From Spongiactinospora rosea (lineage in GTDB: Bacteria > Actinomycetota > Actinomycetes > Streptosporangiales > Streptosporangiaceae), in contig NZ_QMEY01000014.1 of the NCBI RefSeq assembly GCF_003315795.1, positions 1 through 64,000 of the forward strand: a DNA stretch of 64,000 nucleotides. The letters are read 5' to 3'. A program made the translations under genes and the position numbers. Each line of letters begins with the position of its first letter. The stretch's first letter is position 1. Positions 1-64,000 of the stretch are shown here, piece by piece. The notes under the pieces were generated by a model. The model searched no databases, had not been told where the DNA came from, and worked only from the letters and a program-made list of their open reading frames with translations.

Positions 1-68
1 GCTCCGCGATAGGTGCCTACCTCCTGGTAGGCGGCGATGATGTCCATGATTTCCCCCGAAGACTTCAT
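1..68 (-). CDS. IS21-family transposase IstA, N-terminal fragment (gene runs off the window)
   Basis: ATG at 66-68 on the minus strand opens a frame of 22 complete codons to the window edge. It begins M-K-S-S-G-E-I-M-D-I-I-A-A-Y and continues Q-E-V-G-T-Y-R-G-A. This matches the conserved start of IS21 IstA proteins (MKSxxEIMEI..AY), the first helix of the DNA-binding domain that recognises the element ends. The catalytic DDE core and IstB are outside the window, so activity cannot be judged. Confidence 0.65.
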   Translation of the reverse strand, partial: MKSSGEIMDIIAAYQEVGTYRG

Positions 69-249
69 GGCCGGGCAGACCCCCTGAGCGGTGATCTCGT
101 GACTGGCTGACACCGTCACGATCACCGCTCAGGGCACACATCGCCGCGCGACACACCAACCAGCGCGAAGACGAAGTGGGGACCTGAACCGGCCACCTGT
201 GGTGGCCTTGAACTGGCCACCTGTGGGGACTTTTACATGGCCACGGACA
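1..249 (-). mobile_element. Terminus of an IS21-family insertion sequence (partial)
   Basis: Two near-identical 17-bp direct repeats (GAACCGGCCACCTGTGG at 186-202 and GAACTGGCCACCTGTGG at 210-226, 24 bp apart) precede a TGTGGGGACTTTTACATGG stretch ending near 249. IS21-family ends carry such multiple transposase-binding repeats. The element reads leftwards: the first codons of an IstA-like gene lie at 1-68, and the rest is outside the window. The boundary near 249 is inferred from the return of dispersed-repeat sequence at 250. Confidence 0.7.
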
Positions 250-538
250 ACACCTGAGCCCAGGCCACAACAGCGCACGGCCAGCGGAATGCATGCTGTA
301 CCAGCCACGACACCGGTCGCCGCAGCGGCGTGTCAAGGCGGGGTGGACGTTGCGGGACATGACCCGGAGGCGAATCGGAGCCTGCACAGAACGAACTCGC
401 CCACCGCTCCAACCTGCGATACCCCCGGCTGTCAGCCGGTGCTCGAACGACGCGCGATCACTTCCTCCCGCGAAACCCGGACACCGGAGCCCAGGTCACA
501 GCGGCGGGCGGCGAGCAGGAGGCATGCCGTACCGGCCG
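250..538. repeat. Two copies of the dispersed intergenic repeat, the first cut by the IS21 end
   Basis: Copy 1 (250-308, from ACACCTGAGCCCAGG to GCATGCTGTACCAGCC) aligns with the second half of copy 2 (433-538, from CAGCCGGTGC through CCCGCGAAACCCGGACACC to GGCATGCCGTACCGG). The same unit recurs at about 16.1, 19.4-20.3 and 53.2 kb. Copy 1 lacks its first half exactly where the insertion sequence ends, so the element appears to have landed inside it. I see no convincing gene between 250 and 791. Confidence 0.7.
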
Positions 539-791
539 CAACGCCGGCCCCGACACCGGTAGGGCGTGCCGGGCCTGTGCGAACGCGGGTACTGCCGCTT
601 CAGGAAGGGGCGGGGAGATCGGCGCTTGCGCAGGTTCTGGCGCTCGCCCAGGGCTCGGTATCCACGAGATCCACCGTCGCCTGGACACCGTGGACACGTC
701 GGCGGCGAAGCCGCGCTTGCGCAGGTCCCGGCATACAGCCGGGACTCGATCCCCGCAAGATTCACCGCTGCCCGGATACCGCTCGCTCGGG

Positions 792-1736
792 TCAGGTGGA
801 TGCCTCGGAGAGGGCGGTGAGTTCGTCGTCCTTCAGGTCGAAGTCGGCGGCGGCGAGGATCGGGGGGAGTTGGGCGAGGGTGCGGGCGCTGGCGAGGGGG
901 GCGGTGATGGAGGGTTGGGCGAGGAGCCAGGCGAGGGCGATGGTGGCCGGGTAAGTGGCGCGGGTGGCGGCGATCTGGTCGATGGTGGCGAGGACGCGGT
1001 GGCCGCGTTCGGTGCCCAGGTACTTGGTGACGCGGGGTTCGCGCACGCTGTCGATGGGCTCGCCGGGCCGGTACTTGCCCGTCAGGAACCCCGCCGCCAG
1101 CGAGAAGTAGGGAAAGACCGCCAGGTCGTGCCGTAGGGCGATGGGCCGCAGGGACGTCTCGTAGAACTCGCGCTCCATCAGGTTGTAGTGCGGCTGCAAG
1201 GCGACATACCGGGCACATCCCTCGCGGGCGGAGAAGGCCAGGGACGCCTCCAGGCGTTCGGGGGTGATGTTGGAGGCCGCGATGGCACGGACCTTGCCCT
1301 GGGTGACCAGGCGGTCGAGGGCCGCGATGATGTCCTCGACCGGCACCGACAGGTCGTCGAAGTGCGTGTAGTAGAGGTCGATGTGGTCGGTGCGCAGGCG
1401 GCGCAGTGAGTCCTCGGCGGCGGCCGCGATGGTGGCCGGGGCCAGTCCGCGGTGTTGGGGATGGGCGCTGACCTTGGTGGCGATGACGACGTCCGCACGG
1501 TTGCGGCGGGACGCGAGCCAGTCGCCGATGATGCGCTCCGACTCGCCGCCCTCGTTGCCGGGCGCCCAGGCCGAGTAACTGTCGGCGGTATCGATGAAGT
1601 TTCCGCCCGCGGCGGTGTAGGCATCGAGCACCCTGAACGACTCGGCCGGGCTCGCCGACCAGCCGAAGACATTGCCGCCAAGAGACACCGGGAACACATT
1701 GACACCCAACGAGCTGTATGTGCGAAGTCGCGTCAT
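792..1736 (-). CDS. Aldo/keto reductase family oxidoreductase
   Basis: 314 residues, the usual AKR length. The protein opens with the strand carrying SLGVNVFPVSLGGNVFGW; the D-T-A-D-S-Y segment holds the AKR Asp and catalytic Tyr, and T-K-V-S-A-H carries the Lys. The IDLYYTHFDD segment puts His in the usual position, as in Tas/YajO-like AKRs. These proteins are soluble NADPH-dependent carbonyl reductases; the substrate is not deducible. I chose ATG 1736 over an upstream extension because the TIM barrel starts there. The divergent TetR gene (2120) is a plausible regulator. Confidence 0.88.
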   Translation of the reverse strand: MTRLRTYSSLGVNVFPVSLGGNVFGWSASPAESFRVLDAYTAAGGNFIDTADSYSAWAPGNEGGESERIIGDWLASRRNRADVVIATKVSAHPQHRGLAPATIAAAAEDSLRRLRTDHIDLYYTHFDDLSVPVEDIIAALDRLVTQGKVRAIAASNITPERLEASLAFSAREGCARYVALQPHYNLMEREFYETSLRPIALRHDLAVFPYFSLAAGFLTGKYRPGEPIDSVREPRVTKYLGTERGHRVLATIDQIAATRATYPATIALAWLLAQPSITAPLASARTLAQLPPILAAADFDLKDDELTALSEAST

Positions 1737-2119
1737 AATTCGCGCAACAGGCACCGTCTCCGGCAGAGTCCCGGTCGGCGGGACCTCGCTGCGACTTTGC
1801 CAAGTCGGCTTACGAACCGGCCGCCACCAGCGCATATGCCAATCGCCCCAGGCACCGGCGTACACCCGCCCGCACCCGCCCAGCACCCCGCACCACACCG
1901 GATAAATGCAGGTGAGAGCCTTGAACAAGCCGTTCCGCGCCCACCGCCCGCCCTACTGACAATTGCACAGGTAAGCGGTAACCAGGCTTGCAAATAATGC
2001 AGATCGGAAATTATTGTTCGCAGCGCAGGGAATCGCGCACAAGGCTTCTGCCGCCGCCCCCGCGCCCGCCACAGCCGCACAGGACCGTATCCGACCAGAT
2101 CTCAGCGAAAGGGCTCAGC
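1737..2119. promoter_or_regulatory. Divergent promoter region between the AKR and TetR genes
   Basis: 383 bp without a gene. It contains an AT-rich island unusual for this DNA, with an imperfect dyad (AAATAAT at 1992-1998, ATTATT at 2010-2015). A promoter or operator there is plausible. I see no further structure. Confidence 0.35.
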
Positions 2120-2731
2120 ATGAAACAGCAGGAGAGGTCGAGCCGGTCCCGTAAGGCCATCCTGGAGGCCGCCGCCGAGGAGTTCGCCGCCCGCGGCTAT
2201 GCCGCGACCAACCTGTACGACATCGTGGCGCACACCTCCCTCTCCAAGGGCGCGCTGTACGCCCACTTCCCGTCCAAGTCGCATCTGGCCACCGCGCTGA
2301 CGGAGAAGTTCCAGCGCACCTGGGACGAACTGCTGCGCCAGGCCGCCGACCCGTCCCGCCCGCCGCTGGCCGCGCTGCGCGACCTGACGCTGGGGCTGAT
2401 CGAGATACTCGGGTCCGACGCGTGCTTCACCGCGGGACTGCGCCTCACCTGGGACGAGGCGCACGCGCAGGGGCGGCCCCCGACCGTTCAGTCCAATCTG
2501 CTGGACACCCTGACGGGTCTGATCCGCGACGCGCAGCGTGGCGGCGGCATCGACGCCGGCCAGGACCCGGAGCTACTGGGCATTCTGCTGCTCGGGCTGC
2601 TGATCGGCGTCCATCACACCACCGCGCGGCAGAACGGCCACATGGCCGCCGAACGCGTGCGGCGGCTGTGGGACATGCTCGCGCCGATCATGCTTCCCGC
2701 AGCGCGGCCGAGTCGACCAGAACCCCGTTGA
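2120..2731 (+). CDS. TetR-family regulator, gamma-butyrolactone-receptor-like
   Basis: 203 residues. The N-terminal HTH (about residues 9-55: RKAILEAAAEEFAARGY, then SLSKGALYAHFPSK) is classic TetR. The KGALYAHFPSK recognition helix and the later F-T-A-G-L-R-L-T segment resemble the ArpA/ScbR autoregulator receptors. No butyrolactone synthase lies nearby, so a signal-receptor role is only a suggestion. ATG 2120 follows a GAAAGGG site and starts just before the HTH. Its last 44 bp overlap the convergent ArsR gene. Likely target: the divergent AKR gene and itself. Confidence 0.82.
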   Translation: MKQQERSSRSRKAILEAAAEEFAARGYAATNLYDIVAHTSLSKGALYAHFPSKSHLATALTEKFQRTWDELLRQAADPSRPPLAALRDLTLGLIEILGSDACFTAGLRLTWDEAHAQGRPPTVQSNLLDTLTGLIRDAQRGGGIDAGQDPELLGILLLGLLIGVHHTTARQNGHMAAERVRRLWDMLAPIMLPAARPSRPEPR

Positions 2732-3014
2732 GCACCGCGTCGAGCAGGCCGGGATAGCGGGCGTCGAGGTCTTCGCGGCGGAGGGAGAGGAGGTTCTCCC
2801 TGCCGGCGGGGCGCTGCCAGATCACCCCGGCGTCGCGCAGTACGCGCCAGTGGTGGGTCATCGTGGATTTGGAGACGTTGTCCAAGATCGCGCCGCAGGG
2901 CATCTCGCCACTGTCGAGGAGCACGCGGACCACGGCCAGCCGCATGGGGTTACCGAGGGCGGTCAGCACGTTTTCGAGGCGGATCTGGTCGCGCGTGGGG
3001 TGCAGGGCACTCAT
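2688..3014 (-). CDS. ArsR-type winged-helix transcriptional regulator
   Basis: 108 residues. It has the ArsR core: A-L-G-N-P-M-R-L-A-V-V-R-V-L-L helix, then SKSTMTHHWRVLRDAGVI as recognition helix, then a beta wing with R-R-E-D-L. The single Cys (in EMPCGAI) is too little for a metal site of the CxC type, so it is probably a non-metal ArsR that represses the divergent MFS gene (start 3139) through the dyads between them. Its 3' end overlaps the TetR gene by 44 bp. Confidence 0.85.
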   Translation of the reverse strand: MSALHPTRDQIRLENVLTALGNPMRLAVVRVLLDSGEMPCGAILDNVSKSTMTHHWRVLRDAGVIWQRPAGRENLLSLRREDLDARYPGLLDAVLNGVLVDSAALREA

Positions 3015-3078
3015 CCTTCCAACCTAGGTCGATTGTACTTCCCTCTGCGAACTTTCATACCAAACACAGATGACTTGT

Positions 3079-3106
3079 GATACGTAAGTTCACGTACAGT
3101 CGTATC
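3079..3106. promoter_or_regulatory. Nested dyads, likely ArsR operator
   Basis: GATACG (3079-3084) and CGTATC (3101-3106) are inverted. Between them TACGT (3081-3085) and ACGTA (3092-3096) form an inner dyad. They lie in the 124-bp divergent promoter of the ArsR and MFS genes, where an ArsR dimer would repress both. Confidence 0.5.
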
Positions 3107-3138
3107 GTGTCGAGAGACCCCGAAGGAATGCCGCGCTC

Positions 3139-4602
3139 ATGTCCACACCACTCGCCCCATCGGCCCGGCGGCCCGCCGACGGCCGGCTCGGCTGGAGCCT
3201 GGCGCTGTTCGCGCTGGCCCAGTTGATCTTCTCCCTGGACATCTTCATCGTCTACGTCGCCCTCCCTGACATCGGGGCCGACCTGGGCTTTTCCGACCAG
3301 ACCCTGCAGTGGGTGGTCAGTGCCTACGTCGTCTTCGCCGGAGGGTTCCTGCTCCTCGGCGGGCGCGCCGCCGACCTGCTCGGCAGGCGGCGGATCTTCG
3401 TGCTCGCCCTCACCATTTACGCATTGTCGTCGCTGGCCGGCGGGCTGGCCACCAGCCCGGCGGTGATCATCGCGGCGCGGGCGATCCAGGGCATCGGCGG
3501 CGCGCTGCTGCTGCCCTCGACCCTCTCGCTGATCGGCACGCTCTTCGAGGAGGGCCCGAAGCGCAACCGCGCCTTAGCCGTGTGGGGCGGCGCGGGCGCG
3601 AGCGGGCTCACCGTGGGCTCCCTGCTCGGCGGCGTGCTGACCCAGAGTTTCGGCTGGCCCGCGGTGTTCTTCGTGAACGTCCCGCTGGCCGGGATCTGCG
3701 CCATCGCGGCGCTCGCCGTCGTACCGCGCGACCAGCGCGCGACCGAGCGGCGGCGCTTCGACCTGCCCGGCGCGCTGACCGTCACGGCGGGCGCCACGCT
3801 GCTGGTCTTCGTACTGGTGCAGGGCCCCGAGGTCGGCTGGACCCAGCCGGCCATCCTCGCCGCCGGGGCGGCGGCCGTCGTCCTGCTGGCGCTGTTCGCC
3901 ATCATCGAGTCGCGCAGCCGGGACCCGCTCATGCCGTTCCGGTTGTTCCGTAATCGCAGCCTGGTCGTCGGCGTCAGTGTCACCGGTCTGTACATGGGGA
4001 CGTTCGGCGCTCTGCCGTACTTCATGACCATGCTGCTCCAGAACGTGTTCCAGTTCAGCGCGCTGGAGACCGGCCTGGCCTTCCTCGTGCCCTCGGTGGC
4101 CATCGCGACCGGGACCCAGCTCGGCGAACGGCTGGTCGGCCGGATCGGCACCCGGGCGACGCTGCTCGGCGGCTTCGTGGTGGGGGTGGCGGGCACGATC
4201 GCCTTCGCCCTCGCGTTCGACGACCAGGCGGGCTTCGCGGCCACCGTGCCCGGCATCGTCGTACTGAGCCTCGGCCAGGGCGTGGTGTGGACGGGCATGT
4301 GGATCGCCGCCGCCACCGGCGTGGCGGGCGAGGAGCAGGGCGTGGCCAACGGCCTGGCCTCCACCTCGCTCAACCTGGGCAACGCGATCGGCCTCGCCGT
4401 GCTGATCGCGGTCGCCAACGCGGCCGTGACCGGCCAGACGGGGGCCGCGCTGCGGGCCGCGGTCGCCGACGGCGGTTCGCTCGCCGTACTGCTGACGGCG
4501 GCGGGCATGCTCATCGGCGCGCTGGTCAGCCTGACCCTGCCCAGGAAGACCGCGGTGGCCGCCGCCGCGAACCCGGCACCCGCGTCCGCGGTCCACTCGT
4601 GA
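3139..4602 (+). CDS. MFS transporter, DHA2 (14-helix) drug-export type
   Basis: 487 residues with about 14 hydrophobic segments. Motif A is seen as GGRAADLLGRRRIFV after helix 2, and motif C-like G-x-x-x-G-P-type glycine pattern follows helix 5 (SGLTVGSLLGGVL). Family members export drugs or antibiotics by proton antiport across the inner membrane. A GAAGGAA site precedes ATG 3139. It has one TTA leucine codon (146, at 3574-3576). It could be a self-resistance exporter for the locus downstream, but 600 bp and a hairpin separate them. Confidence 0.9.
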   Translation: MSTPLAPSARRPADGRLGWSLALFALAQLIFSLDIFIVYVALPDIGADLGFSDQTLQWVVSAYVVFAGGFLLLGGRAADLLGRRRIFVLALTIYALSSLAGGLATSPAVIIAARAIQGIGGALLLPSTLSLIGTLFEEGPKRNRALAVWGGAGASGLTVGSLLGGVLTQSFGWPAVFFVNVPLAGICAIAALAVVPRDQRATERRRFDLPGALTVTAGATLLVFVLVQGPEVGWTQPAILAAGAAAVVLLALFAIIESRSRDPLMPFRLFRNRSLVVGVSVTGLYMGTFGALPYFMTMLLQNVFQFSALETGLAFLVPSVAIATGTQLGERLVGRIGTRATLLGGFVVGVAGTIAFALAFDDQAGFAATVPGIVVLSLGQGVVWTGMWIAAATGVAGEEQGVANGLASTSLNLGNAIGLAVLIAVANAAVTGQTGAALRAAVADGGSLAVLLTAAGMLIGALVSLTLPRKTAVAAAANPAPASAVHS

Positions 4603-4606
4603 CACC

Positions 4607-4636
4607 CGCCGGACCCCCGGTCCGGGGTGTCCGGCG
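4607..4636 (+). terminator. Hairpin after the MFS gene
   Basis: CGCCGGAC at 4607-4614 pairs with GTCCGGCG at 4629-4636, and GC-rich inner arms extend the stem. It starts 5 bp after the stop codon. There is no clear T-run, as is common for actinobacterial terminators. Confidence 0.5.
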
Positions 4637-5204
4637 AACGTCGTCCGATCGCCGCGCCGCGCTCCCGGTCACGAGCGCGGCGCGGTCGGACGTACCGAAG
4701 CCCGCCCGCGCACCGGCGGGCGCATGAGCACAACACCCTCCAGGGTGCGGCAGGCACAGGCGTGACCGTGGCCGGCCACGCACCCTCTGAACCGGCACAC
4801 CCCGACAGATCCCGGTGATACCGGCAGTTCTCCCGGGCCGCGGATCAACGGTGATCCGGCGAGCCAGAGCCAGAGTCTGGGTCTGGCTCTGGACCCGGAA
4901 ACGCATCGGCGCAGCGCATCCCCGCATTCGGTGGACGGCCTCTTTGACTGCGCTATGCACACATTTCGCCGCCTCCTCGACAAGACGCGGCAGAACTGCG
5001 TTCGGTTGTCGAATCACGTTCGGATATCGGGCTTTGTGCCGCATTCGTATCGTTCCAGCACGCGCCCGCAGGCCGCGTTCCCCCTGCTGAGGGGCCGAAG
5101 TCCAAAAGTCGTCATGACAAATGCTGACATATGGTCCAAAGAAACATTCGCGTAGGTAGTTTTGTGATGTTGACGCGCGACTTAACCGAAACGGATGTCC
5201 GTAA
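4637..5204. other. Long intergenic region with an 11-bp perfect hairpin
   Basis: No gene is convincing in this stretch. CCAGAGCCAGA (4864-4874) and TCTGGCTCTGG (4882-4892) are perfect inverted repeats around a 7-nt loop. Base composition drops from about 4930 to 5200, consistent with the promoter region of the transposase-like gene at 5205. Confidence 0.5.
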
Positions 5205-6437
5205 ATGCCGAACGGGGAGAGTAAGAAACCGTGGGGGCTGGGCGTCGACCTTGCGCCCATAAGGCGAATTTCTGTCTCTGACTTCATCGAGGAGGTCTTC
5301 GGCTACCTTCCGCGCAGCGACCAGCGCCGATGGGCCCGCACGTACCTGAGAGGGCTGCTCAACGTGCCGGGCAAGAAATCGTTGCAGCACATGGCCCGGG
5401 CCGCCGCCACCGGCCTGAACGCCTCCCATGGCCTGCAGCAGTTCATCAACTCCAGCCCGTGGGACTGGACCCCGGCGAGGGAGGCGCTGGGCAGGTCGAT
5501 CGGCGCGACCATGCCGGTGACCGCGTGGGCCGCCGGGATCCTGAGCATCCCCAAGCGGGGCGAGCACTCCGTGGGCGTGCACCGCCGTTTCGTCCCGCAC
5601 GCGGGCCGAACGCTGAACTGCCAGGTGGCGGTGGGCATGTTCCTGTCCTCCGAGGAGCAGGCCATGCCGGTCGACTGGCACCTGTTCCTGGACCCGGCCT
5701 GGAGCGGCGACGAGCAGCGCAGGCGGCGGGCCCGCATCCCCGGGCACGTCTCCGCCCTGCCGCTGTGCATGCACGTACTGGAACTCGCCGACCACATGCG
5801 GGCCCGGCGGCCCGGGCCGACGCCGCCGCTGGTGGCGGACCTGCGTGTCGGGATGGACATCAGCAGGCTGGCCGACGAACTCAGCGCGCGCGGGATCGAC
5901 TTCGTCATCGAAGTACGCGCCGCGCACCCGGTGCTGGCCGCCGCAGGCCCGCTCCGGGCGACGGGACGGGCGGCGGGACGGGCGACAGCCGTGCGGCCCA
6001 CCACGGTGAGCGAGGTGTGGCGGCAGGAGCCACCGCAGGCGGCGGAGGGCCCGCGGGGGCCGGCCATCGCCGCCAGAGCGGTGCGGCTGCCCGGCGCGCC
6101 GCAGACGTACCGGCTGCTCACGCAGTGGTGGCGGGGCGACCACCGGACCCGCCGATACTGGATCACCAGCATCCTGGACCAGGCCGCGGAAGCCGTACTC
6201 GCCCTCGACCGGCACGCCGCACGTGCCGAGGCGGTGATGAAGGACCTGGAGACGGACTTCGGCGTCCTCGACTTCGCGGGCCGCTCCTTCCCGGGCTGGC
6301 ACCACCACATGACCATGGTCTCGGCCGCGTACGTCTACCGGAACCTGCTCTCCGGCGACGACGGCGCGCTCGCCCGCGCATCCGGCGAACGGGGTCATGC
6401 CGAATTGCTCACGATGTCACGGATGAGCGGCGTGTAG
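5205..6437 (+). CDS. IS701-like transposase-fold protein, probably catalytically inactive
   Basis: 410 residues. The conserved IS701/DDE_5 landmarks are present: an N-terminal helical region with R-x-Y-L-R-G-L-L, then IPKRGEHSVGV (115-125), N-C-Q-V-A-V, the insertion-like D-W-H-L-F-L-D-P-A-W, A-D-L-R-V-G (211-216) and a C-terminal G-W-H-H-H-M-T helix. In active members the PKKG box follows a D-D-T-G-F sequence with the first catalytic Asp; here it reads G-I-L-S-I (111-115), so that Asp is missing. Asp212 remains. No terminal inverted repeats flank it. A hairpin and StrR-type gene follow at once, so a domesticated DNA-binding or regulatory role is my inference. Confidence 0.75.
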   Translation: MPNGESKKPWGLGVDLAPIRRISVSDFIEEVFGYLPRSDQRRWARTYLRGLLNVPGKKSLQHMARAAATGLNASHGLQQFINSSPWDWTPAREALGRSIGATMPVTAWAAGILSIPKRGEHSVGVHRRFVPHAGRTLNCQVAVGMFLSSEEQAMPVDWHLFLDPAWSGDEQRRRRARIPGHVSALPLCMHVLELADHMRARRPGPTPPLVADLRVGMDISRLADELSARGIDFVIEVRAAHPVLAAAGPLRATGRAAGRATAVRPTTVSEVWRQEPPQAAEGPRGPAIAARAVRLPGAPQTYRLLTQWWRGDHRTRRYWITSILDQAAEAVLALDRHAARAEAVMKDLETDFGVLDFAGRSFPGWHHHMTMVSAAYVYRNLLSGDDGALARASGERGHAELLTMSRMSGV

Positions 6438-6442
6438 CCGCC

Positions 6443-6466
6443 GGACGGCCGTCACCCCGGCCGTCC
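6443..6466 (+). terminator. Perfect 8-bp hairpin after the transposase-like gene
   Basis: GGACGGCC (6443-6450) and GGCCGTCC (6459-6466) enclose an 8-nt loop, 5 bp after the stop at 6437. It may end the transcript or attenuate read-through into the StrR-type gene. Confidence 0.55.
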
Positions 6467-6529
6467 TCCGAGTCATCTGGGTCGTCATCCAGTTTCAGGC
6501 ACGCGGGCCACAGCAGAGGGGAAGCAGTG

Positions 6530-7636
6530 ATGCCTGTCAGAGCCCTTGCGGAAACCACTGGAACATCGACGGGGGATGGTGATGAACTGGCATGTGGAGG
6601 CACACCACGGTTGACGGGGGTCGTCATGGTGCCGGTGGGCGTGCTGCGTTCGGCCGACTCGCCCCGCCTGGGCGAGATGGACGTGCAGCACATCCGCAGG
6701 CTGATGGCGGCCGACCCGCTGCCGCCGATCATCGTGCACCGGTCCACGATGCGGGTGATCGACGGCATGCACCGGCTGCGGGCCGCCGTCCTGACGGGGC
6801 GCACCGAGGTCAACGTCCGCTTCTTCGAGGGCAGCGACGAGGACGCCTTCGTGGTCGCGGTACGCACCAACGTCAGGCACGGCCTGCACCTGTCGGCCAA
6901 GGAGCGGTCGGTGGCCGCCAAGCGCATCCTGATCAGCCATCCCGACTGGTCCGACCGCGCGGTGGCGGCGGCTGCCGGGCTGTCCATGAAGACCGTCGCC
7001 GAAATCAGGAAACGTGCATCTGAAGAAATTCCGCACTCGCACACCCGGCTGGGCCTGGACGGGCGGGTCCGGCCGGTCGACGCGGCGGCCGGACGCAGGC
7101 GGGCCGCCGAATACATCCAAAGGCACCCGCAGGCGTCGCTGCGCATGATAGCCTCCGCGGCCGGCGTCTCCACCGGCACCGCGCGCGACGTGCGCAACCG
7201 GCTGGCCCGCCATGAGGACCCGGTGCCGTCCGGGCAGCGCGGCGGCCATGTGAAGGTCGCCTCCCGGGCCGGCGGCGACGGCCCGGCGCGCGCGCCGGTC
7301 ACGGCGGGCGGCCGGGGTGAGTCCGATGGCAGAAGGCGCGCCGACCCCGAGCACCGCGTCTGCAGGGACGCGCTCGCGCTGCTGTGCCGGGACCCCTCGC
7401 TGCGCTTCACCAAGACGGGCCGGATGCTGCTGCGCATGCTGGACAACCGGTTGCTGGCCTCGATGCATCGCGATCAGATAATCGCCAGCATTCCGCCGCA
7501 CTCCAAGGACACGATTCTGGCGGCGGCCCGCCAGTGCATTCGCGTCTGGCAGGAATTCGCGGACGAGGTGACCAAGGACGGCGGGGCCGAGGGCGCGTAC
7601 GACCCGGTGGCCAATGTGCCGGAGATCTCATACTGA
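6530..7636 (+). CDS. StrR-like pathway-specific activator (ParB/Srx-type N-terminal domain)
   Basis: 368 residues. The ParB-like domain (about 27-130) carries VPVGVLRSADSPRLG, then PPIIVHRSTMRVIDGMHRLRAA, then FFEGSDEDAFVVAVRTN, the signature of StrR/NovG/Bbr-type activators of antibiotic clusters. Two HTH-like segments follow (WSDRAVAAAAGLSMKTVAEI and LRMIASAAGVSTGTARDV), and the C-terminus has the family's PPHSKD..ARQCIRVWQEFA segment. ATG 6530 has an AGAGGGG site, and longer in-frame extensions run across the preceding gene. Family members bind inverted repeats and activate biosynthetic operons; the redox genes downstream are the natural targets. Confidence 0.88.
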   Translation: MPVRALAETTGTSTGDGDELACGGTPRLTGVVMVPVGVLRSADSPRLGEMDVQHIRRLMAADPLPPIIVHRSTMRVIDGMHRLRAAVLTGRTEVNVRFFEGSDEDAFVVAVRTNVRHGLHLSAKERSVAAKRILISHPDWSDRAVAAAAGLSMKTVAEIRKRASEEIPHSHTRLGLDGRVRPVDAAAGRRRAAEYIQRHPQASLRMIASAAGVSTGTARDVRNRLARHEDPVPSGQRGGHVKVASRAGGDGPARAPVTAGGRGESDGRRRADPEHRVCRDALALLCRDPSLRFTKTGRMLLRMLDNRLLASMHRDQIIASIPPHSKDTILAAARQCIRVWQEFADEVTKDGGAEGAYDPVANVPEISY

Positions 7637-7738
7637 CGAACGGCCGGCAGAGGTCGGGTCGCCCCGAACACCAGCGGGCGGCTCGACCTCGTGCTTTCTC
7701 CCCATAACGCGCCCAACGCCGCGCGGTACCCGATGTTC

Positions 7739-7780
7739 AAAGGACTGTACGTATGTTGTTGCACATACGTACGGTCCTTT
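7739..7780. promoter_or_regulatory. 17-bp near-perfect inverted repeat before the monooxygenase gene
   Basis: AAAGGACTGTACGTATG (7739-7755) and CATACGTACGGTCCTTT (7764-7780) are inverted with one mismatch around 8 nt. They lie 31 bp upstream of the start at 7812 and 102 bp after the StrR-type gene. It could be an operator for StrR or a TetR-type protein, or a terminator/attenuator, since T-rich sequence follows. Confidence 0.65.
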
Positions 7781-7811
7781 ACTGTTTCCCCCGAGATCGA
7801 GGAGGCAGCAG

Positions 7812-9029
7812 ATGAAAGAGGGGCAGATGAAAGAACCGTCTCACCACCCCGCCCTGATCGATGAGGTCCCGCTCTCCGGGGAAGCCGATCAATGGCTGCA
7901 GAAGGTCGCCGAAATCGCGCCGGTGATCGAAGAGCACCGGGACGAGTCGGAACGCCGGCGCCATTCCGTGCAGCCGGTGTTCGACGCGCTGCGCGACGCC
8001 GGAATCCACCGGATGCTGGTGTCCCGCGATTTCGGCGGCTCGCAGGTCACCCTGGACACCGGCTCTCGCGTACTTCAGGCCCTGGCCGCCATCGACCCCT
8101 CGGTGGCCTGGCAGATGGGCGTGCAGGGCGCGATCGGCAGGCTGTCGGACTACCTGCCGGAGGCCACCGCGCACAAGCTCTTCGCGGAGAGTTCCGGCCT
8201 GGTGGTCGGCTCGGTCAACCCCACGGGCCGCGCCGAGGCGGTGCCCGGCGGATACAGGCTCAGCGGCACCTGGGCCTTCGCCAGCGGTTCCGCGCACGCC
8301 GACTGGCTGGTGTGCGCGGCCGTGGTCACCGACGGCGGCAAGCCGCGGATGACCGCGGCCGGGCCGGAGATCCGCCACGCGTTCGTGCCCAAGTCCGAGG
8401 TGCGCATGCAGGACACCTGGCACTCCCTGGGCCTGCGCGGCACCGGCAGCCACCACTACGAGATCGGCGAGACCTTCGTGGCCGAGGACCACACGGTCGA
8501 GGGCGCGGCGATGTACCTGCCGCCGCCCGAGCGCCCCGCGCGCGGCTACGCGATCAGCTACTACGACTTCGGCCTGTTCGGCTCGGCCTCCACCGTGCTC
8601 GGCACGGCCGCGGGCGCGCTCACCGCCTTCAAGGACCTGTCCCGCTCCAAGGTCGCCGCCGCCTCCACCAAGACGCTGGACGCCGGGCACGTCGTCCAGG
8701 AGCGGGTGGCGCGGGCCGAGATCCTGGTCCGCTCGGCCCGGCTGATGCTGGCCGACGCCGCCTGGCACGCCACCGAGCACGGCCAGAAGGGCGGCGACCC
8801 GCTGAGCGCGCTGGTCCGGCTCAGCGCCGCGACCGTCGCGGAGAACACCACGGCGGCGGTGGACATCCTGTTCAAACTCGCAGGAACCAGCTCGGTCTAC
8901 GCGGGCAACCTGCTCGAACGCCACTTCCGTGACATCCATTCGGCGGCCAAGCACATCACGCTGTCCCACACCAACATCGAGATGGTGGGCCAGTACCTGC
9001 TCGGCGGCGAGCTGCGGATGCGCCGATAG
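7812..9029 (+). CDS. Acyl-CoA-dehydrogenase-fold flavin-dependent monooxygenase
   Basis: 405 residues, the length of the two-component hydroxylases with acyl-CoA dehydrogenase fold (HsaA, DszC, ActVA-ORF5, KijD3 types). The N-terminal helical domain has GIHRMLVSRDFGGSQV; the middle domain carries L-S-G-T-W-A-F-A-S-G-S, typical of this group; the C-terminal domain ends in a helical bundle with R-H-F-R-D-I-H-S-A-A-K-H. The catalytic Glu of true acyl-CoA dehydrogenases is not evident. Such enzymes use reduced FMN/FAD and O2 to hydroxylate carbon or nitrogen, and the flavin reductase at 10287 is the likely partner. A strong GAGGAGG site precedes ATG 7812. Confidence 0.85.
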   Translation: MKEGQMKEPSHHPALIDEVPLSGEADQWLQKVAEIAPVIEEHRDESERRRHSVQPVFDALRDAGIHRMLVSRDFGGSQVTLDTGSRVLQALAAIDPSVAWQMGVQGAIGRLSDYLPEATAHKLFAESSGLVVGSVNPTGRAEAVPGGYRLSGTWAFASGSAHADWLVCAAVVTDGGKPRMTAAGPEIRHAFVPKSEVRMQDTWHSLGLRGTGSHHYEIGETFVAEDHTVEGAAMYLPPPERPARGYAISYYDFGLFGSASTVLGTAAGALTAFKDLSRSKVAAASTKTLDAGHVVQERVARAEILVRSARLMLADAAWHATEHGQKGGDPLSALVRLSAATVAENTTAAVDILFKLAGTSSVYAGNLLERHFRDIHSAAKHITLSHTNIEMVGQYLLGGELRMRR

Positions 9030-9093
9030 GGGTGTCCGCGGCCCGCGCTTCCCACGTCACCAGCACACCACTCGAGGAAGGCAGGAACCTTTC

Positions 9094-10167
9094 GTGCACA
9101 CCATGAAGGCAGTTCAGCTCATCGCTCCGCGCAAGACCATCCTGGCCGAGCTTCCCCGGCCGGACGTGCCGGCCGACGGCCTTCTGATGCAAACGCTGTG
9201 CGTCTCGATCTGCTCGACCGACATCTCTTTCTATGAGGGTCATCTTTTCCCCTCCGAATATCCGATCATCCTGGGCCACGAGTACCTCGGCAAGGTCGTG
9301 GAGATAGGTCCCGAGTTCGACAACCCCGATATCCGGTTAGGTGACCGGGTCGTGTACTGGGGCCAGACCGACTTCGGGGGCTTCGCCGAGTACCGGACGG
9401 TGCGGCCGATCTTCTCCGGCGAGGTCAAGAAGGACGTCTTCTGGGCCGACCGCAACTTCTTCGACGACAACCGCGCGGCCGCGGTCAAGGTGCCGGACGC
9501 CCTGGACGACCTTCAGGCGTCCTTCATCGAGCCCACCACGGGCGCGCTGCGCTCGATCCTCGGCAACCCGCCCCAGATCGGCGACAAGGTGCTGGTCCTG
9601 GGCACCGGCCCGATCGGCATCATCGCCGGCAGCGTCATCAAGCGGCTGCTCGCCCCCACCTCGGTCGTCTCCGTGGACGCCAACCCGCGCCGCAACGAGC
9701 ACGCCGTCGAGCACTTCTCCGACCGCGCCTACCTGCCGGACGAGCTGATCGAGGAGGTGCCGGAGAACACCTTCGACTACGTCTTCGACTGCCTGCCCAC
9801 CGTCCACGTCGAGGACGAGGAGAAGGACCCGCGCCGGGTCGCCATGCGCAAGATGAAGCCCAAGGGCAGATACGTCCTCTACGGCGCGTCGCAGGAGATG
9901 CAGCGGTTCGACACCTGGCTGATGCTGGCCAAGGGCATCAACATCAGCGCCTCGCCGTTCGACGTCAGCGCGTTCCCCATGCACAAGACGGCCAACGTCA
10001 TCCAGTCGGCCGTGCAGATGCTCGTGTCGGGCATCGTGGACGGCAGGCGCCTGCTGTCCACCGTGCACAGCTTCGATGACTACGACGGTCTCGTGGACAT
10101 CTTCGGCAACTACCGATCGACGACCGGCCTGAAGACGATCGTGGACTTCCGGAAGCAGCCCGCCTGA
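9094..10167 (+). CDS. Zinc-dependent medium-chain alcohol dehydrogenase
   Basis: 357 residues. Catalytic-zinc ligands are visible: Cys in V-S-I-C-S-T-D, GHE in ILGHEYLG, and the E-P-T-T-G-A segment. The Rossmann motif is V-L-G-T-G-P-I-G. The four-Cys structural-zinc loop is replaced by a Trp/Phe-rich segment (FWADRNFF), as in some sugar or cyclitol dehydrogenases. GTG 9094 follows AGGAA by 6 nt and is preferred to ATG 9103. It has a TTA codon (82). The substrate is unknown; it may oxidise a sugar or cyclitol alcohol in the pathway controlled by the StrR-type gene. Confidence 0.88.
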   Translation: MHTMKAVQLIAPRKTILAELPRPDVPADGLLMQTLCVSICSTDISFYEGHLFPSEYPIILGHEYLGKVVEIGPEFDNPDIRLGDRVVYWGQTDFGGFAEYRTVRPIFSGEVKKDVFWADRNFFDDNRAAAVKVPDALDDLQASFIEPTTGALRSILGNPPQIGDKVLVLGTGPIGIIAGSVIKRLLAPTSVVSVDANPRRNEHAVEHFSDRAYLPDELIEEVPENTFDYVFDCLPTVHVEDEEKDPRRVAMRKMKPKGRYVLYGASQEMQRFDTWLMLAKGINISASPFDVSAFPMHKTANVIQSAVQMLVSGIVDGRRLLSTVHSFDDYDGLVDIFGNYRSTTGLKTIVDFRKQPA

Positions 10168-10216
10168 CGGGTCGCGCGATCACGGATTCGGGGGCGGGGC
10201 AGGACAGCGCGCCCCC

Positions 10217-10232
10217 GGCCGCCCGGGCGGCC
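10217..10232. repeat. 16-bp perfect palindrome between dehydrogenase and flavin reductase genes
   Basis: GGCCGCCCGGGCGGCC lies in the 119-bp gap. It may form a hairpin that tunes read-through, or may simply reflect GC-rich sequence. Confidence 0.35.
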
Positions 10233-10286
10233 CGGCCGCGCCGTGCCGCCCTGATCGTTTCCATCCCCGAGACTCTGGAAGCCGAC

Positions 10287-10796
10287 ATGACCATAGACGT
10301 TGAGGAGTTCACCAGCGCGATGTCCCGGGTGCCCGGGCCCGTGACGGTGGCCACCACCATCGACCGGTCGGGACGCCGCTGGGGCTTCACCGCGAGTTCC
10401 TTCATCTCGCTCTCCTTACAGCCCCCGCTGGTACTGATCTGCCTGGACAAACAGGCGAGCACGCACGCCGCGTTCGCCTCCGCCCGGCACTTCATGATCA
10501 ATATCCTGGCCAAGGAGCAGTCCGGGGTGGCGGTGCGTTTCGCCACCTCCGGCATCGACAGGTTCGCGGCCGGCGACACCGAGCCCGCCGAACTCGGCCT
10601 GCCCGGCATCTCCGAGGCCGCCGCGCGGGTGGCGTGTTCCATGCACCAGTTGCTCGACGGCGGCGATCACACCATCCTCGTCGGCCGGGTCGAGGAGGCG
10701 CACGTGGGCGACCAGGCCCCCCTGGTCTACTGCGACCGCGTCTTCGGCCGGCACGCCGAGCTGAACGCGCCGGAAGCGATGGCCGAGGTCCGGTGA
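10287..10796 (+). CDS. Flavin reductase (HpaC/ActVB-like split-barrel)
   Basis: 169 residues with the flavin-reductase-like fold: VPGPVTVATT start, then G-F-T-A-S-S-F-I-S-L-S-L-Q-P-P-L-V, the FMN/FAD-binding signature, then N-I-L-A and a conserved C-terminal D-H-T-I-L-V-G-R-V-E. It supplies reduced flavin to two-component monooxygenases; the gene at 7812 is the obvious client. Codon 44 is TTA (10416-10418). Its stop overlaps the GTG of the next gene (GTGA), so the two are translationally coupled. Confidence 0.9.
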   Translation: MTIDVEEFTSAMSRVPGPVTVATTIDRSGRRWGFTASSFISLSLQPPLVLICLDKQASTHAAFASARHFMINILAKEQSGVAVRFATSGIDRFAAGDTEPAELGLPGISEAAARVACSMHQLLDGGDHTILVGRVEEAHVGDQAPLVYCDRVFGRHAELNAPEAMAEVR

Positions 10797-11743
10797 CCTC
10801 GCGCCCACAATCGTGGACCAGCCTGCCCAGGACCCGCGTCGCGGTCCTGGGCACGGCCCATGTCCACCTCCCCGACCACCTCGCCGCCGTGGCCGCCGAC
10901 GACGACGCCGAACCGGTCGCGGTACTGGAGCACGCGGACGCCGTGATCATCTGTTCCACCACGGCCGGGCACCGCGACCTGCTCCGCCGGGCCGTCGCGG
11001 CGGGGCTGCCCGCGCTGGTGGAGAAGCCGCTGGCCGCCGGTGCCGCCGAGACGGCCGCGCTGGCGGCCCTGGCCTGCCGCGCGCGGGCCCCGGTCACCAC
11101 CGCGATGTTCCTGCGCTGCGCGCCGTCGCTGCGCCGGGCCGCGCGGCTGCTGGCGGACGGCGACCTCGGCGAACCGGTCGCGGCGGACCTGTCCTTCTCC
11201 CACGCCGGTCTCCTGGACGGCACGCTGACCGCCGATTCCGCCGCCTGGATGCTCGATCCGCGCCGGGCCGGGCCCGGGGGTGCGTTCGCCGACCTGGGCG
11301 TTCACCTGGTGGACCTGCTGCGCTGGCTGCGTCCGGGGGCGGAGATCGCGGTGCGGGGCGCGGTACTGCGCCACCGTCCCGAGTACGCCGTGAACATCGG
11401 CGGGACGGCCCTGCTGGACTGGGACGGCGTGCCCGTCACCGTCCACGCCGACTGGACCACCCGCCCCGGCGGCCTGCTGGTCCGCCTGCACGGCACGCGC
11501 GGAACGGTGATCGTGCGCGACGGCGAAGTGGCCGCCCACGTCGGCGGGACCCGGCGGGTGGAGCGCCTGCCCCCGCCGTCGGCCGGGCACGCCACCACGG
11601 CCTTCCTGGCCGCGTTGCGCGGCCGGGAGTCCTGGCGGGCGCCCGATCCGGCCGACATGGTGGCCTGCGCGGTGACCCTGGAGGAGGCGCTGGAACTGGG
11701 CGGGGGGATCAGCGCGGATACGCCCCGCCGTCCAGGCCGATGA
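10793..11743 (+). CDS. Gfo/Idh/MocA-family oxidoreductase with shortened Rossmann domain
   Basis: 316 residues starting at GTG 10793, inside the flavin reductase stop. It has the dinucleotide-fold start (V-A-V-L-G-T-A-H-V-H), I-I-C-S-T-T-A-G-H, and the family E-K-P-L loop (V-E-K-P-L-A-A-G). The C-terminal domain has DLGVHLVDLLRW. About 25 residues normally present between the second strand (E-P-V-A-V) and A-D-A-V-I-I-C-S are missing in frame, including the acidic residue that usually contacts the NAD ribose. It may be inactive or use its cofactor differently. Relatives oxidise or epimerise sugars and cyclitols. Its end overlaps the convergent SDR by 35 bp. Confidence 0.82.
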   Translation: MTSRPQSWTSLPRTRVAVLGTAHVHLPDHLAAVAADDDAEPVAVLEHADAVIICSTTAGHRDLLRRAVAAGLPALVEKPLAAGAAETAALAALACRARAPVTTAMFLRCAPSLRRAARLLADGDLGEPVAADLSFSHAGLLDGTLTADSAAWMLDPRRAGPGGAFADLGVHLVDLLRWLRPGAEIAVRGAVLRHRPEYAVNIGGTALLDWDGVPVTVHADWTTRPGGLLVRLHGTRGTVIVRDGEVAAHVGGTRRVERLPPPSAGHATTAFLAALRGRESWRAPDPADMVACAVTLEEALELGGGISADTPRRPGR

Positions 11744-12443
11744 CCTGGCTGGTGAGGTAGCCGTTGCCGAGCATGGCCATGGCGAGGTCGGCGACCTCCT
11801 CCGGGCGGCCGAACCGGCCGACCGGGAGCAGGCTGCGGTCGGCCGCCGGGGGCAGCATGCGGGTGTCCTCGATCATGGCCGGGGCCAGTACGTTCACCGT
11901 CACCCCGGCCGCCGCGACCCGGGAGGCGAGGTGGTGCGCGAGCGCGTGCAGGCCCGCCTTGGCGGCGGCGTAGTGGGGGCCCACGATCCCGCCGGTGAAG
12001 GCCGCCAGCGACGAGGTGAACAGCACCCGCCCGAAGCCGCGCTCGGCCATCCCCGGCAGCACCGCCTGGGCGAGCAGGAACGGCGCGCGCAGGTTGACCG
12101 CGAAGCTGCGGTCCCACATCGCGAGGTCCACGTCGGCGTAGTGGCACGGCTCGCCGAGCCCCGCGTTGGGGATCAGGACGTCGATCGGCCCGAGCGCCCC
12201 GACGACCGTCTCGACCAGCGCGGCCGGCGCCGCCGGGTCGGCGAGGTCGGCCTGGACGGCGATGGCGGAAAGGCCCGCCTCCTTGGCCTCCTTCACCAGC
12301 GTGCCGGCCTCGTCCGCGTGGCTCGCGTACGTGAACGCCGTCGTGACCCCCGCGGCGATCAGCCGACGTCCGAGCGCCATCCCGATCCCGCCGGAGGCCC
12401 CGGTCAGCAGAGCCACCCGCCCGGTTAACCCGGTTTCCTGCAT
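11709..12443 (-). CDS. Short-chain dehydrogenase/reductase, FabG-like
   Basis: 244 residues of classical SDR: TGASGGIG cofactor motif, N-A-G in the fourth strand, S-S-L with Y-A-A-A-K as catalytic Ser-Tyr-Lys, and a G-G-A-Y-P-R C-terminus. It reduces a carbonyl or oxidises an alcohol with NAD(P); the substrate is unknown. Codon 6 is TTA (12426-12428). The start is 22 bp from a perfect palindrome, so the divergent MarR protein probably represses it. Confidence 0.9.
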   Translation of the reverse strand: MQETGLTGRVALLTGASGGIGMALGRRLIAAGVTTAFTYASHADEAGTLVKEAKEAGLSAIAVQADLADPAAPAALVETVVGALGPIDVLIPNAGLGEPCHYADVDLAMWDRSFAVNLRAPFLLAQAVLPGMAERGFGRVLFTSSLAAFTGGIVGPHYAAAKAGLHALAHHLASRVAAAGVTVNVLAPAMIEDTRMLPPAADRSLLPVGRFGRPEEVADLAMAMLGNGYLTSQVIGLDGGAYPR

Positions 12444-12464
12444 CTCGTCTCCCTCGCCGTTGAC

Positions 12465-12519
12465 TGCGTCGAATTCGACGCAACGAGCGGGATGCTACGC
12501 CTGTTTCGAATTCGACGCA
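12465..12519. promoter_or_regulatory. Twin MarR operators in the SDR/MarR divergent promoter
   Basis: A perfect 18-bp palindrome, TGCGTCGAATTCGACGCA (12465-12482), and a second copy with two changes, TGTTTCGAATTCGACGCA (12502-12519), sit with centres 37 bp apart. The second lies just upstream of the MarR start, so the regulator probably controls both directions. Confidence 0.75.
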
Positions 12520-12537
12520 ATCGGTAGGCTGAGCACC

Positions 12538-13050
12538 ATGAGCGGATCTCCCCGGCTGACCGAGACCGAAACGCGCGCCTGGAACGGCCTGCTGGAGACC
12601 TACGACCTGCTCCACCGCCTGGTCGAGGGCCGGCTGCGCGAGGACGGCGGGGTCACCCAGGTCCAGTACGAGATCCTGCACCGGGTGCGGGAGCACCCGG
12701 CCACGTCCCTGTGCATCACCGAACTGGCCACCATGATGGTCACCTCACGCAGCGGCCTCAGCTACCAGATCGCCCAGTTGGAGAAGGCGGGCCTGCTCCG
12801 CCGCGAGACCGACCCCGACGACGAGCGCAAGGTCCTGATGGGCCTGACCCCCGAGGGCCGCGCCGTCCTCGAACGCACGACCCCGGGGCACGTCGGCACG
12901 GTCCGGGCGGGCCTGCTCGACGCGCTCACCGAGGAACAGGTGGGCCAGCTCGCCGAGATCATGCAGACGACCGGCACCCACCTGCGCAAGGTCGTCACCC
13001 TGCCCCCGCCCCGCAAGCCGAAGCCGCCGTTCAGGCGGGGAAGCGGCTGA
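12538..13050 (+). CDS. MarR-family transcriptional regulator
   Basis: 170 residues. The winged helix is clear: L-C-I-T-E-L-A-T-M-M-V-T-S-R-S-G-L-S then Q-L-E-K-A-G-L-L-R-R, followed by the D-P-D-D-E-R-K wing. ATG 12538 lies directly after the twin palindromes. The C-terminal tail is basic and proline-rich (PPPRKPKPPFRR). Likely a ligand-released repressor of the divergent SDR and of itself. Confidence 0.88.
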   Translation: MSGSPRLTETETRAWNGLLETYDLLHRLVEGRLREDGGVTQVQYEILHRVREHPATSLCITELATMMVTSRSGLSYQIAQLEKAGLLRRETDPDDERKVLMGLTPEGRAVLERTTPGHVGTVRAGLLDALTEEQVGQLAEIMQTTGTHLRKVVTLPPPRKPKPPFRRGSG

Positions 13051-13453
13051 CCGCCTCCGGGCGCAGGACGATCCGCACCACACCACCGGCACGCCAGTCG
13101 TCGAGGATCTTCTGGTAGTTCGGGTTGCCCATGTCCCAGTAGCGCTGGGCCAGGCGGGCGGCGAGGTCGGCGCCGCCCTCGTCGTGCAGGGTGACCGAGC
13201 CCTCCACCGACACCCAGTGCTCGGGTTCGCCGGGGGGAGCCGCGACGACGACGGATGCGCGGGCCTGTTCCCGGAGCCGGGCGAGCTTGGGCGCCCCCTG
13301 TACCGAGAACATCTGCAGGTCACCGTCGTCGGCCACCTCGAACCACACCGGGCGCGGCGCGGGCCAGCGTTCGCCACTGGGCGCGACGGTCAGGAAGGCA
13401 TAGAGCGGACGCGCGAGCAGCGCGAGATCATCATCACGGAACATGAAAGCCAC
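13031..13453 (-). CDS. Pyridoxamine-phosphate-oxidase-like split-barrel (FMN/F420) protein
   Basis: 140 residues of the small FDOR/PNPOx-like barrel: L-Y-A-F-L-T-V-A-P-S-G, then P-A-P-R-P-V-W-F-E-V, and a C-terminal R-I-V-L-R-P-E-A-V. Actinobacterial members bind FMN, F420 or heme; which one applies is not visible. The start is GTG 13453 with a weak GGA six bases upstream; ATG 13444 is an alternative. Its end overlaps the MarR gene by 20 bp, and it diverges from the VOC gene at 13486. Confidence 0.8.
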   Translation of the reverse strand: MAFMFRDDDLALLARPLYAFLTVAPSGERWPAPRPVWFEVADDGDLQMFSVQGAPKLARLREQARASVVVAAPPGEPEHWVSVEGSVTLHDEGGADLAARLAQRYWDMGNPNYQKILDDWRAGGVVRIVLRPEAVSRFPA

Positions 13454-13485
13454 TTTATGTCCGCTGTCTGCCTACACTGACGGAC

Positions 13486-13869
13486 ATGGCATGCCGCATC
13501 AGTGAGCTGGTCATCGACGCCGCCGACCCGGAACGGCTCGCCACGTTCTGGAGCGAGGTCCTCGGCTACGTCGAGATCGGCCGGGAGGACGACGGGAGCA
13601 TCGGGATCGGACCGCCCGGCGTCGGCTTCGGCGGCCCCCTGCCCGTACTGGTCCTCAGCCCCACCAGCGACCCGCGGCCGAAGAAGCTCCGGCTGCACAT
13701 CGACGTCAACGCCACCGACCGCGACCAGGACGCCGAGCTTGCGCGGCTGCTCGCGCTCGGCGCGCGCCGCGCCGACGTCGGCCAGACCGGCGCCGAGAGC
13801 TGGCACGTCCTGGCCGACCCCGAGGGCAACGAGTTCTGCCTGCTGCGCGCCCGGATCCAGCCCGTCTGA
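13486..13869 (+). CDS. VOC-superfamily (glyoxalase-like) protein
   Basis: 127 residues with two beta-alpha-beta-beta-beta modules: I-S-E-L-V-I-D-A-A-D-P-E-R-L-A-T-F-W-S-E-V-L-G-Y, and then W-H-V-L-A-D-P-E-G-N-E-F-C-L-L. This is the pattern of the glyoxalase-like group common in actinomycetes; functions range from metal-dependent lyases to drug binding. The substrate is unknown. Confidence 0.85.
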   Translation: MACRISELVIDAADPERLATFWSEVLGYVEIGREDDGSIGIGPPGVGFGGPLPVLVLSPTSDPRPKKLRLHIDVNATDRDQDAELARLLALGARRADVGQTGAESWHVLADPEGNEFCLLRARIQPV

Positions 13870-13952
13870 CCGGGTTCGAGGATCCTCGCCCGGGTCGGCA
13901 TAGATCGGCGTGCCGTCCGCGTCCTTGCCTGTGAACATCGCAAGGAGGACGG

Positions 13953-14465
13953 GTGGATCCAGGATTTGAGGCGGACTTCCGGCAGTTCGTCATCGACCGG
14001 TCGGGGGCGTTGTTCCGCACCGCGTACCTGCTGACCGGCGACCGGCACGCCGCCGAGGATCTGGTGCAGTCGGCCCTGACCAAGACCGCCGCGAAGTGGC
14101 GGGGTCTGCGCGACCCGGGCGCCATCGAGGGCTACGTCCGCCGGGTCATGTACCACGAGCAGGTGAGCTGGTGGCGGCGGCGTTCGCGCGTCGCGGAGGT
14201 GTCCACCGGCCGCCCGCCCGACCAGACCGGCGACGGCCACGCCGACGCCGCCGACCTGCGTCTGGTGATGCGCGCGGCCCTCGCCCGGCTCACCCCCCGG
14301 CAGCGGACCATGCTCGTGCTGCGCTACTTCGAGGATCTGTCCGAGACCGAGATCGCGCGGCTGCTGGGCGTCAGGGTGGGGTCGGTACGCAGCCAGATCT
14401 ACCGCTCGCTGGAACGCCTGAAGAAGACGGCGCCTGAGCTGACCACCGTGAGGGAGTTCAGATGA
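13953..14465 (+). CDS. SigE-family ECF RNA polymerase sigma factor
   Basis: 170 residues. Region 2 (about 20-80) has L-F-R-T-A-Y-L-L-T-G-D and A-A-E-D-L-V-Q-S-A; region 4 (110-160) has L-T-P-R-Q-R-T-M-L-V-L-R-Y-F-E-D-L-S-E-T-E-I-A. GTG 13953 has an AAGGAGG site. Its stop overlaps the start of the next gene (ATGA). SigE-family factors are usually followed by a small membrane protein whose N-terminus is cytosolic; here that position is a MltG-like enzyme. Confidence 0.92.
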   Translation: MDPGFEADFRQFVIDRSGALFRTAYLLTGDRHAAEDLVQSALTKTAAKWRGLRDPGAIEGYVRRVMYHEQVSWWRRRSRVAEVSTGRPPDQTGDGHADAADLRLVMRAALARLTPRQRTMLVLRYFEDLSETEIARLLGVRVGSVRSQIYRSLERLKKTAPELTTVREFR

Positions 14466-15373
14466 ACATCGAGAACCTGCTGCGTGACACCCTCGCCGAC
14501 ATGGCCGGAGAAGAGCCCCCGCCCGCCCCGGGCCGGTTCCTCCAGGGCCGTCCCCGCTGGTTCCAGGGCCGTGGTCTGGCGCTGGTGGCGGCGGGCGCCG
14601 TCACCGCGCTGGCGGTCGGGTCCACGGCCGTACTGCACGGGCTGTCGTCGTCGCGGGTCCCCCTCGATGTCGCCGTGCAGCGGAACGCCATCACCGTGAC
14701 CGTCCCGGAGGGAACACGGCTCGCCCGGGTCTTCGAGGCGCTGTCGTCGCGCACCGGCAGGCCGGTGGCGGATTTCGAGCGGGCCGCCAAGGACGGCGCC
14801 GCCGCGCTCGGCCTGCCCTCCTACGCCCGGGGGAGGCTCGAAGGCTTCGCCTTCCCCGGCACCTACGAGTTCGCGCCCACCGCGACCCCGGGCGAGATCC
14901 TCGGGGCGATGGTGGCCCGGTACCGGAGGGCCGCCGAGGACACCGCCCTGGCCGAGGGCGCCCGGCGCGCCGGCCGGACGCCGCTGGAGATCCTGACCGT
15001 GGCCAGCATCGTCCAGGCGGAGGCGTTCCGGCCCGGGGACATGCCGAAGATCGCCCGGGTTCTCTACAACCGGCTGGACCGGAAGATGCGGCTGCAGGTG
15101 GACAGCACGCTCTTGTACGGGCTGGGCAAGTACGGCGTCAGTGCGACGCGCGAGGACATCATCAGCCCGTCCCCCTACAACACCTACAAGCACCTCGGCC
15201 TCCCGCCGGGGCCGATCGGCAGTCCGGGCACCGCCGCCATCAGGGCCGCACTGCATCCGGCCTCGGGTCGCTGGCTGTACTTCGTGGTCACCGATCCGGC
15301 GAAGGGCACCATGAAATTCACTTCGTCCCACGAGGAGTACACCAGGCTGGCCGGCATCAGGGTGAGCAGATAG
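14462..15373 (+). CDS. MltG/YceG-like endolytic murein transglycosylase fused to a sigma-partner-type N-terminus
   Basis: 303 residues. The cytosolic N-terminus (M-N-I-E-N-L-L-R-D-T-L-A-D-M-A) resembles the start of membrane proteins paired with SigE-family sigma factors. A membrane segment follows at about 38-60, then a YceG domain with LEGFAFPGTYEF (127-137), V-A-S-I-V-Q-A-E (Glu187, presumed catalytic), N-R-L-D-R-K-M-R-L-Q-V-D-S-T and S-P-Y-N-T-Y. MltG cleaves nascent glycan strands at the membrane and sets their length. The ATGA overlap with the sigma gene indicates coupled expression. At about 300 residues it is shorter than housekeeping MltG, so it is probably a second copy. Confidence 0.85.
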   Translation: MNIENLLRDTLADMAGEEPPPAPGRFLQGRPRWFQGRGLALVAAGAVTALAVGSTAVLHGLSSSRVPLDVAVQRNAITVTVPEGTRLARVFEALSSRTGRPVADFERAAKDGAAALGLPSYARGRLEGFAFPGTYEFAPTATPGEILGAMVARYRRAAEDTALAEGARRAGRTPLEILTVASIVQAEAFRPGDMPKIARVLYNRLDRKMRLQVDSTLLYGLGKYGVSATREDIISPSPYNTYKHLGLPPGPIGSPGTAAIRAALHPASGRWLYFVVTDPAKGTMKFTSSHEEYTRLAGIRVSR

Positions 15374-15467
15374 TGGGCAGGCATTGAACACGAAGTGGAC
15401 TGTTGTATGGGCATGGGCTCACGGAACCATCTCGGGCCGTACAGATCTTCCCAAGAGAAAAAGGCCA

Positions 15468-15854
15468 ATGAAGTCATTTCTTCGCCATGCCCTCGTCGCC
15501 GGCGCCGTCGCTCTGACGGCCATGGTGGCGCTCCCCTCCCCCGCGTACGCGATCGACAAGGTCACTTGCGGGAAGCCCTCCAGGGACGACTGGCTGGTCG
15601 TCCAGAACCAAGTGGCAAAGTACAAGCTGGACACCCACTGCTTCGCCAATCGCGGCACGGTCAACGTGGCCTACTACAATGTCTGGACCATCTCTTCCGG
15701 GAACAACAGGGTGGCCATCGAATATATTGACGACCGGGGGCAGCGCAGCAAGGGGATGATCCTCGACAAGTGGCAGGGATGGAGTCACAAGTACGCCCCG
15801 TCGCCCAACATCAAGGGGACGATTTACAAGGTCTCCAAGATCACCATCCTCTAG
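15468..15854 (+). CDS. Small secreted protein, beta/gamma-crystallin-like
   Basis: 128 residues with a clear signal peptide (M-K-S-F-L-R-H-A-L-V then a hydrophobic core, cleaved after A-Y-A near residue 28). The mature part has two Cys (V-T-C-G-K and T-H-C-F-A-N), probably a disulfide, and a beta-rich C-F-A-N-R-G-T-V-N-V-A-Y-Y segment like single-domain crystallin-type or killer-toxin-like actinomycete proteins. Function unknown. ATG 15468 is chosen because the signal peptide starts there. Confidence 0.75.
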   Translation: MKSFLRHALVAGAVALTAMVALPSPAYAIDKVTCGKPSRDDWLVVQNQVAKYKLDTHCFANRGTVNVAYYNVWTISSGNNRVAIEYIDDRGQRSKGMILDKWQGWSHKYAPSPNIKGTIYKVSKITIL

Positions 15855-15856
15855 CC

Positions 15857-15882
15857 GGGCCGGTTCCGCTCGGGAACGGCCC
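15857..15882 (+). terminator. Hairpin after the small secreted protein
   Basis: GGGCCGG..TTCC and GGAACGGCCC pair with one bulge, starting 2 bp after the stop codon. Confidence 0.5.
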
Positions 15883-16185
15883 GCGCACAGCCCCCTGAAG
15901 TACCTCATCGGCGGGTGCCCCGGCACGCGCGCAGCAGGCGCCGGGTCGCCACCGGTCCACGGCGGTCTTTCCAGGTACGCGTCCCGTGCCGGCTCACCGG
16001 GCCCGCTCCCAGGGACGCCGTTCCACGCCTTGGCCTGCGGCTCCTCCCAGCGCCGACGGTGTGGAGACGAACCTTGTCAGCCGGTGCTGGAACGGCGAGC
16101 GGCCCCGGCACCCGCGAAACCCGGGCGGCGGGGCGCGGCCACGCACGGTGGGCGGCGAGTGGGGGGCATGCCGTACTGAAGGCCC
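15883..16185. repeat. Convergent intergenic region with a dispersed-repeat copy
   Basis: No gene is supported. Positions 16078-16180 form a copy of the dispersed repeat (CAGCCGGTGCTGGAACGGCG .. CCCGCGAAACCCGGG .. GGCGGCGAGTGGGGGGCATG .. CCGTAC). It sits between the ends of two convergent genes, as the larger array at 19.4-20.4 kb does. Confidence 0.65.
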
Positions 16186-16557
16186 CTACCGCGCACGGGC
16201 GCGGGCAGCCGCGAGATCGTCCTGGTGCGCGACCGCCCACAGGGACAGCGCACGGACCGCCTCCAGGAACGAACGCCCGAGCTCGGTGAGCGCGTAGTCC
16301 ACCCGCGGCGCCACGCCCGGCTGGGTCGTGCGGCTGACCAGCCCCTCCTCTTCGAGCGCGCGCAGCGTGCGGGTCAGCATCCGGCGGCTCAGACCCTCCA
16401 CGGACCGATCCAGCTCATTGAACCCGTGCGCGCCGCGCGACAGCACCGAAAGGAGCACGACGCTCCACTTGTCCCCCACCCGGCGCAGTACGCCGGTCGC
16501 GGGGCACTCCTCGTGATCGGAAACCGTGACCGGGACGGTCATGGCGACAGTGGACAT
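16186..16557 (-). CDS. HxlR-family redox-type regulator (QorR-like)
   Basis: 123 residues. The HxlR winged helix runs from G-D-K-W-S-V-V-L-L through L-S-R-R-M-L-T-R-T-L-R-A-L-E-E-E-G-L-V-S-R. Cys18 (D-H-E-E-C-P-A-T) is in the position of the thiol switch of QorR/YodB proteins, which leave DNA when oxidised by quinones or diamide. It is divergent from a Qor2-like gene, the same pairing as qorR/qor2 in corynebacteria. AAGGAAC precedes ATG 16557. Confidence 0.85.
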   Translation of the reverse strand: MSTVAMTVPVTVSDHEECPATGVLRRVGDKWSVVLLSVLSRGAHGFNELDRSVEGLSRRMLTRTLRALEEEGLVSRTTQPGVAPRVDYALTELGRSFLEAVRALSLWAVAHQDDLAAARARAR

Positions 16558-16633
16558 GAATGTTCCTTCTTTCCGGCCCTTCGCCTGCTGGCCAAAGATC
16601 TGGATGAGCACGTCGATTCCAGGAGGGTCCTTT

Positions 16634-17503
16634 ATGATCATGGTCAGTGGAGCATCCGGGCAGCTCGGACGCCGCACCGTCGAGCACCTGCTCCAGCGGG
16701 CGGACGCCGCCCGCGTGGTCGCATTGTCCCGCACCCCCGACGCCGTCGCCGACCTCGGGGTGGCCACCAGGTACGCCGACTTCGACGCCCCGGACAGCCT
16801 GCGCGCCGCTTTCGAGGGCGCCGAGAGGCTGCTCCTGATCAGCCTCGGCTCCCTCACCGGAGCCCCGCGCGGCCACGTCAACGCCATCGAGGCGGCGGCC
16901 AAGGCCGGGGTGGGCCATGTGATCTACACGTCGTTCACCAGGGCGGGCGAGCCCGGCCAGCCCCAGGCGCTCATCCGCAACCACCAGGAGACCGAACGGC
17001 TGCTGACGGAGTCGGGGCTGACGTTCACTGCGCTGCGCTTCAACCAGTGGCCGGAAATGTGGAACCTCATCGGGATCCCGGCCATGGCCGTCGCCGGCGG
17101 GGTGCTGCCGGGCAACGGGGGAGGCGGCCGCGTCGGGCACATCACGCGTGACGACAGCGCCGCCGTGGCGGCCGCCGTACTGGCCGAGGGCGGCTGCGAA
17201 GGCCAGCTCCTGGAGGTGACCGGCCCCGAAGCGGTGGGCGACGCCGACGTGGCCGACGCATTGGCCCAGGTCACCGGCCGCCCCGTCCGCTACGAGGAGG
17301 TCTCCGACGCCGAGCTGGCCACGATCCTGTCCGGCCGCGGACTCCCCGAGATGTACGTCCAGGGCTGGACGGGCCTGGGCTCCTACAAGCGCGACGGCTG
17401 GTTCGACATCACCACCCACGCCGTCGAACGCCTCACCGGCCGCAAGCCCACCCCGATCACCGACTACTTCGCCGCCCACCCCGAGGCCCTGCGCACCCCC
17501 TGA
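16634..17503 (+). CDS. NAD(P)H:quinone oxidoreductase type 2 / NmrA-like atypical SDR
   Basis: 289 residues. G-A-S-G-Q-L-G-R at the N-terminus binds NADPH; the S-F-T-R-A segment and H-Q-E-T-E-R-L-L-T-E-S-G-L match QorB/Qor2-type reductases rather than classical SDRs (no Y-x-x-x-K). These proteins reduce quinones or act as redox sensors. ATG 16634 has an AGGAGG site. It is separated by 76 bp from the divergent HxlR gene, which probably represses it. Confidence 0.85.
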   Translation: MIMVSGASGQLGRRTVEHLLQRADAARVVALSRTPDAVADLGVATRYADFDAPDSLRAAFEGAERLLLISLGSLTGAPRGHVNAIEAAAKAGVGHVIYTSFTRAGEPGQPQALIRNHQETERLLTESGLTFTALRFNQWPEMWNLIGIPAMAVAGGVLPGNGGGGRVGHITRDDSAAVAAAVLAEGGCEGQLLEVTGPEAVGDADVADALAQVTGRPVRYEEVSDAELATILSGRGLPEMYVQGWTGLGSYKRDGWFDITTHAVERLTGRKPTPITDYFAAHPEALRTP

Positions 17504-17641
17504 CGCCCAGTCCACGGTCCCGCTCTGCTCGCAGACCGGTCCACGCGCGGCGGCGGCGCGATCCGCTCACAGAGCCGCGCCGCCGCCTGTCCCGTCTGCA
17601 CGACCCGGGTCCACAGGACCCGCCCGGCCGAGGCCACCTCA

Positions 17642-17679
17642 TATACGGCACCGTATAGTTGGAATATACGCAACCGTAT
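17642..17679. promoter_or_regulatory. Two TetR-type dyads before the SRPBCC-like gene
   Basis: TATACGG-CA-CCGTATA (17642-17657) is a perfect dyad; ATACG-CAAC-CGTAT (17666-17679) is a weaker second copy ending one base before the GGAGG site. A bound repressor would block initiation and translation. No TetR gene is adjacent, so the regulator must be elsewhere. Confidence 0.6.
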
Positions 17680-17690
17680 GGAGGCCTCCT

Positions 17691-18281
17691 GTGCCGGGCA
17701 ACCTCCCGCTCACCGACCGGCTCATGCCGTTCCCCGACGCCACCGAACGCCACTCGATCCTGATCCCCGCCTCCCGCGATCAGATCTGGCACGCGATCAA
17801 ACACCCGAACCCCACGGACATCCGCCTCGCCAGGCCGCTGTTCGCCATCCGCGACCTTGCCTCCCGCCTGCGCAACGGCCACGCGCAACGCGATCTGCCG
17901 AACTTCATCACGCTCGCCGAGGACCCGGGCCGCGAGGTGGTGGACGGTGTGATCGGCCAGTGGTGGCGACTGGGACGGGCCGAGAACGTCTCTTCGGTCA
18001 CCGGTCCCGACGACTTCCTCGCCTTCGACCGTCCCGGCTTCGCCAAGGCCACGTTCAGCTTCCTCCTTGAGGATGTCGGCGACGGCCGCATCCGCCTCAT
18101 CACCGAGACCCGCATCCAGGCCACCAGCCCGGCGGCACGGCAGGCGTTCCTGCGGTACTGGCTGCTGATCCGGCTCGGCAGCGGCTTCGTCCGACGGGTC
18201 ATGCTCTCGGCCATCCGCGCCCGCGCACTCAAGATCCCCCCGCCCGTTCCGGACACGAACGCGCGGAAGCCCGGCGGCTGA
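17691..18281 (+). CDS. SRPBCC-like / uncharacterised protein
   Basis: 196 residues from GTG 17691, six bases after GGAGG. The first half reads like a START/SRPBCC entry (H-S-I-L-I-P-A-S-R-D-Q-I-W-H-A-I), and the later A-T-F-S-F-L-L-E and R-I-R-L-I-T-E-T-R-I strands fit that beta-sheet cavity fold. A C-terminal helix W-L-L-I-R-L-G-S-G-F-V-R-R is typical. Such proteins bind hydrophobic ligands or act as cyclases; I cannot name a ligand. The dyads upstream suggest inducible expression. Confidence 0.7.
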   Translation: MPGNLPLTDRLMPFPDATERHSILIPASRDQIWHAIKHPNPTDIRLARPLFAIRDLASRLRNGHAQRDLPNFITLAEDPGREVVDGVIGQWWRLGRAENVSSVTGPDDFLAFDRPGFAKATFSFLLEDVGDGRIRLITETRIQATSPAARQAFLRYWLLIRLGSGFVRRVMLSAIRARALKIPPPVPDTNARKPGG

Positions 18282-18554
18282 GCAATAGGGAACGTGCGGG
18301 CGCGCCCCCTTCCGGCAGCGAGCAGAAAACGAGCAAGAAACGAGCAAGAAACGGCCTACCCATTGGCCACCTTTTTGGCGAATAGTAACCGGAGCAGGGA
18401 GGGCAATAAAGCCATTCAACGCGGACTCTTCAGCCGGGCACCACTGCGGTGCTTATCGCAAGGCCACCGAACTCTGAAAGTCCTCCGGCGTGCAGCGAAT
18501 CGCCTAATGCGGCCACGATCACCTGCATGTAAAGCTCGCCTACCAGGAGGAAAC
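18282..18554 (+). promoter_or_regulatory. Leader of the ThiG-like gene
   Basis: 273 bp with no gene and lower GC than its surroundings. GAGCAAGAAACGAGCAAGAAACG is preceded by a related GAGCAGAAAAC, giving short direct repeats at about 18319-18351. I checked for thiamin-box sequences (CTGAGA, ACCTGAT) and did not see them. A regulatory RNA is possible but not shown. Confidence 0.3.
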
Positions 18555-19343
18555 ATGAACGGCCAACTTTCCGGCGCTATGCCGGCCGGAGCATCAACCG
18601 CCGAGGGCGCAGGCACACCATGGCTCACAGTCGGCGGCCGTGTATTCCGTTCGCCCATGATCCTTGGCATCGAGCAGTACACGTCGGTCCACCTCATCGC
18701 CGAGGTGCTACGGGAGGGCGATTGCGATGTCTTCATCACCACATACGACCTTAGGCACGACAAACCCAGCGTCCTGCTGACCGACCTGGACGACGTCTTG
18801 GACCTCGACCACTTCACCTGGATCGGCACGACCTCGTACGCCCGGGGCAAGGCAGAGGCACTGCGCACCGCCCGCATGCTGCACGCGACGCTGGGCATCG
18901 ACATCGTCAAGCTCGACGTCCGCCCCACGGACAACCGGCCGCACGAAGGCGAGACCGTGGAGGCCGCGGCCGAGCTGCTCGACGATGGGTTCGCGGTGCT
19001 TCCGTTCATCATGCCGGACCCCGAGGTGGCCGCCGAACTGGCCGAGCTGGGTTGCTGCGCGCTGCGGGTGATGGCCGCGCCTGTGGGCACCGGCTGGGGA
19101 ATCAGCGATCCGGGAGCCATCGCCGAGGTGATCCAGGAGGTGGACATCCCGGTCATCGTCGAGGGCGGCATCGGCTCACCCGAACACGTCGTGCAGGCCA
19201 TGTCACTGGGGGCGTCGGCCGTCCTGGTCAACACCGCGGTCGCCCGCGCACCCCTCCCAGGGCACATGGCCCGCGCCATGCGCTACGCCGCCCTCGCGGG
19301 ACAGTACGGTCTCGGCCAGACCCTGGAGTCCGCGGACGATTGA
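18555..19343 (+). CDS. ThiG-fold (thiazole-synthase-like) enzyme, orphan paralogue
   Basis: 262 residues; the ThiG barrel starts near residue 24 (L-T-V-G-G-R-V-F-R-S). The Schiff-base lysine context of ThiG (V-K-L-E-V) is kept as I-V-K-L-D-V with Lys119. G-F-A-V-L-P-F-I-M-P-D-P, V-I-V-E-G-G-I-G-S-P and A-V-L-V-N-T-A-V-A also match. The V-A-V-R-R loop of ThiG is replaced by F-I-T-T-Y-D-L, and the Asp of V-D-A-G-I-G is Glu. No thiS, thiF, thiO or thiE lies nearby. BexX, a ThiG homologue, makes a 2-thiosugar, so a sulfur-insertion role on another ketose substrate is possible. AGGAGG precedes the ATG. Confidence 0.85.
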   Translation: MNGQLSGAMPAGASTAEGAGTPWLTVGGRVFRSPMILGIEQYTSVHLIAEVLREGDCDVFITTYDLRHDKPSVLLTDLDDVLDLDHFTWIGTTSYARGKAEALRTARMLHATLGIDIVKLDVRPTDNRPHEGETVEAAAELLDDGFAVLPFIMPDPEVAAELAELGCCALRVMAAPVGTGWGISDPGAIAEVIQEVDIPVIVEGGIGSPEHVVQAMSLGASAVLVNTAVARAPLPGHMARAMRYAALAGQYGLGQTLESADD

Positions 19344-20482
19344 GCACCCGCGCACACCACGAAGGCCCGAAGCACATCGGGAACGGGCCCCCCGACAGTG
19401 AGAGCACCGCCTCCGGCCCCCGGAGGCGGAGCGTCCGAGCGCCGACACCAGGTACAGCACCGACCACCACCCACGCGAAACCCCGGACACCAGAGCAGTA
19501 CTGACCACGGAGAGGGGCGAACAGGGGGCACGCCATACAGACTTACCGACCACACCACAGGGCCGGGACAACGGCGACCAGCCTGAGAGTGTCGGGCGAA
19601 GCCCGACGTGAAAGGCACGGCTGAGCGAAGCGAAGACCACGCCCTTAGAACGCGCAAAGCCCGGCCAACCCCCGAAGGGCGGCCCCAGCCCCGTCAGAGA
19701 CCAGCACGCCGGGCGAAGCCCCGCGAGGAAGCAGCAGCGGTCGCTCTAGGCTGGCGGGGCCCAATTCAGCCGGTGCCAGGAACGGCGAACGGCCACCACA
19801 CACGCGAAATGCCGGACACCAAAGCAGTACCAGGCACAGACCAGCGGCGAGCAGGGGGCATGCCGTACAGGCTCACCGGCCACAACAACGGCGACCGCCC
19901 CGGAGGCGAAGCCCGACGTGGAAACTGCGGCTGAGCGAAGCGAAGGCCACGCCTTTAGGGCGCCTGGAGCGCGGCCCCTCCTGACCGCGTCCCGCGGAGT
20001 GGTGGAACCTCCCCGCAGCCTGGCATGGCCGACCTGCGCGATGTCCGATTTGAACGCTCCCATTTACACCACTCGGCGGGACGCCATCCCCCTCCTCCCG
20101 AAGGGCGGTTCCCAGCCCGTCGGAGACCAGAACGCCGGGCGAAGCCCGGCGAGGAAGCAGCAGGGGTCGCTCTGGGCTGGCGGGGCCCGATTCAGCCGGT
20201 GCCAGGTACGGCGAACAGCCACCACACACGCGAAATGCCGGACACCGGACCGTACTGAGCACGAAGTGGCGGCGAGCAGGGGGCACGCCGTACAGACCCA
20301 CCGGCCACACCACAGAGCCGGGACAACGGCGACCAGCGGGGGCGTCGGGCGAAGCCCGACACTGAAGATACGGCTGAGCGCAGCGAAGGCCAGGCCTTTA
20401 GGGTGCGCGGGGCGTGGCCGCTCCTGGTTCCCGGGACCGTTGGGTGTGGCCTTGGGGGGCGCATGGGCGCCCCCCGGGAGGG
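19344..20482. repeat. 1.1-kb composite repeat array between convergent genes
   Basis: No gene is supported. Three R copies lie at 19445-19556, 19767-19884 and 20193-20310. Each is followed by an A module: 19591-19648, 19902-19960, 20344-20402. A modules carry GTCGGGCGAAGCCCGAC, a 7-bp hairpin with GAA loop, then GGCTGAGCGAAGCGAAG and end near CTTTAGGG (19902 lacks the first arm). A B module (CGCCGGGCGAAGCCC.. to ..GGCTGGCGGGGCCC) precedes the last two. Segments 19675-19960 and 20099-20402 are thus a direct duplication. Position between the 3' ends of thiG-like and cysN suggests a bidirectional terminator or mobile repeat. Confidence 0.8.
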
Positions 20483-21748
20483 TCATGGGCGAGCTTCGAC
20501 CACCATGCCCGCGCCCACCGTGCTGTTGGTGGACTCGTCCACCAGGATGAAGCCGCCCGTCATCCGATTACGGGCGTAGTCGTCCACGAACAGTGGCTGG
20601 GTGACCCGCAGGGACACCCGCCCGATCTCGTTGAGCCCCAGCGACTGCGCCGTCTCGTCGCGGTGCAGCGTGTTGACGTCGAGCCGGTAGTGCAGGTCGC
20701 GGACCAGGGCCCGTGCCGTGCGGGTGGTGTGCTTGATGCTCAGCTTGGTACGCGGCGTCAGCTTGGTGGCGTCGGTCATCCAGCAGACCATCGCCTCCAG
20801 CTCCTGCGCCGCGCTCGGCTGGTTGTTGGGCCGGCAGATCATGTCGCCGCGCGAGATGTCGATGTCGTCCTCCAGCCGGAGGGTGACCGACATCGGCGGG
20901 TACGCCTCGTCCACCGCCCCGTCGAAGGTGTCGATCGAGGCGATCCGCGTCGTGAGGCCGCTGGGCAGGTGGATGACCTCGTCGCCGGGCTTGAGCACGC
21001 CGCCCGCCACCTGGCCCGCATAGCCCCGGTAGTCGTGGAAGTCGTGGTCGTTGGCCCGCTGCGGGCGGATCACGTACTGGACCGGGAAGCGCACGTCGAC
21101 CAGGTTGCGGTCGGAGGCGATGTGCACGTTCTCCAGGTGATGGAGCAGGGAGCCGCCGTTGTACCAGGGCATGTTCTCCGAGCGCGACACCACGTTGTCG
21201 CCGTGCAGCGCCGACATCGGGATGAACGTGAGATCGCCCACATTGAGCTTGCTGGCGAACGCCGTGAACTCCTCGTGGATCTCGTTGAACCGCTCCTCGG
21301 AGTAGTCCACCAGGTCCATCTTGTTGACCGCGAGCACCAGGTGCGGCACCCGGAGCAGGGTGGTCAGGAAGGCGTGCCGCCGCGACTGTTCAAGGACGCC
21401 CTTGCGGGCGTCGATCAGGATGATCGCCAGGTCGGCCGTGGAGGCCCCGGTCACCATGTTGCGGGTGTACTGGATGTGGCCGGGCGTGTCGGCGATGATG
21501 AACTTCCGCTTCGGCGTGGCGAAGTAGCGGTAGGCCACGTCGATCGTGATGCCCTGCTCGCGTTCGGCCCGCAGGCCGTCGGTGAGCAGGGACAGGTCGG
21601 TGTACTCGGTGCCACGGTCGCGGCTGGTGCGCTCCACCGCCTCCAGCTGGTCCTCGAAGATCGCCTTGGAGTCGTAGAGCAGCCGCCCGATCAGCGTCGA
21701 CTTGCCGTCGTCGACCGAGCCCGCCGTCGCGAAACGCAGGATGTCCAT
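20483..21748 (-). CDS. cysN: Sulfate adenylyltransferase, GTPase subunit
   Basis: 421 residues, an EF-Tu-like GTPase: G1 G-S-V-D-D-G-K-S-T, G3 D-T-P-G-H, G4 N-K-M-D, then two beta-barrel domains. With CysD it makes adenosine 5'-phosphosulfate from ATP and sulfate, GTP hydrolysis driving the reaction. Its length excludes a fused APS-kinase domain (CysNC). It starts 4 bp after cysD and is the last gene of the operon, followed by the repeat array. Confidence 0.96.
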   Translation of the reverse strand: MDILRFATAGSVDDGKSTLIGRLLYDSKAIFEDQLEAVERTSRDRGTEYTDLSLLTDGLRAEREQGITIDVAYRYFATPKRKFIIADTPGHIQYTRNMVTGASTADLAIILIDARKGVLEQSRRHAFLTTLLRVPHLVLAVNKMDLVDYSEERFNEIHEEFTAFASKLNVGDLTFIPMSALHGDNVVSRSENMPWYNGGSLLHHLENVHIASDRNLVDVRFPVQYVIRPQRANDHDFHDYRGYAGQVAGGVLKPGDEVIHLPSGLTTRIASIDTFDGAVDEAYPPMSVTLRLEDDIDISRGDMICRPNNQPSAAQELEAMVCWMTDATKLTPRTKLSIKHTTRTARALVRDLHYRLDVNTLHRDETAQSLGLNEIGRVSLRVTQPLFVDDYARNRMTGGFILVDESTNSTVGAGMVVEARP

Positions 21749-21752
21749 GTGA

Positions 21753-22667
21753 TCAGAAGTAGCCTTCCCGCTTGCGGTCTTCCATGGCGGCCTCGGAGGT
21801 GCGGTCGTCGGCCCGGGTCGCGCCGCGCTCGGTGATCCGGGTGGCGGCGACCTCGGCGATGATCTCCTCGACGCTGGACGCGGCCGATTGGACCGCGCCG
21901 GTGCAGGTCATGTCACCGACCGTACGGTAGCGCACGGTCGTCTCGAAGACCGGCTCGTCGTCACCGCGGTTGACCACGTCGGCGTCGGAGAGCAGCATCC
22001 CGTCGCGGGCGAACACCTTGCGCGTGTGCGCGAAGTAGATCGACGGGATCTCGATGTCCTCGCGGCGGATGTAGTCCCAGACGTCGAGCTCGGTCCAGTT
22101 GGACAGCGGGAAGACGCGGATGTGCTCGCCCCTGCGGATGCGCGCGTTGTAGAGGTTCCACAGCTCGGGGCGCTGGTTCTTCGGGTCCCACTGGCCGAAG
22201 TCGTCGCGGAAGGAGAACACGCGCTCCTTGGCGCGGGCCTTCTCCTCGTCCCTGCGGGCCCCGCCGAAGACGGCGTCGAACTCGTGCTCCTCGATCGCGT
22301 CCAGCAGCGTGGTGGTCTGCAGCCGGTTGCGGGAGGCCCGGCGGCCGGTCTCCTCGACCACCCGCCCGGCGTCGATGGACGCCTGGACGCTCGCGACGAC
22401 CAGCCGCACGCCCAGCTCGGCCACCCGGCGGTCGCGGAAGTCGATCACCTCGGAGAAGTTGTGCCCGGTGTCGACGTGCATCAGCGGGAAGGGGATCGGC
22501 GCGGGCCAGAACGCCTTCTCCGCGATGCGCAGCATGACGATCGAGTCTTTTCCGCCGGAGAAGAGCAGACAGGGACGTTCGAACTCGGCGGCCACCTCAC
22601 GCATGATGTGGATCGCCTCGGCCTCAAGGACGTCGAGTTGCGACGTTGTGTAGTCGGCCTGCAACAT
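21753..22667 (-). CDS. cysD: Sulfate adenylyltransferase, PP-loop subunit
   Basis: 304 residues. The PP-loop S-G-G-K-D-S is near residue 39, followed by H-V-D-T-G-H-N-F and R-R-D-E-E-K-A-R. The C-terminus ends K-R-E-G-Y-F, usual for CysD. It adenylates sulfate together with CysN. GGAGGAG precedes ATG 22667; 37 bp separate it from cysQ. Confidence 0.96.
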   Translation of the reverse strand: MLQADYTTSQLDVLEAEAIHIMREVAAEFERPCLLFSGGKDSIVMLRIAEKAFWPAPIPFPLMHVDTGHNFSEVIDFRDRRVAELGVRLVVASVQASIDAGRVVEETGRRASRNRLQTTTLLDAIEEHEFDAVFGGARRDEEKARAKERVFSFRDDFGQWDPKNQRPELWNLYNARIRRGEHIRVFPLSNWTELDVWDYIRREDIEIPSIYFAHTRKVFARDGMLLSDADVVNRGDDEPVFETTVRYRTVGDMTCTGAVQSAASSVEEIIAEVAATRITERGATRADDRTSEAAMEDRKREGYF

Positions 22668-22704
22668 CGGTGTCTCTCCTCCGGGGTGGAACCGGTCGGC
22701 TCGG

Positions 22705-23472
22705 TCAGCGGTGAAGGTCCCGGATACCGGCGAGCAAGGTCCCCGCCAGGTCCGGTAGGGAAACCAGAATATCTGGTAGTGAGGGGTCGGCCTGGTTGTA
22801 GGTGAGCGGCGAGCCGTCGATCCGGCTCGCGTGGGCGCCCGCGGCGAGCGCGACGGCCGCGGGAGCGGCCGAATCCCACTCGTACTGGCCGCCCGCGTGG
22901 ACGTATGCCTCGACCTCGCCGGTGAGCACGGCGGAGATCTTGGCTCCGGCCGAGCCCATCGGCACCAGATCGCCGCCGACCAGGTACGCGAGCTTCTGCA
23001 CGAACTCCGGCGGGCGGGTCCGGCTGGCCGCGATCCTGATCCGCGCCCCGGGCCGGGCCGCGGGCAGCACCGGCGGGTCGGCGGTGGTCAGCGTGCGGCC
23101 CTGGGCGGGCAGCGCCACCGCGCCCGCGGCCAGCGCGCCGCGCTCCCACAGCGCCACGTGGACCGCCCAGTCGGACCGGCCCTCCTCGGCGTACTCGCGG
23201 GTGCCGTCGAGCGGGTCGACGATCCAGACCCGGTCGGCGGCGAGCCGCCGCGGGTCCATCCGCTCCTCGCGGGTGGCCTCCTCCGACAGGATGGCGTCGG
23301 AGGGCCGTAGCCGGGCCAGCGCCTCGGTCAGGAAGCGGTGCGCACTCTGGTCGCCCGCGTCCTTTAACGCCCGGGGGTCGTCGAAGCCGCGCTCGGCCCG
23401 CAGGGCGAGCAGCCGCTCGCCGGCCTCGGTGGCCAGATCAGCGGCCAGCGCGTGGTCGTCCCTAATCGTCAT
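22705..23472 (-). CDS. cysQ: 3'(2'),5'-bisphosphate nucleotidase, CysQ-like
   Basis: 255 residues of the lithium-sensitive phosphatase superfamily: S-E-E-A (metal), D-P-L-D-G-T-R-E-Y-A (residues that bind two Mg), and W-D-S-A-A-P near the C-terminus. CysQ removes phosphate from PAP/PAPS, relieving inhibition of sulfotransferases. ATG 23472 overlaps the stop of the sugar-transferase gene by one base (TGATG), so translation is coupled. One TTA codon lies near 23364. Confidence 0.9.
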   Translation of the reverse strand: MTIRDDHALAADLATEAGERLLALRAERGFDDPRALKDAGDQSAHRFLTEALARLRPSDAILSEEATREERMDPRRLAADRVWIVDPLDGTREYAEEGRSDWAVHVALWERGALAAGAVALPAQGRTLTTADPPVLPAARPGARIRIAASRTRPPEFVQKLAYLVGGDLVPMGSAGAKISAVLTGEVEAYVHAGGQYEWDSAAPAAVALAAGAHASRIDGSPLTYNQADPSLPDILVSLPDLAGTLLAGIRDLHR

Positions 23473-24941
23473 CAATACGCTCCAGCTCCCCGGGCGACAG
23501 CCGACCAGGTCTTCCACAGGATCTGCAAGTCCAACATCAAGGACCAGTTTTCAACGTAACGCAGGTCCAACCGTACAGATTCCTCCCACGACAGATCCGA
23601 CCGGCCGCTCACCTGCCACAGACCGGTCAGGCCAGGGCGGACCAGCAGGCGCCGCCGTACGTCGTCGCCGTAGCAGGCGACCTCCTGCGGCAGCGGCGGA
23701 CGCGGGCCGACCAGCGACATGTGCCCGAGCAGGACGTTGATGAGCTGCGGCAGCTCATCCAGCGAACGGCGGCGCATCCACGCCCCGAACGGGGTGACCC
23801 GCGGATCGGCACGGATCTTGAACAGCACCCCGTCGACGTCGCTGACCAGCTCGACCTTGCGCAGCTCCGCGTCGGGTGCCATGGTGCGGAACTTGTAGAT
23901 GGTGAACTCGGCCCCGCCCCGCCCCACCCGCGTCTGCCGGAACAGGGCGGGCCCCTGGCTGCTTGAGCGCACCGCGACGGCGAGCACGGCCAGCAGGGGC
24001 GCGAGCGCGACCAGCAGCACGACGGCGGCCGTGCGGTCGAAGAGGTTCTTCACCAGCTGGCGGGGGCCGGACAGGTCGGGGTGCTCGACGTGGAGCAGTG
24101 GCAGCCCGGCGGCCGGGCGGATGGTCGTACGCGGGCCCGCCACCTCCATCAGCGCGGGCGCCACGACCAGTTCGGTGCGGGTGCGCTCCAGCCGCCAGGC
24201 GAGGCGGCTCAGCGCCACGCCGTCCATCTCGGGGCAGCCGAGCACCGCCACGGTGTCGGCGGTGGTCTGGCCGACCACCAGGGCCACGTCGGTGAAGTCG
24301 CCGAGCACGGGCACTCCGGCGACCTCGCGCGGGCCGCCCGCGGCGGGCAGGCAGGCGGCCACCACCTGCATGCCGTGCTCGGGCTCCAGCCGGAACCTGC
24401 GCACCAGCTCGGCCACGCCCGCGGGGTGACCGGCCACCACCACCCGGCGCATGCAGTCGCCCCGCTCGCGCCTGCGGTGCAGGCCGCGCCGCAGTCCCTG
24501 CCTGGCCGCCAGGGTGAGCGTGGTCATCAGCGGCAGCGCGAGCACGACGTAGCCGCGGGCGATTTCGGTCTTGGTGACGTACGCGCCGATGGCCAGCCCC
24601 GCGGTCAGCGCCAGCCCGCACTGCACCACCCGCCGGAACTCCTCGGTGCCCGCCCCCAGCATGCGCGGCTCGTAGGCGCGGTTGACCGTGATCGCCGCCG
24701 TCCAGAGCGGCGGCAGCACGGCGCTCAGCGCGAGGTAGGGAGCGACATAGGGGGTCACCTCCCCGAACCGGACGGCCACCGCCACCACCCCGGCCAGCAC
24801 GGCGCAAACGGCGTCGGAGAACATCGCCCGCCCGCGATACTGTCGCACCCACAGGGGCGGGCGGCAGCGATCCGCGGGGGCGGACACCCGCCGGCCGTCG
24901 CGCGGCCTCGCCGGGGCCGTGGATAGCTCACCGTCGAACAC
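23472..24941 (-). CDS. Polyprenyl-phosphate sugar-1-phosphate transferase (WbaP/WcaJ type)
   Basis: 489 residues from GTG 24941, five bases from AGGAGG. An N-terminal group of four to five membrane segments (about 38-150) is followed by a CoA-binding-like Rossmann domain (R-R-V-V-V-A-G-H-P-A-G-V), another membrane segment, and the catalytic bacterial sugar transferase domain: L-F-R-Q-T-R-V-G-R-G-G, F-R-T-M, R-R-S-L-D-E-L-P-Q-L, G-H-M-S-L-V-G-P-R-P, R-P-G-L-T-G-L-W-Q-V-S-G-R. It loads the first sugar phosphate onto undecaprenyl phosphate for exopolysaccharide. It leads the operon with cysQ-cysD-cysN, hinting at a sulfated glycan. Confidence 0.93.
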   Translation of the reverse strand: MFDGELSTAPARPRDGRRVSAPADRCRPPLWVRQYRGRAMFSDAVCAVLAGVVAVAVRFGEVTPYVAPYLALSAVLPPLWTAAITVNRAYEPRMLGAGTEEFRRVVQCGLALTAGLAIGAYVTKTEIARGYVVLALPLMTTLTLAARQGLRRGLHRRRERGDCMRRVVVAGHPAGVAELVRRFRLEPEHGMQVVAACLPAAGGPREVAGVPVLGDFTDVALVVGQTTADTVAVLGCPEMDGVALSRLAWRLERTRTELVVAPALMEVAGPRTTIRPAAGLPLLHVEHPDLSGPRQLVKNLFDRTAAVVLLVALAPLLAVLAVAVRSSSQGPALFRQTRVGRGGAEFTIYKFRTMAPDAELRKVELVSDVDGVLFKIRADPRVTPFGAWMRRRSLDELPQLINVLLGHMSLVGPRPPLPQEVACYGDDVRRRLLVRPGLTGLWQVSGRSDLSWEESVRLDLRYVENWSLMLDLQILWKTWSAVARGAGAY

Positions 24942-25095
24942 GCACCCCTCCTGTCGACCACTCACCGACCCCCATGGCCCGCCCGAGGACAAGGCGGACT
25001 CCCCAGCCGGCCGAAGAGCGCGCGGCGGCTTCATACTGTAGCAAAGGATCAACCGAGAGTGAGTAATACCGATCAGCGCGACGGAGGCGGCCGAG

Positions 25096-25740
25096 TTGAA
25101 GACTGAAACGTATATCTCCGTGGACATCGAGGCGGATGGCCCGATTCCCGGACCGTACTCGATGACGAGCTTGGGAATGACCGTCGCCGGGCGGATGCGC
25201 GGCCGGCACTTCGAGGCGATAAGCCCGGACACGAATACTTTCTACGTCGAACTGCGGCCGATCAGCGATGACTTCGTGCCGCAGGCCATGGCGGTGAGCG
25301 GCCTGGACAGGGACCGGCTGGTACGCGAGGGCGGCGACCCGGCGGAGGCGATGGCGCAGGCGGCGGCGTGGATCAAGCAGGTCTGCCGGAACTCGACGCC
25401 GGTGCTGGCGGCTTATCCGCTTTCTTTTGATTGGATGTGGATTTACTGGTACTTCATGAACTTTCTGGGGTCATCGCCCTTCGGGCATTCGCGATGCATC
25501 GACATCAAAACGCTGTATGCCGCAAAAGCCGGAGTGGCCATCGGCTGGTCGACGAAACGCCAGATGCCCCGCCACCTCGCCGCCAAACGCCCGCACACCC
25601 ACAACGCCCTTGACGACGCCATGGAGCAGGCCGAACTCCTCCAGAACCTGATGGCCTGGCCGGGAGCGGCGACCTCGGCCGGTCACGGCACGGCGGGCGA
25701 GGGTGCCGGCCCGCTCAGCGAGGAGGGCCGGAGAGTTTGA
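25096..25740 (+). CDS. 3'-5' exonuclease, DnaQ/DEDDh type
   Basis: 214 residues from TTG 25096 (GGAGGCGG upstream). Exo I is [12 protein letters not shown], and Exo III is the [13 protein letters not shown] segment with His and Asp of DEDDh enzymes; Exo II lies around S-F-D-W-M-W. It degrades DNA or RNA from 3' ends; its client pathway is unknown. The last 60 codons are low-complexity. Its end overlaps pth by 26 bp. Confidence 0.8.
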
Positions 25741-26311
25741 GGTCGCTCGCGTGGAAGGCGTTCTGGGTGGCCTCCAGGCCCTTGGTCAGCAGCGACTCCA
25801 CGACGTCGGCCGCGCGGTCCACCAGGAACGGCAGGTCCTTGCGCTCGGCGGTGCCGAAGTCGCGCAGTACGAAGGCGGCCGGGTCCATCCGGCCGGGGGG
25901 GCGGCCGATGCCGAAGCGCACCCGCAGGTAGTCGCGGGTGCCGAGAGACTTGGTGATCGACTTGAGGCCGTTGTGACCGTTGTCGCCGCCGCCGAGCTTG
26001 GCGCGCAGCGCCCCGTACGGGACGTCCAGCTCGTCGTGGACGACGATCACCCGGGCCGGGTCGACCTTGTAGAAGTCGGCGAGGGCCTTGCAGGGGCCGC
26101 CGGAGAGGTTCATGAACGACAGGGGCTTGGCGAGCACGGCGGGCACCCCGGCCACGCGTCCCTCGACCACCGCCGCTCCGGCCCGGTGCGCCTTGAACCG
26201 CGCCCCGGCCCGCGCGGCCAGCTCATCGGCCACCATGAAACCGACATTGTGCCGGTTGCCGACGTCTTCCGGCCTGGGGTTGCCCAGGCCCGCGACCAGC
26301 CATCGCTCCAC
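25715..26311 (-). CDS. pth: Peptidyl-tRNA hydrolase
   Basis: 198 residues starting at GTG 26311, five bases after GGAGG. Conserved sites: G-L-G-N-P, N-R-H-N-V-G-F (catalytic His), S-F-M-N-L-S-G, V-H-D-E-L-D (catalytic Asp), N-G-H-N-G-L. It recycles tRNA from drop-off peptidyl-tRNA in the cytosol. It lies downstream of rplY, as is conserved in actinobacteria. Confidence 0.96.
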
Positions 26312-26663
26312 GGACACCTCCAAACCACAACGGGCGGCCCGGGATCCCCCCGACCGCCCCACCAGCGTGACACACCCACCGGGCCGTACGCCCCGACGAC
26401 AAAGCACCCCAAGCCGGCCGAACGGGGGTTGCCCGCCGGCGGAGAGGGACCGGCCCCCGGGCCTGGTGATCCGGGGCGGGCAGAGCCGTCAGGCCCGAAC
26501 CCGCCGGGCCAAGGGCCCGAACCGGCCGCCCTGAGCCGGTCGAGCCGATCGGCGAAGGGTGACCCGAAGCGGGCAGGCCGCCGGGCTGAGGACCTGCCGG
26601 GCCCCCAGCCCACCGCGAAACGCAGAGCCTGCCAGGACCCGCTGGGGCCCTGGCTCTGCGGGG
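26312..26663 (-). terminator. rplY-pth intergenic region with terminator hairpin
   Basis: CGCAGAGCC (26621-26629) and GGCTCTGCG (26652-26660) form a 9-bp stem with further inner pairing, 4 bp after the rplY stop on the minus strand. The rest of the 352 bp is GC-rich with no gene. pth probably has its own promoter near 26330-26400. Confidence 0.65.
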
Positions 26664-27281
26664 TTACTCGGACTCGGCAGCGGCCTCTGCGGGGGCCTCG
26701 GCCTCGGCCTCGGCGCCCTCGGCCGGGGCCTCTTCCTCGACCGTGGTCGGCTTGGAGGTGATGTGCAGCACCAGGGCCTCGGCGTCGGCGGTAAGGGAGA
26801 CGCCGGACGGCAGGCGCAGGTCGCCGGAGGTGATCTGGGTGCCGATCTCCAGGCCGGTGATGTCGACCTCGACGCCCTGCGGGATGTGCGTGGCCTCGGC
26901 CTCGACCGGGACGGACATCATGAGCTGCTCAAGCATGCCGTCAGGCACGACGTCGCCCACGACGTTGACCGGGATCTCGACCGCGACCTTCTCGCCCCGG
27001 CGGACCAGCAGCAGGTCGATGTGCTCCAGGAAGCCCTTGAGCGGGTCGCGCTGGATGCCCTTGGGCAGGGCCAGCTCGTCGACGCCGTCGCCGGCGAGGC
27101 GGATGAGCACGTTGGGCGTGCGCAGCGCGATCATCAGCTCGTGGCCCGGCAGGGTGAGGTGCCGGGGGTCGGTGCCGTGCCCGTAGAGGACGGCGGGCAC
27201 CTTGTCGGCGCGGCGGATCTTGCGGGCGGCTCCCTTGCCGAACGCGGTGCGCTGCTCGACGTTGATGCGTACTTCGGACAC
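26664..27281 (-). CDS. rplY: 50S ribosomal protein L25 / general stress protein Ctc
   Basis: 205 residues, the long CTC form: an L25 domain (I-N-V-E-Q-R-T-A-F-G-K-G-A-A-R-K-I-R, L-Y-G-H-G) binding 5S rRNA, then the TL5-type C-terminal beta domain, and an acidic Ala/Glu tail. GTG 27281 follows GGAG. It sits between prs/glmU and pth in most actinobacteria, here interrupted by the TetR/SDR genes. Confidence 0.95.
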   Translation of the reverse strand: MSEVRINVEQRTAFGKGAARKIRRADKVPAVLYGHGTDPRHLTLPGHELMIALRTPNVLIRLAGDGVDELALPKGIQRDPLKGFLEHIDLLLVRRGEKVAVEIPVNVVGDVVPDGMLEQLMMSVPVEAEATHIPQGVEVDITGLEIGTQITSGDLRLPSGVSLTADAEALVLHITSKPTTVEEEAPAEGAEAEAEAPAEAAAESE

Positions 27282-27376
27282 GGCTGATCTCCTAGGGACA
27301 TCGATGATTTCGGGTGGAATGTGCGCCCACCCTGGCCCGCCCTAGCGGAAGGCGTTACGGGCGCAACCTGACCAGT

Positions 27377-28003
27377 CTATACGTCGCCGAAGCCGATCCC
27401 GTCCAGAAGGTTGGTCACCAACGCGATGATGAAGTCGTCGGTGACCGGTTCGTCCGGGATGAGCAGCCGGTGGTAGACCGCTCCCCACAGTTGGTCGACG
27501 AGGACCCGCACATCGATCTCGGCCCGGACCTGCCCGGCCTCCTGTGCCCGGCGCAGCCGCTCACCGGCCAGCGCGCGCCGCCCCGAGGAGTACAGCCGCC
27601 GGAAGGCGGCGGACAGGTCGGGGTCGGTCTGGGCCTGGCCGATCAGTTCGGCCAGGACCCTCCCGCCCGGTGTCTCGGTCATCACCCGGGCGAACGCGCG
27701 CAACTGGCTGATCAGGTCCGCGCGGATGTCCCCTGTGTCGGGAAAGGCCAGCCGCTCCTGCACGGCGTGGAAGTAGCCGTCCATGGCCAGGGCGCCCTTG
27801 GAGGGCCACCACTTGTAGAGGGTCGTCTTGCTGACGCTCGACAGCCTGGCCACCCGCTCGAAGGTCAGGTCCGCGATGCCCTCGGTGAGCAGGACCTCGC
27901 CGACCGTGCGAAGCACGTCGGCCCGTACCTCGTCCGCCGGCCGGCGTCCCCGCCCGCGCTGGCCGCGCTCTCCGGCGACGGCGTCCCTGGGCTCTGTGGC
28001 CAC
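27377..28003 (-). CDS. TetR-family regulator
   Basis: 208 residues. The HTH (about 28-75) has V-L-R-T-V-G-E-V-L-L-T-E-G-I, S-S-V-S-K-T-T-L-Y-K-W-W-P-S-K, the pattern of AcrR-like repressors. The start is GTG 28003, six bases after AGGA; a second GTG at 28009 has no spacing. It lies downstream of, and in the same direction as, an SDR gene. Two inverted 14/15-mers upstream probably serve as operators. Confidence 0.85.
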   Translation of the reverse strand: MATEPRDAVAGERGQRGRGRRPADEVRADVLRTVGEVLLTEGIADLTFERVARLSSVSKTTLYKWWPSKGALAMDGYFHAVQERLAFPDTGDIRADLISQLRAFARVMTETPGGRVLAELIGQAQTDPDLSAAFRRLYSSGRRALAGERLRRAQEAGQVRAEIDVRVLVDQLWGAVYHRLLIPDEPVTDDFIIALVTNLLDGIGFGDV

Positions 28004-28040
28004 GTTCACTCCTGCTGTGTCGTTACCGGATCTCGTCAGT

Positions 28041-28189
28041 GAACCTTTTCAACCTCACGTTCCCCGGTCAGAGGCGGCAAGTGGGATTCCGTATCCGTAT
28101 GACGAGGCGTCCTGCCGGGCTACCGTGCCCGGGCCGAGTCCGGTGGAGGCGCCCCTGACCTGGTCCAGGCGACCGGTTGAAAAAGGTTC
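28041..28189. promoter_or_regulatory. Widely spaced inverted repeats upstream of the TetR gene
   Basis: GAACCTTTTCAACC (28041-28054) and GGTTGAAAAAGGTTC (28175-28189) are inverted copies that differ by one A/T. They flank the likely TetR promoter; one lies 20 bp after the SDR stop. They suggest two repressor sites or a looped complex. Confidence 0.55.
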
Positions 28190-28209
28190 AGTCTAGGCAG
28201 GCGGGCGCG

Positions 28210-29109
28210 TCAGTCCCGTCCGCCCCTGACACGCAGCAGTTCGCCGAAGCCCATACGGGTGATGAACCGCTCCTGCGCGCGCCGCGCCAGCTCGTTGACC
28301 TCCTCGACACCGGCCTCGGTGAAATCGACGACCGTCCGGAACGGGCGGGCGCCTCTCGGCAGGGCGAGGATCCGGGTGATCTCCTCGGCCACGGCCCTCG
28401 GATGCGCGTCCACGCCGGGCGTGAAGAGGGCCGCGGTGGCCTCCTCGTTGCGGGCCACCATCGGGTCCAGGTGGGCGTAGGCGCGGCTGCGCTCCTGGTC
28501 GGTCGCGCGGCTCGCGTTGCGGAAGTGGTCCGTCCCCTGGGTGAAGGGGCCGGGCATCACGATGGTGGTCTCGATGCCGAACTGGCCCACCTCGTACGCG
28601 GTGACCTGCGCCAGGGCGTCCGCGGCGAACTTGGAGGCCACGTACGGGCCCAGGAAGGGCGGTACGACCACCGATGTGGTGCTGCCCACGTAGAGCAGCG
28701 TCCCCGACCGGCGTTCCCGCATGTGCGGGAGCACCGCCCGGTTGACCCGCTGAATGCCGATGGCATTGATGTCGAACAGGTGCTGGACGTCCTCGGGAGT
28801 GAATGCCTCGACATAACCGACGTTCAGGTGACCGGCGTTGTGCACGACCGTGTCGAGGCGTCCCGCCTCGCCGATGACGGTGCGGACGGCGGCTTCGGCC
28901 GACGGGTCGGACGTGACGTCGAGTTCGACGACCCGCAGGTCGAGACCTTCGCGAAGGGCGTGTCCCAGCAGGTCCTCCGCGTGGCCGGCGTTGCGGCCCG
29001 CGACGTCGCGCATGCTCGCGTAGACGGTGTGCCCGGCCGCGGCCAGGGAGCGGGCCGCGAGGTTGCCGATTCCGGTCGCGGCACCGGTGATCAGGATCAC
29101 GTTGGACAT
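28210..29109 (-). CDS. Short-chain dehydrogenase/reductase
   Basis: 299 residues of classical SDR: TGAATGIG, N-A-G-H, S-T-T with Y-V-A-S-K. The C-terminal substrate part is long (P-F-T-Q-G-T-D-H-F, then R-P-F-R-T-V-V-D), as in actinomycete SDRs of unknown substrate. It is followed by the TetR gene and preceded by another SDR gene 35 bp away on the same strand. Confidence 0.9.
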   Translation of the reverse strand: MSNVILITGAATGIGNLAARSLAAAGHTVYASMRDVAGRNAGHAEDLLGHALREGLDLRVVELDVTSDPSAEAAVRTVIGEAGRLDTVVHNAGHLNVGYVEAFTPEDVQHLFDINAIGIQRVNRAVLPHMRERRSGTLLYVGSTTSVVVPPFLGPYVASKFAADALAQVTAYEVGQFGIETTIVMPGPFTQGTDHFRNASRATDQERSRAYAHLDPMVARNEEATAALFTPGVDAHPRAVAEEITRILALPRGARPFRTVVDFTEAGVEEVNELARRAQERFITRMGFGELLRVRGGRD

Positions 29110-29144
29110 CAGGGCTTTCCTTTCCGTACTCGACGGGGAGGGGA

Positions 29145-29885
29145 TCAGGCGAGGCCGCCGTTGGGGTAGATCACCTGGCCGTTGATCCAGCGGGCCGGGC
29201 CGGCCAGGAAGGAGACGGTCTCGGCGATGTCGGCGGGCTCGCCGAGGCGTTCCAGTGGGGCGGCGTTGGCGAGGGCGTCGACCGTGGCCTCGTTCTTGCC
29301 GTTGAAGAACAGCGGGGTGGCGGTGGGGCCGGGGCCCACGGCGTTGACGGTGATGTCACGGCCGCGCAGTTCGCGGGCGAGGATCAGGGTCAGGCCCTCG
29401 ACGGCGGCCTTGCTGGCGACGTAGGCCGCGTAGTTCGGCATCTGGGTGCGGACGACGGACGTCGAGAAGTTGATGATGGCTCCGCCCGCGCGGACCCGGC
29501 GGGCGGCCTGCTGGGAGACGACGAAGGCGCCGCGGATGTTGGTGCGGTGCATCCGGTCCAGGTCGGCGAGGTCGAAGGTCGCGATGGGGGCGAGGATCAT
29601 GATCCCCGCGGTGTTCACCACGACGTCGATGCCGCCGAACGCCGACTCCACGGCGTCGAACGCCGCGGCCATGGCGTCCTCGTCGGCGATGTCGCCCGCG
29701 ACCGCGATGGCCGCGCCGCCGGCCTCGGTGATCTCGGCGACGGTCTCCTCGGCCGCCGCCCGGTTACCGGCGTAGTGCACGGCCACGGCCATGCCGTCCG
29801 CGGCGAGCCGCAGGGCCGCGGCCCGGCCGATGCCGCCCGACCCTCCGGTGACCAGTGCGACGCGACGGGTGCCGACTGCGTTCAT
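29145..29885 (-). CDS. Short-chain dehydrogenase/reductase (FabG-like)
   Basis: 246 residues: TGGSGGIG, N-T-A-G-I, S-T-S with Y-A-A-Y-V-A-S-K, and G-P-G-P-T-A-T-P. ATG 29885 follows GGAGGAAC. Two copies of a TetR-type operator lie directly upstream (29905-29952), so it is probably inducible. It may form an operon with the next SDR gene. Confidence 0.9.
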   Translation of the reverse strand: MNAVGTRRVALVTGGSGGIGRAAALRLAADGMAVAVHYAGNRAAAEETVAEITEAGGAAIAVAGDIADEDAMAAAFDAVESAFGGIDVVVNTAGIMILAPIATFDLADLDRMHRTNIRGAFVVSQQAARRVRAGGAIINFSTSVVRTQMPNYAAYVASKAAVEGLTLILARELRGRDITVNAVGPGPTATPLFFNGKNEATVDALANAAPLERLGEPADIAETVSFLAGPARWINGQVIYPNGGLA

Positions 29886-29904
29886 GGGTTCCTCCAGCGC
29901 TCGA

Positions 29905-29952
29905 TATGAACGATGCGTACATATAACTACAGATATGAACGCCACGTCCATA
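29905..29952. promoter_or_regulatory. Twin 19-bp operators before the SDR operon
   Basis: TATGAACG-ATG-CGTACATA (29905-29923) and TATGAACG-CCA-CGTCCATA (29934-29952) share one dyad, TATGNACG-N3-CGTNCATA, with centres 29 bp apart. This fits cooperative binding of a TetR-type repressor. Confidence 0.7.
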
Positions 29953-29969
29953 TAGACCCGCCAAAAGAA

Positions 29970-29999
29970 GACCGGCGCCCGCGGCAGCGGACGCCGGTC
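29970..29999 (-). terminator. Terminator of prs
   Basis: GACCGGCG (29970-29977) pairs with CGCCGGTC (29992-29999), extended by CCGC/GCGG. Read on the minus strand after prs it is followed by CTTCTTTTGG, a U-rich tail. Confidence 0.7.
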
Positions 30000-30039
30000 G
30001 AACCCTAAGCCGGTCGAACCTGAAGGACGAGCCAGAGGG

Positions 30040-31017
30040 CTAGCTGTCCCCCTCGAACAGGCTCGTCACCGAGCCGTCGTTGAAGACCTCACTGATCGCC
30101 TGCGCGATCAGCGGGGCGATGGACAGCACGGTCAGCTTGTCGAACCGCTTGTCGCCCGCCAGCGGCAGCGTGTTCGTCACCACGACCTCAGAGATCCGGG
30201 AGTTCTTCATCCGGTCCACGGCGGGGCTGGAGAACACCGCGTGGGTGGCCGCGACCAGCACGTTGGTCGCGCCCTGCTCGTAGAGGGCGTCGGCGGCCTT
30301 GCAGATCGTGCCCGCCGTGTCGATCATGTCGTCGATCAGCACGCACGTACGGCCGCGCACCTTACCGACCACCTCGTGCACCTTCACCTGGTTGGCCACG
30401 TCGAGGTCGCGGCGCTTGTGGATGAAGGCGACCGGGGTGCCGAGCTTGTCGGCCCACCGCTCGGCCAGGCGGACCCGGCCGGTGTCGGGGGAGACGATCG
30501 TGGTGTTCTCTGGCTCCAGCTTGTCGCTCAGGTAGGAGGCGAGGACCGGCATCGCGAACAGGTGGTCCACCGGGCCGTCGAAGAAGCCCTGGATCTGGGA
30601 GGTGTGCAGGTCGACCGACATGAGCCGGTCGGCTCCCGCGGTCTTGAACAGGTCGGCGATCAGCCGGGCGGTGATCGGCTCCCGGCCGCGGCCCTTCTTG
30701 TCCTGGCGGGCGTACCCGAAGAACGGCATGACCACGGTGATGCGCTTGGCCGAGGCCCGCTTGAGCGCGTCCACCATGATCAGCTGTTCCATGATCCACT
30801 GGTTGATCGGAGCAGTGTGACTCTGGATCACGAAGGCGTCACATCCGCGTACGGACTCCAGGTAGCGGGCGTAGATCTCACCGTTGGCGAAGTCGTGCAG
30901 TCTGGTGGGGGTCATCTCGATCCCGAGATGGGCCGCGACCTCTTCGGCCAGCTCGGGATAAGCCCTTCCGGAGAAGAACATGAGGTTCTTCTCCCCGGTC
31001 GCCTTCATGCCGCTCAC
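30040..31017 (-). CDS. prs: Ribose-phosphate pyrophosphokinase
   Basis: 325 residues, class I PRPP synthase: F-S-G-R-A-Y-P-E-L-A, S-V-D-L-H-T-S-Q-I-Q-G-F-F, V-S-P-D-T-G-R, K-R-R-D and the PRPP-binding D-D-M-I-D-T-A-G-T. It makes PRPP from ribose 5-phosphate and ATP for nucleotides, His and Trp. GTG 31017 has a GAGGTGG site; ATG 31008 is an alternative. It lies 49 bp after glmU in the same direction. Confidence 0.96.
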   Translation of the reverse strand: MSGMKATGEKNLMFFSGRAYPELAEEVAAHLGIEMTPTRLHDFANGEIYARYLESVRGCDAFVIQSHTAPINQWIMEQLIMVDALKRASAKRITVVMPFFGYARQDKKGRGREPITARLIADLFKTAGADRLMSVDLHTSQIQGFFDGPVDHLFAMPVLASYLSDKLEPENTTIVSPDTGRVRLAERWADKLGTPVAFIHKRRDLDVANQVKVHEVVGKVRGRTCVLIDDMIDTAGTICKAADALYEQGATNVLVAATHAVFSSPAVDRMKNSRISEVVVTNTLPLAGDKRFDKLTVLSIAPLIAQAISEVFNDGSVTSLFEGDS

Positions 31018-31066
31018 CGTGCCACCTCACCGGATGATTCGATGACGTGCCGACGTGATCGCTTGC

Positions 31067-32527
31067 TCACGTGCCTTTCTCCTGTTGATCGGCGGTCGGC
31101 GCGGCGGCCGACGCGCGAAGCGCCGCCTCGGCCGACCTGGTGCCCGCACGCTTGCGCGCGACCCACCCTTCAATATTGCGTTGCCGTCCGCGGGCGACCG
31201 CTATCGCCCCGGGCGGCACGTCATTGGTGATCGTGGAACCCGCCGCCGTATGCGCGCCGTCGCCGATCGTCACCGGCGCGATCAGCATGGTGTCGCAGCC
31301 GACGAAGGCGTGCTCCCCCACGGTGGTGTGGTTCTTCGCCACGCCGTCGTAGTTGACGAACACGGTCGCCGCGCCGATGTTGGCGCCCGCGCCGATCGTG
31401 GCGTCTCCCACATAGCTGAGGTGCGGCACCTTGGCACCCTCGCCGACCTGGGAGTTCTTTATCTCTACGTGTGCGCCCGCCTTGGCCTTGCGCATCAGCA
31501 CGGCCCCGGGGCGAAGGTAGGTGTAGGGGCCGACCTGGGCCTGCGGGCCGATCCGCGCGCCCTCGCAGACGGAGTTGCGCACCACGGCGTCGGCCCCGAC
31601 CTCGGTGTCGGTGAGCGTGGTGGCCGGGCCGATCTGCGCGCCGGCCGCGACCGTCGTACGGCCGTGCAGCTGGCACCCGGGGTGGATCACGGCGTCGGCC
31701 TCAAGCTCGACGTCCACGTCGATCCAGGTGCTGGCGGGATCGATCACGGTCACCCCGGCCAGCATGTGCTCGTGCAGCATCCGGTCGTTCAGCACCCGGC
31801 GGGCGGCGGCGAGCTGGACCCGGTTGTTGACGCCCTCCACCTCGACGTGGTCGGCGGCCACGAAGGCGCCGACCCGGTGGCCGTCGTCGCGCAGGATCGC
31901 CAGGACGTCGGTGAGGTATTCCTCGCCCTGGGCGTTGGCGGCCCCGACCCGCTTGATCGCGTCGGCCAGGAGCTGCCCGTCGAAGGCGTAGACCCCGGAG
32001 TTCATCTCCCGGATCGCGCGCTGCCCGGGGGTGGCGTCCTTGTGCTCGACGATCTCCAGCACCGCGCCGTCAGGGTCGCGGATGATCCGCCCGTAACCGG
32101 TCGGGTCGGGCACCTCGGCGGTCAGCACGGTGACCGCGTTGCCCTCCTCGGCGTGTACGCCGAGCAGCCGGGCCATCGTCTCGCGGCGCAGCATCGGCGT
32201 GTCGCCGTACGTGACCAGGACGGTGCCGCCGATCGTGCCGATCTCTTCCAGGGCGGTGCGCACCGCGTGGCCGGTGCCGCGCTGTTCGGCCTGCACCACG
32301 GCCAGCGCGTCGGGGCTGGTGGCGGCCAGATGCTCGCGCATTCGCTCCCGCTCGTGCCCGATGACGACGATCAGGCGCTCGGGTTCGAGCCCGCGCGCGG
32401 CGGTGAGCACATGGTCGAGCATCGCCCGGCCGCACAGCTCGTGCAGGACTTTCGGTCGTTCGGACTTCATCCGTGTGCCCTCGCCCGCGGCGAGGACGAC
32501 GACGGCGGCCGGGCGCGGCACACTCAC
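31067..32527 (-). CDS. glmU: Bifunctional UDP-N-acetylglucosamine pyrophosphorylase / glucosamine-1-phosphate N-acetyltransferase
   Basis: 486 residues. The N-terminal uridylyltransferase has L-A-A-G-E-G-T-R-M-K-S and Y-G-D-T-P; the C-terminal part is a left-handed beta helix of hexapeptide repeats with Y-L-R-P-G-A-V-L and N-Y-D-G-V-A-K-N-H-T. It makes UDP-GlcNAc for peptidoglycan. The start is GTG 32527. tRNA-Gln lies upstream on the same strand, and prs downstream. Confidence 0.96.
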   Translation of the reverse strand: MSVPRPAAVVVLAAGEGTRMKSERPKVLHELCGRAMLDHVLTAARGLEPERLIVVIGHERERMREHLAATSPDALAVVQAEQRGTGHAVRTALEEIGTIGGTVLVTYGDTPMLRRETMARLLGVHAEEGNAVTVLTAEVPDPTGYGRIIRDPDGAVLEIVEHKDATPGQRAIREMNSGVYAFDGQLLADAIKRVGAANAQGEEYLTDVLAILRDDGHRVGAFVAADHVEVEGVNNRVQLAAARRVLNDRMLHEHMLAGVTVIDPASTWIDVDVELEADAVIHPGCQLHGRTTVAAGAQIGPATTLTDTEVGADAVVRNSVCEGARIGPQAQVGPYTYLRPGAVLMRKAKAGAHVEIKNSQVGEGAKVPHLSYVGDATIGAGANIGAATVFVNYDGVAKNHTTVGEHAFVGCDTMLIAPVTIGDGAHTAAGSTITNDVPPGAIAVARGRQRNIEGWVARKRAGTRSAEAALRASAAAPTADQQEKGT

Positions 32528-32739
32528 GGACTGAGCTCCCTCGGCGTCGCGGCTGTGGATGGTTCGGATGCTGTGAACAAAACGGATGATCTACTCAAAC
32601 CTGATGAGGATGGCGTACGGCTACCACCTGGGCCCCGCGCCGCAATCCACCCGACACCGTGAGGATACCTGCCCGCCTCACGATGGCTCTCACCCCACCC
32701 GACCATCCCGGGTGACCCGACGAACCACATACGACAGTG

Positions 32740-32811
32740 CTCCGGCGCCAGGACTCGAACCTGGACAACTGACACCAAAAGACAGCGGGCTGCCAATTAC
32801 CCAACGCCGGA
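32740..32811 (-). tRNA. tRNA-Gln (UUG anticodon)
   Basis: 72 nt on the minus strand. Acceptor TCCGGCG pairs with CGCCGGA, the T arm is CCAGG-TTCGAGT-CCTGG, and the anticodon loop TTTTGGT gives UUG. The anticodon stem CTGTC/GTCAG has one T-T mismatch. CCA is not encoded. It resembles actinobacterial tRNA-Gln. Confidence 0.88.
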
Positions 32812-33167
32812 TTACGGACCGACCCAAGCGGTGCGAGACCCCTCGCGGACCACCCAACTCAGCCCACCGAGCACACCCTACCTGGCGCGAACGCCCTCCG
32901 ACGATCGAGTTGCGCAAGCACCCGGGATCTTTTGGCCGCCCCGGCGGGCGCCCGCTCACGTACCGCATCACTGCCCGCACTATGCGCATATAGTCGGATA
33001 TGCGGTGGGTCACTACCACACCCACAGGCCACCCCAGTCCCACCGGAAACCTTCCGGATCGTCACTCCGGACATATTCGGGACTGAGGTCTTCCTTACCT
33101 ACGATGGCGTAAGTTACGGTTGCGTAGCTAGGACATCGCTCCCATTCACGTAGCGAGAGGCAGCCCT
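32812..33167. promoter_or_regulatory. Desaturase promoter region with dyads
   Basis: 356 bp without a gene. CGCATAT (32985-32991) and ATATGCG (32998-33004) form a perfect dyad; CCGGAA-ACC-TTCCGG lies at 33043-33057. Close to the desaturase start, TACG-N4-CGTA occurs twice (33100-33111 and 33115-33126), 15 bp apart, a good operator for the TetR protein encoded after the desaturase. Confidence 0.6.
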
Positions 33168-34106
33168 ATGACCGTCGCCACCGAAAACACGGCGCAACGC
33201 CCCAAGCCGGATATTGATCCAGAACTCAAGACGAGATCGGAGATCATCACCTTCGGCGTCGTGGTGGCCACGCCGCTGATCGCCCTCGCGGTCGCCGTCC
33301 CGTTCGCCTGGGGATGGGGGCTGAGCTGGATCGACATCGTCATCGCGTTCGTCTTCTACGTCGTGACCGGCCTCGGCGTCACGGTCGGCCTGCACCGCTA
33401 CTACACGCACGGCTCCTTCAAGGCCAAGCGCCCGCTGAAGATCGCGCTCGGCATCGCCGGCAGCCTCTCGCTGGAGATGTCCGTACTGGACTGGGTGGCC
33501 ACCCACCGCAAGCACCACAAGTTCTCCGACAAGGACGGCGACCCGCACTCGCCGTGGCGGTTCGGCACCGGGTTCAAGGCGATGTCCAAGGGCCTGCTGT
33601 ACGCGCACATGGGCTGGCTGTTCGAGCCCACCCGGGCCAACCGCGAGAAGTACGCCCCCGACCTCTACAAGGACCCCGACGTGCGCAAGATGCACTCCTG
33701 GTTCCCGGTCATGGCGATCTCCTCCCTCCTGCTGCCGCCGATCATCGGCGGCCTGGTGACCTGGTCGTGGTGGGGCGCGGCGACCGCGTTCTTCTGGGGC
33801 ACGGTGGTGCGTATCGGGCTGCTGCACCACGTGACCTGGTCGATCAACTCGATCTGCCACGTCTTCGGCGAAGAGGACTTCCAGGTACGTGACAAGTCGC
33901 GCAACGTCTGGTGGCTGGCGATCCCGTCGTTCGGCGAGTCCTGGCACAACCTGCACCACTCCGACCCGACCTGCGCCAGGCACGGCGCGCTCAAGGGCCA
34001 GATCGACCTGAGCGCCGGTGTCATCCGCATGCTGGAGAAGGCCGGCTGGGCCTACGACGTGCGGTGGCCCGACCCCGAACGGCTGGCGGCGAAACGACTT
34101 GGCTGA
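33168..34106 (+). CDS. Acyl-CoA / acyl-lipid fatty acid desaturase
   Basis: 312 residues, membrane di-iron desaturase. Three His boxes are intact: H-R-Y-Y-T-H, H-R-K-H-H and N-L-H-H (W-H-N-L-H-H-S-D). Hydrophobic pairs lie at about 25-70 and 175-215. It adds a double bond (probably delta-9) to saturated acyl chains, adjusting membrane fluidity. A TetR gene follows 121 bp downstream, and paired TACG-N4-CGTA sites upstream suggest that it is controlled by that protein. Confidence 0.93.
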   Translation: MTVATENTAQRPKPDIDPELKTRSEIITFGVVVATPLIALAVAVPFAWGWGLSWIDIVIAFVFYVVTGLGVTVGLHRYYTHGSFKAKRPLKIALGIAGSLSLEMSVLDWVATHRKHHKFSDKDGDPHSPWRFGTGFKAMSKGLLYAHMGWLFEPTRANREKYAPDLYKDPDVRKMHSWFPVMAISSLLLPPIIGGLVTWSWWGAATAFFWGTVVRIGLLHHVTWSINSICHVFGEEDFQVRDKSRNVWWLAIPSFGESWHNLHHSDPTCARHGALKGQIDLSAGVIRMLEKAGWAYDVRWPDPERLAAKRLG

Positions 34107-34227
34107 GTCCCCCCGGACACCCCATCTGACCGGCCGGGCCGCCGACACCGAGGCGGCCCGTGTTCCCTCGGCTGTTCCCTCTCCTGTTCCCACTGCCGGT
34201 CCCACCGCCGCCAGAAGTGCGGGCATT

Positions 34228-35325
34228 ATGAATCCTGTGAGCGAATCCCGGTCCCGCAGACGCATGTCAGGCAAGGAACGCAGGGAGCAGCTGATCGCGG
34301 TGAGCCGTGCCCTCTTCGCTGAGAAGGGTTTCGACGGCACCTCGGTCGAGGAGATCGCCGCGCACGCCCAGGTGTCCAAGCCCGTGGTCTACGAGCACTT
34401 CGGCGGCAAGGAGGGCATCTACGCGGTGGTCGTGGACCGCGAGATGCAGCGGCTGCTGACGATGATCACCGAGGCGCTGTCGGCCTCGCACCCGCTGGCC
34501 AAGCTGGAGCGGGCCGCCCTCGCGCTGCTGCACTACATCGAGGAGAGCAGCGAGGGGTTCCGCATCCTGGTCCGCGACTCGCACGCGGCGTCGGGCACCG
34601 GCACGTTCGCCAGCCTGATCAGCGAGATCGCCAGCCAGGTGGAGGACATGCTGGCCGACGAGTTCGCCAACCGCGGCTATGACCCCAAGCTCGCGCCGAT
34701 GTACGCCCAGATGCTGGTCGGCATGGTCGCGCTGACCGGCCAGTGGTGGCTTGATGTACGCGCGCCCGGCCGCGAGGAGGTCGCCGCCAACCTGGTGAAC
34801 CTCGCCTGGAACGGCCTGACCGGCCTCAACCCCAACCCGCGGCTCAGCCCCGCGGGCCGCAGGGTCGAGGCCCAGAGCGCCCAAAAGGCACAGCCCCCGC
34901 CGCCCGTACGCCCCGCCACCGACAAGGAACTGCGCGAGCTGGAGAAGGCCCGCGAACGCGAGGCCAAGGAGCAGGAGAAGTACGCCCGCGAGCAGGAGAA
35001 GCAGCGCCTGCGCGAACAGCGGGAGCGGGAGAAGGCCCGCGAGAAGGAGCGCAAGGAGCAGGAGAAGCTGGCCCGCGAGCAGGAGAAGGCCAGGGAACGC
35101 GAGCTGCGCGAGCGCGAGAAGGCCCGCGAACGCGAGGCCAGGGAGCTGGAGAAGGCCCGCGAGCGGGAGGCGAGGGAGCAGGAGCGGCTGCGCGCCCGCG
35201 AGGCCCGCGCCGCCGGCAGGACGGTGACCCGCCCTGCCCAGCCACAACCCGAGCAGCAGGCCAGGCCGGCGGTGGTCGCGCACGCCCCGATTCGCGTACA
35301 GGACGAAGGGTACGGATCGGGTTAG
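34228..35325 (+). CDS. TetR-family regulator with long charged C-terminal helix
   Basis: 365 residues, against about 200 for TetR proteins. The HTH lies near residues 16-62 (R-R-E-Q-L-I-A-V-S-R-A-L-F-A-E-K-G-F, Q-V-S-K-P-V-V-Y-E-H-F-G-G-K), and the ligand domain runs to about 215. Residues about 230-335 are almost only K, R, E, Q and A in E-K-A-R-E-R-E-type repeats, the ER/K pattern of single alpha helices, then a P/Q-rich tail. FasR-like regulators of fatty-acid genes have related extensions. ATG 34228 is chosen for its spacing to the HTH, but the ribosome site is weak. Confidence 0.85.
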   Translation: MNPVSESRSRRRMSGKERREQLIAVSRALFAEKGFDGTSVEEIAAHAQVSKPVVYEHFGGKEGIYAVVVDREMQRLLTMITEALSASHPLAKLERAALALLHYIEESSEGFRILVRDSHAASGTGTFASLISEIASQVEDMLADEFANRGYDPKLAPMYAQMLVGMVALTGQWWLDVRAPGREEVAANLVNLAWNGLTGLNPNPRLSPAGRRVEAQSAQKAQPPPPVRPATDKELRELEKAREREAKEQEKYAREQEKQRLREQREREKAREKERKEQEKLAREQEKARERELREREKAREREARELEKAREREAREQERLRAREARAAGRTVTRPAQPQPEQQARPAVVAHAPIRVQDEGYGSG

Positions 35326-35428
35326 AGTAGGACAGAAGCCGGGAGAACGTCGGTCTGCGGGAGCAATGACCGCACTCGTTGAGCCGAAATTAACGTTCTG
35401 TTCAACAAGCTGAGCAATATTCTTTGAT

Positions 35429-37522
35429 ATGTCCGCCGAACTCGTGCAACCACCGCCAGACGGGCAGGATGAGTCACCTCTCCCCCCGGAGCGCTTCCTC
35501 AACCGGGAAGAGTCGTGGCTCCAGTTCAACCAGCGCGTGCTCGAGATGGCAGAGGACGCGTCCCTGCCCCTCCTCGAACGCGTCCGCTTCCTGGCGATCT
35601 TCGCAAGCAACCTCGACGAGTTCTTCCGGGTCCGGGTGGCCGGGCTCAAGCGGCGGATGGCCACCGGCCTGCTGCTGCGCACCAAGAGCGGGCTGAAGCC
35701 GCGCGAGGAGCTGGCCAGGATCGCCGCCATCGCCGATGAGCTGGCGCTGCGGCACGCGGCCTGCTTCCACGCGCAGATCCGCCCGGCGCTGAGCGGCGAG
35801 GGCATCGAACTGGTCCGCTGGGACGACCTCGGCCGCGATGAGCGCACCGGCCTGCGCAAGCTCTTCCGGGAGCGGATCCGGCCGGTGCTCACCCCGCTGG
35901 CCGTCGATCCCGCCCACCCGTTTCCCTATATATCCGGCCTGTCGCTCAACCTGGCCGTCATCGTCCGCAACCCGGTCACCGGCCAGACCGTCTTCGCCCG
36001 GGTCAAGGTGCCGAGCCAGCTTCCCCGCTTCGTGGCCGCCTCCAAGGACCGCTTCGTCCCGCTGGAAGACGTCATCGCCGCCCACCTGGGCCAGCTTTTC
36101 AAGGGCATGGAGATCGTCCAGCACCACGTCTTCCGGGTCACCCGCAACGAAGACCTCGAAGTGGACGAGGACGTCACCGAGAACCTCATGCAGGCCCTCG
36201 AACGCGAGCTGCGCAACCGCCGGTTCGGCCCCGCCGTGCGCCTGGAGGTCGAGGAGAACATCACCGACGAGGTCCTCGACCTGCTGGTCGAGGAGCTGGA
36301 CGTGGCCGACCACGAGATCTACCGGCTGCCCGGCCCGCTCGACCTCACCGGCCTGCACGCCATCGCCGACCTCGACCGCGGCGAGCTGAGCTACCGCCCG
36401 TTCGTCCCCGCCGAGGCCGTCCACGCCGAGGACGACCTGTTCGCCGTGCTGCGCGAACGCGACGTACTGGTCCACCACCCCTACGACTCCTTCGCCACCA
36501 GCGTGCAGCGCCTGGTCGAGGACGCCGCCAAGGACCCGAACGTCCTGGCGATCAAGCAGACCCTCTACCGCACCAGCGGCGACTCCCCCATCGTGGACGC
36601 GCTGATCGACGCCGCCGAGGCGGGCAAGCAGGTCGTGGTCGTGGTGGAGATCAAGGCCAGGTTCGACGAGCACGCGAACATCTCCTGGGCGCGCAAGCTG
36701 GAGCGGGCCGGCTGCCATGTGGTGTACGGGGTGGTCGGGCTCAAGACGCACTGCAAGCTCGCCCTCGTCGTACGCCAGGAGGCGTCCGGCGAGCTGCGCC
36801 GCTACTGCCACATCGGCACCGGCAACTACAACCCCAAGACCGCCCGGCTGTACGAGGACTTCGGCCTGCTGACCTCCGACCCGCTGGTCGGCGAGGACGT
36901 CACCGACCTGTTCATCCACCTCACCGGCTACTCCAACCACTCCGCCTACCGCCGCCTGCTGGTGGCTCCGCACTCGATGCGCGGCGGCCTGATCGCCAGG
37001 ATCGAGCGGGAGATCGGCCACCTTGCGGCCGGGCGTCCGGCGCGCATCCGGATCAAGAGCAACAGCCTGGTGGACGAGGAGATGATCGACGCCCTGTACC
37101 GGGCCTCCCGGGCGGGCGTGCCGATCGACGTGTGCGTGCGCGGGGTCTGCACACTGCGGCCCGGCATCCCCGGCCTGTCGGAGAACATCCGGGTGCGCAG
37201 CGTGCTCGGCCGCTTCCTGGAGCACTCGCGGATCTACGAGTTCGGCGCGGGACGGCGTCCGGAGATCTGGATCGGCAGCGCGGACGTCATGCGCCGCAAC
37301 CTGGACCGCCGGGTGGAGGCCCTGGTCAAGGTCACCAGCCCGCAGCACCGCGAATACCTCAGCGAACTCCTCGACCTGTGCACCTCCGACAGGACCAGCA
37401 CCTGGTGGCTGTGCTCGGACGGCTCATGGGTCCGGCGGCACCGCGACGACAACGGCGAACCCCTCCAGGACGTGCAGACCCATCTCATCGGTACCCGCCG
37501 GTGGAGGACCATCGATGACTGA
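35429..37522 (+). CDS. ppk: Polyphosphate kinase
   Basis: 697 residues with the PPK1 domains in order: N, head ([15 protein letters not shown]), middle and two PLD-like catalytic domains. The autophosphorylated His is probably that of [10 protein letters not shown]. It makes inorganic polyphosphate from ATP reversibly. The stop overlaps the Nudix gene by 8 bp, as in other actinobacteria. The region before the start contains GTTCTGTTCAACAAG, which only weakly resembles a PHO box. Confidence 0.96.
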
Positions 37523-38408
37523 GCTCGACGTCCACCCCACGGACATGATCCGGGCGGCGGGGGCGGTGGTGTGGCGCGGCGACGAGGACAGTCCCGAGGT
37601 CGTCCTGGTCCACCGCCCCCGCTATGACGACTGGTCCTTCCCCAAGGGCAAGCTCAAGGCCGGTGAGCACGTCATCGCCGGGGCGTTACGCGAGGTCTGC
37701 GAGGAGACCGGGATCGACGCGGTGCTCGGCCGGGCGCTGCCGCCGATCCACTACCTGAAGAACGGCAGGCTCAAGCGCGTCGACTACTGGGCCGCGCGGG
37801 CGCTCGGCGGCCCCGGCTTCGAGGTGACCGAGGAGGTCGACGAGCTGGCCTGGCTGCCGGTGGAGGAGGCCAGGCGGCGGCTCACCTACGAGTGGGACGC
37901 CGGCCTGCTGCGCGGCCTGCGCGCCGCGCCGCTCACCACCGTCCCGCTGATCTTCGTACGGCACGGCCTGGCGGGTTCGCGCCAGGAGTGGACGGGCGAT
38001 GACGACGAGCGCCCGCTCGACGAGGACGGCCGCGCGCAGGCCGCCGGGATCGCCGAGGCGCTGGCCGGGTTCCGTCCGCGGGTCCTGGTCAGCTCGCCGA
38101 GCCTGCGCTGCGTGCAAACGCTCCGGCCGTACGCGGCCGGGCACGGCCTGCCCGTCCGCGAGGACGCCGCGCTCACCGAGACCGCCCCCGACCCGGCGGC
38201 GGCGCTGCGGCTGGCCCTGGACCTGATGGACGCGGGCGTGCCCGCCGTGCTGTGCGGGCACGGCAAGACACTGCCACCGCTGATCGACGCCGTGTGGCGC
38301 GACCGGCACGAGGGCCCCGGCCGGGACACCCACCTGCGCAAGGGCGCCTTCGCCGTACTGCACCACACCGCGGGTCAGATCGTCGCCCTGGAACGCTACA
38401 GTACGTGA
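37515..38408 (+). CDS. mutT1: Nudix hydrolase fused to a histidine-phosphatase domain (MutT1 type)
   Basis: 297 residues. The Nudix box is [22 protein letters not shown]; then about 150 residues form a phosphoglycerate-mutase-like domain ([10 protein letters not shown], second H-G-K-T). Mycobacterial MutT1 uses the pair to degrade 8-oxo-(d)GTP and diadenosine polyphosphates, and it too sits beside ppk. The RHG motif keeps its His. It overlaps ppk by 8 bp. Codon 58 is TTA. Confidence 0.92.
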
Positions 38409-38427
38409 GGCCCGTCACCCGGCGTGA

Positions 38428-39942
38428 CTACAGCGCCCGATCCCGGCGGCCGTCGAAGAACGCGCGGGCGGCGGCCGTCGTCCGCGTCCAGACGGCGGGG
38501 AAGGCGACGTGGGCGCGTTCGCCGGTGGCCCGTTCCAGTCCGGTCAGCACGCCGTAGGTGAAGGTGTCCTCACCGGCCAGGCGGGCGTTCCCGGCCTCGC
38601 GGGCCAGCAGTTCCTGCGTCACCACGCCGTCCTGGTAGGTGCCCAGGGTCTCCTGTACCTCCTCGGCGATCTTGGCCAGCTCGCGCATGCCGAGCACCTC
38701 GGCCGTGTACCGGGCCCGCTTGGCGGCCTTGCGCACGTCGTGCATGGCGATCTCGCGCTCGTCCTCGTCCGGCTTGGCCTGGGCGACGTCGTAGGCGTCG
38801 GTCACCCGCCGCCACTGCCGTTCGGCGACGGCGGCCAGCGGGGCGTCCGCCGGCCTTCCGGCCTGCTTGGTGAACGGCGGCGCGGCCAGCAGCGCGTCCA
38901 GCGCGTCGAGCAGGTCGAAGTAGCGCTGGTCGGACAGGGTCTGCCGGATCTGCTCGTAGCCGGCGCGCTCCTTGACCAGCAGGTCGTCGCCGAGCCGGTC
39001 GGTGATCGGGCCGACCACCAGCTCGGTGGGCAGCGCGGCGAAGTGCCGGGCGAACCGGGCCCGGATGACCTCCAGGTCGCGGATGGTGCCCAGCTCGTTG
39101 CCGAGCCACTGCAGCTCGCCCTGGATCGCGGCGACCTCGGGGCTCGCCGCGACGATCTTCTTGAACGCCTTCAGCGCGCTGCGCAGCCTGCGGCAGGCCA
39201 CCCGCATCTGGTGGACGGCGTCATCGCCCTCCTGCCGGACCCGGGGGTCCTGCGCGAGCAGCGCGGCGACCTGGGCGGCGAGGTAGTTCAGGACGACCTC
39301 GCCCGCGCTGCCGGGAACGGCCACCGGGCTCGGGGCGGCTTTGGGGGCGGCCCCGTTGAGCAGCCGGGACAGCTTGTTCGCCGACGCCGCCGGGGCGGCC
39401 CCGGCCTTGCGCAGCCGCTTGCCGACCCGGCGCAGTACGGCCGGGTCGGTGTCACCGATCAGCTCGGCCTCCACCTCACGCCACCGCTCGATCCGCGGCT
39501 CCTCGCCGAAGACCGTGCCCTTGACCCGGTCGTCGGCGACCTCCACGGCGGCGTTGCCCGCGATGTCGTGCAGGAGGGTCACGCTGCGCCGGGTGTCCAG
39601 CTCGGCCACCGGGACCAGTTCGGCCCCGCGGGTGTACGCCTGGACGAGCCCGGCCAGCGCCGGGGGAACGATCTTGGTGCTCCGGGTGAGCGGATGGGTG
39701 ATCTCCTGGCGCACGCCCTTGGCCTTGGGCAGCTTCAGGTGCCAGCCGGGGTCCGCGCCGCCGCGGCGGCGGCGCAGGGTGATGCCCCGGGCGGCCAGGC
39801 GCAGGTCGGCGGTGTCGAAGTAGATCGCCACGAGCTGGTGGGTCTTCGGCCCGACCGCTTCCCCGCAGCCGCGTACTCCGGTCAGTTCGGGGACTTGGAA
39901 GTCCACAGGAACATCGAACTTGTCTTCGATCTCAAGTGCCAC
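38428..39942 (-). CDS. CYTH and CHAD domain-containing protein
   Basis: 504 residues. The CYTH signature E-I-E-D-K-F starts near residue 4, followed by basic tunnel residues (L-R-R-R-R-G-G-A). The CHAD domain (about 215-500) has conserved H-Q-M-R-V-A-C-R-R-L-R-S and R-K-A-A-K-R-A-R-Y helices. CYTH proteins handle triphosphates and CHAD binds polyphosphate granules. It is convergent with ppk-mutT1 (19 bp gap), forming a polyphosphate locus. Confidence 0.93.
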   Translation of the reverse strand: MALEIEDKFDVPVDFQVPELTGVRGCGEAVGPKTHQLVAIYFDTADLRLAARGITLRRRRGGADPGWHLKLPKAKGVRQEITHPLTRSTKIVPPALAGLVQAYTRGAELVPVAELDTRRSVTLLHDIAGNAAVEVADDRVKGTVFGEEPRIERWREVEAELIGDTDPAVLRRVGKRLRKAGAAPAASANKLSRLLNGAAPKAAPSPVAVPGSAGEVVLNYLAAQVAALLAQDPRVRQEGDDAVHQMRVACRRLRSALKAFKKIVAASPEVAAIQGELQWLGNELGTIRDLEVIRARFARHFAALPTELVVGPITDRLGDDLLVKERAGYEQIRQTLSDQRYFDLLDALDALLAAPPFTKQAGRPADAPLAAVAERQWRRVTDAYDVAQAKPDEDEREIAMHDVRKAAKRARYTAEVLGMRELAKIAEEVQETLGTYQDGVVTQELLAREAGNARLAGEDTFTYGVLTGLERATGERAHVAFPAVWTRTTAAARAFFDGRRDRAL

Positions 39943-40045
39943 AGTAACCCCGCATTATGTCCAGGTAGCGGATACGTGGCCATGATGCCACCGCAAGGTA
40001 AACAAACTTCGCGACCCATCAGCGCATGCCCCTTTCGGCCATATT

Positions 40046-40825
40046 TCACACGTCGTGCGGGCCTGCCTGGGCGACGACGAAGACCCGGCGGAACGGGAAC
40101 GGCGTCCCGTGCGGCCCGCGCGGGTAGGCCGCGTCGAGCGCCGTGCGGCACTCCGCCAGGAACGCCTCCCGCTCCGGCCCCTCACCCAGCCGCTCCAGGA
40201 TGGGCCGCAGCACGGTGCCGCTGATCCAGCCGAGCACGGCGTCCTCGCCCGGCAGCAGGTGGATGTAGGTGGTCTCCCAGGCGTCCACCCGGCAGCCGAG
40301 CCCGGCGAGCAGGTGCAGATACTCGGCGGGCGTGCCCACCGACCGATATTCGCCCAGGTCGGCCAGCCGGTCGCGCCACCGCGGCGAACGGCACAGCGCG
40401 CGGACCGTGGTGTGGCTCGGTTCGTCGAAGTTGCCCGGCACCCCGATGGCCAGCCACCCGCCCGGCGCGAGGGCGGCCACCCAGGCGGGCAGCAGGTCGC
40501 GGTGGTCGGGCAGCCAATGCAGGACGGCGTTGCTGACCAGCACGTCCACCGGCCGCGACGGACGCCATTCGCGCAGGTCGGCGACCTCGAACGTGAGCCG
40601 GTCGGCCGCGTGCGCCGCGGCCTTGCCGATCATCGCGGGCGAGGAGTCGAAGCCGTGCACCTCGGCGTCCGGCCAGCGCCGGGCGAGTTCGGCGGTGAGT
40701 TCGCCGGGCCCGCATCCGGCGTCCACGACATACTGGGGTTCGTCGGCACGCACCCGGGCCAGCAGCTCGAAGAAGGGCCGGGCGCGTTCGCCGGCGAAGC
40801 GGTGGTATACGGCGGGGTCCCACAT
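40046..40825 (-). CDS. Trans-aconitate 2-methyltransferase-like SAM methyltransferase
   Basis: 259 residues beginning M-W-D-P-A-V-Y, as Tam proteins do. SAM site V-V-D-A-G-C-G-P-G-E-L-T, second motif G-F-D-S-S-P-A-M-I, then S-N-A-V-L-H-W-L-P-D-H. Tam esterifies trans-aconitate, an inhibitor of aconitase. ATG 40825 lies next to twin MarR operators and overlaps the possible longer start (40837) inside the first operator. Confidence 0.88.
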   Translation of the reverse strand: MWDPAVYHRFAGERARPFFELLARVRADEPQYVVDAGCGPGELTAELARRWPDAEVHGFDSSPAMIGKAAAHAADRLTFEVADLREWRPSRPVDVLVSNAVLHWLPDHRDLLPAWVAALAPGGWLAIGVPGNFDEPSHTTVRALCRSPRWRDRLADLGEYRSVGTPAEYLHLLAGLGCRVDAWETTYIHLLPGEDAVLGWISGTVLRPILERLGEGPEREAFLAECRTALDAAYPRGPHGTPFPFRRVFVVAQAGPHDV

Positions 40826-40828
40826 ATC

Positions 40829-40877
40829 TCTTGACATCAAGATAAGTACTAGCGAACCAGATATCTCGACGTCAAGA
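40829..40877. promoter_or_regulatory. Twin operators between Tam and MarR genes
   Basis: TCTTGA-CA-TCAAGA (40829-40842, perfect) and TCTCGA-CG-TCAAGA (40864-40877, one mismatch) are two dyads with centres 35 bp apart in the divergent promoter. The adjacent MarR is the likely ligand. Confidence 0.72.
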
Positions 40878-40894
40878 CAGCTAGACTTCTTGCC

Positions 40895-41422
40895 ATGACG
40901 AACGAGGTGGGCGCGTCCCGGCCCGGCGACCGCGATGAGGTCGATCGGCTGGTGGCGGCCTGGCGGCAGGAGCGTCCCGACCTGGACGTCGCGCCGTTGC
41001 AGGTGCTCAGCCGGGTGTCCCGGCTGGCCCGCCACCTCGACCGGGCCCGCCGCGCCGCCTTCGCCGAGCACGACCTCGAGCCGTGGGAGTTCGACGTGCT
41101 CACCACCCTGCGCCGGGCCGGTGAGCCGTACGAGCTGAGCCCCGGCGCGCTGCTGCGCGCCACCCTGGTCACCTCCGGCACGATGACCAACCGGATCGAT
41201 CGCCTCGCCGCGGCCGGGCTGGTCCGCCGCCGCCCCGACCCGGAAGACCGGCGCGGGGTCCTGGTCTCGCTCACCCCGGCGGGCCGCGACCGTGTGGACG
41301 CCGCCTTCGCCGACCTGCTCCGCCGCGAGCACGACCTGCTCGCCTGCCTCCGCGCCGACGAGCGCGACACCCTGGCCGGGCTGCTGCGCAGCCTGCTCGT
41401 GCCGTTCGACGCCGCCCCCTGA
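40895..41422 (+). CDS. MarR-family transcriptional regulator
   Basis: 175 residues. The winged HTH lies at about 60-140: W-E-F-D-V-L-T-T-L-R-R-A-G, V-T-S-G-T-M-T-N-R-I-D-R-L, and the D-P-E-D-R-R-G-V-L-V wing. ATG 40895 lies just after the twin dyads, so it probably controls both itself and the methyltransferase gene. Confidence 0.9.
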   Translation: MTNEVGASRPGDRDEVDRLVAAWRQERPDLDVAPLQVLSRVSRLARHLDRARRAAFAEHDLEPWEFDVLTTLRRAGEPYELSPGALLRATLVTSGTMTNRIDRLAAAGLVRRRPDPEDRRGVLVSLTPAGRDRVDAAFADLLRREHDLLACLRADERDTLAGLLRSLLVPFDAAP

Positions 41423-41574
41423 GCGGTCACGCCTGCCTCCATAGCATTGATCCATACCGTATTGCCCCTACGGGAAATACCGGGATATACACCGTATGAG
41501 TGATGCCCTGGGCATCGCCGGTCCGCTCATGCTCCGCACCGTGGCCCTACCGCCCGACAAGGAAGGACCCTGAG

Positions 41575-42783
41575 ATGGACGCCCTGGCCCACCTGGACGG
41601 TGAGATCGCCACCGCCAAGCGGCTCGGCCGATATCGCACCTACCTCAACCTGGAACGCCGCGCCGACCTGGCCTCCCGTGCCATCTGGCACAGCGGCGAA
41701 GGCGACCGGGAGATCGTCGTCTGGTGCTCCAACGACTACCTGGCGATGAGCGGGCACCCGGCCGTCGTCGGGGCGGTGACCGAGGCGGTCCGCACCGTCG
41801 GGCTCGGTACCGGCGGCCCGCGCAGCATCTCCGGCACCAGCGTCTACCATCATGCGCTGGAGGCCGAACTGGCCTCCTTCCACGGCAAGCCGCGCGCCCT
41901 GCTGTTCAGCACGGGATTCGGCGCGAACGAGGCCGCGCTGTCCGTCCTCGGCAAGAAGCTCCCCGGACTGGTGGTCTTCTCCGACGAACTGAACCACGCC
42001 TCGATCATCCAGGGCATCAAGGGCGGCGGCGCACGCAAGCGGATCTTCCGCCACAACGACGTCGGCCACTTACGCCGATTACTCGCCGAACACGGACCTG
42101 AGGTGCCGAAACTGGTGGTGTTCGAGTCGCTGTACTCGATGGAGGGCGACTTCTCCCCCACCGCCGAGATCGTGGAAGCCGCCGAGGAGGCGGGCGCGCT
42201 GACCTACCTGGACGAGGTCCACACGGTCGGCGTCTACGGCGCCACCGGCTCCGGGTACGCGGAGGAGCTGGGGCTGCGCGACCGGATCACGGTGATCATG
42301 GCCGGGTTCGGCAAGGGGCTCGGCGGCTCGGGCGGCTACATCACCGGACCGGAGGCGGTGGTGGACGCGGTGCGGTCCTTCGCCACGTCGTTCGTCTTCA
42401 GTACGTCCCTGGCGGCGCCGGTGGTCGCGGGCGCGCTGGCGAGCGTACGGCAGGTACGCCGCGACCCCGCCCAGCGCGAGGCGGTCAGGGCGCGCAGCGC
42501 CCAGTTGAAGGCGGCGCTGCACGAGCGCCGCATCCCGCTGGTCTCCGCCGACAGCCACGTCGTGCCGGTCCTGGTCGGCGACCCGCACCTGTGCAAGCGG
42601 GTCAGCGAACGCCTGCTCGCCGAGCACGGCTACTACGTCCAGCCGGTGAACGCCCCCACCGTCCCCGAGGGCACCGAACGCCTGCGCGTCACCCCCACCT
42701 CCCGGCACACCCCCGACGACGTGACCGCCTTCGTGGACGCCCTCGACCAGGTGTGGTCCGACCTCGCCCTGCCCCGCGCATGA
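41575..42783 (+). CDS. 5-aminolevulinate synthase
   Basis: 402 residues matching ALAS over its length: G-R-Y-R-T-Y-L-N-L-E-R-R, V-V-W-C-S-N-D-Y-L, R-S-I-S-G-T-S-V-Y-H, N-H-A-S-I-I-Q-G-I, D-E-V-H-T-V-G-V-Y, the PLP Lys in G-F-G-K-G-L-G-G-S-G-G, and Y-V-Q-P-V-N-A-P-T-V-P-E-G-T-E-R-L-R. It joins glycine and succinyl-CoA. Most actinomycetes make heme by the C5 route; ALAS copies there usually feed the C5N ring of antibiotics. No acyl-CoA ligase or amide synthase lies nearby. AAGGAAGG precedes ATG 41575. Two TTA codons (166, 169). The stop overlaps the MFS start. Confidence 0.92.
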   Translation: MDALAHLDGEIATAKRLGRYRTYLNLERRADLASRAIWHSGEGDREIVVWCSNDYLAMSGHPAVVGAVTEAVRTVGLGTGGPRSISGTSVYHHALEAELASFHGKPRALLFSTGFGANEAALSVLGKKLPGLVVFSDELNHASIIQGIKGGGARKRIFRHNDVGHLRRLLAEHGPEVPKLVVFESLYSMEGDFSPTAEIVEAAEEAGALTYLDEVHTVGVYGATGSGYAEELGLRDRITVIMAGFGKGLGGSGGYITGPEAVVDAVRSFATSFVFSTSLAAPVVAGALASVRQVRRDPAQREAVRARSAQLKAALHERRIPLVSADSHVVPVLVGDPHLCKRVSERLLAEHGYYVQPVNAPTVPEGTERLRVTPTSRHTPDDVTAFVDALDQVWSDLALPRA

Positions 42784-43964
42784 CGGCCCGCCCCGGCGAG
42801 GCCGCTCCCCGCCGGCCCGAGGGGCGGGGCGCGCGGCTGCCGCCGGTGCTGTGGCTGCTGGCGACCGGGGCGTTCGCGATCGGGACCGACGCGTTCGTGA
42901 TCGCGGGCGTGCTCACCGAACTCGCAGCCGAACTCGCCGTCTCCCCCGGTACGGCCGGGCAGCTCATCACCGTCTTCTCCCTCGCCTACGCCGTGCTCGC
43001 GCCCGTCAACGCCTCCCTCACCGGCCGCCTGTCCCGGCGGACCGTGCTGGCCGTGGCCCTGGCCGTCTTCGTCGCGGGCAACCTGATCTCGGCCTTCGCC
43101 GGTTCGTTCGCCGTCGTCCTGGCCGGGCGGGTGGTGGCCGCGGCCGGGGCCGCCGGGTACACGCCGCAGGCGTCGGCCGCCGCGGCGGCGCTGGCCGGGG
43201 AGGAACGCCGGGGCGCCGCGCTCAGCGTGGTGATCGGCGGCCTGACCGTGGCCACCGCGCTCGGGGTGCCGCTCGGCACGTTCGTCGGCGAGGCGTTCGG
43301 CTGGCGGGCGACGCTGCTCGGCGTGGCCGGGCTCGGCGCGCTGGCCCTTGGGGGCGCGCTGGCACTGCTGCCCCGCCTGGAGCCTGCGGGCCATCACACC
43401 ATCGCCGAACGGCTGGCGGGCCTGCGGAATCCCGCCGTGCTGATCACCCTGTCGGTCACGCTCCTCGCCGTCACCGCCGAACACGTCGTCTACACCTACA
43501 TCGCCCCCCTGCTCGCTCCCGCCACCGCGAGCAGCGGCCAGGCGCTGGCCCTGCTGCTGCTGATCTTCGGTGTCGGCGCGGTCGCGGGCAACGGCATCGC
43601 GGGCCCGCTCACCGACCGCTTCGGCCCCCGGGCCATCGCGGTCGCGGCGGTCGGCGGCATGGCCCTGGACCTCGCCCTGCTCCCCCTGTGGTCGCGGTCC
43701 TTCGCGGCGGCGGCCGTCGCGCTGTTCGTGTGGGGCGCGACCGGCTGGATGTACCTGGTGCCGCAGCAGTACCGGCTGCTGGCCCTGAGCGAGACCGGCG
43801 GCCCGTTCACGGTCGCGCTCAACAGCTCCGCGCTCTACCTGGGCATCGCACTCGGCGGCGGCCTGGGCGGCGTACTGATCACCCTGGCCGGACCCCACAC
43901 CCTCGCCGCCCCCGCCTTCGCCCTCGGCCTGGCCGCCGCCCTCCTCGCGGCCCGTACCTATTAG
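42780..43964 (+). CDS. MFS transporter, 12-helix (AraJ/CmlA-like)
   Basis: 394 residues with about 12 hydrophobic segments. Motif A variant N-A-S-L-T-G-R-L-S-R-R-T-V follows helix 2, and motif C-like G-G-L-T-V-A-T-A-L-G-V-P-L-G lies in helix 5. Family members export sugars or drugs. ATGA overlap with the ALAS stop indicates coupled translation, so it may export the product made from 5-aminolevulinate. Confidence 0.9.
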   Translation: MTARPGEAAPRRPEGRGARLPPVLWLLATGAFAIGTDAFVIAGVLTELAAELAVSPGTAGQLITVFSLAYAVLAPVNASLTGRLSRRTVLAVALAVFVAGNLISAFAGSFAVVLAGRVVAAAGAAGYTPQASAAAAALAGEERRGAALSVVIGGLTVATALGVPLGTFVGEAFGWRATLLGVAGLGALALGGALALLPRLEPAGHHTIAERLAGLRNPAVLITLSVTLLAVTAEHVVYTYIAPLLAPATASSGQALALLLLIFGVGAVAGNGIAGPLTDRFGPRAIAVAAVGGMALDLALLPLWSRSFAAAAVALFVWGATGWMYLVPQQYRLLALSETGGPFTVALNSSALYLGIALGGGLGGVLITLAGPHTLAAPAFALGLAAALLAARTY

Positions 43965-44031
43965 CCTCGGAAACGCCGGCGCCCGCGCGGCCTGGGGTGG
44001 TCGGCCGGGCGGGCGGGTCTCACGGGCGGGA

Positions 44032-45249
44032 CTACGGGCGGGCGGTGTTCTTGCCGGTCCAGCCCACCTGCTCGATGGCCACGCGGAGCAGCGGCTTGTC
44101 ACCCTCGACCATCTCGTACTGGAGCAGTTCGGCCGTCTCCTCGGCGAAGGTCAGCCGGACGATGTCCCCGCCCTTGTCCTTGACGGAGAGTGCCACCCCG
44201 GTGCGCCCCAGAGCATCGGTGAACTGGCTCTTCGCGGTGACTCCCGGCTGCTCGGCGAGGATCTTGAACAGGGCCGAGCGGGTGCCGGGCGTGATCGGGC
44301 CGGTCAGCAGGTCCTGGCTGGTCTGCCACAGGTGCTCTGACCTGCTGCTGTCCGCGGCGGACGGGCTCGCCTTCCACAGCTGGTCCAGCTTGCGCTTCAG
44401 CGCCTTCTTGTCGGTGGGCAGCTTCGAGACGTTCTGCAGGGTCAGGCTCGGGTTGCCGATGGAGAAAATCAGATTGAGATCGTTCGTACTGCTGCGCTGC
44501 TTGGCCGACCTCTCCGTCAGCTTCGGCGAGCCCGCCTTCCGCCAGGCCGCCTCGTCCTCGGGGGAACCGAAGGCGACGTCCCCGTACTTCCTCACATTAC
44601 GGTTGTCGAGCCCTTGCTTCCCGGCGAACCACTTCTCCGCCGTCACCGTCTCGTACACCGTGTACGGCAGCGTTCCCTTCTTGAGCTCGTTCATCTTGCG
44701 GTAATACTCCTTCTCCGCGGCCTTGGCCGCGGCCCGATCGCCCTTGGCGTCGGCGATCTTCTTCTTACGCTCCGCCGCGTACTCCCGCACCTTCGCGAAG
44801 TAGTCCCCCATCGCGTGGGTCAGCTTGCTCTGGGTGACCTCGCGGCGGTACCAGTAGTTTCCGGACCCGGCCGGTTCCTGCTTGGCGGTCGTGGCGGCCG
44901 CGGCCAGCAGGAAGGAGCGGGCGTTGACCGGCTCGGCCTTGACCTCGGTGCTCTGCGCGGCGTCCTTCGTGGTGTCGGCGGCCTTCGGGGTGTCCGAGGC
45001 GACGAGCGGCGCCCCGTCGGGGACCGGCGTACTGCCCGAGAAGACGATGACGGCCGCCGCCGCGGCGAGGCCGGTGGCCATCACGCCCCCCGTCAGCAGG
45101 AACGACCGGCGCAGCCTGCGCGGGGCGGTCTCGGTACGCGGCGTCTCGGCGGCGCGGGCGAGGTCGGCGGAACGGCGGCGCATATAGGTCTCCTCGGTGA
45201 TCTCGGTGAGTTGCGCGGGCTTCAGGTCGCGGAAAATGCGGTCGGTCAT
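44032..45249 (-). CDS. CU044_5270-type membrane protein, sigma-factor partner
   Basis: 405 residues. A cytosolic N-terminus of about 48 residues, one membrane helix (S-F-L-L-T-G-G-V then A-rich, about 49-72), and a large extracytoplasmic domain with a K/A-rich coiled region (A-E-R-K-K-K-I-A-D-A-K-G-D-R). The layout is that of the membrane proteins encoded after ECF sigma genes in actinomycetes, likely an anti-sigma or sensor. Its start overlaps the sigma stop (ATGA). Confidence 0.75.
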   Translation of the reverse strand: MTDRIFRDLKPAQLTEITEETYMRRRSADLARAAETPRTETAPRRLRRSFLLTGGVMATGLAAAAAVIVFSGSTPVPDGAPLVASDTPKAADTTKDAAQSTEVKAEPVNARSFLLAAAATTAKQEPAGSGNYWYRREVTQSKLTHAMGDYFAKVREYAAERKKKIADAKGDRAAAKAAEKEYYRKMNELKKGTLPYTVYETVTAEKWFAGKQGLDNRNVRKYGDVAFGSPEDEAAWRKAGSPKLTERSAKQRSSTNDLNLIFSIGNPSLTLQNVSKLPTDKKALKRKLDQLWKASPSAADSSRSEHLWQTSQDLLTGPITPGTRSALFKILAEQPGVTAKSQFTDALGRTGVALSVKDKGGDIVRLTFAEETAELLQYEMVEGDKPLLRVAIEQVGWTGKNTARP

Positions 45250-45791
45250 GCGATCCTCCGGGCGGGACGCCCCTGGGGAACTGCTCTGGCGAAGGTGGTC
45301 TCCACGCGAAGCGCCTGGTCCAGGCGTTTACGCGCACGGTGCAGCCGGACGTTGTAGGTCCGTACCGAACAGCCCATGGCCATCGCCGCCTCTTCGGGCG
45401 TCAGGCCGTACCAGGTCGCGAACACCATGGCCTCCACGTCCTTCTCGCGTAAGGCCGACAGCGCCGCGAGGGCCTGCTCTCTGTCGATGACGTGCTCGGC
45501 CACGTCCCAGGTCTCCATGTCCCGCTGACTGGAAAGGGCCACGATGCGATCGACCAGCGCCTGCCGCCGGTGGCGGGAGTCACGCTGCTTGGCCAGCAGG
45601 TTGCGGGCCACCCCCAAAAGCCACGGCAACGCCGCCTCAGGAACGTCGCTCAGCCGCCGCCACGCCACGATGAACGTCTCACTGGCGACGTCCTCGGCCA
45701 CATCACGCTCGGCCCGCAGCAGCGTGTACCCGAGCACATTGCGGTAGTGCCGGTCGTAGAGATCTGTGAATCGCTCTTCGGGATCGTCCAC
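45246..45791 (-). CDS. ECF RNA polymerase sigma factor
   Basis: 181 residues from GTG 45791. Region 2: F-T-D-L-Y-D-R-H-Y-R-N-V-L-G-Y, D-V-A-E-D-V-A-S-E-T-F-I-V-A-W-R-R; region 4: A-L-S-A-L-R-E-K-D-V-E-A-M-V, T-P-E-E-A-A-M-A-M-G-C-S-V-R-T-Y-N-V-R-L. It is coupled by ATGA to its membrane partner. Probable role: an envelope-signal response. Confidence 0.92.
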   Translation of the reverse strand: MDDPEERFTDLYDRHYRNVLGYTLLRAERDVAEDVASETFIVAWRRLSDVPEAALPWLLGVARNLLAKQRDSRHRRQALVDRIVALSSQRDMETWDVAEHVIDREQALAALSALREKDVEAMVFATWYGLTPEEAAMAMGCSVRTYNVRLHRARKRLDQALRVETTFARAVPQGRPARRIA

Positions 45792-45931
45792 ACCCAGTAG
45801 TCCCTCCAGGCGTTCCCGGATTACCGCAACACTCCCGATTCATCCCGCCACAACAAATCAAGTACCGGTCCGACCGGGTGCCACCCCAGCTCCGGATGCC
45901 GCTCGAACCCGCCCCCCGCCGGGTACGGCGC

Positions 45932-46369
45932 TCAGGCGTCGGCCGGCTCTGTGGGGTCGGTGGTGCGGTCGGTCAGGCGTTCGTAGCGTTGGCGGGCGGC
46001 CTGGGGGGTGCCGAGGCCCAGGCCGAAGGCGATCTCCTGCCAGGTCATGCCGCGGCCCCTGGCCATGCCGAGGAGGCCGGCTTCGAGCCGGTCCATCTCC
46101 TCGCGGGCCACCGGGAGGAGGGTCAGTGCGGCGGTGATGTCGGCGTGGTCGACCTCGGGCTCGCCGTCGTCGGCCGTCGCCACCCCGCTGAGCAGGAACG
46201 ACACGATCCTGACGGCCTCGTGCGGGGCGATGACCGAGGGGTGGATCTGGCGGGAGCGCTGCTCGTCGGTGGCCGCGTGCCGCTCGGCGATGCGGTTGAG
46301 CGAGGCGTGGACGCGGTGCGCCCGCACCTGGGCGGGCTGCGGCTGGGTGAAGGGATCAGAAGTGGACAT
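45932..46369 (-). CDS. Small HTH protein
   Basis: 145 residues. The C-terminal half has R-G-M-T-W-Q-E-I-A-F-G-L-G-L-G-T-P-Q-A-A-R-Q-R-Y-type helices, a helix-turn-helix common in actinomycete DNA-binding proteins; the N-terminal half is helical and acidic. No known target. It faces the STAND-SARP gene across a promoter region containing a perfect dyad. Confidence 0.75.
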   Translation of the reverse strand: MSTSDPFTQPQPAQVRAHRVHASLNRIAERHAATDEQRSRQIHPSVIAPHEAVRIVSFLLSGVATADDGEPEVDHADITAALTLLPVAREEMDRLEAGLLGMARGRGMTWQEIAFGLGLGTPQAARQRYERLTDRTTDPTEPADA

Positions 46370-46415
46370 ACGACCAGGATGGGCGATTCATCGCTTCGTT
46401 GTCAACATTGCATGT

Positions 46416-46430
46416 TGAACAGACTGTTCA
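46416..46430. promoter_or_regulatory. 15-bp palindrome in the divergent promoter
   Basis: TGAACAGACTGTTCA is a perfect 7-bp dyad with one central base. It lies 46 bp upstream of the HTH gene's start and 58 bp before the SARP start at 46489. Confidence 0.55.
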
Positions 46431-46488
46431 CATCTGGACAGCGTGCCCCGCGCGGGATTCAGTGATCCGTAGGTCTCGTAATGCAGGC

Positions 46489-49400
46489 ATGTCCCACCGC
46501 CAGGGCGGCCCCGCGGTGCCCCCGGCCCGGCGCAGGGAGGTCAGGGTGGCGAGGGGTACGGCCATGCCGTTGACGGCGCGCTGCACGGCGGTGGTCGCGG
46601 CGGCGGGGTACGGCAAGACCGAGGCGGTGCGCCGCTGGCTGCGCGGGGCCTCGGTGAACTGGCACTCGCGAGTACCGCCAGAGGGCCGGGACGGCGGGGA
46701 CTGGCTGGTCATCGACGACCTGCGCGCGTTCCCCGCCGGGCAGGTCAGGCTGCTGCTGGACCGTACGGGGCCGGCCGCCAAGGTGGTGATCGTCTCGCGG
46801 CTGCCGCCCCCCGGCGGCGCGCGGCTGCCCGGCCTGCGGGTGCTCGGCCCCGCCGACCTCGCGTTGTCGGCGGCGGCGGTGGCCGCGGTACTGGGCCGGG
46901 AGTACGGCATCCGCGACGCGAGCACCACCCGCCAGGTCCACGCCCTGACCGCGGGCTGGCCCGCGCTGGTCCATCTGGCGGGCGGGCAGCTGAGCGCGGG
47001 CGCGTCCATGCTCGCCGACCTGCCCGCCGAACTGCCCACCGACCTGCCCGCCGAACTGGTCGCCGCCAGGCTCGCCGCCCCCGGCACGGCGCTGGCCGGG
47101 TTCGTGCGGACGGAGGTACTGGCCGCGTTCCCCCCGGCGATCTGCCGGTTGCTGGCCGATCTGGCCCACTTGGACCCGGTCGATGCGGAGTTGTGCGGGG
47201 CCCTCGGCATCGGGAGGGCGGAAAGGGATCTGGACGTGCTGGTGCGTACCGGGCTGCTGGTGCCGTGCGCGTCACCGACCGGCCGGGCGGCGTATCGGCT
47301 GGTTCCGCTGGTCGGGGCGGTACTCCTGGCCTGCCGCCCGCTCCCCGTCCCGGCCCGGCGGCGGCTACTGCGCCAGGCCGCGGCCTGGTACGAACACGCC
47401 GGGCTCCCCGCGGCGGCCATCACCGCCCACCGGGGGCTCGGCGATCACGCCGCCTGCGCGGGAGTGCTGCTCACCGACGGCGAACGGGCCATCGCGAACG
47501 GCTCCGCGCCGCTGGTCGCCGAAGCCGTCCGGGGGTTGCCGCAAGCGCTGCGCTGCCGGCGGCTACGGCTCCTGCTCGGCCAGGCGCTCACGGTGACCGG
47601 ACGCTACGAGGAGGCCCTGGCCGTACTGGTCCCGCTGGCGGAGCAGGGGATGGACGCGGCGCTGGCCTGGCGGCTGGGCAGCGTGCATTGCCTGCGGGCG
47701 CGTCCGCATGAGGCGATCGAGGTCTTCGGCAAGGCCCACCTTTCCGGCGTACCGGACCCGGCCGAGGAGGCCATGCTGCACTCCTGGCACGCGACCGCCC
47801 ACTGGCTCACCGGCGACCCGGCCGCCTGCGGGGACCTCGCCGCCCGCGCGTTTTCCGCCGGTACCGCCGCGGGGCCCGCCGCCGAGGCCGCCGCGCACAC
47901 CGCGCTGGCGCTGCACGCCATGCTGTCCGGCGACCCGGCCGGCGACGCCGAGCATCATGAACGGGCCCTGCGGCTGGCCGAGCGGGCCGGGGACCTCGTG
48001 CAGGCCGCGCGCATCCGCACCAGCCGTTCCGGCCTGCTGCTGGACGAGGGCGAGTACGCCGAGGCGCTGGCCGAAGCGCTGGCGGCGGCGGCCCTGGCGG
48101 AGGTCTGTGCGGCGAGGGCGTACCTGCCCGGCGCGCTGTGCAACGCCGCCGAGGCGCTGACCGCGATGGGACGGCTGGACGAGGCGACCGGCCATCTGGA
48201 GTACGTGCTGTCGCTGCACCAGCGCGACGGTTCGGCCCGTCCGCTGACCGGGCTGGGCGACATCCACCGGCTGCGCGGGCAGCGGCAGCTCGCCCAGGCC
48301 GCGTACGAGGAGGCCGTGCGCATCGCGGAGTCCGCCGGGAATCGGCAGGCGCTCGTGCCCGCGCTGTGCGGGCTCGCGCTGGTCGTCCACCAGGACGACC
48401 CCGAGGCCGCCGAGCGGCTCGCCGCCCGGGCCGCCTCCGCTTCCGGGGGCCGGCGGGCGGCGCGGGCGCTGGTCGTCCGCGGCCGGGTCGCCGCGCTGAC
48501 CGGCGACCTCGAACGCGCGCTCCGCGCGGCCCGGCAGGCGACCGAACCGGCCCGCCGCCACCACGACAAGGCCGCTCTCGCCGAGGCCCTGGAACTGCGG
48601 GCGGCGGCCGAGCGCGACCCCGCCCAGGCCCGGCTCGCGCTGGCGGAGGCCCTGGCGACCTGGCAGGTCACCGGCGCGCTGCTGCACGTCGATCGGCTGC
48701 GCGCGGTACGCGGCCACCTCCCTAGGGCGACCTCCGCCGAACGCCTCGCCGCCCGCCAGGCCGCCGAACGCCTCCAGGCCGCGGGCGTGCCGCTCACCCC
48801 TGTGTCGCCGGTCGTCACGGTTCGCACACTGGGCGGGTTCGAGGTCGTGGTGGACGGCGTACCGCTGCCCCCGTCGGCCTGGCAGTCCCGCAAGGCCCGC
48901 GGCCTGCTGCGGATCCTGGTGTCGCGGCGCGGGCGGGCGGTCGCGCGCGAGGAGATCGCCGAGTTCCTGTGGCCGGGCGAGGAGCCCGCGCGCGTCGCGC
49001 ACCGGATGTCGGTCGCGCTCTCGGTCCTGCGCTCGGTACTCGATCCCGGCCGCCGGGTGGCCGCCGATCACTTCGTACGCACCGGCTCGGGAGCCGTCGC
49101 CCTGGACACCTCCCAGGTCGGCATCGACGTGGAGACCTTCCTGGAGGAGGCCGAGTACGGCCTGAGCCGCCCCGAACACGGCCGCGCCCTGTTGATCGCC
49201 GCCGAACGCCGCTACACCGGCGACTTCCTGGAGGACGAGCCGTATGAGGAGTGGTCCGGCGCGGTACGCGAACTGGCACGGGCCACCTACCTGCGCGTGG
49301 TGCGCACCCTGGCCGACCTCGCGCTCGACGCCGCCGACGTGGACGACGCGGCCCGCTGGCTGCTGCGCATCCTGGGCCGGGACCACTACGACGAGCGCTC

Positions 49401-49521
49401 CCACCTGGACCTGGTACGCGTCCTGCGCTCAGCGGGCCGCCACGGCGAGGCCCGGCGCGCGTACGAGCGCTACCTCGCCGCCATGCGCGCGATCGACGTG
49501 CCCCCCGCCCGCGAGCCCTAG
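46489..49521 (+). CDS. Large STAND NTPase-TPR regulator with C-terminal SARP (OmpR-BTAD) domain
   Basis: 1010 residues. N-terminal NTPase: Walker A A-A-A-G-Y-G-K-T (about 42-49), Walker B W-L-V-I-D-D-L. MalT-type arm and TPR-like helical repeats run from about 300 to 740. The C-terminus (about 747-1010) carries the winged helix L-G-G-F-E-V-V-V-D-G, S-R-K-A-R-G-L-L-R-I-L, V-A-R-E-E-I-A-E-F-L-W-P, and the BTAD helices with R-S-H-L-D-L-V-R-V-L. Canonical SARPs have the DNA-binding part first; here it is last. Likely a ligand-gated activator of a specialised pathway. ATG 46489 is used because the upstream TTG lacks a site. Confidence 0.88.
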   Translation: MSHRQGGPAVPPARRREVRVARGTAMPLTARCTAVVAAAGYGKTEAVRRWLRGASVNWHSRVPPEGRDGGDWLVIDDLRAFPAGQVRLLLDRTGPAAKVVIVSRLPPPGGARLPGLRVLGPADLALSAAAVAAVLGREYGIRDASTTRQVHALTAGWPALVHLAGGQLSAGASMLADLPAELPTDLPAELVAARLAAPGTALAGFVRTEVLAAFPPAICRLLADLAHLDPVDAELCGALGIGRAERDLDVLVRTGLLVPCASPTGRAAYRLVPLVGAVLLACRPLPVPARRRLLRQAAAWYEHAGLPAAAITAHRGLGDHAACAGVLLTDGERAIANGSAPLVAEAVRGLPQALRCRRLRLLLGQALTVTGRYEEALAVLVPLAEQGMDAALAWRLGSVHCLRARPHEAIEVFGKAHLSGVPDPAEEAMLHSWHATAHWLTGDPAACGDLAARAFSAGTAAGPAAEAAAHTALALHAMLSGDPAGDAEHHERALRLAERAGDLVQAARIRTSRSGLLLDEGEYAEALAEALAAAALAEVCAARAYLPGALCNAAEALTAMGRLDEATGHLEYVLSLHQRDGSARPLTGLGDIHRLRGQRQLAQAAYEEAVRIAESAGNRQALVPALCGLALVVHQDDPEAAERLAARAASASGGRRAARALVVRGRVAALTGDLERALRAARQATEPARRHHDKAALAEALELRAAAERDPAQARLALAEALATWQVTGALLHVDRLRAVRGHLPRATSAERLAARQAAERLQAAGVPLTPVSPVVTVRTLGGFEVVVDGVPLPPSAWQSRKARGLLRILVSRRGRAVAREEIAEFLWPGEEPARVAHRMSVALSVLRSVLDPGRRVAADHFVRTGSGAVALDTSQVGIDVETFLEEAEYGLSRPEHGRALLIAAERRYTGDFLEDEPYEEWSGAVRELARATYLRVVRTLADLALDAADVDDAARWLLRILGRDHYDERSHLDLVRVLRSAGRHGEARRAYERYLAAMRAIDVPPAREP

Positions 49522-50093
49522 CCTCCGGCACGCGGCAGCAGGCACACCGCCACACTGCTCGCCTGGTACGACCAGCTTCCCGGCGACGACTGCCGCTCCT
49601 TGTGCCAGAAACGGTACTTCCGGTAGATCCCCAGCGCGCCGGGGCTGGTGCGTTCCCCGATGAACCGATAGGCCATGATGTCGCCGCCCTCGGCCTGGAT
49701 ATAGTCGCCCGGCGCCGTACACGGGGGCTGCTCGGTCGCGCCCTGCGGCGTCAGCTCGGTGACCGACGAGAGCCCGAGACTGAATTCGCACGCCGCGACC
49801 GAGGTGTTCAGGAAACGCTGCTTGGTGACTCCGCCGGACAGGTAATTCTCCTCGGTCAGCCAGTACCGCCTGGTCCAGTTGATCGCCCACGGACCACTTC
49901 CGCCGCCATTGGTCCGCTGCCCGACGACCCAGTTGGTGTAGGACGTACCGATCGGCGGATTAGTACTGTGACTGCCCATCGTGCAGCGCCAGTCCAACGC
50001 GGCGGCCGACGCCGGCCCCGCCCCGACGAGCGTCGAAACGCCCATCCCCAACGCCAGCGCGACCGAGGCCGCCCGCATGATCGCCGTGCTCAC
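49518..50093 (-). CDS. Secreted protein of unknown function
   Basis: 191 residues from GTG 50093, six bases after GGAGG. Signal peptide: M/V-S-T-A-I-M-R-A-A then a hydrophobic stretch to A-S-A near residue 30. The mature protein has Cys residues in W-R-C-T-M-G, A-A-C-E-F and P-P-C-T-A, plus V-A-V-C-L-L near the end, probably two disulfides, and Trp/Tyr-rich strands. I do not recognise the family. Its end overlaps the SARP gene by 4 bp on the other strand. Confidence 0.7.
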   Translation of the reverse strand: MSTAIMRAASVALALGMGVSTLVGAGPASAAALDWRCTMGSHSTNPPIGTSYTNWVVGQRTNGGGSGPWAINWTRRYWLTEENYLSGGVTKQRFLNTSVAACEFSLGLSSVTELTPQGATEQPPCTAPGDYIQAEGGDIMAYRFIGERTSPGALGIYRKYRFWHKERQSSPGSWSYQASSVAVCLLPRAGG

Positions 50094-50193
50094 TGCCAGC
50101 CTCCGAACAAGTGGGGGGTGCCATGAAGTGCCGCCCCCAAGTGTCCGCCCCCACCTCACAGCCACCTCAACGCCCGATCAACGCGCCCGGCCA

Positions 50194-50361
50194 TCACATC
50201 CGCGAGACGAAGAACCCGGCGATGCCCAGCATGAGCAGGAGCAGCAGGAAAAAGATGATCGCGAGAAACGGCTTACGCTCATTCCAGGCCCATCTGAGAT
50301 ATCCCCCGAATAGAACAACACCCGCACCGCCGACGAGAACCATCAGCATTTCAAACGGCAT
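50194..50361 (-). CDS. 55-residue membrane protein
   Basis: A complete small frame (ATG 50361, TGA at 50194-50196) not overlapped by a better gene. It encodes M-P-F-E-M-L-M-V-L-V, a first hydrophobic helix (residues 5-20), a polar Y-L-R-W-A-W-N-E-R-K-P-F turn, and a second helix (32-52) rich in F and L. The two-helix hairpin with a charged loop is convincing. An AGTGGGG site lies before the ATG. Function unknown. Confidence 0.6.
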   Translation of the reverse strand: MPFEMLMVLVGGAGVVLFGGYLRWAWNERKPFLAIIFFLLLLLMLGIAGFFVSRM

Positions 50362-50576
50362 TACGCCCCACTTCGATCGACTCTCAGCCGAATATCGACC
50401 AGCTTCTGTGGAACGTTACAAGAGTCACAATTGGCGGCTTCAAACTGCCGCTCGATCTGAAGTACGACAAACCACTCAGGCGCAACCTGGCCCTGTTGGC
50501 GATGAAGCGTCACCTGTCGGCGTACCGGCGGCGATCACGCAACTCACAGCGGCCGGACACCATAAGCTCATCGCCC

Positions 50577-51539
50577 ATGCGAACCCTCGTCACCGGCGGG
50601 GCCGGGTTCATCGGCTCCCACCTCACCGACGCCCTGCACGCCCGTGGCGACACCGTCACCGTCGTGGACTCGCTGGTCACCGGCCGCGCCACCCGGCTCC
50701 CGGACGCGACGGACCTGCGGCGGATCGACATCACCGACGCCCCGGCGGTCGCCGCCGCCATACGAGAGGCCCGCCCCGAGGTCATCTACCACCTGGCGGC
50801 GCAGATCGACGTACGGACCTCGGTCGCGGACCCGGCGCGCGACGCCGCGGTCAACATCGGCGGGACGATCAACCTGCTCAACGCCGCCCGGGACATCGGG
50901 GCGCGCCTGGTGTTCACCTCCACCGGTGGTGCCCTGTACGGCGCCGCCGCGGCGATCCCCTCCCCCGAGGGCACGCCGGCCGAGCCCGAGGCCCCGTACG
51001 GCACCGCCAAGCTGTGCGCCGAGCAGTACCTCGCCCTGTTCAACCGCCTGCACGGCACCCGGCACGCCGCCTTGCGACTCGGCAACGTGTACGGGCCGCG
51101 CCAAGACCCCAGCGGGGAGGCGGGAGTAGTGTCGATCTTCAGCGGAGCCGTGTACGCCGGGCGGCGCCCCACGATCTACGGCGACGGCAAGGCGACCCGC
51201 GACTACGTCTACGTGGCCGACATCGTCGCGGCCTTGATCGCCGCGGGCGAAGCCGACCGGGCCGGAGTGTGGAACATCGGCACGGGCCGCGAGACCAGCG
51301 TCCTCGACCTGGTCGATCTGATCGCCACGGCGGCGGGCCACGAGGTCGCCCCCCTCCATGCCCCGCCCCGGCCGGGCGAACTCCAGCGCAGTGCCCTCGA
51401 CTCCACGGCCGCCCGGACGGACCTGGGCTGGGAGCCGAAGATCGCCATCAGCGACGGCATCGCCCGCGTGTACTCCTGGGTCCGCGCCGACCACCCCGAC
51501 CGCACCTCCGCAGGGCTCGGGGCCGCCGACGAGACATGA
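50577..51539 (+). CDS. NAD-dependent sugar epimerase/dehydratase (GalE-like)
   Basis: 320 residues, extended SDR: G-G-A-G-F-I-G-S-H-L, V-V-D-S-L-V-T-G, H-L-A-A-Q-I-D-V-R-T-S-V, catalytic Y-G-T-A-K, R-L-G-N-V-Y-G-P-R, Y-G-D-G-K-A-T-R-D-Y-V-Y-V-A-D. Closest to UDP-glucose 4-epimerase-type proteins. No glycosyltransferase is adjacent, so it probably serves general UDP-sugar metabolism. ATG 50577 is chosen because the glycine-rich loop follows within ten residues. Confidence 0.9.
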   Translation: MRTLVTGGAGFIGSHLTDALHARGDTVTVVDSLVTGRATRLPDATDLRRIDITDAPAVAAAIREARPEVIYHLAAQIDVRTSVADPARDAAVNIGGTINLLNAARDIGARLVFTSTGGALYGAAAAIPSPEGTPAEPEAPYGTAKLCAEQYLALFNRLHGTRHAALRLGNVYGPRQDPSGEAGVVSIFSGAVYAGRRPTIYGDGKATRDYVYVADIVAALIAAGEADRAGVWNIGTGRETSVLDLVDLIATAAGHEVAPLHAPPRPGELQRSALDSTAARTDLGWEPKIAISDGIARVYSWVRADHPDRTSAGLGAADET

Positions 51540-51712
51540 ACACCTTCGCAGGCACGCGGCGACCCGCGAAGTTTGATTAGTTCAATTAGGCCCAAGGATG
51601 GCTTATCAAGCGCTACTTCTTGTGCCTCGGTATCAACGCCGTCCGCGGCACAGACGGCGCTCCGGAGGCAGTGCGGGCGGCACGCTGTATGGAAAGCCGG
51701 CGTTGGGGGCTA

Positions 51713-52183
51713 CTACCAGAGGCCGGTTGCGGCAAGGGCCTCTCGGGGGGAGGAGACGTACCGGAGGCCCGGGACGGGCCGGCCGTCGTGGTCGAGGAGG
51801 CGCCAGCCGCCGAGCTGTACGACGGGGACGTTGCCGCGACGCTTCGCCAGGGCCAGCTCGGACAGGGTGCCCCAGGAGCCGCCGACGATGATCACCGCAT
51901 CGCCCGAGTTCACGATGATGTTGTTGCGGGCCTCTCCCACGCCGGTCGGGATCACGATCGACAGGTCGGGATTGGCCTGCTCGCGGTCGGCACGGGACAG
52001 GATGCCCACCACCGTCCCACCCGCCGTACGAGCGCCTGCGGCCACGGCGGCCATGACCCCGCTGTAGCCCCCACAGATCACCACCGCCCCCCGCCCGGCC
52101 AGCAACCGCCCGACCTCCCGGGCGTTGGACTCATCGTCCGGACTGCAGTCCCGCGGCCCGCACACCGACACCTGGATCGCCAC
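51713..52183 (-). CDS. LOG-family / TIGR00725-type protein
   Basis: 156 residues from GTG 52183. Nucleotide-binding Rossmann-like fold with V-I-C-G-G-Y-S-G-V-M and G-G-S-W-G-T-L-S-E, the P-G-G-x-G-T-x-x-E-type motif of lysine-decarboxylase-like phosphoribohydrolases. LOG proteins release free base from nucleoside 5'-monophosphates; the substrate of this branch is unknown. Confidence 0.85.
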   Translation of the reverse strand: MAIQVSVCGPRDCSPDDESNAREVGRLLAGRGAVVICGGYSGVMAAVAAGARTAGGTVVGILSRADREQANPDLSIVIPTGVGEARNNIIVNSGDAVIIVGGSWGTLSELALAKRRGNVPVVQLGGWRLLDHDGRPVPGLRYVSSPREALAATGLW

Positions 52184-52348
52184 ACCCCGATCATCCCAGC
52201 CCCGCACGCCGCATGACAGAGACCATCTGCAACTCTCCAAGAGCCGCCCGGAAAGCCACGACAACGGGCAGCTGAATACCGGGACATCCGGGACCGACCA
52301 GGTCGGGCCCGGATGCACTGTGTGGAGGCGGTCAGCGGCGCACGCTGT

Positions 52349-52642
52349 CTAGCGCATGACGTACAGGTAGGTCGTGAACGCCCCATCGTCTCGGCACTGA
52401 TAGGCCCTCCACGACCCGATCGACATACCGATCTGCCCGACCGTGCGGCAGATTTCCTGTCCCTTTTCCAAGGGGTAGGTCGTCCACAGGTCGATCGGCC
52501 CGTCCCACTCATCAGCCGTAACGGCCGCTTGATGTATCGCTCCCGCTGGTGCCGCCGCGGCGACGCCGGCGGATGCCAGTCCGCCGCTGAGCAGGGCTGC
52601 CATCGCAGCCATGGTCACCAGCGTCTTCTTCAGCATCCTCAT
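52349..52642 (-). CDS. Small secreted protein
   Basis: 97 residues from ATG 52642 (GGGAGA upstream). Signal peptide M-R-M-L-K-K-T-L then A-M-A-A-L-L-S-G-G, cleaved around A-A-A near 30-35. The mature 60-odd residues hold two Cys (E-I-C-R-T and Y-Q-C-R-D), probably one disulfide, and end F-T-T-Y-L-Y-V-M-R. Function unknown; similar short exported proteins are common in actinomycetes. Confidence 0.72.
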   Translation of the reverse strand: MRMLKKTLVTMAAMAALLSGGLASAGVAAAAPAGAIHQAAVTADEWDGPIDLWTTYPLEKGQEICRTVGQIGMSIGSWRAYQCRDDGAFTTYLYVMR

Positions 52643-53445
52643 GCGCTCTCCCGTCGTAGGGCTCCCCGTCGCCGAGGGCCTGTTCGCCTTCCTCGGGTTC
52701 ATTGCTACCGGTCGGCTGTTGTTTTGTGTCGGGGGCGCGGACTGAACAATCAAGGTGCAATCAATGGCTGTAATTCCAGCTGTCCAATCAGATGACGCTT
52801 GGCCTGCGCCGGTCTGCCGATCGACAGGCGAAATCCCGAGGACGGGGCCGGGCCCGGCAGTGTCGCCGAAATCCGGCAAAGCACATCGATGTGTTCCAGA
52901 AGTACCGGCAGTCCGAGTGCGGGGTCGCGTGGGCCGAGGCCAAGAACTTTTCGTGCAGCAGCCTCGGCCACTTGGGGGCGGTGCCCGCCGGGCGGGGTCG
53001 CAGGTCCAAACGGGCGCCTTCCAACTGACCGAGCATGGCCAAGGCGGCCTCGGCGGCGATCTCACCTTCTCGTTTCGCCTGAGGCTTTCGGCTGACGGTG
53101 GGGCGCAACAAGGCGGCGCCGTGGTCTGGAAAGGGTTCCGTCTTGGCTGATGCGAGGTACAGGGAGCGGCCACGGCGCGCGGGAAATGCCGGGCTCCGGA
53201 GCGGTATTGGGCACGGGCCAGCGGCGAGCAGGGGGCTTGCCGTACACGCGAAGCGCCACCCGCCGGAGGCGGGGACGTCGGGCGAAGCCCGACATGGAAA
53301 GCAGGGCTGAGCGAAGCGAAGACGATTAGGGGTGCCGGCGGGTCGCCGGGGCAGTACGTCGGGCAGAGCCTGGCGCGAAAAGTACGGCTGAGCGAAGCGA
53401 AGGCGGGTCGCCGGAGGCGGTCAAGGGGGCGCTGGCGGCTCCGGT
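52643..53445. repeat. Gene-poor region with dispersed-repeat copies
   Basis: R copy at about 53154-53246 (ending GGCGAGCAGGGGGCTTGCC), then A modules at 53277-53332 (GTCGGGCGAAGCCCGAC) and 53358-53405 (degraded arm, then GGCTGAGCGAAGCGAAG). 52750-53110 has long minus-strand frames, but none shows a recognisable family or ribosome site; it may be a decayed gene. Confidence 0.65.
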
Positions 53446-55215
53446 TCAGTCCAGGCGGTCGGCCAGGGCGAGCCAGTCGGATTCGACTGTTTCCTTCTCG
53501 GACTGGATTTCCTTGAGCTCGGCGTCCAGGCGGGCCAGGCGTTCGTAGTCGTCCGCCGCCTCGGCCATTGCCGTGTGCAGGCCCGTCTCCCGCTCTCCCA
53601 GCCGGTCCAAGCGCCGTTCCAGGCGGGAGAGCTCCTTGCGCAGCTCCCGCTCCTCCTTCGCCGAACGCCCGTCAGACGGAGCCGGAACGGCGACCGGAGC
53701 GGACGGTGCCGAGGCGACGGCCGTGGCCCGGCGGGAGAGGTACTCGTCCACGCCCCCCGGCAGCATCGACAGCCGCCCGTCCCCCAGCAGCGCCAGCGAG
53801 CGGTCCGTGACCCGCTCCAGGAAGTATCGGTCGTGGCTGACCACGACCAGTGTCCCCGCCCACCCGTCGAGCAGGTCTTCCAGCTCGTTCAGGGTCTCGA
53901 TGTCCAGGTCGTTGGTCGGCTCGTCGAGCAGCAGCACGTTGGGGTCGTCCATCAGCAGCCGCAGAACCTGCAGCCGCCGCCGTTCCCCTCCGGAAAGGTC
54001 GCCCACGGCCTTCCACTGCGCCTCGCCCCGGAACCCCAGCCGCTCAAGCAGTTGCGAAGCCGTCCACTCGCGCTTGCCGACCTTGATGTACTTGCGGATC
54101 TCCTCCACGACCTCCAGCACCCGCCGCCCAGGGTCCAGCTCCACCAGCTCCTGGGAGAGGTACGCGAGCCGCACGGTCTTGCCCCGCACCACCCGCCCCA
54201 CGTCGGGCCGCACCGCGTCGGCCAGCAGCCGCAGCACGCTGGACTTGCCCGACCCGTTGACCCCGATGAGGCCGATCCGGTCGCCGGGCCCGAGCTGCCA
54301 GGTGCACCGGTCGAGGACGAGCGGCCCCTCGCCGGGCCCGCCCGCGTGCAGGGTGACGTCGAAGAGGTCGTAGACGGTCTTGCCGAGCCGGGCCGCCGCG
54401 AACCGGACCAGCTCCACCTCGTCCCGGGCGGGCGGCTCGTCGGCGATCAGCGCCTGCGCCGCCTCCACGCGGAACTTGGGCTTGCTCGTACGCGCCTGCG
54501 GCCCCCGGCGCAGCCAGGCGATCTCCTTGCGCATGAGGTTCTGGCGGCGTTCCTCGGTGGCGGCGGCGAGGCGGGCGCGTTCGGCCTTAGCCAGCACATA
54601 GGCGGCATATCCGCCTTCGTAGCGTTCGACCGCGCCGTCCACGACCTCCCACGTCCGTGTCGAGACGGCGTCCAGGAACCAGCGGTCGTGGGTCACGACC
54701 AGCAGCGCCGACTTGCGCCCCACCAGGTGCCCGGCCAGCCAGTCGATGGCCTCGATGTCCAGGTGGTTGGTGGGCTCGTCCAGGATGATCAGGTCGTGCT
54801 CGCCGATGAGCAGCCGGGCCAGCGCGGTACGGCGGCGCTCCCCGCCCGACAGCGACCCCACGAGAGAGGACAGGTCGATGTCGGCGATCAGGCCCTTCAG
54901 GATCTCGCGGATCCCCTGGTCCCCGGCCCACTCGTGCTCGGCCAGGTCGCCCAGCACCGCGGACTCCACCGTACGCGCCGGATCGAGATCGTCGCCCTGG
55001 GACAGCACGCCGACGCGCAGCCCCCGGTTGTGCGTGACCCGCCCGGAATCGGGCTGGACCGTGCCCGCGATCACCGACACCAGCGTGGTCTTGCCACCGC
55101 CGTTGCGGCCGACGACACCGATCCGCTCACCGGCGGCGATGCCCAAAGAGACCTCGCGCAGCAGCGGCACCGGGCCGTAGGCGTGGGTCACCGACTCAAG
55201 ATTGACCAGATTCAT
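53446..55215 (-). CDS. ABC-F family ATPase (Uup/EttA-like)
   Basis: 589 residues, two ABC domains without membrane segments. Walker A G-R-N-G-G-G-K-T and G-V-N-G-S-G-K-S; signatures L-S-G-G-E-R-R-R in both; Walker B L-I-I-L-D-E-P-T-N-H-L and L-L-L-D-E-P-T-N-D-L. A linker lies between domains, and a C-terminal coiled coil of about 80 residues is Uup-like. ABC-F proteins act on ribosomes or DNA. It follows ispE with a gap of 7 bp, the usual actinobacterial order. Confidence 0.95.
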   Translation of the reverse strand: MNLVNLESVTHAYGPVPLLREVSLGIAAGERIGVVGRNGGGKTTLVSVIAGTVQPDSGRVTHNRGLRVGVLSQGDDLDPARTVESAVLGDLAEHEWAGDQGIREILKGLIADIDLSSLVGSLSGGERRRTALARLLIGEHDLIILDEPTNHLDIEAIDWLAGHLVGRKSALLVVTHDRWFLDAVSTRTWEVVDGAVERYEGGYAAYVLAKAERARLAAATEERRQNLMRKEIAWLRRGPQARTSKPKFRVEAAQALIADEPPARDEVELVRFAAARLGKTVYDLFDVTLHAGGPGEGPLVLDRCTWQLGPGDRIGLIGVNGSGKSSVLRLLADAVRPDVGRVVRGKTVRLAYLSQELVELDPGRRVLEVVEEIRKYIKVGKREWTASQLLERLGFRGEAQWKAVGDLSGGERRRLQVLRLLMDDPNVLLLDEPTNDLDIETLNELEDLLDGWAGTLVVVSHDRYFLERVTDRSLALLGDGRLSMLPGGVDEYLSRRATAVASAPSAPVAVPAPSDGRSAKEERELRKELSRLERRLDRLGERETGLHTAMAEAADDYERLARLDAELKEIQSEKETVESDWLALADRLD

Positions 55216-55222
55216 CGCGCAT

Positions 55223-56152
55223 TCAGGTTATCCCCACCGGATGACCACCGGCTCCGGCCAGAGCGCCCCGCACGGGCCCGTAGGCGGTGACGGCGGCGCG
55301 GCAGACGGCCGAACCGGTGAGGGCGCGGGCCAGGTCATCGGCCTTGGACTCCCCGGCCACAAGGAAGGCGCAGGTCGGGCCGGAACCGGAGACGATCGCG
55401 CCGAGCGCGCCGCGTTCGCGTCCGGCGTCGAGGGTGGCGGCGAGCGAGGGGCGCAGCGCCACGGCGGCCTCTTGCAGGTCGTTGACCAGCTCCGCGCCGA
55501 GCGCGTCGGCGTCGCCCTCGCGCAGGGCCGCCATCAGGGCCGGGCTCTCCTTCGGCGGCGCGGGCCGTTCGCCGCGCGCTTCGCGCAGGCGGTCACAGCG
55601 ACCGTAGACGGCGGGGGTGGACAGCCCGCCCTCGGCGAGCGCGAACACCCAGTGGAAGCGTCCGCCGGTCGGTACGGCGGTCAGGCGTTCGCCCCGGCCG
55701 GTGCCCACGGCGGTGCCGCCGAACAGCGCGAACGGCACGTCGCTGCCGATCTCGGCGGCGATGTCCAGAAGCTCTTCCCGGGGCAGGCCGAGTTTCCACA
55801 GGTCGTTACAGGCGACCAGCGCTCCGGCGGCGTCGGCGCTGCCGCCCGCCATGCCCCCGGCGACCGGGATCGACTTTCTGATGGTGAGCCGGGCGGCGAG
55901 CGGCCGATCGGCGCGGGCCGCGAGTGCCCTGGCCGCTCTGATGGCGAGATTGTCCGGTCCGTCCGGTACCAAATCCGCTTCCTCACCCACGACCCGCACG
56001 GAGAAGGAATCCGCCGCGACGGCGGTGACGTAGTCGTAGATGGAGACGGCGTGGAAGACGTTCACCAGGTCGTGGTAACCGTCATCGCGCAGCGGGCCTA
56101 CCGCGAGCTGCAGGTTGACCTTGGCCGGCACTCGGACCGTCACGGAGTCCAT
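55223..56152 (-). CDS. ispE: 4-diphosphocytidyl-2-C-methyl-D-erythritol kinase
   Basis: 309 residues, GHMP kinase of the MEP isoprenoid pathway. P-A-K-V-N-L-Q-L at the N-terminus, P-V-A-G-G-M-A-G-G-S-A-D-A-A as ATP loop, and G-A-I-V-S-G-S-G-P-T-C-A at the C-terminus. ATG 56152 is used; GTG 56167 is possible. The start lies inside the 3' end of the NlpC/P60 gene, an overlap that implies coupling. Confidence 0.95.
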   Translation of the reverse strand: MDSVTVRVPAKVNLQLAVGPLRDDGYHDLVNVFHAVSIYDYVTAVAADSFSVRVVGEEADLVPDGPDNLAIRAARALAARADRPLAARLTIRKSIPVAGGMAGGSADAAGALVACNDLWKLGLPREELLDIAAEIGSDVPFALFGGTAVGTGRGERLTAVPTGGRFHWVFALAEGGLSTPAVYGRCDRLREARGERPAPPKESPALMAALREGDADALGAELVNDLQEAAVALRPSLAATLDAGRERGALGAIVSGSGPTCAFLVAGESKADDLARALTGSAVCRAAVTAYGPVRGALAGAGGHPVGIT

Positions 56153-56990
56153 CGGGGCGCTCGTCACTCCTCGGCACGTTCCCGGCCGCGAAACCGTCGT
56201 CCGGGCCGGGTCGTATGCTAGCGGGCCCCATGTCCTCCGTGGGACTGATCGGCTCCGGGACGAGCTGCCCAGGCCCAGGCACGGGCACAGGCACCGGCGC
56301 GGGCACGGGCACGGGCGCTGGCACGATCTCGGACTTGTGCCACAGTGGCGGGCCCAGCGGAGGTGCGACGGGACGCAGTCCCGGTCGTATCGCGCCCCGG
56401 TAGCGGCGGCTGTAGTACGGCGAGGCGAGGTAGTCGGTCTTTCTGACCACGTCCCCGGTCTGCGGGGCGTGGACCATGACGCCGTCGTCCAGGTAGAGGC
56501 CGACGTGGTCGGGGTCGCCCCGGCGTTCGCCGAAGAAGACGAGGTCGCCGGGGCGCAGCCGTTTCTCGCGCACCCGGCGGCCCTGCCGGTATTGGGTGCC
56601 GGTGTAGTGGGCGATCCGGACTCCGGCCTGCGCCCAGGCGTAGAGGGCCAGGCCGGAGCAGTCGAAGCCGACCGTGCCGCTGCCCTTGCCGATGCCCCGG
56701 GTGGCGCCCTCGGCGGAGCCGCCGCCCCAGGAGAACGGCACGCCCATCATGCTCAGCGCGGCGGTCGCGGCGAGCCGTCCCCGGGCGCGCCGGGCCTCCC
56801 GCCGCGCGGTCCGCTCGGCCAGCGCCGCCTCCCCGGCGGCGTGCGCCTCGGTCCAGGCATGAGACTCGTACGGCATGACGGTGGCATAAGGGTCGGCGGC
56901 GGTGGGCGCCGGATCGGCGGGCACGTGCAGCCACATCGCCGAGCCGACCGCCGCCACCTGCGTCCACACGAAACCAGGTGAGATCATCAT
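56082..56990 (-). CDS. NlpC/P60-family cell-wall hydrolase
   Basis: 302 residues. Catalytic triad Cys111 (G-F-D-C-S-G-L), His162 (P-D-H-V-G-L-Y) and His174 (M-V-H-A-P-Q). These D,L-endopeptidases cut peptidoglycan stems. The N-terminus is not a typical signal peptide (M-M-I-S-P-G-F-V-W-T-Q), and the region after the catalytic domain is a P-V/P-A-rich stretch of about 25 residues and a disordered tail. The 3' end overlaps the ispE start by 71 bp. This position, between rsmA and ispE, is unusual. Confidence 0.88.
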   Translation of the reverse strand: MMISPGFVWTQVAAVGSAMWLHVPADPAPTAADPYATVMPYESHAWTEAHAAGEAALAERTARREARRARGRLAATAALSMMGVPFSWGGGSAEGATRGIGKGSGTVGFDCSGLALYAWAQAGVRIAHYTGTQYRQGRRVREKRLRPGDLVFFGERRGDPDHVGLYLDDGVMVHAPQTGDVVRKTDYLASPYYSRRYRGAIRPGLRPVAPPLGPPLWHKSEIVPAPVPVPAPVPVPVPGPGQLVPEPISPTEDMGPASIRPGPDDGFAAGNVPRSDERPDGLRDGPSAGQGQPAARGRPAAR

Positions 56991-57074
56991 GCGTCAGGTA
57001 TTACCCCGCGAACGCGCCGTTTACAGGGAAACCGACAGACCGTAAATGCCCATCCTTGTCAGGGAATACGCTGA

Positions 57075-57944
57075 TCAACCATGCAATGGGCGGTGCTCGG
57101 CGACCCGTGCGAAATCGGTCACCGCCAGCCGTTCGCCCCGGCTCGACGGGTCCACTCCGGCCCGGCGCAGCGCCTCCTCGGCGGCCGCCGCGGTGCCGGC
57201 CCAGCCCGCCAGCGCGGCCCGCAGCGTCTTACGGCGCTGCGCGAAAGCCGCGTCGATCACCGCGAAGACCTCCGCCCGGGAGGCCGTGGTCGCGGGCGGC
57301 TCGCGGCGGGTCAGCGCGACCAGGCCCGAGTCCACGTTGGGCACCGGCCAGAACACCGTACGCCCCACCGGCCCGGCCCTGCGCACGTCCGCGTACCAGG
57401 CCGCCTTGACCGACGGCACCCCATACACCCGCGAACCCGGCGGCGCGGCCAGCCGGTCGGCCACCTCCGACTGGACCATCACCAGCCCCTTGCGCAGCGA
57501 CGGCAGCTCGGCCAGCAGGTGCAGCACCACGGGCACGGCGACGTTGTAGGGGAGGTTCGCGACCAGGGCGGTCGGCGGCGACCCGGGCAGCTCGGCCGCC
57601 GTCACCCGCAGCGCGTCGGCGGGCACCACGTCCAGGCGTCCGGCCAGCTCGGGCGCGCGGTCGGCGGCGGTACGCGGAAGCTGCGCGGCCAGCACCGGAT
57701 CGATCTCCACGGCGATCACCCGGGCGGCCTCCGGCAGCAGCGCCAGCGTGAGCGAGCCGAGCCCCGGACCGACCTCGATCACCACGTCGTCGCCGTCGAG
57801 CCCGGCGGTGCGGACGATCCGGCGGACGGTGCCGCCGTCGATCACGAAGTTCTGGCCGAGCTTCTTGGTGGGGCGCAGACCCAGCCGCCCCGCCAATTCC
57901 CGGATTTCCACCGGCCCGAGAAGGGTCACGATTCCTCTCCCCAT
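57075..57944 (-). CDS. rsmA: 16S rRNA dimethyladenosine transferase
   Basis: 289 residues (KsgA). SAM site [16 protein letters not shown], and the catalytic N-L-P-Y-N of adenine N6-methyltransferases; [10 protein letters not shown] near the N-terminus. It dimethylates the two adenines at the 3' end of 16S rRNA. ATG 57944 is used; GTG 57929 has a GGGAGA site and may be the real start. Confidence 0.95.
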
Positions 57945-58083
57945 GTCATCCACCCAAGTGTCTCGCACCGAACAGCCCAGGGTGGCCGCCAGAACCTGCA
58001 CGAAGGGATCCAAGGTGGATAACGTTGTCCCACGGGGGCGCAAGGGTGACGACCACGACTCCACGCCGGGAGCGAGCGCGAAT

Positions 58084-59535
58084 ATGACCATGGACCCCGA
58101 TCCCATGCGACTCACCCCCGCCGATCCGGAGGCCATCGGCCCCTACAAGCTGGTCGGCCGCCTCGGTGAGGGCGGTATGGGCACGGTCTACCTGGCCACC
58201 GCGCCGGCCGGGCGGCTGGTCGCGGTGAAGGTGGTGAAGGCGGAGTACGCGGCCGAGCCGGGGTTCGCGGTCAGGTTCCACGCGGAGGTGGACAACGCGC
58301 GCCGGGTCGCCTCGTTCTGCACGGCCCAGGTGCTCGACAACGGCGACGACCGCGACGGCCGGCCGTACATGGTGACCGAGTACATCGAGGGCCTGGCGCT
58401 GTCCCGGCAGATCACCCGGTACGGCGCGCTGGAGGCGGGCACCCTGCACGGCGTGGCGCTCGGGGTCGCCGCCGCGCTGGCCGCGATCCACGTCGCCGGG
58501 CTGGTGCACCGCGACCTCAAACCGGCCAACGTGATCCTGTCCATCTCCGGCCCGCGCGTGATCGACTTCGGGATCTCCCGCGCGCTGGACGGCACCCAGG
58601 GCATGACCCTGTCCGGCGAGCTGGTCGGCAGTCCGGGCTGGTGGGCCCCCGAGCAGGTACGCGGGCTGCCGATCACCCCCGCCGCCGACATCTTCGCCTG
58701 GGGCTGCCTCGTCGCCTACGCGGGCAACGGACGCCACCCGTTCGGCCAGGGCGACGCGATCGTGCTGGCCGGCCGGGTGCTGAACGGCCGCCCGGACCTC
58801 GGCGTCCTGCCCGCCCCGCTGAACGACCTGGTACGCCGGGCCACCGACCCCGACCCGGACCGGCGTCCGACCGCCCAGGAGCTGGTACTGGCCCTGCTGG
58901 GCGGCGGCATCACCGCGCCGGCCCCGCCCGCCGCGCAGGAGACGCTGGTCGCCGAGTCGTGGGAGCCCCCGGCCAACATCGGCCAGGACGCGACGCAGAC
59001 GCTCGCCGGGTTCGGCCTGCGCCCGGCCAGGCCGAAGGGCCGCAGCCGGGTGCTCGTCGCCGCCGCTGCCGCCGTCGTCGCGCTCTTCGTGACGGGGGCC
59101 GTCCTGGTGATCACCCAGGCCCGGGACGATCCTGCGCCCGCCCCGGCCGCCGCCCGGCGGGGACCGGACATCGGACGCCGGTTACCGCTCGGCGAACCGC
59201 TGACGGGTCCGCAGCTCATCATCCCGCGCCCGGCCCAGTGCGGCCTGACGAAGTACGCGGGCGCGACTCCGAAGCGCGGCCGGTTCTGCGTGGTCCGCTG
59301 GATCCTGCTGAACCCCGGCGGCGAACTCGTGCCGCTCACCCCCGGCACGATGACCCTCTACGACGACCGCGGCGCGCCGCACGACCCCGAACCGGCCTCC
59401 ACCTCACTCCCCGCCGCCCTCACCGCGGGCGCCCAGGTCAGCGGCGTGACCGTGTACGACCTGCCCCCGGCCCGCACGGCCACCCGCCTGCGCGCCGCCC
59501 TGACCGACGACACCCCCCTCACGGTGAACCTCTGA
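58084..59535 (+). CDS. Ser/Thr protein kinase, single-pass membrane type
   Basis: 483 residues. Kinase domain: G-E-G-G-M-G-T-V-Y, Lys49 in [12 protein letters not shown] (Asp144), D-F-G (161-163), W-W-A-P-E-Q. Membrane helix about 323-346, then an extracytoplasmic domain of about 130 residues without PASTA repeats (two Cys). It probably senses the cell surface. ATG 58084 is one candidate; 58105 and an upstream GTG at 58015 are others. Its stop overlaps the start of the FG-GAP gene (TGATG). Confidence 0.9.
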
Positions 59536-60836
59536 TGACCAGGATGCTGATCGCGGCCCTGCTGCTGGCCGCCCTTCCGATCATGCCCGCGGGAACACGG
59601 GCCGCGAAGTGCGATCACGACGTCGCCATCGGCGACCCGTTCGCCGATGTGCGGGGGCTGGCGGGAGCAGGGGTGGTCCAGTTCGCGGCAGGGAGCCCCG
59701 GCGGGGGCACGCCGGTGCCGGTGAGCGCGCCCGACGCGGCGGCGGGCGACGCGTTCGGGTGGTCGGTGACGATCGGCCGGTTCGACGCGGACGGATGCGC
59801 CGACCTGCTGGTGGGCGCGCCGTACGCGGACGTCGGCGGCATCCGTGACGCGGGCGCGGCGTACGTCGTGTACGGCGGTACGGGCCGCGCCGACCGGATC
59901 ACCGCCCGCGAACCCCAGCTGGACGCGCACTTCGGCTGGTCCGTCGCCTACAGCCCGGACGGCGGCGGCGTGGCGGCCGTCGGTGCGCCGCACGAGGACG
60001 ACAACGGCGTCCACGACGCGGGGGCCGTCCACCTCTTCCCCGCCGACCGCCGCACCGCCCTGACCCGGATCACCCAGAACGGGGTGGGCGTGCCCGGCAG
60101 CAGCGAGGCGGGCGACATGTTCGGCTGGTCGCTGGCCCTGGATCGGCTCACCGGCGACCCGGCCGGGGTGGACCTGGCGGTCGGCACGCCGTACGAGAAC
60201 GAGGACGGCGCGGGAATCCAGAACGGCCAGGGCCTCCGGGACACCGGCGCGCTGACGGTCCTGCTCGACCCGCTGAGCGGCGGCGGAGAGTACGCGGGGG
60301 TGCGGTGGGGGCTGGCGGAACTACGAAAAGCGGGCGAACCGGTACGCCCTGCGGCGGGCGACCGGTTCGGGTACGCGCTGGCCGCCTCGGACGGCAGGCT
60401 CGCGGTGAGCGCGCCGCTGGCCGGGGCGGGCCTGGTACACGTCTTCGCGGGCGGGCTGAAGAAGGGCGTCACGGTCGCCAGGGGCGACCGCGCGGGCGCG
60501 GGGTTCGGCTTCTCGGTCGCGCTGAGCCCGGCCACGCCGGACGACGGCGTACGGCTGGCGGCCGGCGTCCCGTACGCGGGCCCGGACGCGCGCGGCGCGG
60601 TGTGGCTGGTCCCGCTGGCCGACCGGACGGCGGGCCGCCTGATCACCTCCCCCGCCGCCGGGGCGCACTTCGGCTGGGCGGTGGCCTTCACCGGCAACCG
60701 CCTGCTGATCGGCTCGCCGGACACCGCCCCCGGCGGATCGGCGGGCCTGCTGGGCCGCAACCAGAGCGCGTCCACCCCGATCACCCCGGCCCCCGGCACC
60801 GCCCCGGTGGACTTCGGCGCGGCCATCGCCGGCTGA
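59535..60836 (+). CDS. FG-GAP beta-propeller secreted protein
   Basis: 433 residues with a signal peptide ([15 protein letters not shown], cleaved near G-T-R-A-A). It has repeated FG-GAP blades, e.g. F-D-A-D-G-C-A-D-L-L-V-G-A-P-Y and F-G-W-S-V, F-G-Y-A-L and F-G-W-A-V; this is the integrin alpha N-terminal propeller fold. The kinase gene before it is translationally coupled, so the propeller may be a ligand or sensor for the kinase's outer domain. Confidence 0.88.
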   Translation: MTRMLIAALLLAALPIMPAGTRAAKCDHDVAIGDPFADVRGLAGAGVVQFAAGSPGGGTPVPVSAPDAAAGDAFGWSVTIGRFDADGCADLLVGAPYADVGGIRDAGAAYVVYGGTGRADRITAREPQLDAHFGWSVAYSPDGGGVAAVGAPHEDDNGVHDAGAVHLFPADRRTALTRITQNGVGVPGSSEAGDMFGWSLALDRLTGDPAGVDLAVGTPYENEDGAGIQNGQGLRDTGALTVLLDPLSGGGEYAGVRWGLAELRKAGEPVRPAAGDRFGYALAASDGRLAVSAPLAGAGLVHVFAGGLKKGVTVARGDRAGAGFGFSVALSPATPDDGVRLAAGVPYAGPDARGAVWLVPLADRTAGRLITSPAAGAHFGWAVAFTGNRLLIGSPDTAPGGSAGLLGRNQSASTPITPAPGTAPVDFGAAIAG

Positions 60837-60854
60837 CCCCGGCGTATCGAACGA

Positions 60855-61727
60855 CTACCAGGGGCCGAAGGCGGCCTCGCCGTTGGACTGGATCTGGGCG
60901 GCCAGGTGTTCGGCGGGGACCGAGCGGACCTCGGCCAGGCAGCGCAGCGTGAGCGGCAGCAGGTAGGGCGCGTTGGGCTTGCCCCGGTGCGGGACCGGCG
61001 GGAGGTACGGGGCGTCGGTCTCGACCATCAGCAGTTCGGCCGGGGCGACGGCGGCGGCCTCGCGCAGCGCCGTGGCGTTCTTGTAGGTGAGCGGCCCGGA
61101 GAAGGACATGTAGTAGCCCGCCCGCGCGCACCGCTCGGCGAGGTCGGCGTCCCCCGAGAAGGAGTGGAACACCACCACGTCGGGCGCGCCCTGCTCGGCC
61201 AGCACCCGCAGCACGTCGTCGTGCGCGTCGCGGTCGTGGATCACCAGCGCCTTGCCCGCCCGCTTGGCGATCTCGATGTGCGCGCGGAACGACGCGTGCT
61301 GGTCGGACTTGGCCGCCCAGTCGCGGTAGTAGTCGAGCCCGGTCTCGCCGACCGCCACCACCTGCGGCTCCCTGGCCAGTTCCTCGATGTCGGCCAGCAC
61401 CTCGGGGGTGGCCTCGTGGGCGTCGTTGGGGTGGATGGCCACCGCCGCGCGGACGGCGCGGTGGACGGCCGCGGCGTCGGCGCACCAACGCGAGGAGGGC
61501 AGGTCGTAGCCAACCGTGATCACCCGGGTGACCCCGACCGCGGCGGCCTCGGCCAGGATGCGCTCGACGGTGGCCTTGGCCGCCTGGGCGGCCTGGGCCA
61601 TGGGGTCGTGCGCCGAGGCCATCCGGTTGCCGACCATCACGTCGAGGTGGCAGTGGCTGTCGAACACCTCCGCCCCGAGCGGGGCGGGCGGTTGCGGAGG
61701 GGTCAGGTCGGCCCGGCCGCGGCCCAT
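60855..61727 (-). CDS. tatD: TatD-family metal-dependent hydrolase
   Basis: 290 residues of the amidohydrolase superfamily: D-S-H-C-H-L-D (first metal ligands), G-E-T-G-L-D-Y-Y, H-D-R-D-A, and V-E-T-D-A-P-Y-L. TatD acts as a 3'-5' exonuclease or DNase in repair. It starts 3 bp after metG ends, same strand, the conserved order. Confidence 0.95.
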   Translation of the reverse strand: MGRGRADLTPPQPPAPLGAEVFDSHCHLDVMVGNRMASAHDPMAQAAQAAKATVERILAEAAAVGVTRVITVGYDLPSSRWCADAAAVHRAVRAAVAIHPNDAHEATPEVLADIEELAREPQVVAVGETGLDYYRDWAAKSDQHASFRAHIEIAKRAGKALVIHDRDAHDDVLRVLAEQGAPDVVVFHSFSGDADLAERCARAGYYMSFSGPLTYKNATALREAAAVAPAELLMVETDAPYLPPVPHRGKPNAPYLLPLTLRCLAEVRSVPAEHLAAQIQSNGEAAFGPW

Positions 61728-61730
61728 CGC

Positions 61731-63521
61731 TCAGTCGCCGCCCATCCGGCCCAGCTCATCGTCCACTACCTTGGGGTCCAGTTTGGGAAACAGCGGGGAC
61801 GGCGGCGCGAGCGGCGTGCCCGGCGCGATCGGCCGGTGCTCCCAGCGGGCGGCCCCGGTGTAGTCGCCGGTGATGATCGGGTAGTCGCGCCCGCCCTCCT
61901 CGCCGACCTCGCGGATCTCCGGCATGCCCGACCAGACGCCCTCGCCGCCCAGCATGCCGTGGATCTTGTTGGAGGACGTGGGCAGGAACGGCGTCAGCAT
62001 CGTCTTGACGTCGTCGACCACCTGGAGCGCGACGTGCAGGATGGACTGCTGCCGCGCCGGGTCGCCCTTGAGCTTCCACGGCTCCTGCTCGGCGAGGTAG
62101 CGGTTGGCGTCGCGTACCACGTCGAACGCCTGGCTCGCCGCGTTCTTGAAGCGAGACCTGGCCAGCTCCGCCCCGACCGGCGCGAAGGCGGCCTTGGAGG
62201 CGGCCAGCAGCGCCCGGTCGGCGTCGGTCAGCTCGCCCGCCTCGGGGACGGCCCCGAAGTTCTTCGCGGCCATCGAGATCGACCGGTTGACCAGGTTGCC
62301 CCAGGCCGCGACCAGCTCGCCGTTGTTGCGGTTGACGAAGTCGTTCCAGGTGAAGTCGGTGTCCTGGGACTCGGGCCCGGCCACCGCGATGTAGTAGCGC
62401 AGCGCGTCGGCGTCGTAGCGGGACAGGAAGTCGCGGACGTAGATGACGACCTGGCGGGAGGAGGAGAACTTGCGGCCCTCCATGGTCAGGAACTCGCTGG
62501 AGACCACCTCGGAGGGCAGGTCGAGACGGCCGAGCGAGCCGGGCTTGCCGTCCCTGGCGCCCTCGCCGTTGTAGCCGAGCAGGATCGCGGGCCAGATCTC
62601 GGCGTGGAAGACGATGTTGTCCTTGCCCATGAAGTAGTAGCCCTGGGCGTCGGGATTCTGCCACCACTGCCGCCAGGCGTCGGGGTCGCCGGAACGGCGG
62701 GCCCACTCCACCGACGCCGAAAGGTAGCCGATCACCGCGTCGAACCAGACGTAGAGCCGCTTGTCGTGGCGGTCGCGCCAGCCGTCGAGCGGGATGGGCA
62801 CGCCCCAGTCGAGGTCGCGGCTGATCGCCCGCGGCTGGAGGTCGCCGAGCAGGTTGAGCGCGAACTTCAGCACGTTGGGCCGCCACTCGCCCTGCTTGGC
62901 CTGCAGGTAGGAGCCGAGCGCACCGGCGAAGGCGGGCAGGTCGAGCATGAAGTGCTCGGTCTCCACGAACTTCGGCGTCTCGCCGTTGATCCGCGACTTG
63001 GGGTTGATCAGATCGACCGGGTCGAGCTGGTTGCCGCAGTTGTCGCACTGGTCGCCGCGCGCCCCGTCGTAGCCGCAGATGGGGCAGGTGCCCTCGATGT
63101 AGCGGTCGGGCAGGGTGCGCCCGGTGGACGGGGAGATCGCCCCCATGGTGGTGCGGGGGAAGACGTATCCGTTGTCGTAGAGGCCCTTGAAGATCTCCTG
63201 CACGACCGCGTAGTGGTTGAGCGTCGTCGTGCGGGTGAACAGGTCGTAGGACAGGCCGAGCGCGGTGAGGTCTTCGGCGATCACCCGGTTGTAGCGGTCG
63301 GCCAGCTCACGGGCGGTCACGCCCTCCTTGTCGGCCTGCACCTGGATGGGCGTGCCGTGCTCGTCGGTCCCGCTGACCATCAGCACCTTGTTGCCCGCCA
63401 TCCGCTGGTAGCGGCTGAAGACGTCGGAGGGCACGCCGAACCCGGAGACGTGCCCGATGTGCCTGGGCCCGTTGGCGTAGGGCCAGGCGACGGCGGTCAG
63501 GATGTGCTGGGACTGGGACAT
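61731..63521 (-). CDS. metG: Methionyl-tRNA synthetase
   Basis: 596 residues, class Ia. H-I-G-H near residue 17, zinc-binding C-P-I-C and C-D-N-C pairs (about 143-160), and K-F-S-S-S-R as the KMSKS variant found in actinobacterial MetRS. The anticodon-binding helical domain follows. No C-terminal tRNA-binding extension of the EMAP type. Confidence 0.97.
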
Positions 63522-63562
63522 GTACTAAGCCTAGAGCCCCGGGGCCGTCCGCCCGAACCGGA

Positions 63563-64000
63563 TTACGCCTTCGCGGGCGCCGATTCCCCGGCGGTCTCCA
63601 CAGCGGTCTCCCCGGCGGCCTCTACAGCGGCCTCCGCGGCGGTCTCCTTGGACACCTGCTCGGCGGCCTCCTCCGCGGCCGAGGCGGCGACGTCGATCGG
63701 GGTCTCCTTGGTGCGGCGGATGCCCAGGATGCTGATGAACAGCGCGGCGAACACCGTCTGCAGGCTCATGATGAGCGCGGTCGCCGAGGGCACCACCAGG
63801 CGCAGCGACTCGCGCGGGTCCAGCTCGCCGAAGCTGCGTACCTGCCAGTGGACCAGCGAGGCGACCAGGCCCGCCAGACCGGCCAGCGCCAGCAGGCCGC
63901 CGGCCACCAGGCCGCGTTCCAGCGTGATCACATCGACCAGCCGCTTGATCCTGCGGTCTTCCGGCAGGAACCCCTCTTCGGCCGCGTACACCTTGGTGAA
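63563..64000 (-). CDS. Glycosyltransferase family 2 protein, C-terminal part (runs off the window)
   Basis: 145 codons to the window edge, no start inside. Residues after the edge read Y-A-A-E-E-G-F-L-P-E-D-R-R, then two membrane helices (about G-G-L-L-A-L-A-G-L-A-G-L-V and S-A-T-A-L-I-M-S-L-Q-T-V) and I-L-G-I-R-R. This is the conserved tail of dolichol-phosphate-sugar-synthase-type family 2 glycosyltransferases next to metG in actinobacteria. The last 50 residues are Ala/Glu/Val-rich. Confidence 0.8.
   Translation of the reverse strand, partial: FTKVYAAEEGFLPEDRRIKRLVDVITLERGLVAGGLLALAGLAGLVASLVHWQVRSFGELDPRESLRLVVPSATALIMSLQTVFAALFISILGIRRTKETPIDVAASAAEEAAEQVSKETAAEAAVEAAGETAVETAGESAPAKA

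Follow-up and report, generated by a model that had tools for sequence, protein, structure and literature searches.

The gene at 5205..6437 on the forward strand of the window, which is the whole 64,000-nucleotide stretch of the Spongiactinospora rosea genome that was analysed, encodes a catalytically dead IS701-type protein of the Tn5 fold (410 aa, ATG start, intact frame). It belongs to a clade of IS701 that was immobilised in ancient times, is catalytically incomplete and is under selection. This family, hereafter the dead clade, probably represents an anciently domesticated branch of IS701 whose members would act as DNA-binding regulators or coregulators. Domestication, already proposed in the initial annotation, is well supported by the apparent monophyly of the clade, the lack of a complete catalytic triad in all of its members, purifying selection, conserved syntenic positions and the loss of mobility features, terminal repeats among them.

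Homology to IS701 transposases spans the whole length of the protein, which scores 283.7 bits against the NCBIfam model transpos_IS701 (NF033540, cut-off 150) and 145.1 bits against Pfam DDE_5. The residues found at the three positions of the D-D-E triad are G111, D212 and E342, so that the triad is incomplete. The Gly111 codon (5535..5537, +) occupies the position of the first catalytic Asp of intact IS701 proteins, a column that holds Asp in 22/22 aligned relatives outside the dead clade. The original reading of this stretch, in which D-D-T-G-F is replaced by G-I-L-S-I, was therefore in the correct register, and the alignment with IS701 transposases that had been suggested as a check places no intact triad. 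Asp212 (codon 5838..5840, +), reported from the outset as retained, aligns in the second catalytic Asp column. Glu342 (codon 6228..6230, +), at the third catalytic position, had gone unremarked; it aligns without gaps with the catalytic Glu, while the remainder of the YREK signature is lost, together with the W339, I341, Y345 and K349 that surround the Glu in the intact motif. A misalignment concealing an intact triad was ruled out by the gap-free match around residues 111-125 and by that running backwards from the C-terminal motif. The latter, DFxGRSxxGWHHHxT (residues 356-370; 6270..6314, +), is near invariant across the dead clade. At the other end, a helical domain covering residues 24-102 (5274..5510, +), with conserved R37/R41/Y47/L51/K58/W86, is presumed by analogy with Tn5 to be the DNA-binding part.

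Relatives were gathered from species genomes, from the bacterial family of the window and from its class, the family and class searches being samples of genomes. More than 100 relatives across actinobacteria have lost the DNA-cutting site and kept the fold. A complete triad is found in none of 134 distinct dead-clade proteins, against 18/18 intact relatives: 82 of the 134 retain D212 alone, 26 have it together with E342 (the class of the protein from the window), 10 have D111 and D212, and 16 have none of the three residues. The loss is common to the clade and does not reflect an accident in a single gene, although the ten members with D111 and D212 indicate that the triad was not lost uniformly residue by residue. 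Columns conserved in active proteins and lost in the dead clade cluster together (D111, D112, F115, Y216, G217, W339, I341, E342, Y345, R346 and K349), whereas the N-terminal R37, R41, Y47, K58 and W86 and the C-terminal G359, R360, W365, H368 and T370 are kept. In a maximum-likelihood tree, 107 dead-clade proteins are split from 19 intact relatives by a branch with an SH-aLRT of 100, which supports monophyly of the dead clade; the tree comes from a quick search, contains long branches and has its root placed between the two groups by assumption.

The gene also lacks the marks of a mobile element. Intact multicopy relatives outside the dead clade are elements of 1.42-1.44 kb whose ends are CTAGTAG-type inverted repeats. 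Searching 4600-6700 for repeats gave no terminal pair on either side of the gene, and no match to the CTAGTAG-type end of the nearest multicopy relatives lies nearby, in agreement with the early remark that no terminal repeats were visible. The gene is present in one copy in its own genome, with no near-identical copies that would point to recent mobility. Compared with its orthologue in Spongiactinospora gelatinilytica, it shows a dN/dS of 0.178, alongside 0.20 for strR, 0.07 for the MFS gene, 0.25 for the flavin monooxygenase and 0.06 for the alcohol dehydrogenase among the window neighbours; in 14 other dead-clade pairs the ratio ranges from 0.11 to 0.41, and the clade is under purifying selection. 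The orthologue of S. gelatinilytica ends at a stop codon near residue 400, and the protein can therefore probably do without its final few residues.

From the perspective of their genomic context, dead-clade genes are fixed in conserved neighbourhoods, syntenic across many species. Neighbour genes were called by a simple codon-position GC method (crude calls with approximate gene starts) and then clustered, and Pfam was used to identify representatives of the groups. In group A, to which the window belongs, the order is dead gene, StrR-type regulator, flavin monooxygenase and alcohol dehydrogenase. Within the window, all on the forward strand, these are the StrR-type regulator at 6530..7636 (368 aa, ParB-like N-terminus and HTH), a flavin monooxygenase of the acyl-CoA-dehydrogenase fold, HsaA/HpaH-like (7812..9029; conserved neighbour F34), and a zinc-type alcohol dehydrogenase (9097..10167; conserved neighbour F39), followed by a flavin reductase (10287..10796) and a Gfo/Idh-type oxidoreductase (10793..11743). 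The last four are shared with the S. achromogenes locus L016, which has no StrR gene. Upstream, likewise on the forward strand, lie an EmrB/LmrA-like MFS exporter (3139..4602) and, about 2.5 kb from the dead gene, a TetR protein of the ScbR autoregulator-receptor family (2120..2731; 135.2 bits, just under the cut-off of 150, the next family scoring 39.9). Group B, in about 25 species, comprises SARP, MFS, dead gene, OmpR-type regulator and Amdase-like genes and genes that we take, from their sequence, to be LysW-type. Group C, in about 20 species, comprises LuxR, nucleotidyltransferase, NmrA-like, dead and maltokinase-like genes and more. A same-strand gene follows the dead gene in 77/97 loci, at a median distance of 29 bp (gene starts being approximate). 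At least one recurrent regulator cluster lies within three genes of the dead gene in 79/98 loci, a raw count, uncorrected for the background frequency of the regulators concerned (OmpR-type, SARP, LuxR and TetR).

A quantitative association was observed with gamma-butyrolactone signalling genes. In 16 Streptomycetaceae genomes, picked for holding a dead-clade match and not for AfsA, dead-clade genes are enriched beside AfsA genes: 14/25 have one within 7 kb, against 0.13 expected from gene density, while 14/40 AfsA genes have a dead-clade gene within the same distance. Other IS701 places in these genomes lie within 7 kb of AfsA in 0/24 cases (Fisher p ~1e-5). Plasmid records in RefSeq show gene orders such as SARP, TetR, 'transposase', ScbR and ScbA. 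No AfsA match was obtained in the genome of the window itself.

The pairing with StrR is a more limited feature. The next gene had been called a pathway-type regulator, which agrees with its weak ParB-like N-terminal match and with its plasmid homologues, annotated as 'ParB N-terminal domain' or 'streptomycin biosynthesis protein'. The suggestion that the dead protein is a partner of StrR is weakly supported: the pair is real in 4/98 loci (the window, S. gelatinilytica of the same genus, S. olivaceoviridis and Streptomyces sp. RKAG290), but most dead-clade members adjoin other regulators. In a search of actinomycete genomes for the pair, also proposed at the start, it recurs in those four loci, whereas in the 342 genomes of the window's bacterial family, searched with a 210-aa fragment of the StrR-like protein as query, no adjacent pair outside the genus is found among the matches listed. 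A StrR-like gene is present in 139 of these 342 genomes. StrR as a universal or obligate partner is ruled out by the four paired loci out of 98 and by the frequency of StrR-like genes without a dead gene.

In the proposed mechanism, the protein would no longer cut DNA yet would bind a specific site, perhaps as a dimer, and this site may be descended from, or replace, the terminal-repeat site. Binding would then help to control how the adjacent regulator and pathway genes are transcribed. In the window, the target or partner of the protein may be the StrR-type activator, and the ScbR-type receptor possibly stands above it in the control chain. A broader proposal, plausible but somewhat short of probable, is that widespread dead DDE transposases are sequence-specific transcription (co)regulators in the gamma-butyrolactone and other pathway circuits of actinomycetes, and would form an unrecognised class of antibiotic-cluster regulators labelled 'IS701 family transposase'.

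Nearness to regulators is no proof of regulation, since regions of specialised metabolism are rich in them. Group C, moreover, sits among genes of a sugar-metabolism type, which counts against a regulatory reading and, together with the diversity of neighbourhoods, the existence of tandem copies and the hypothetical nature of the DNA site, lends some weight to a different and rather unlikely role. According to it, the RNase H-like fold would have been repurposed in an accessory protein of pathway or signalling loci, such as a scaffold or a nucleic-acid or protein binder, rather than in a DNA-binding regulator; judging from group C and the tandem copies, the family may have several roles. The recurrence of regulators as neighbours and the retention of the N-terminal basic and aromatic positions common to intact IS701 argue for a DNA-binding (co)regulator instead.

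The predicted fold brings in a further explanation. An AlphaFold2 model built from 47 sequences (pLDDT 87, pTM 0.86) has as its top match among solved structures the Tn5 transposase (Z 24.8, rmsd 4.2 over 328 residues, 14% identity), and as its second the Tn5 inhibitor 1b7e (Z 16.6), whereas a profile search among the sequences of solved structures found nothing. Dead transposases can poison active multimers, and the match to 1b7e would fit a genome-guarding protein that, like the Tn5 inhibitor, suppresses active IS701 elements in a dominant-negative way. This is improbable: the genes are fixed beside regulators and not beside elements, they have diverged from intact IS701 for a long time, and in the 16 Streptomycetaceae genomes most IS701 sequences that do not belong to the dead clade are fragments, so that little is left there to inhibit.

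Two further explanations carry very little probability. That the gene is a functionless IS701 copy, degraded or recently inserted and left behind at a gene-cluster border, would accord with its NCBIfam label and with the many broken IS701 copies in its genome, but is contradicted by a dN/dS well below 1 and by shared synteny, as well as by the full-length frame, the monophyly of the clade and the orthologue that occupies the corresponding position in a second species; recent insertion is ruled out by the absence of flanking repeats and of CTAGTAG ends near the gene. A still-active transposase or nuclease with a shifted or substitute acidic residue, for which the joint presence of D212 and E342 could speak, is similarly hard to sustain, given that strand 107-116 (AWAAGILSIP) contains no acidic residue in sequence or model, that the protein lacks the W, I, Y and K of the intact motif and that the gene shows no multicopy elements or repeats.

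The dead protein may be compared with its closest known systems. It resembles the IS701 family (NF033540, Pfam DDE_5) in its whole-length homology and its N- and C-terminal landmarks, but lacks the triad, the YREK motif and the terminal repeats, and is a single-copy gene in a conserved neighbourhood. With the Tn5 transposase and inhibitor (1mus, 1muh and 1b7e) it shares a similar predicted fold at 13-14% identity. The inhibitor provides an example from nature of a transposase product that does not transpose; it arises by truncation from a live element, whereas the protein described here belongs to a separate full-length gene family. TldR proteins descended from TnpB with loss of its nuclease activity; unlike the dead clade, they are RNA-guided and are not DDE transposases. 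They are named as transcription factors related to the transposon protein TnpB (PMC13418256), and resemble the proposed role in that a transposon-type protein is re-used as a transcription factor, regulation by the dead clade being a prediction. StrR, ScbR/AfsA and SARP, encoded beside dead-clade members, are regulators of a conventional kind or signal synthases, and have no relationship to transposases. OvmZ/OvmW (PMC11264864), which looked similar in habit, were rejected as the same family: OvmW is described as an HTH protein of 60-80 aa and OvmZ as lacking conserved domains, and the word 'transposase' is absent from the paper. No description of the dead clade was found in the open-access papers searched.

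The equivalog model NF033540 scores dead-clade proteins well above its cut-off, and the IS701 label therefore cannot tell live from dead transposases. Most intact matches to the IS701 model in the sampled Streptomycetaceae genomes belong to the dead clade, and a gene conserved in regulatory loci can thus be dismissed during annotation as a mobile element. Should its members prove to be regulators, silent biosynthetic gene clusters could be approached in a new way, and bacteria would supply a clear example of a DDE transposase that became a host protein.

Additional observations concern the distribution and surroundings of these genes. The closest other relative in the genome of the window is a second dead-clade paralogue on contig C17 (near 28091-29263; locus L002 of genome G000), with 38% identity over part of its length; it shares neighbours, including a ParA-like ATPase, with the sister species G002 (L090). 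A tandem pair of dead-clade genes, possibly forming unlike pairs, occurs at G226:C1:1962334-1964836, and also at L044. Group B loci, for example L025, L029 and L057, carry a conserved set with a LysW-like carrier protein of 61 aa, an Amdase-like enzyme and a SARP, possibly a pathway for an amino-acid-derived natural product. The intergenic region between the MFS and dead genes (4698-5072) is unalignable with that of S. gelatinilytica (about 496 bp there), while the flanks are about 92% identical. Relatives of the protein are found in 109 Streptomyces plasmid records, under the name 'transposase' among the matches listed. On the S. globisporus plasmid SGLP1, the relative adjoins primase genes of the plasmid, where, apart from a small HTH gene, no pathway regulator is evident.
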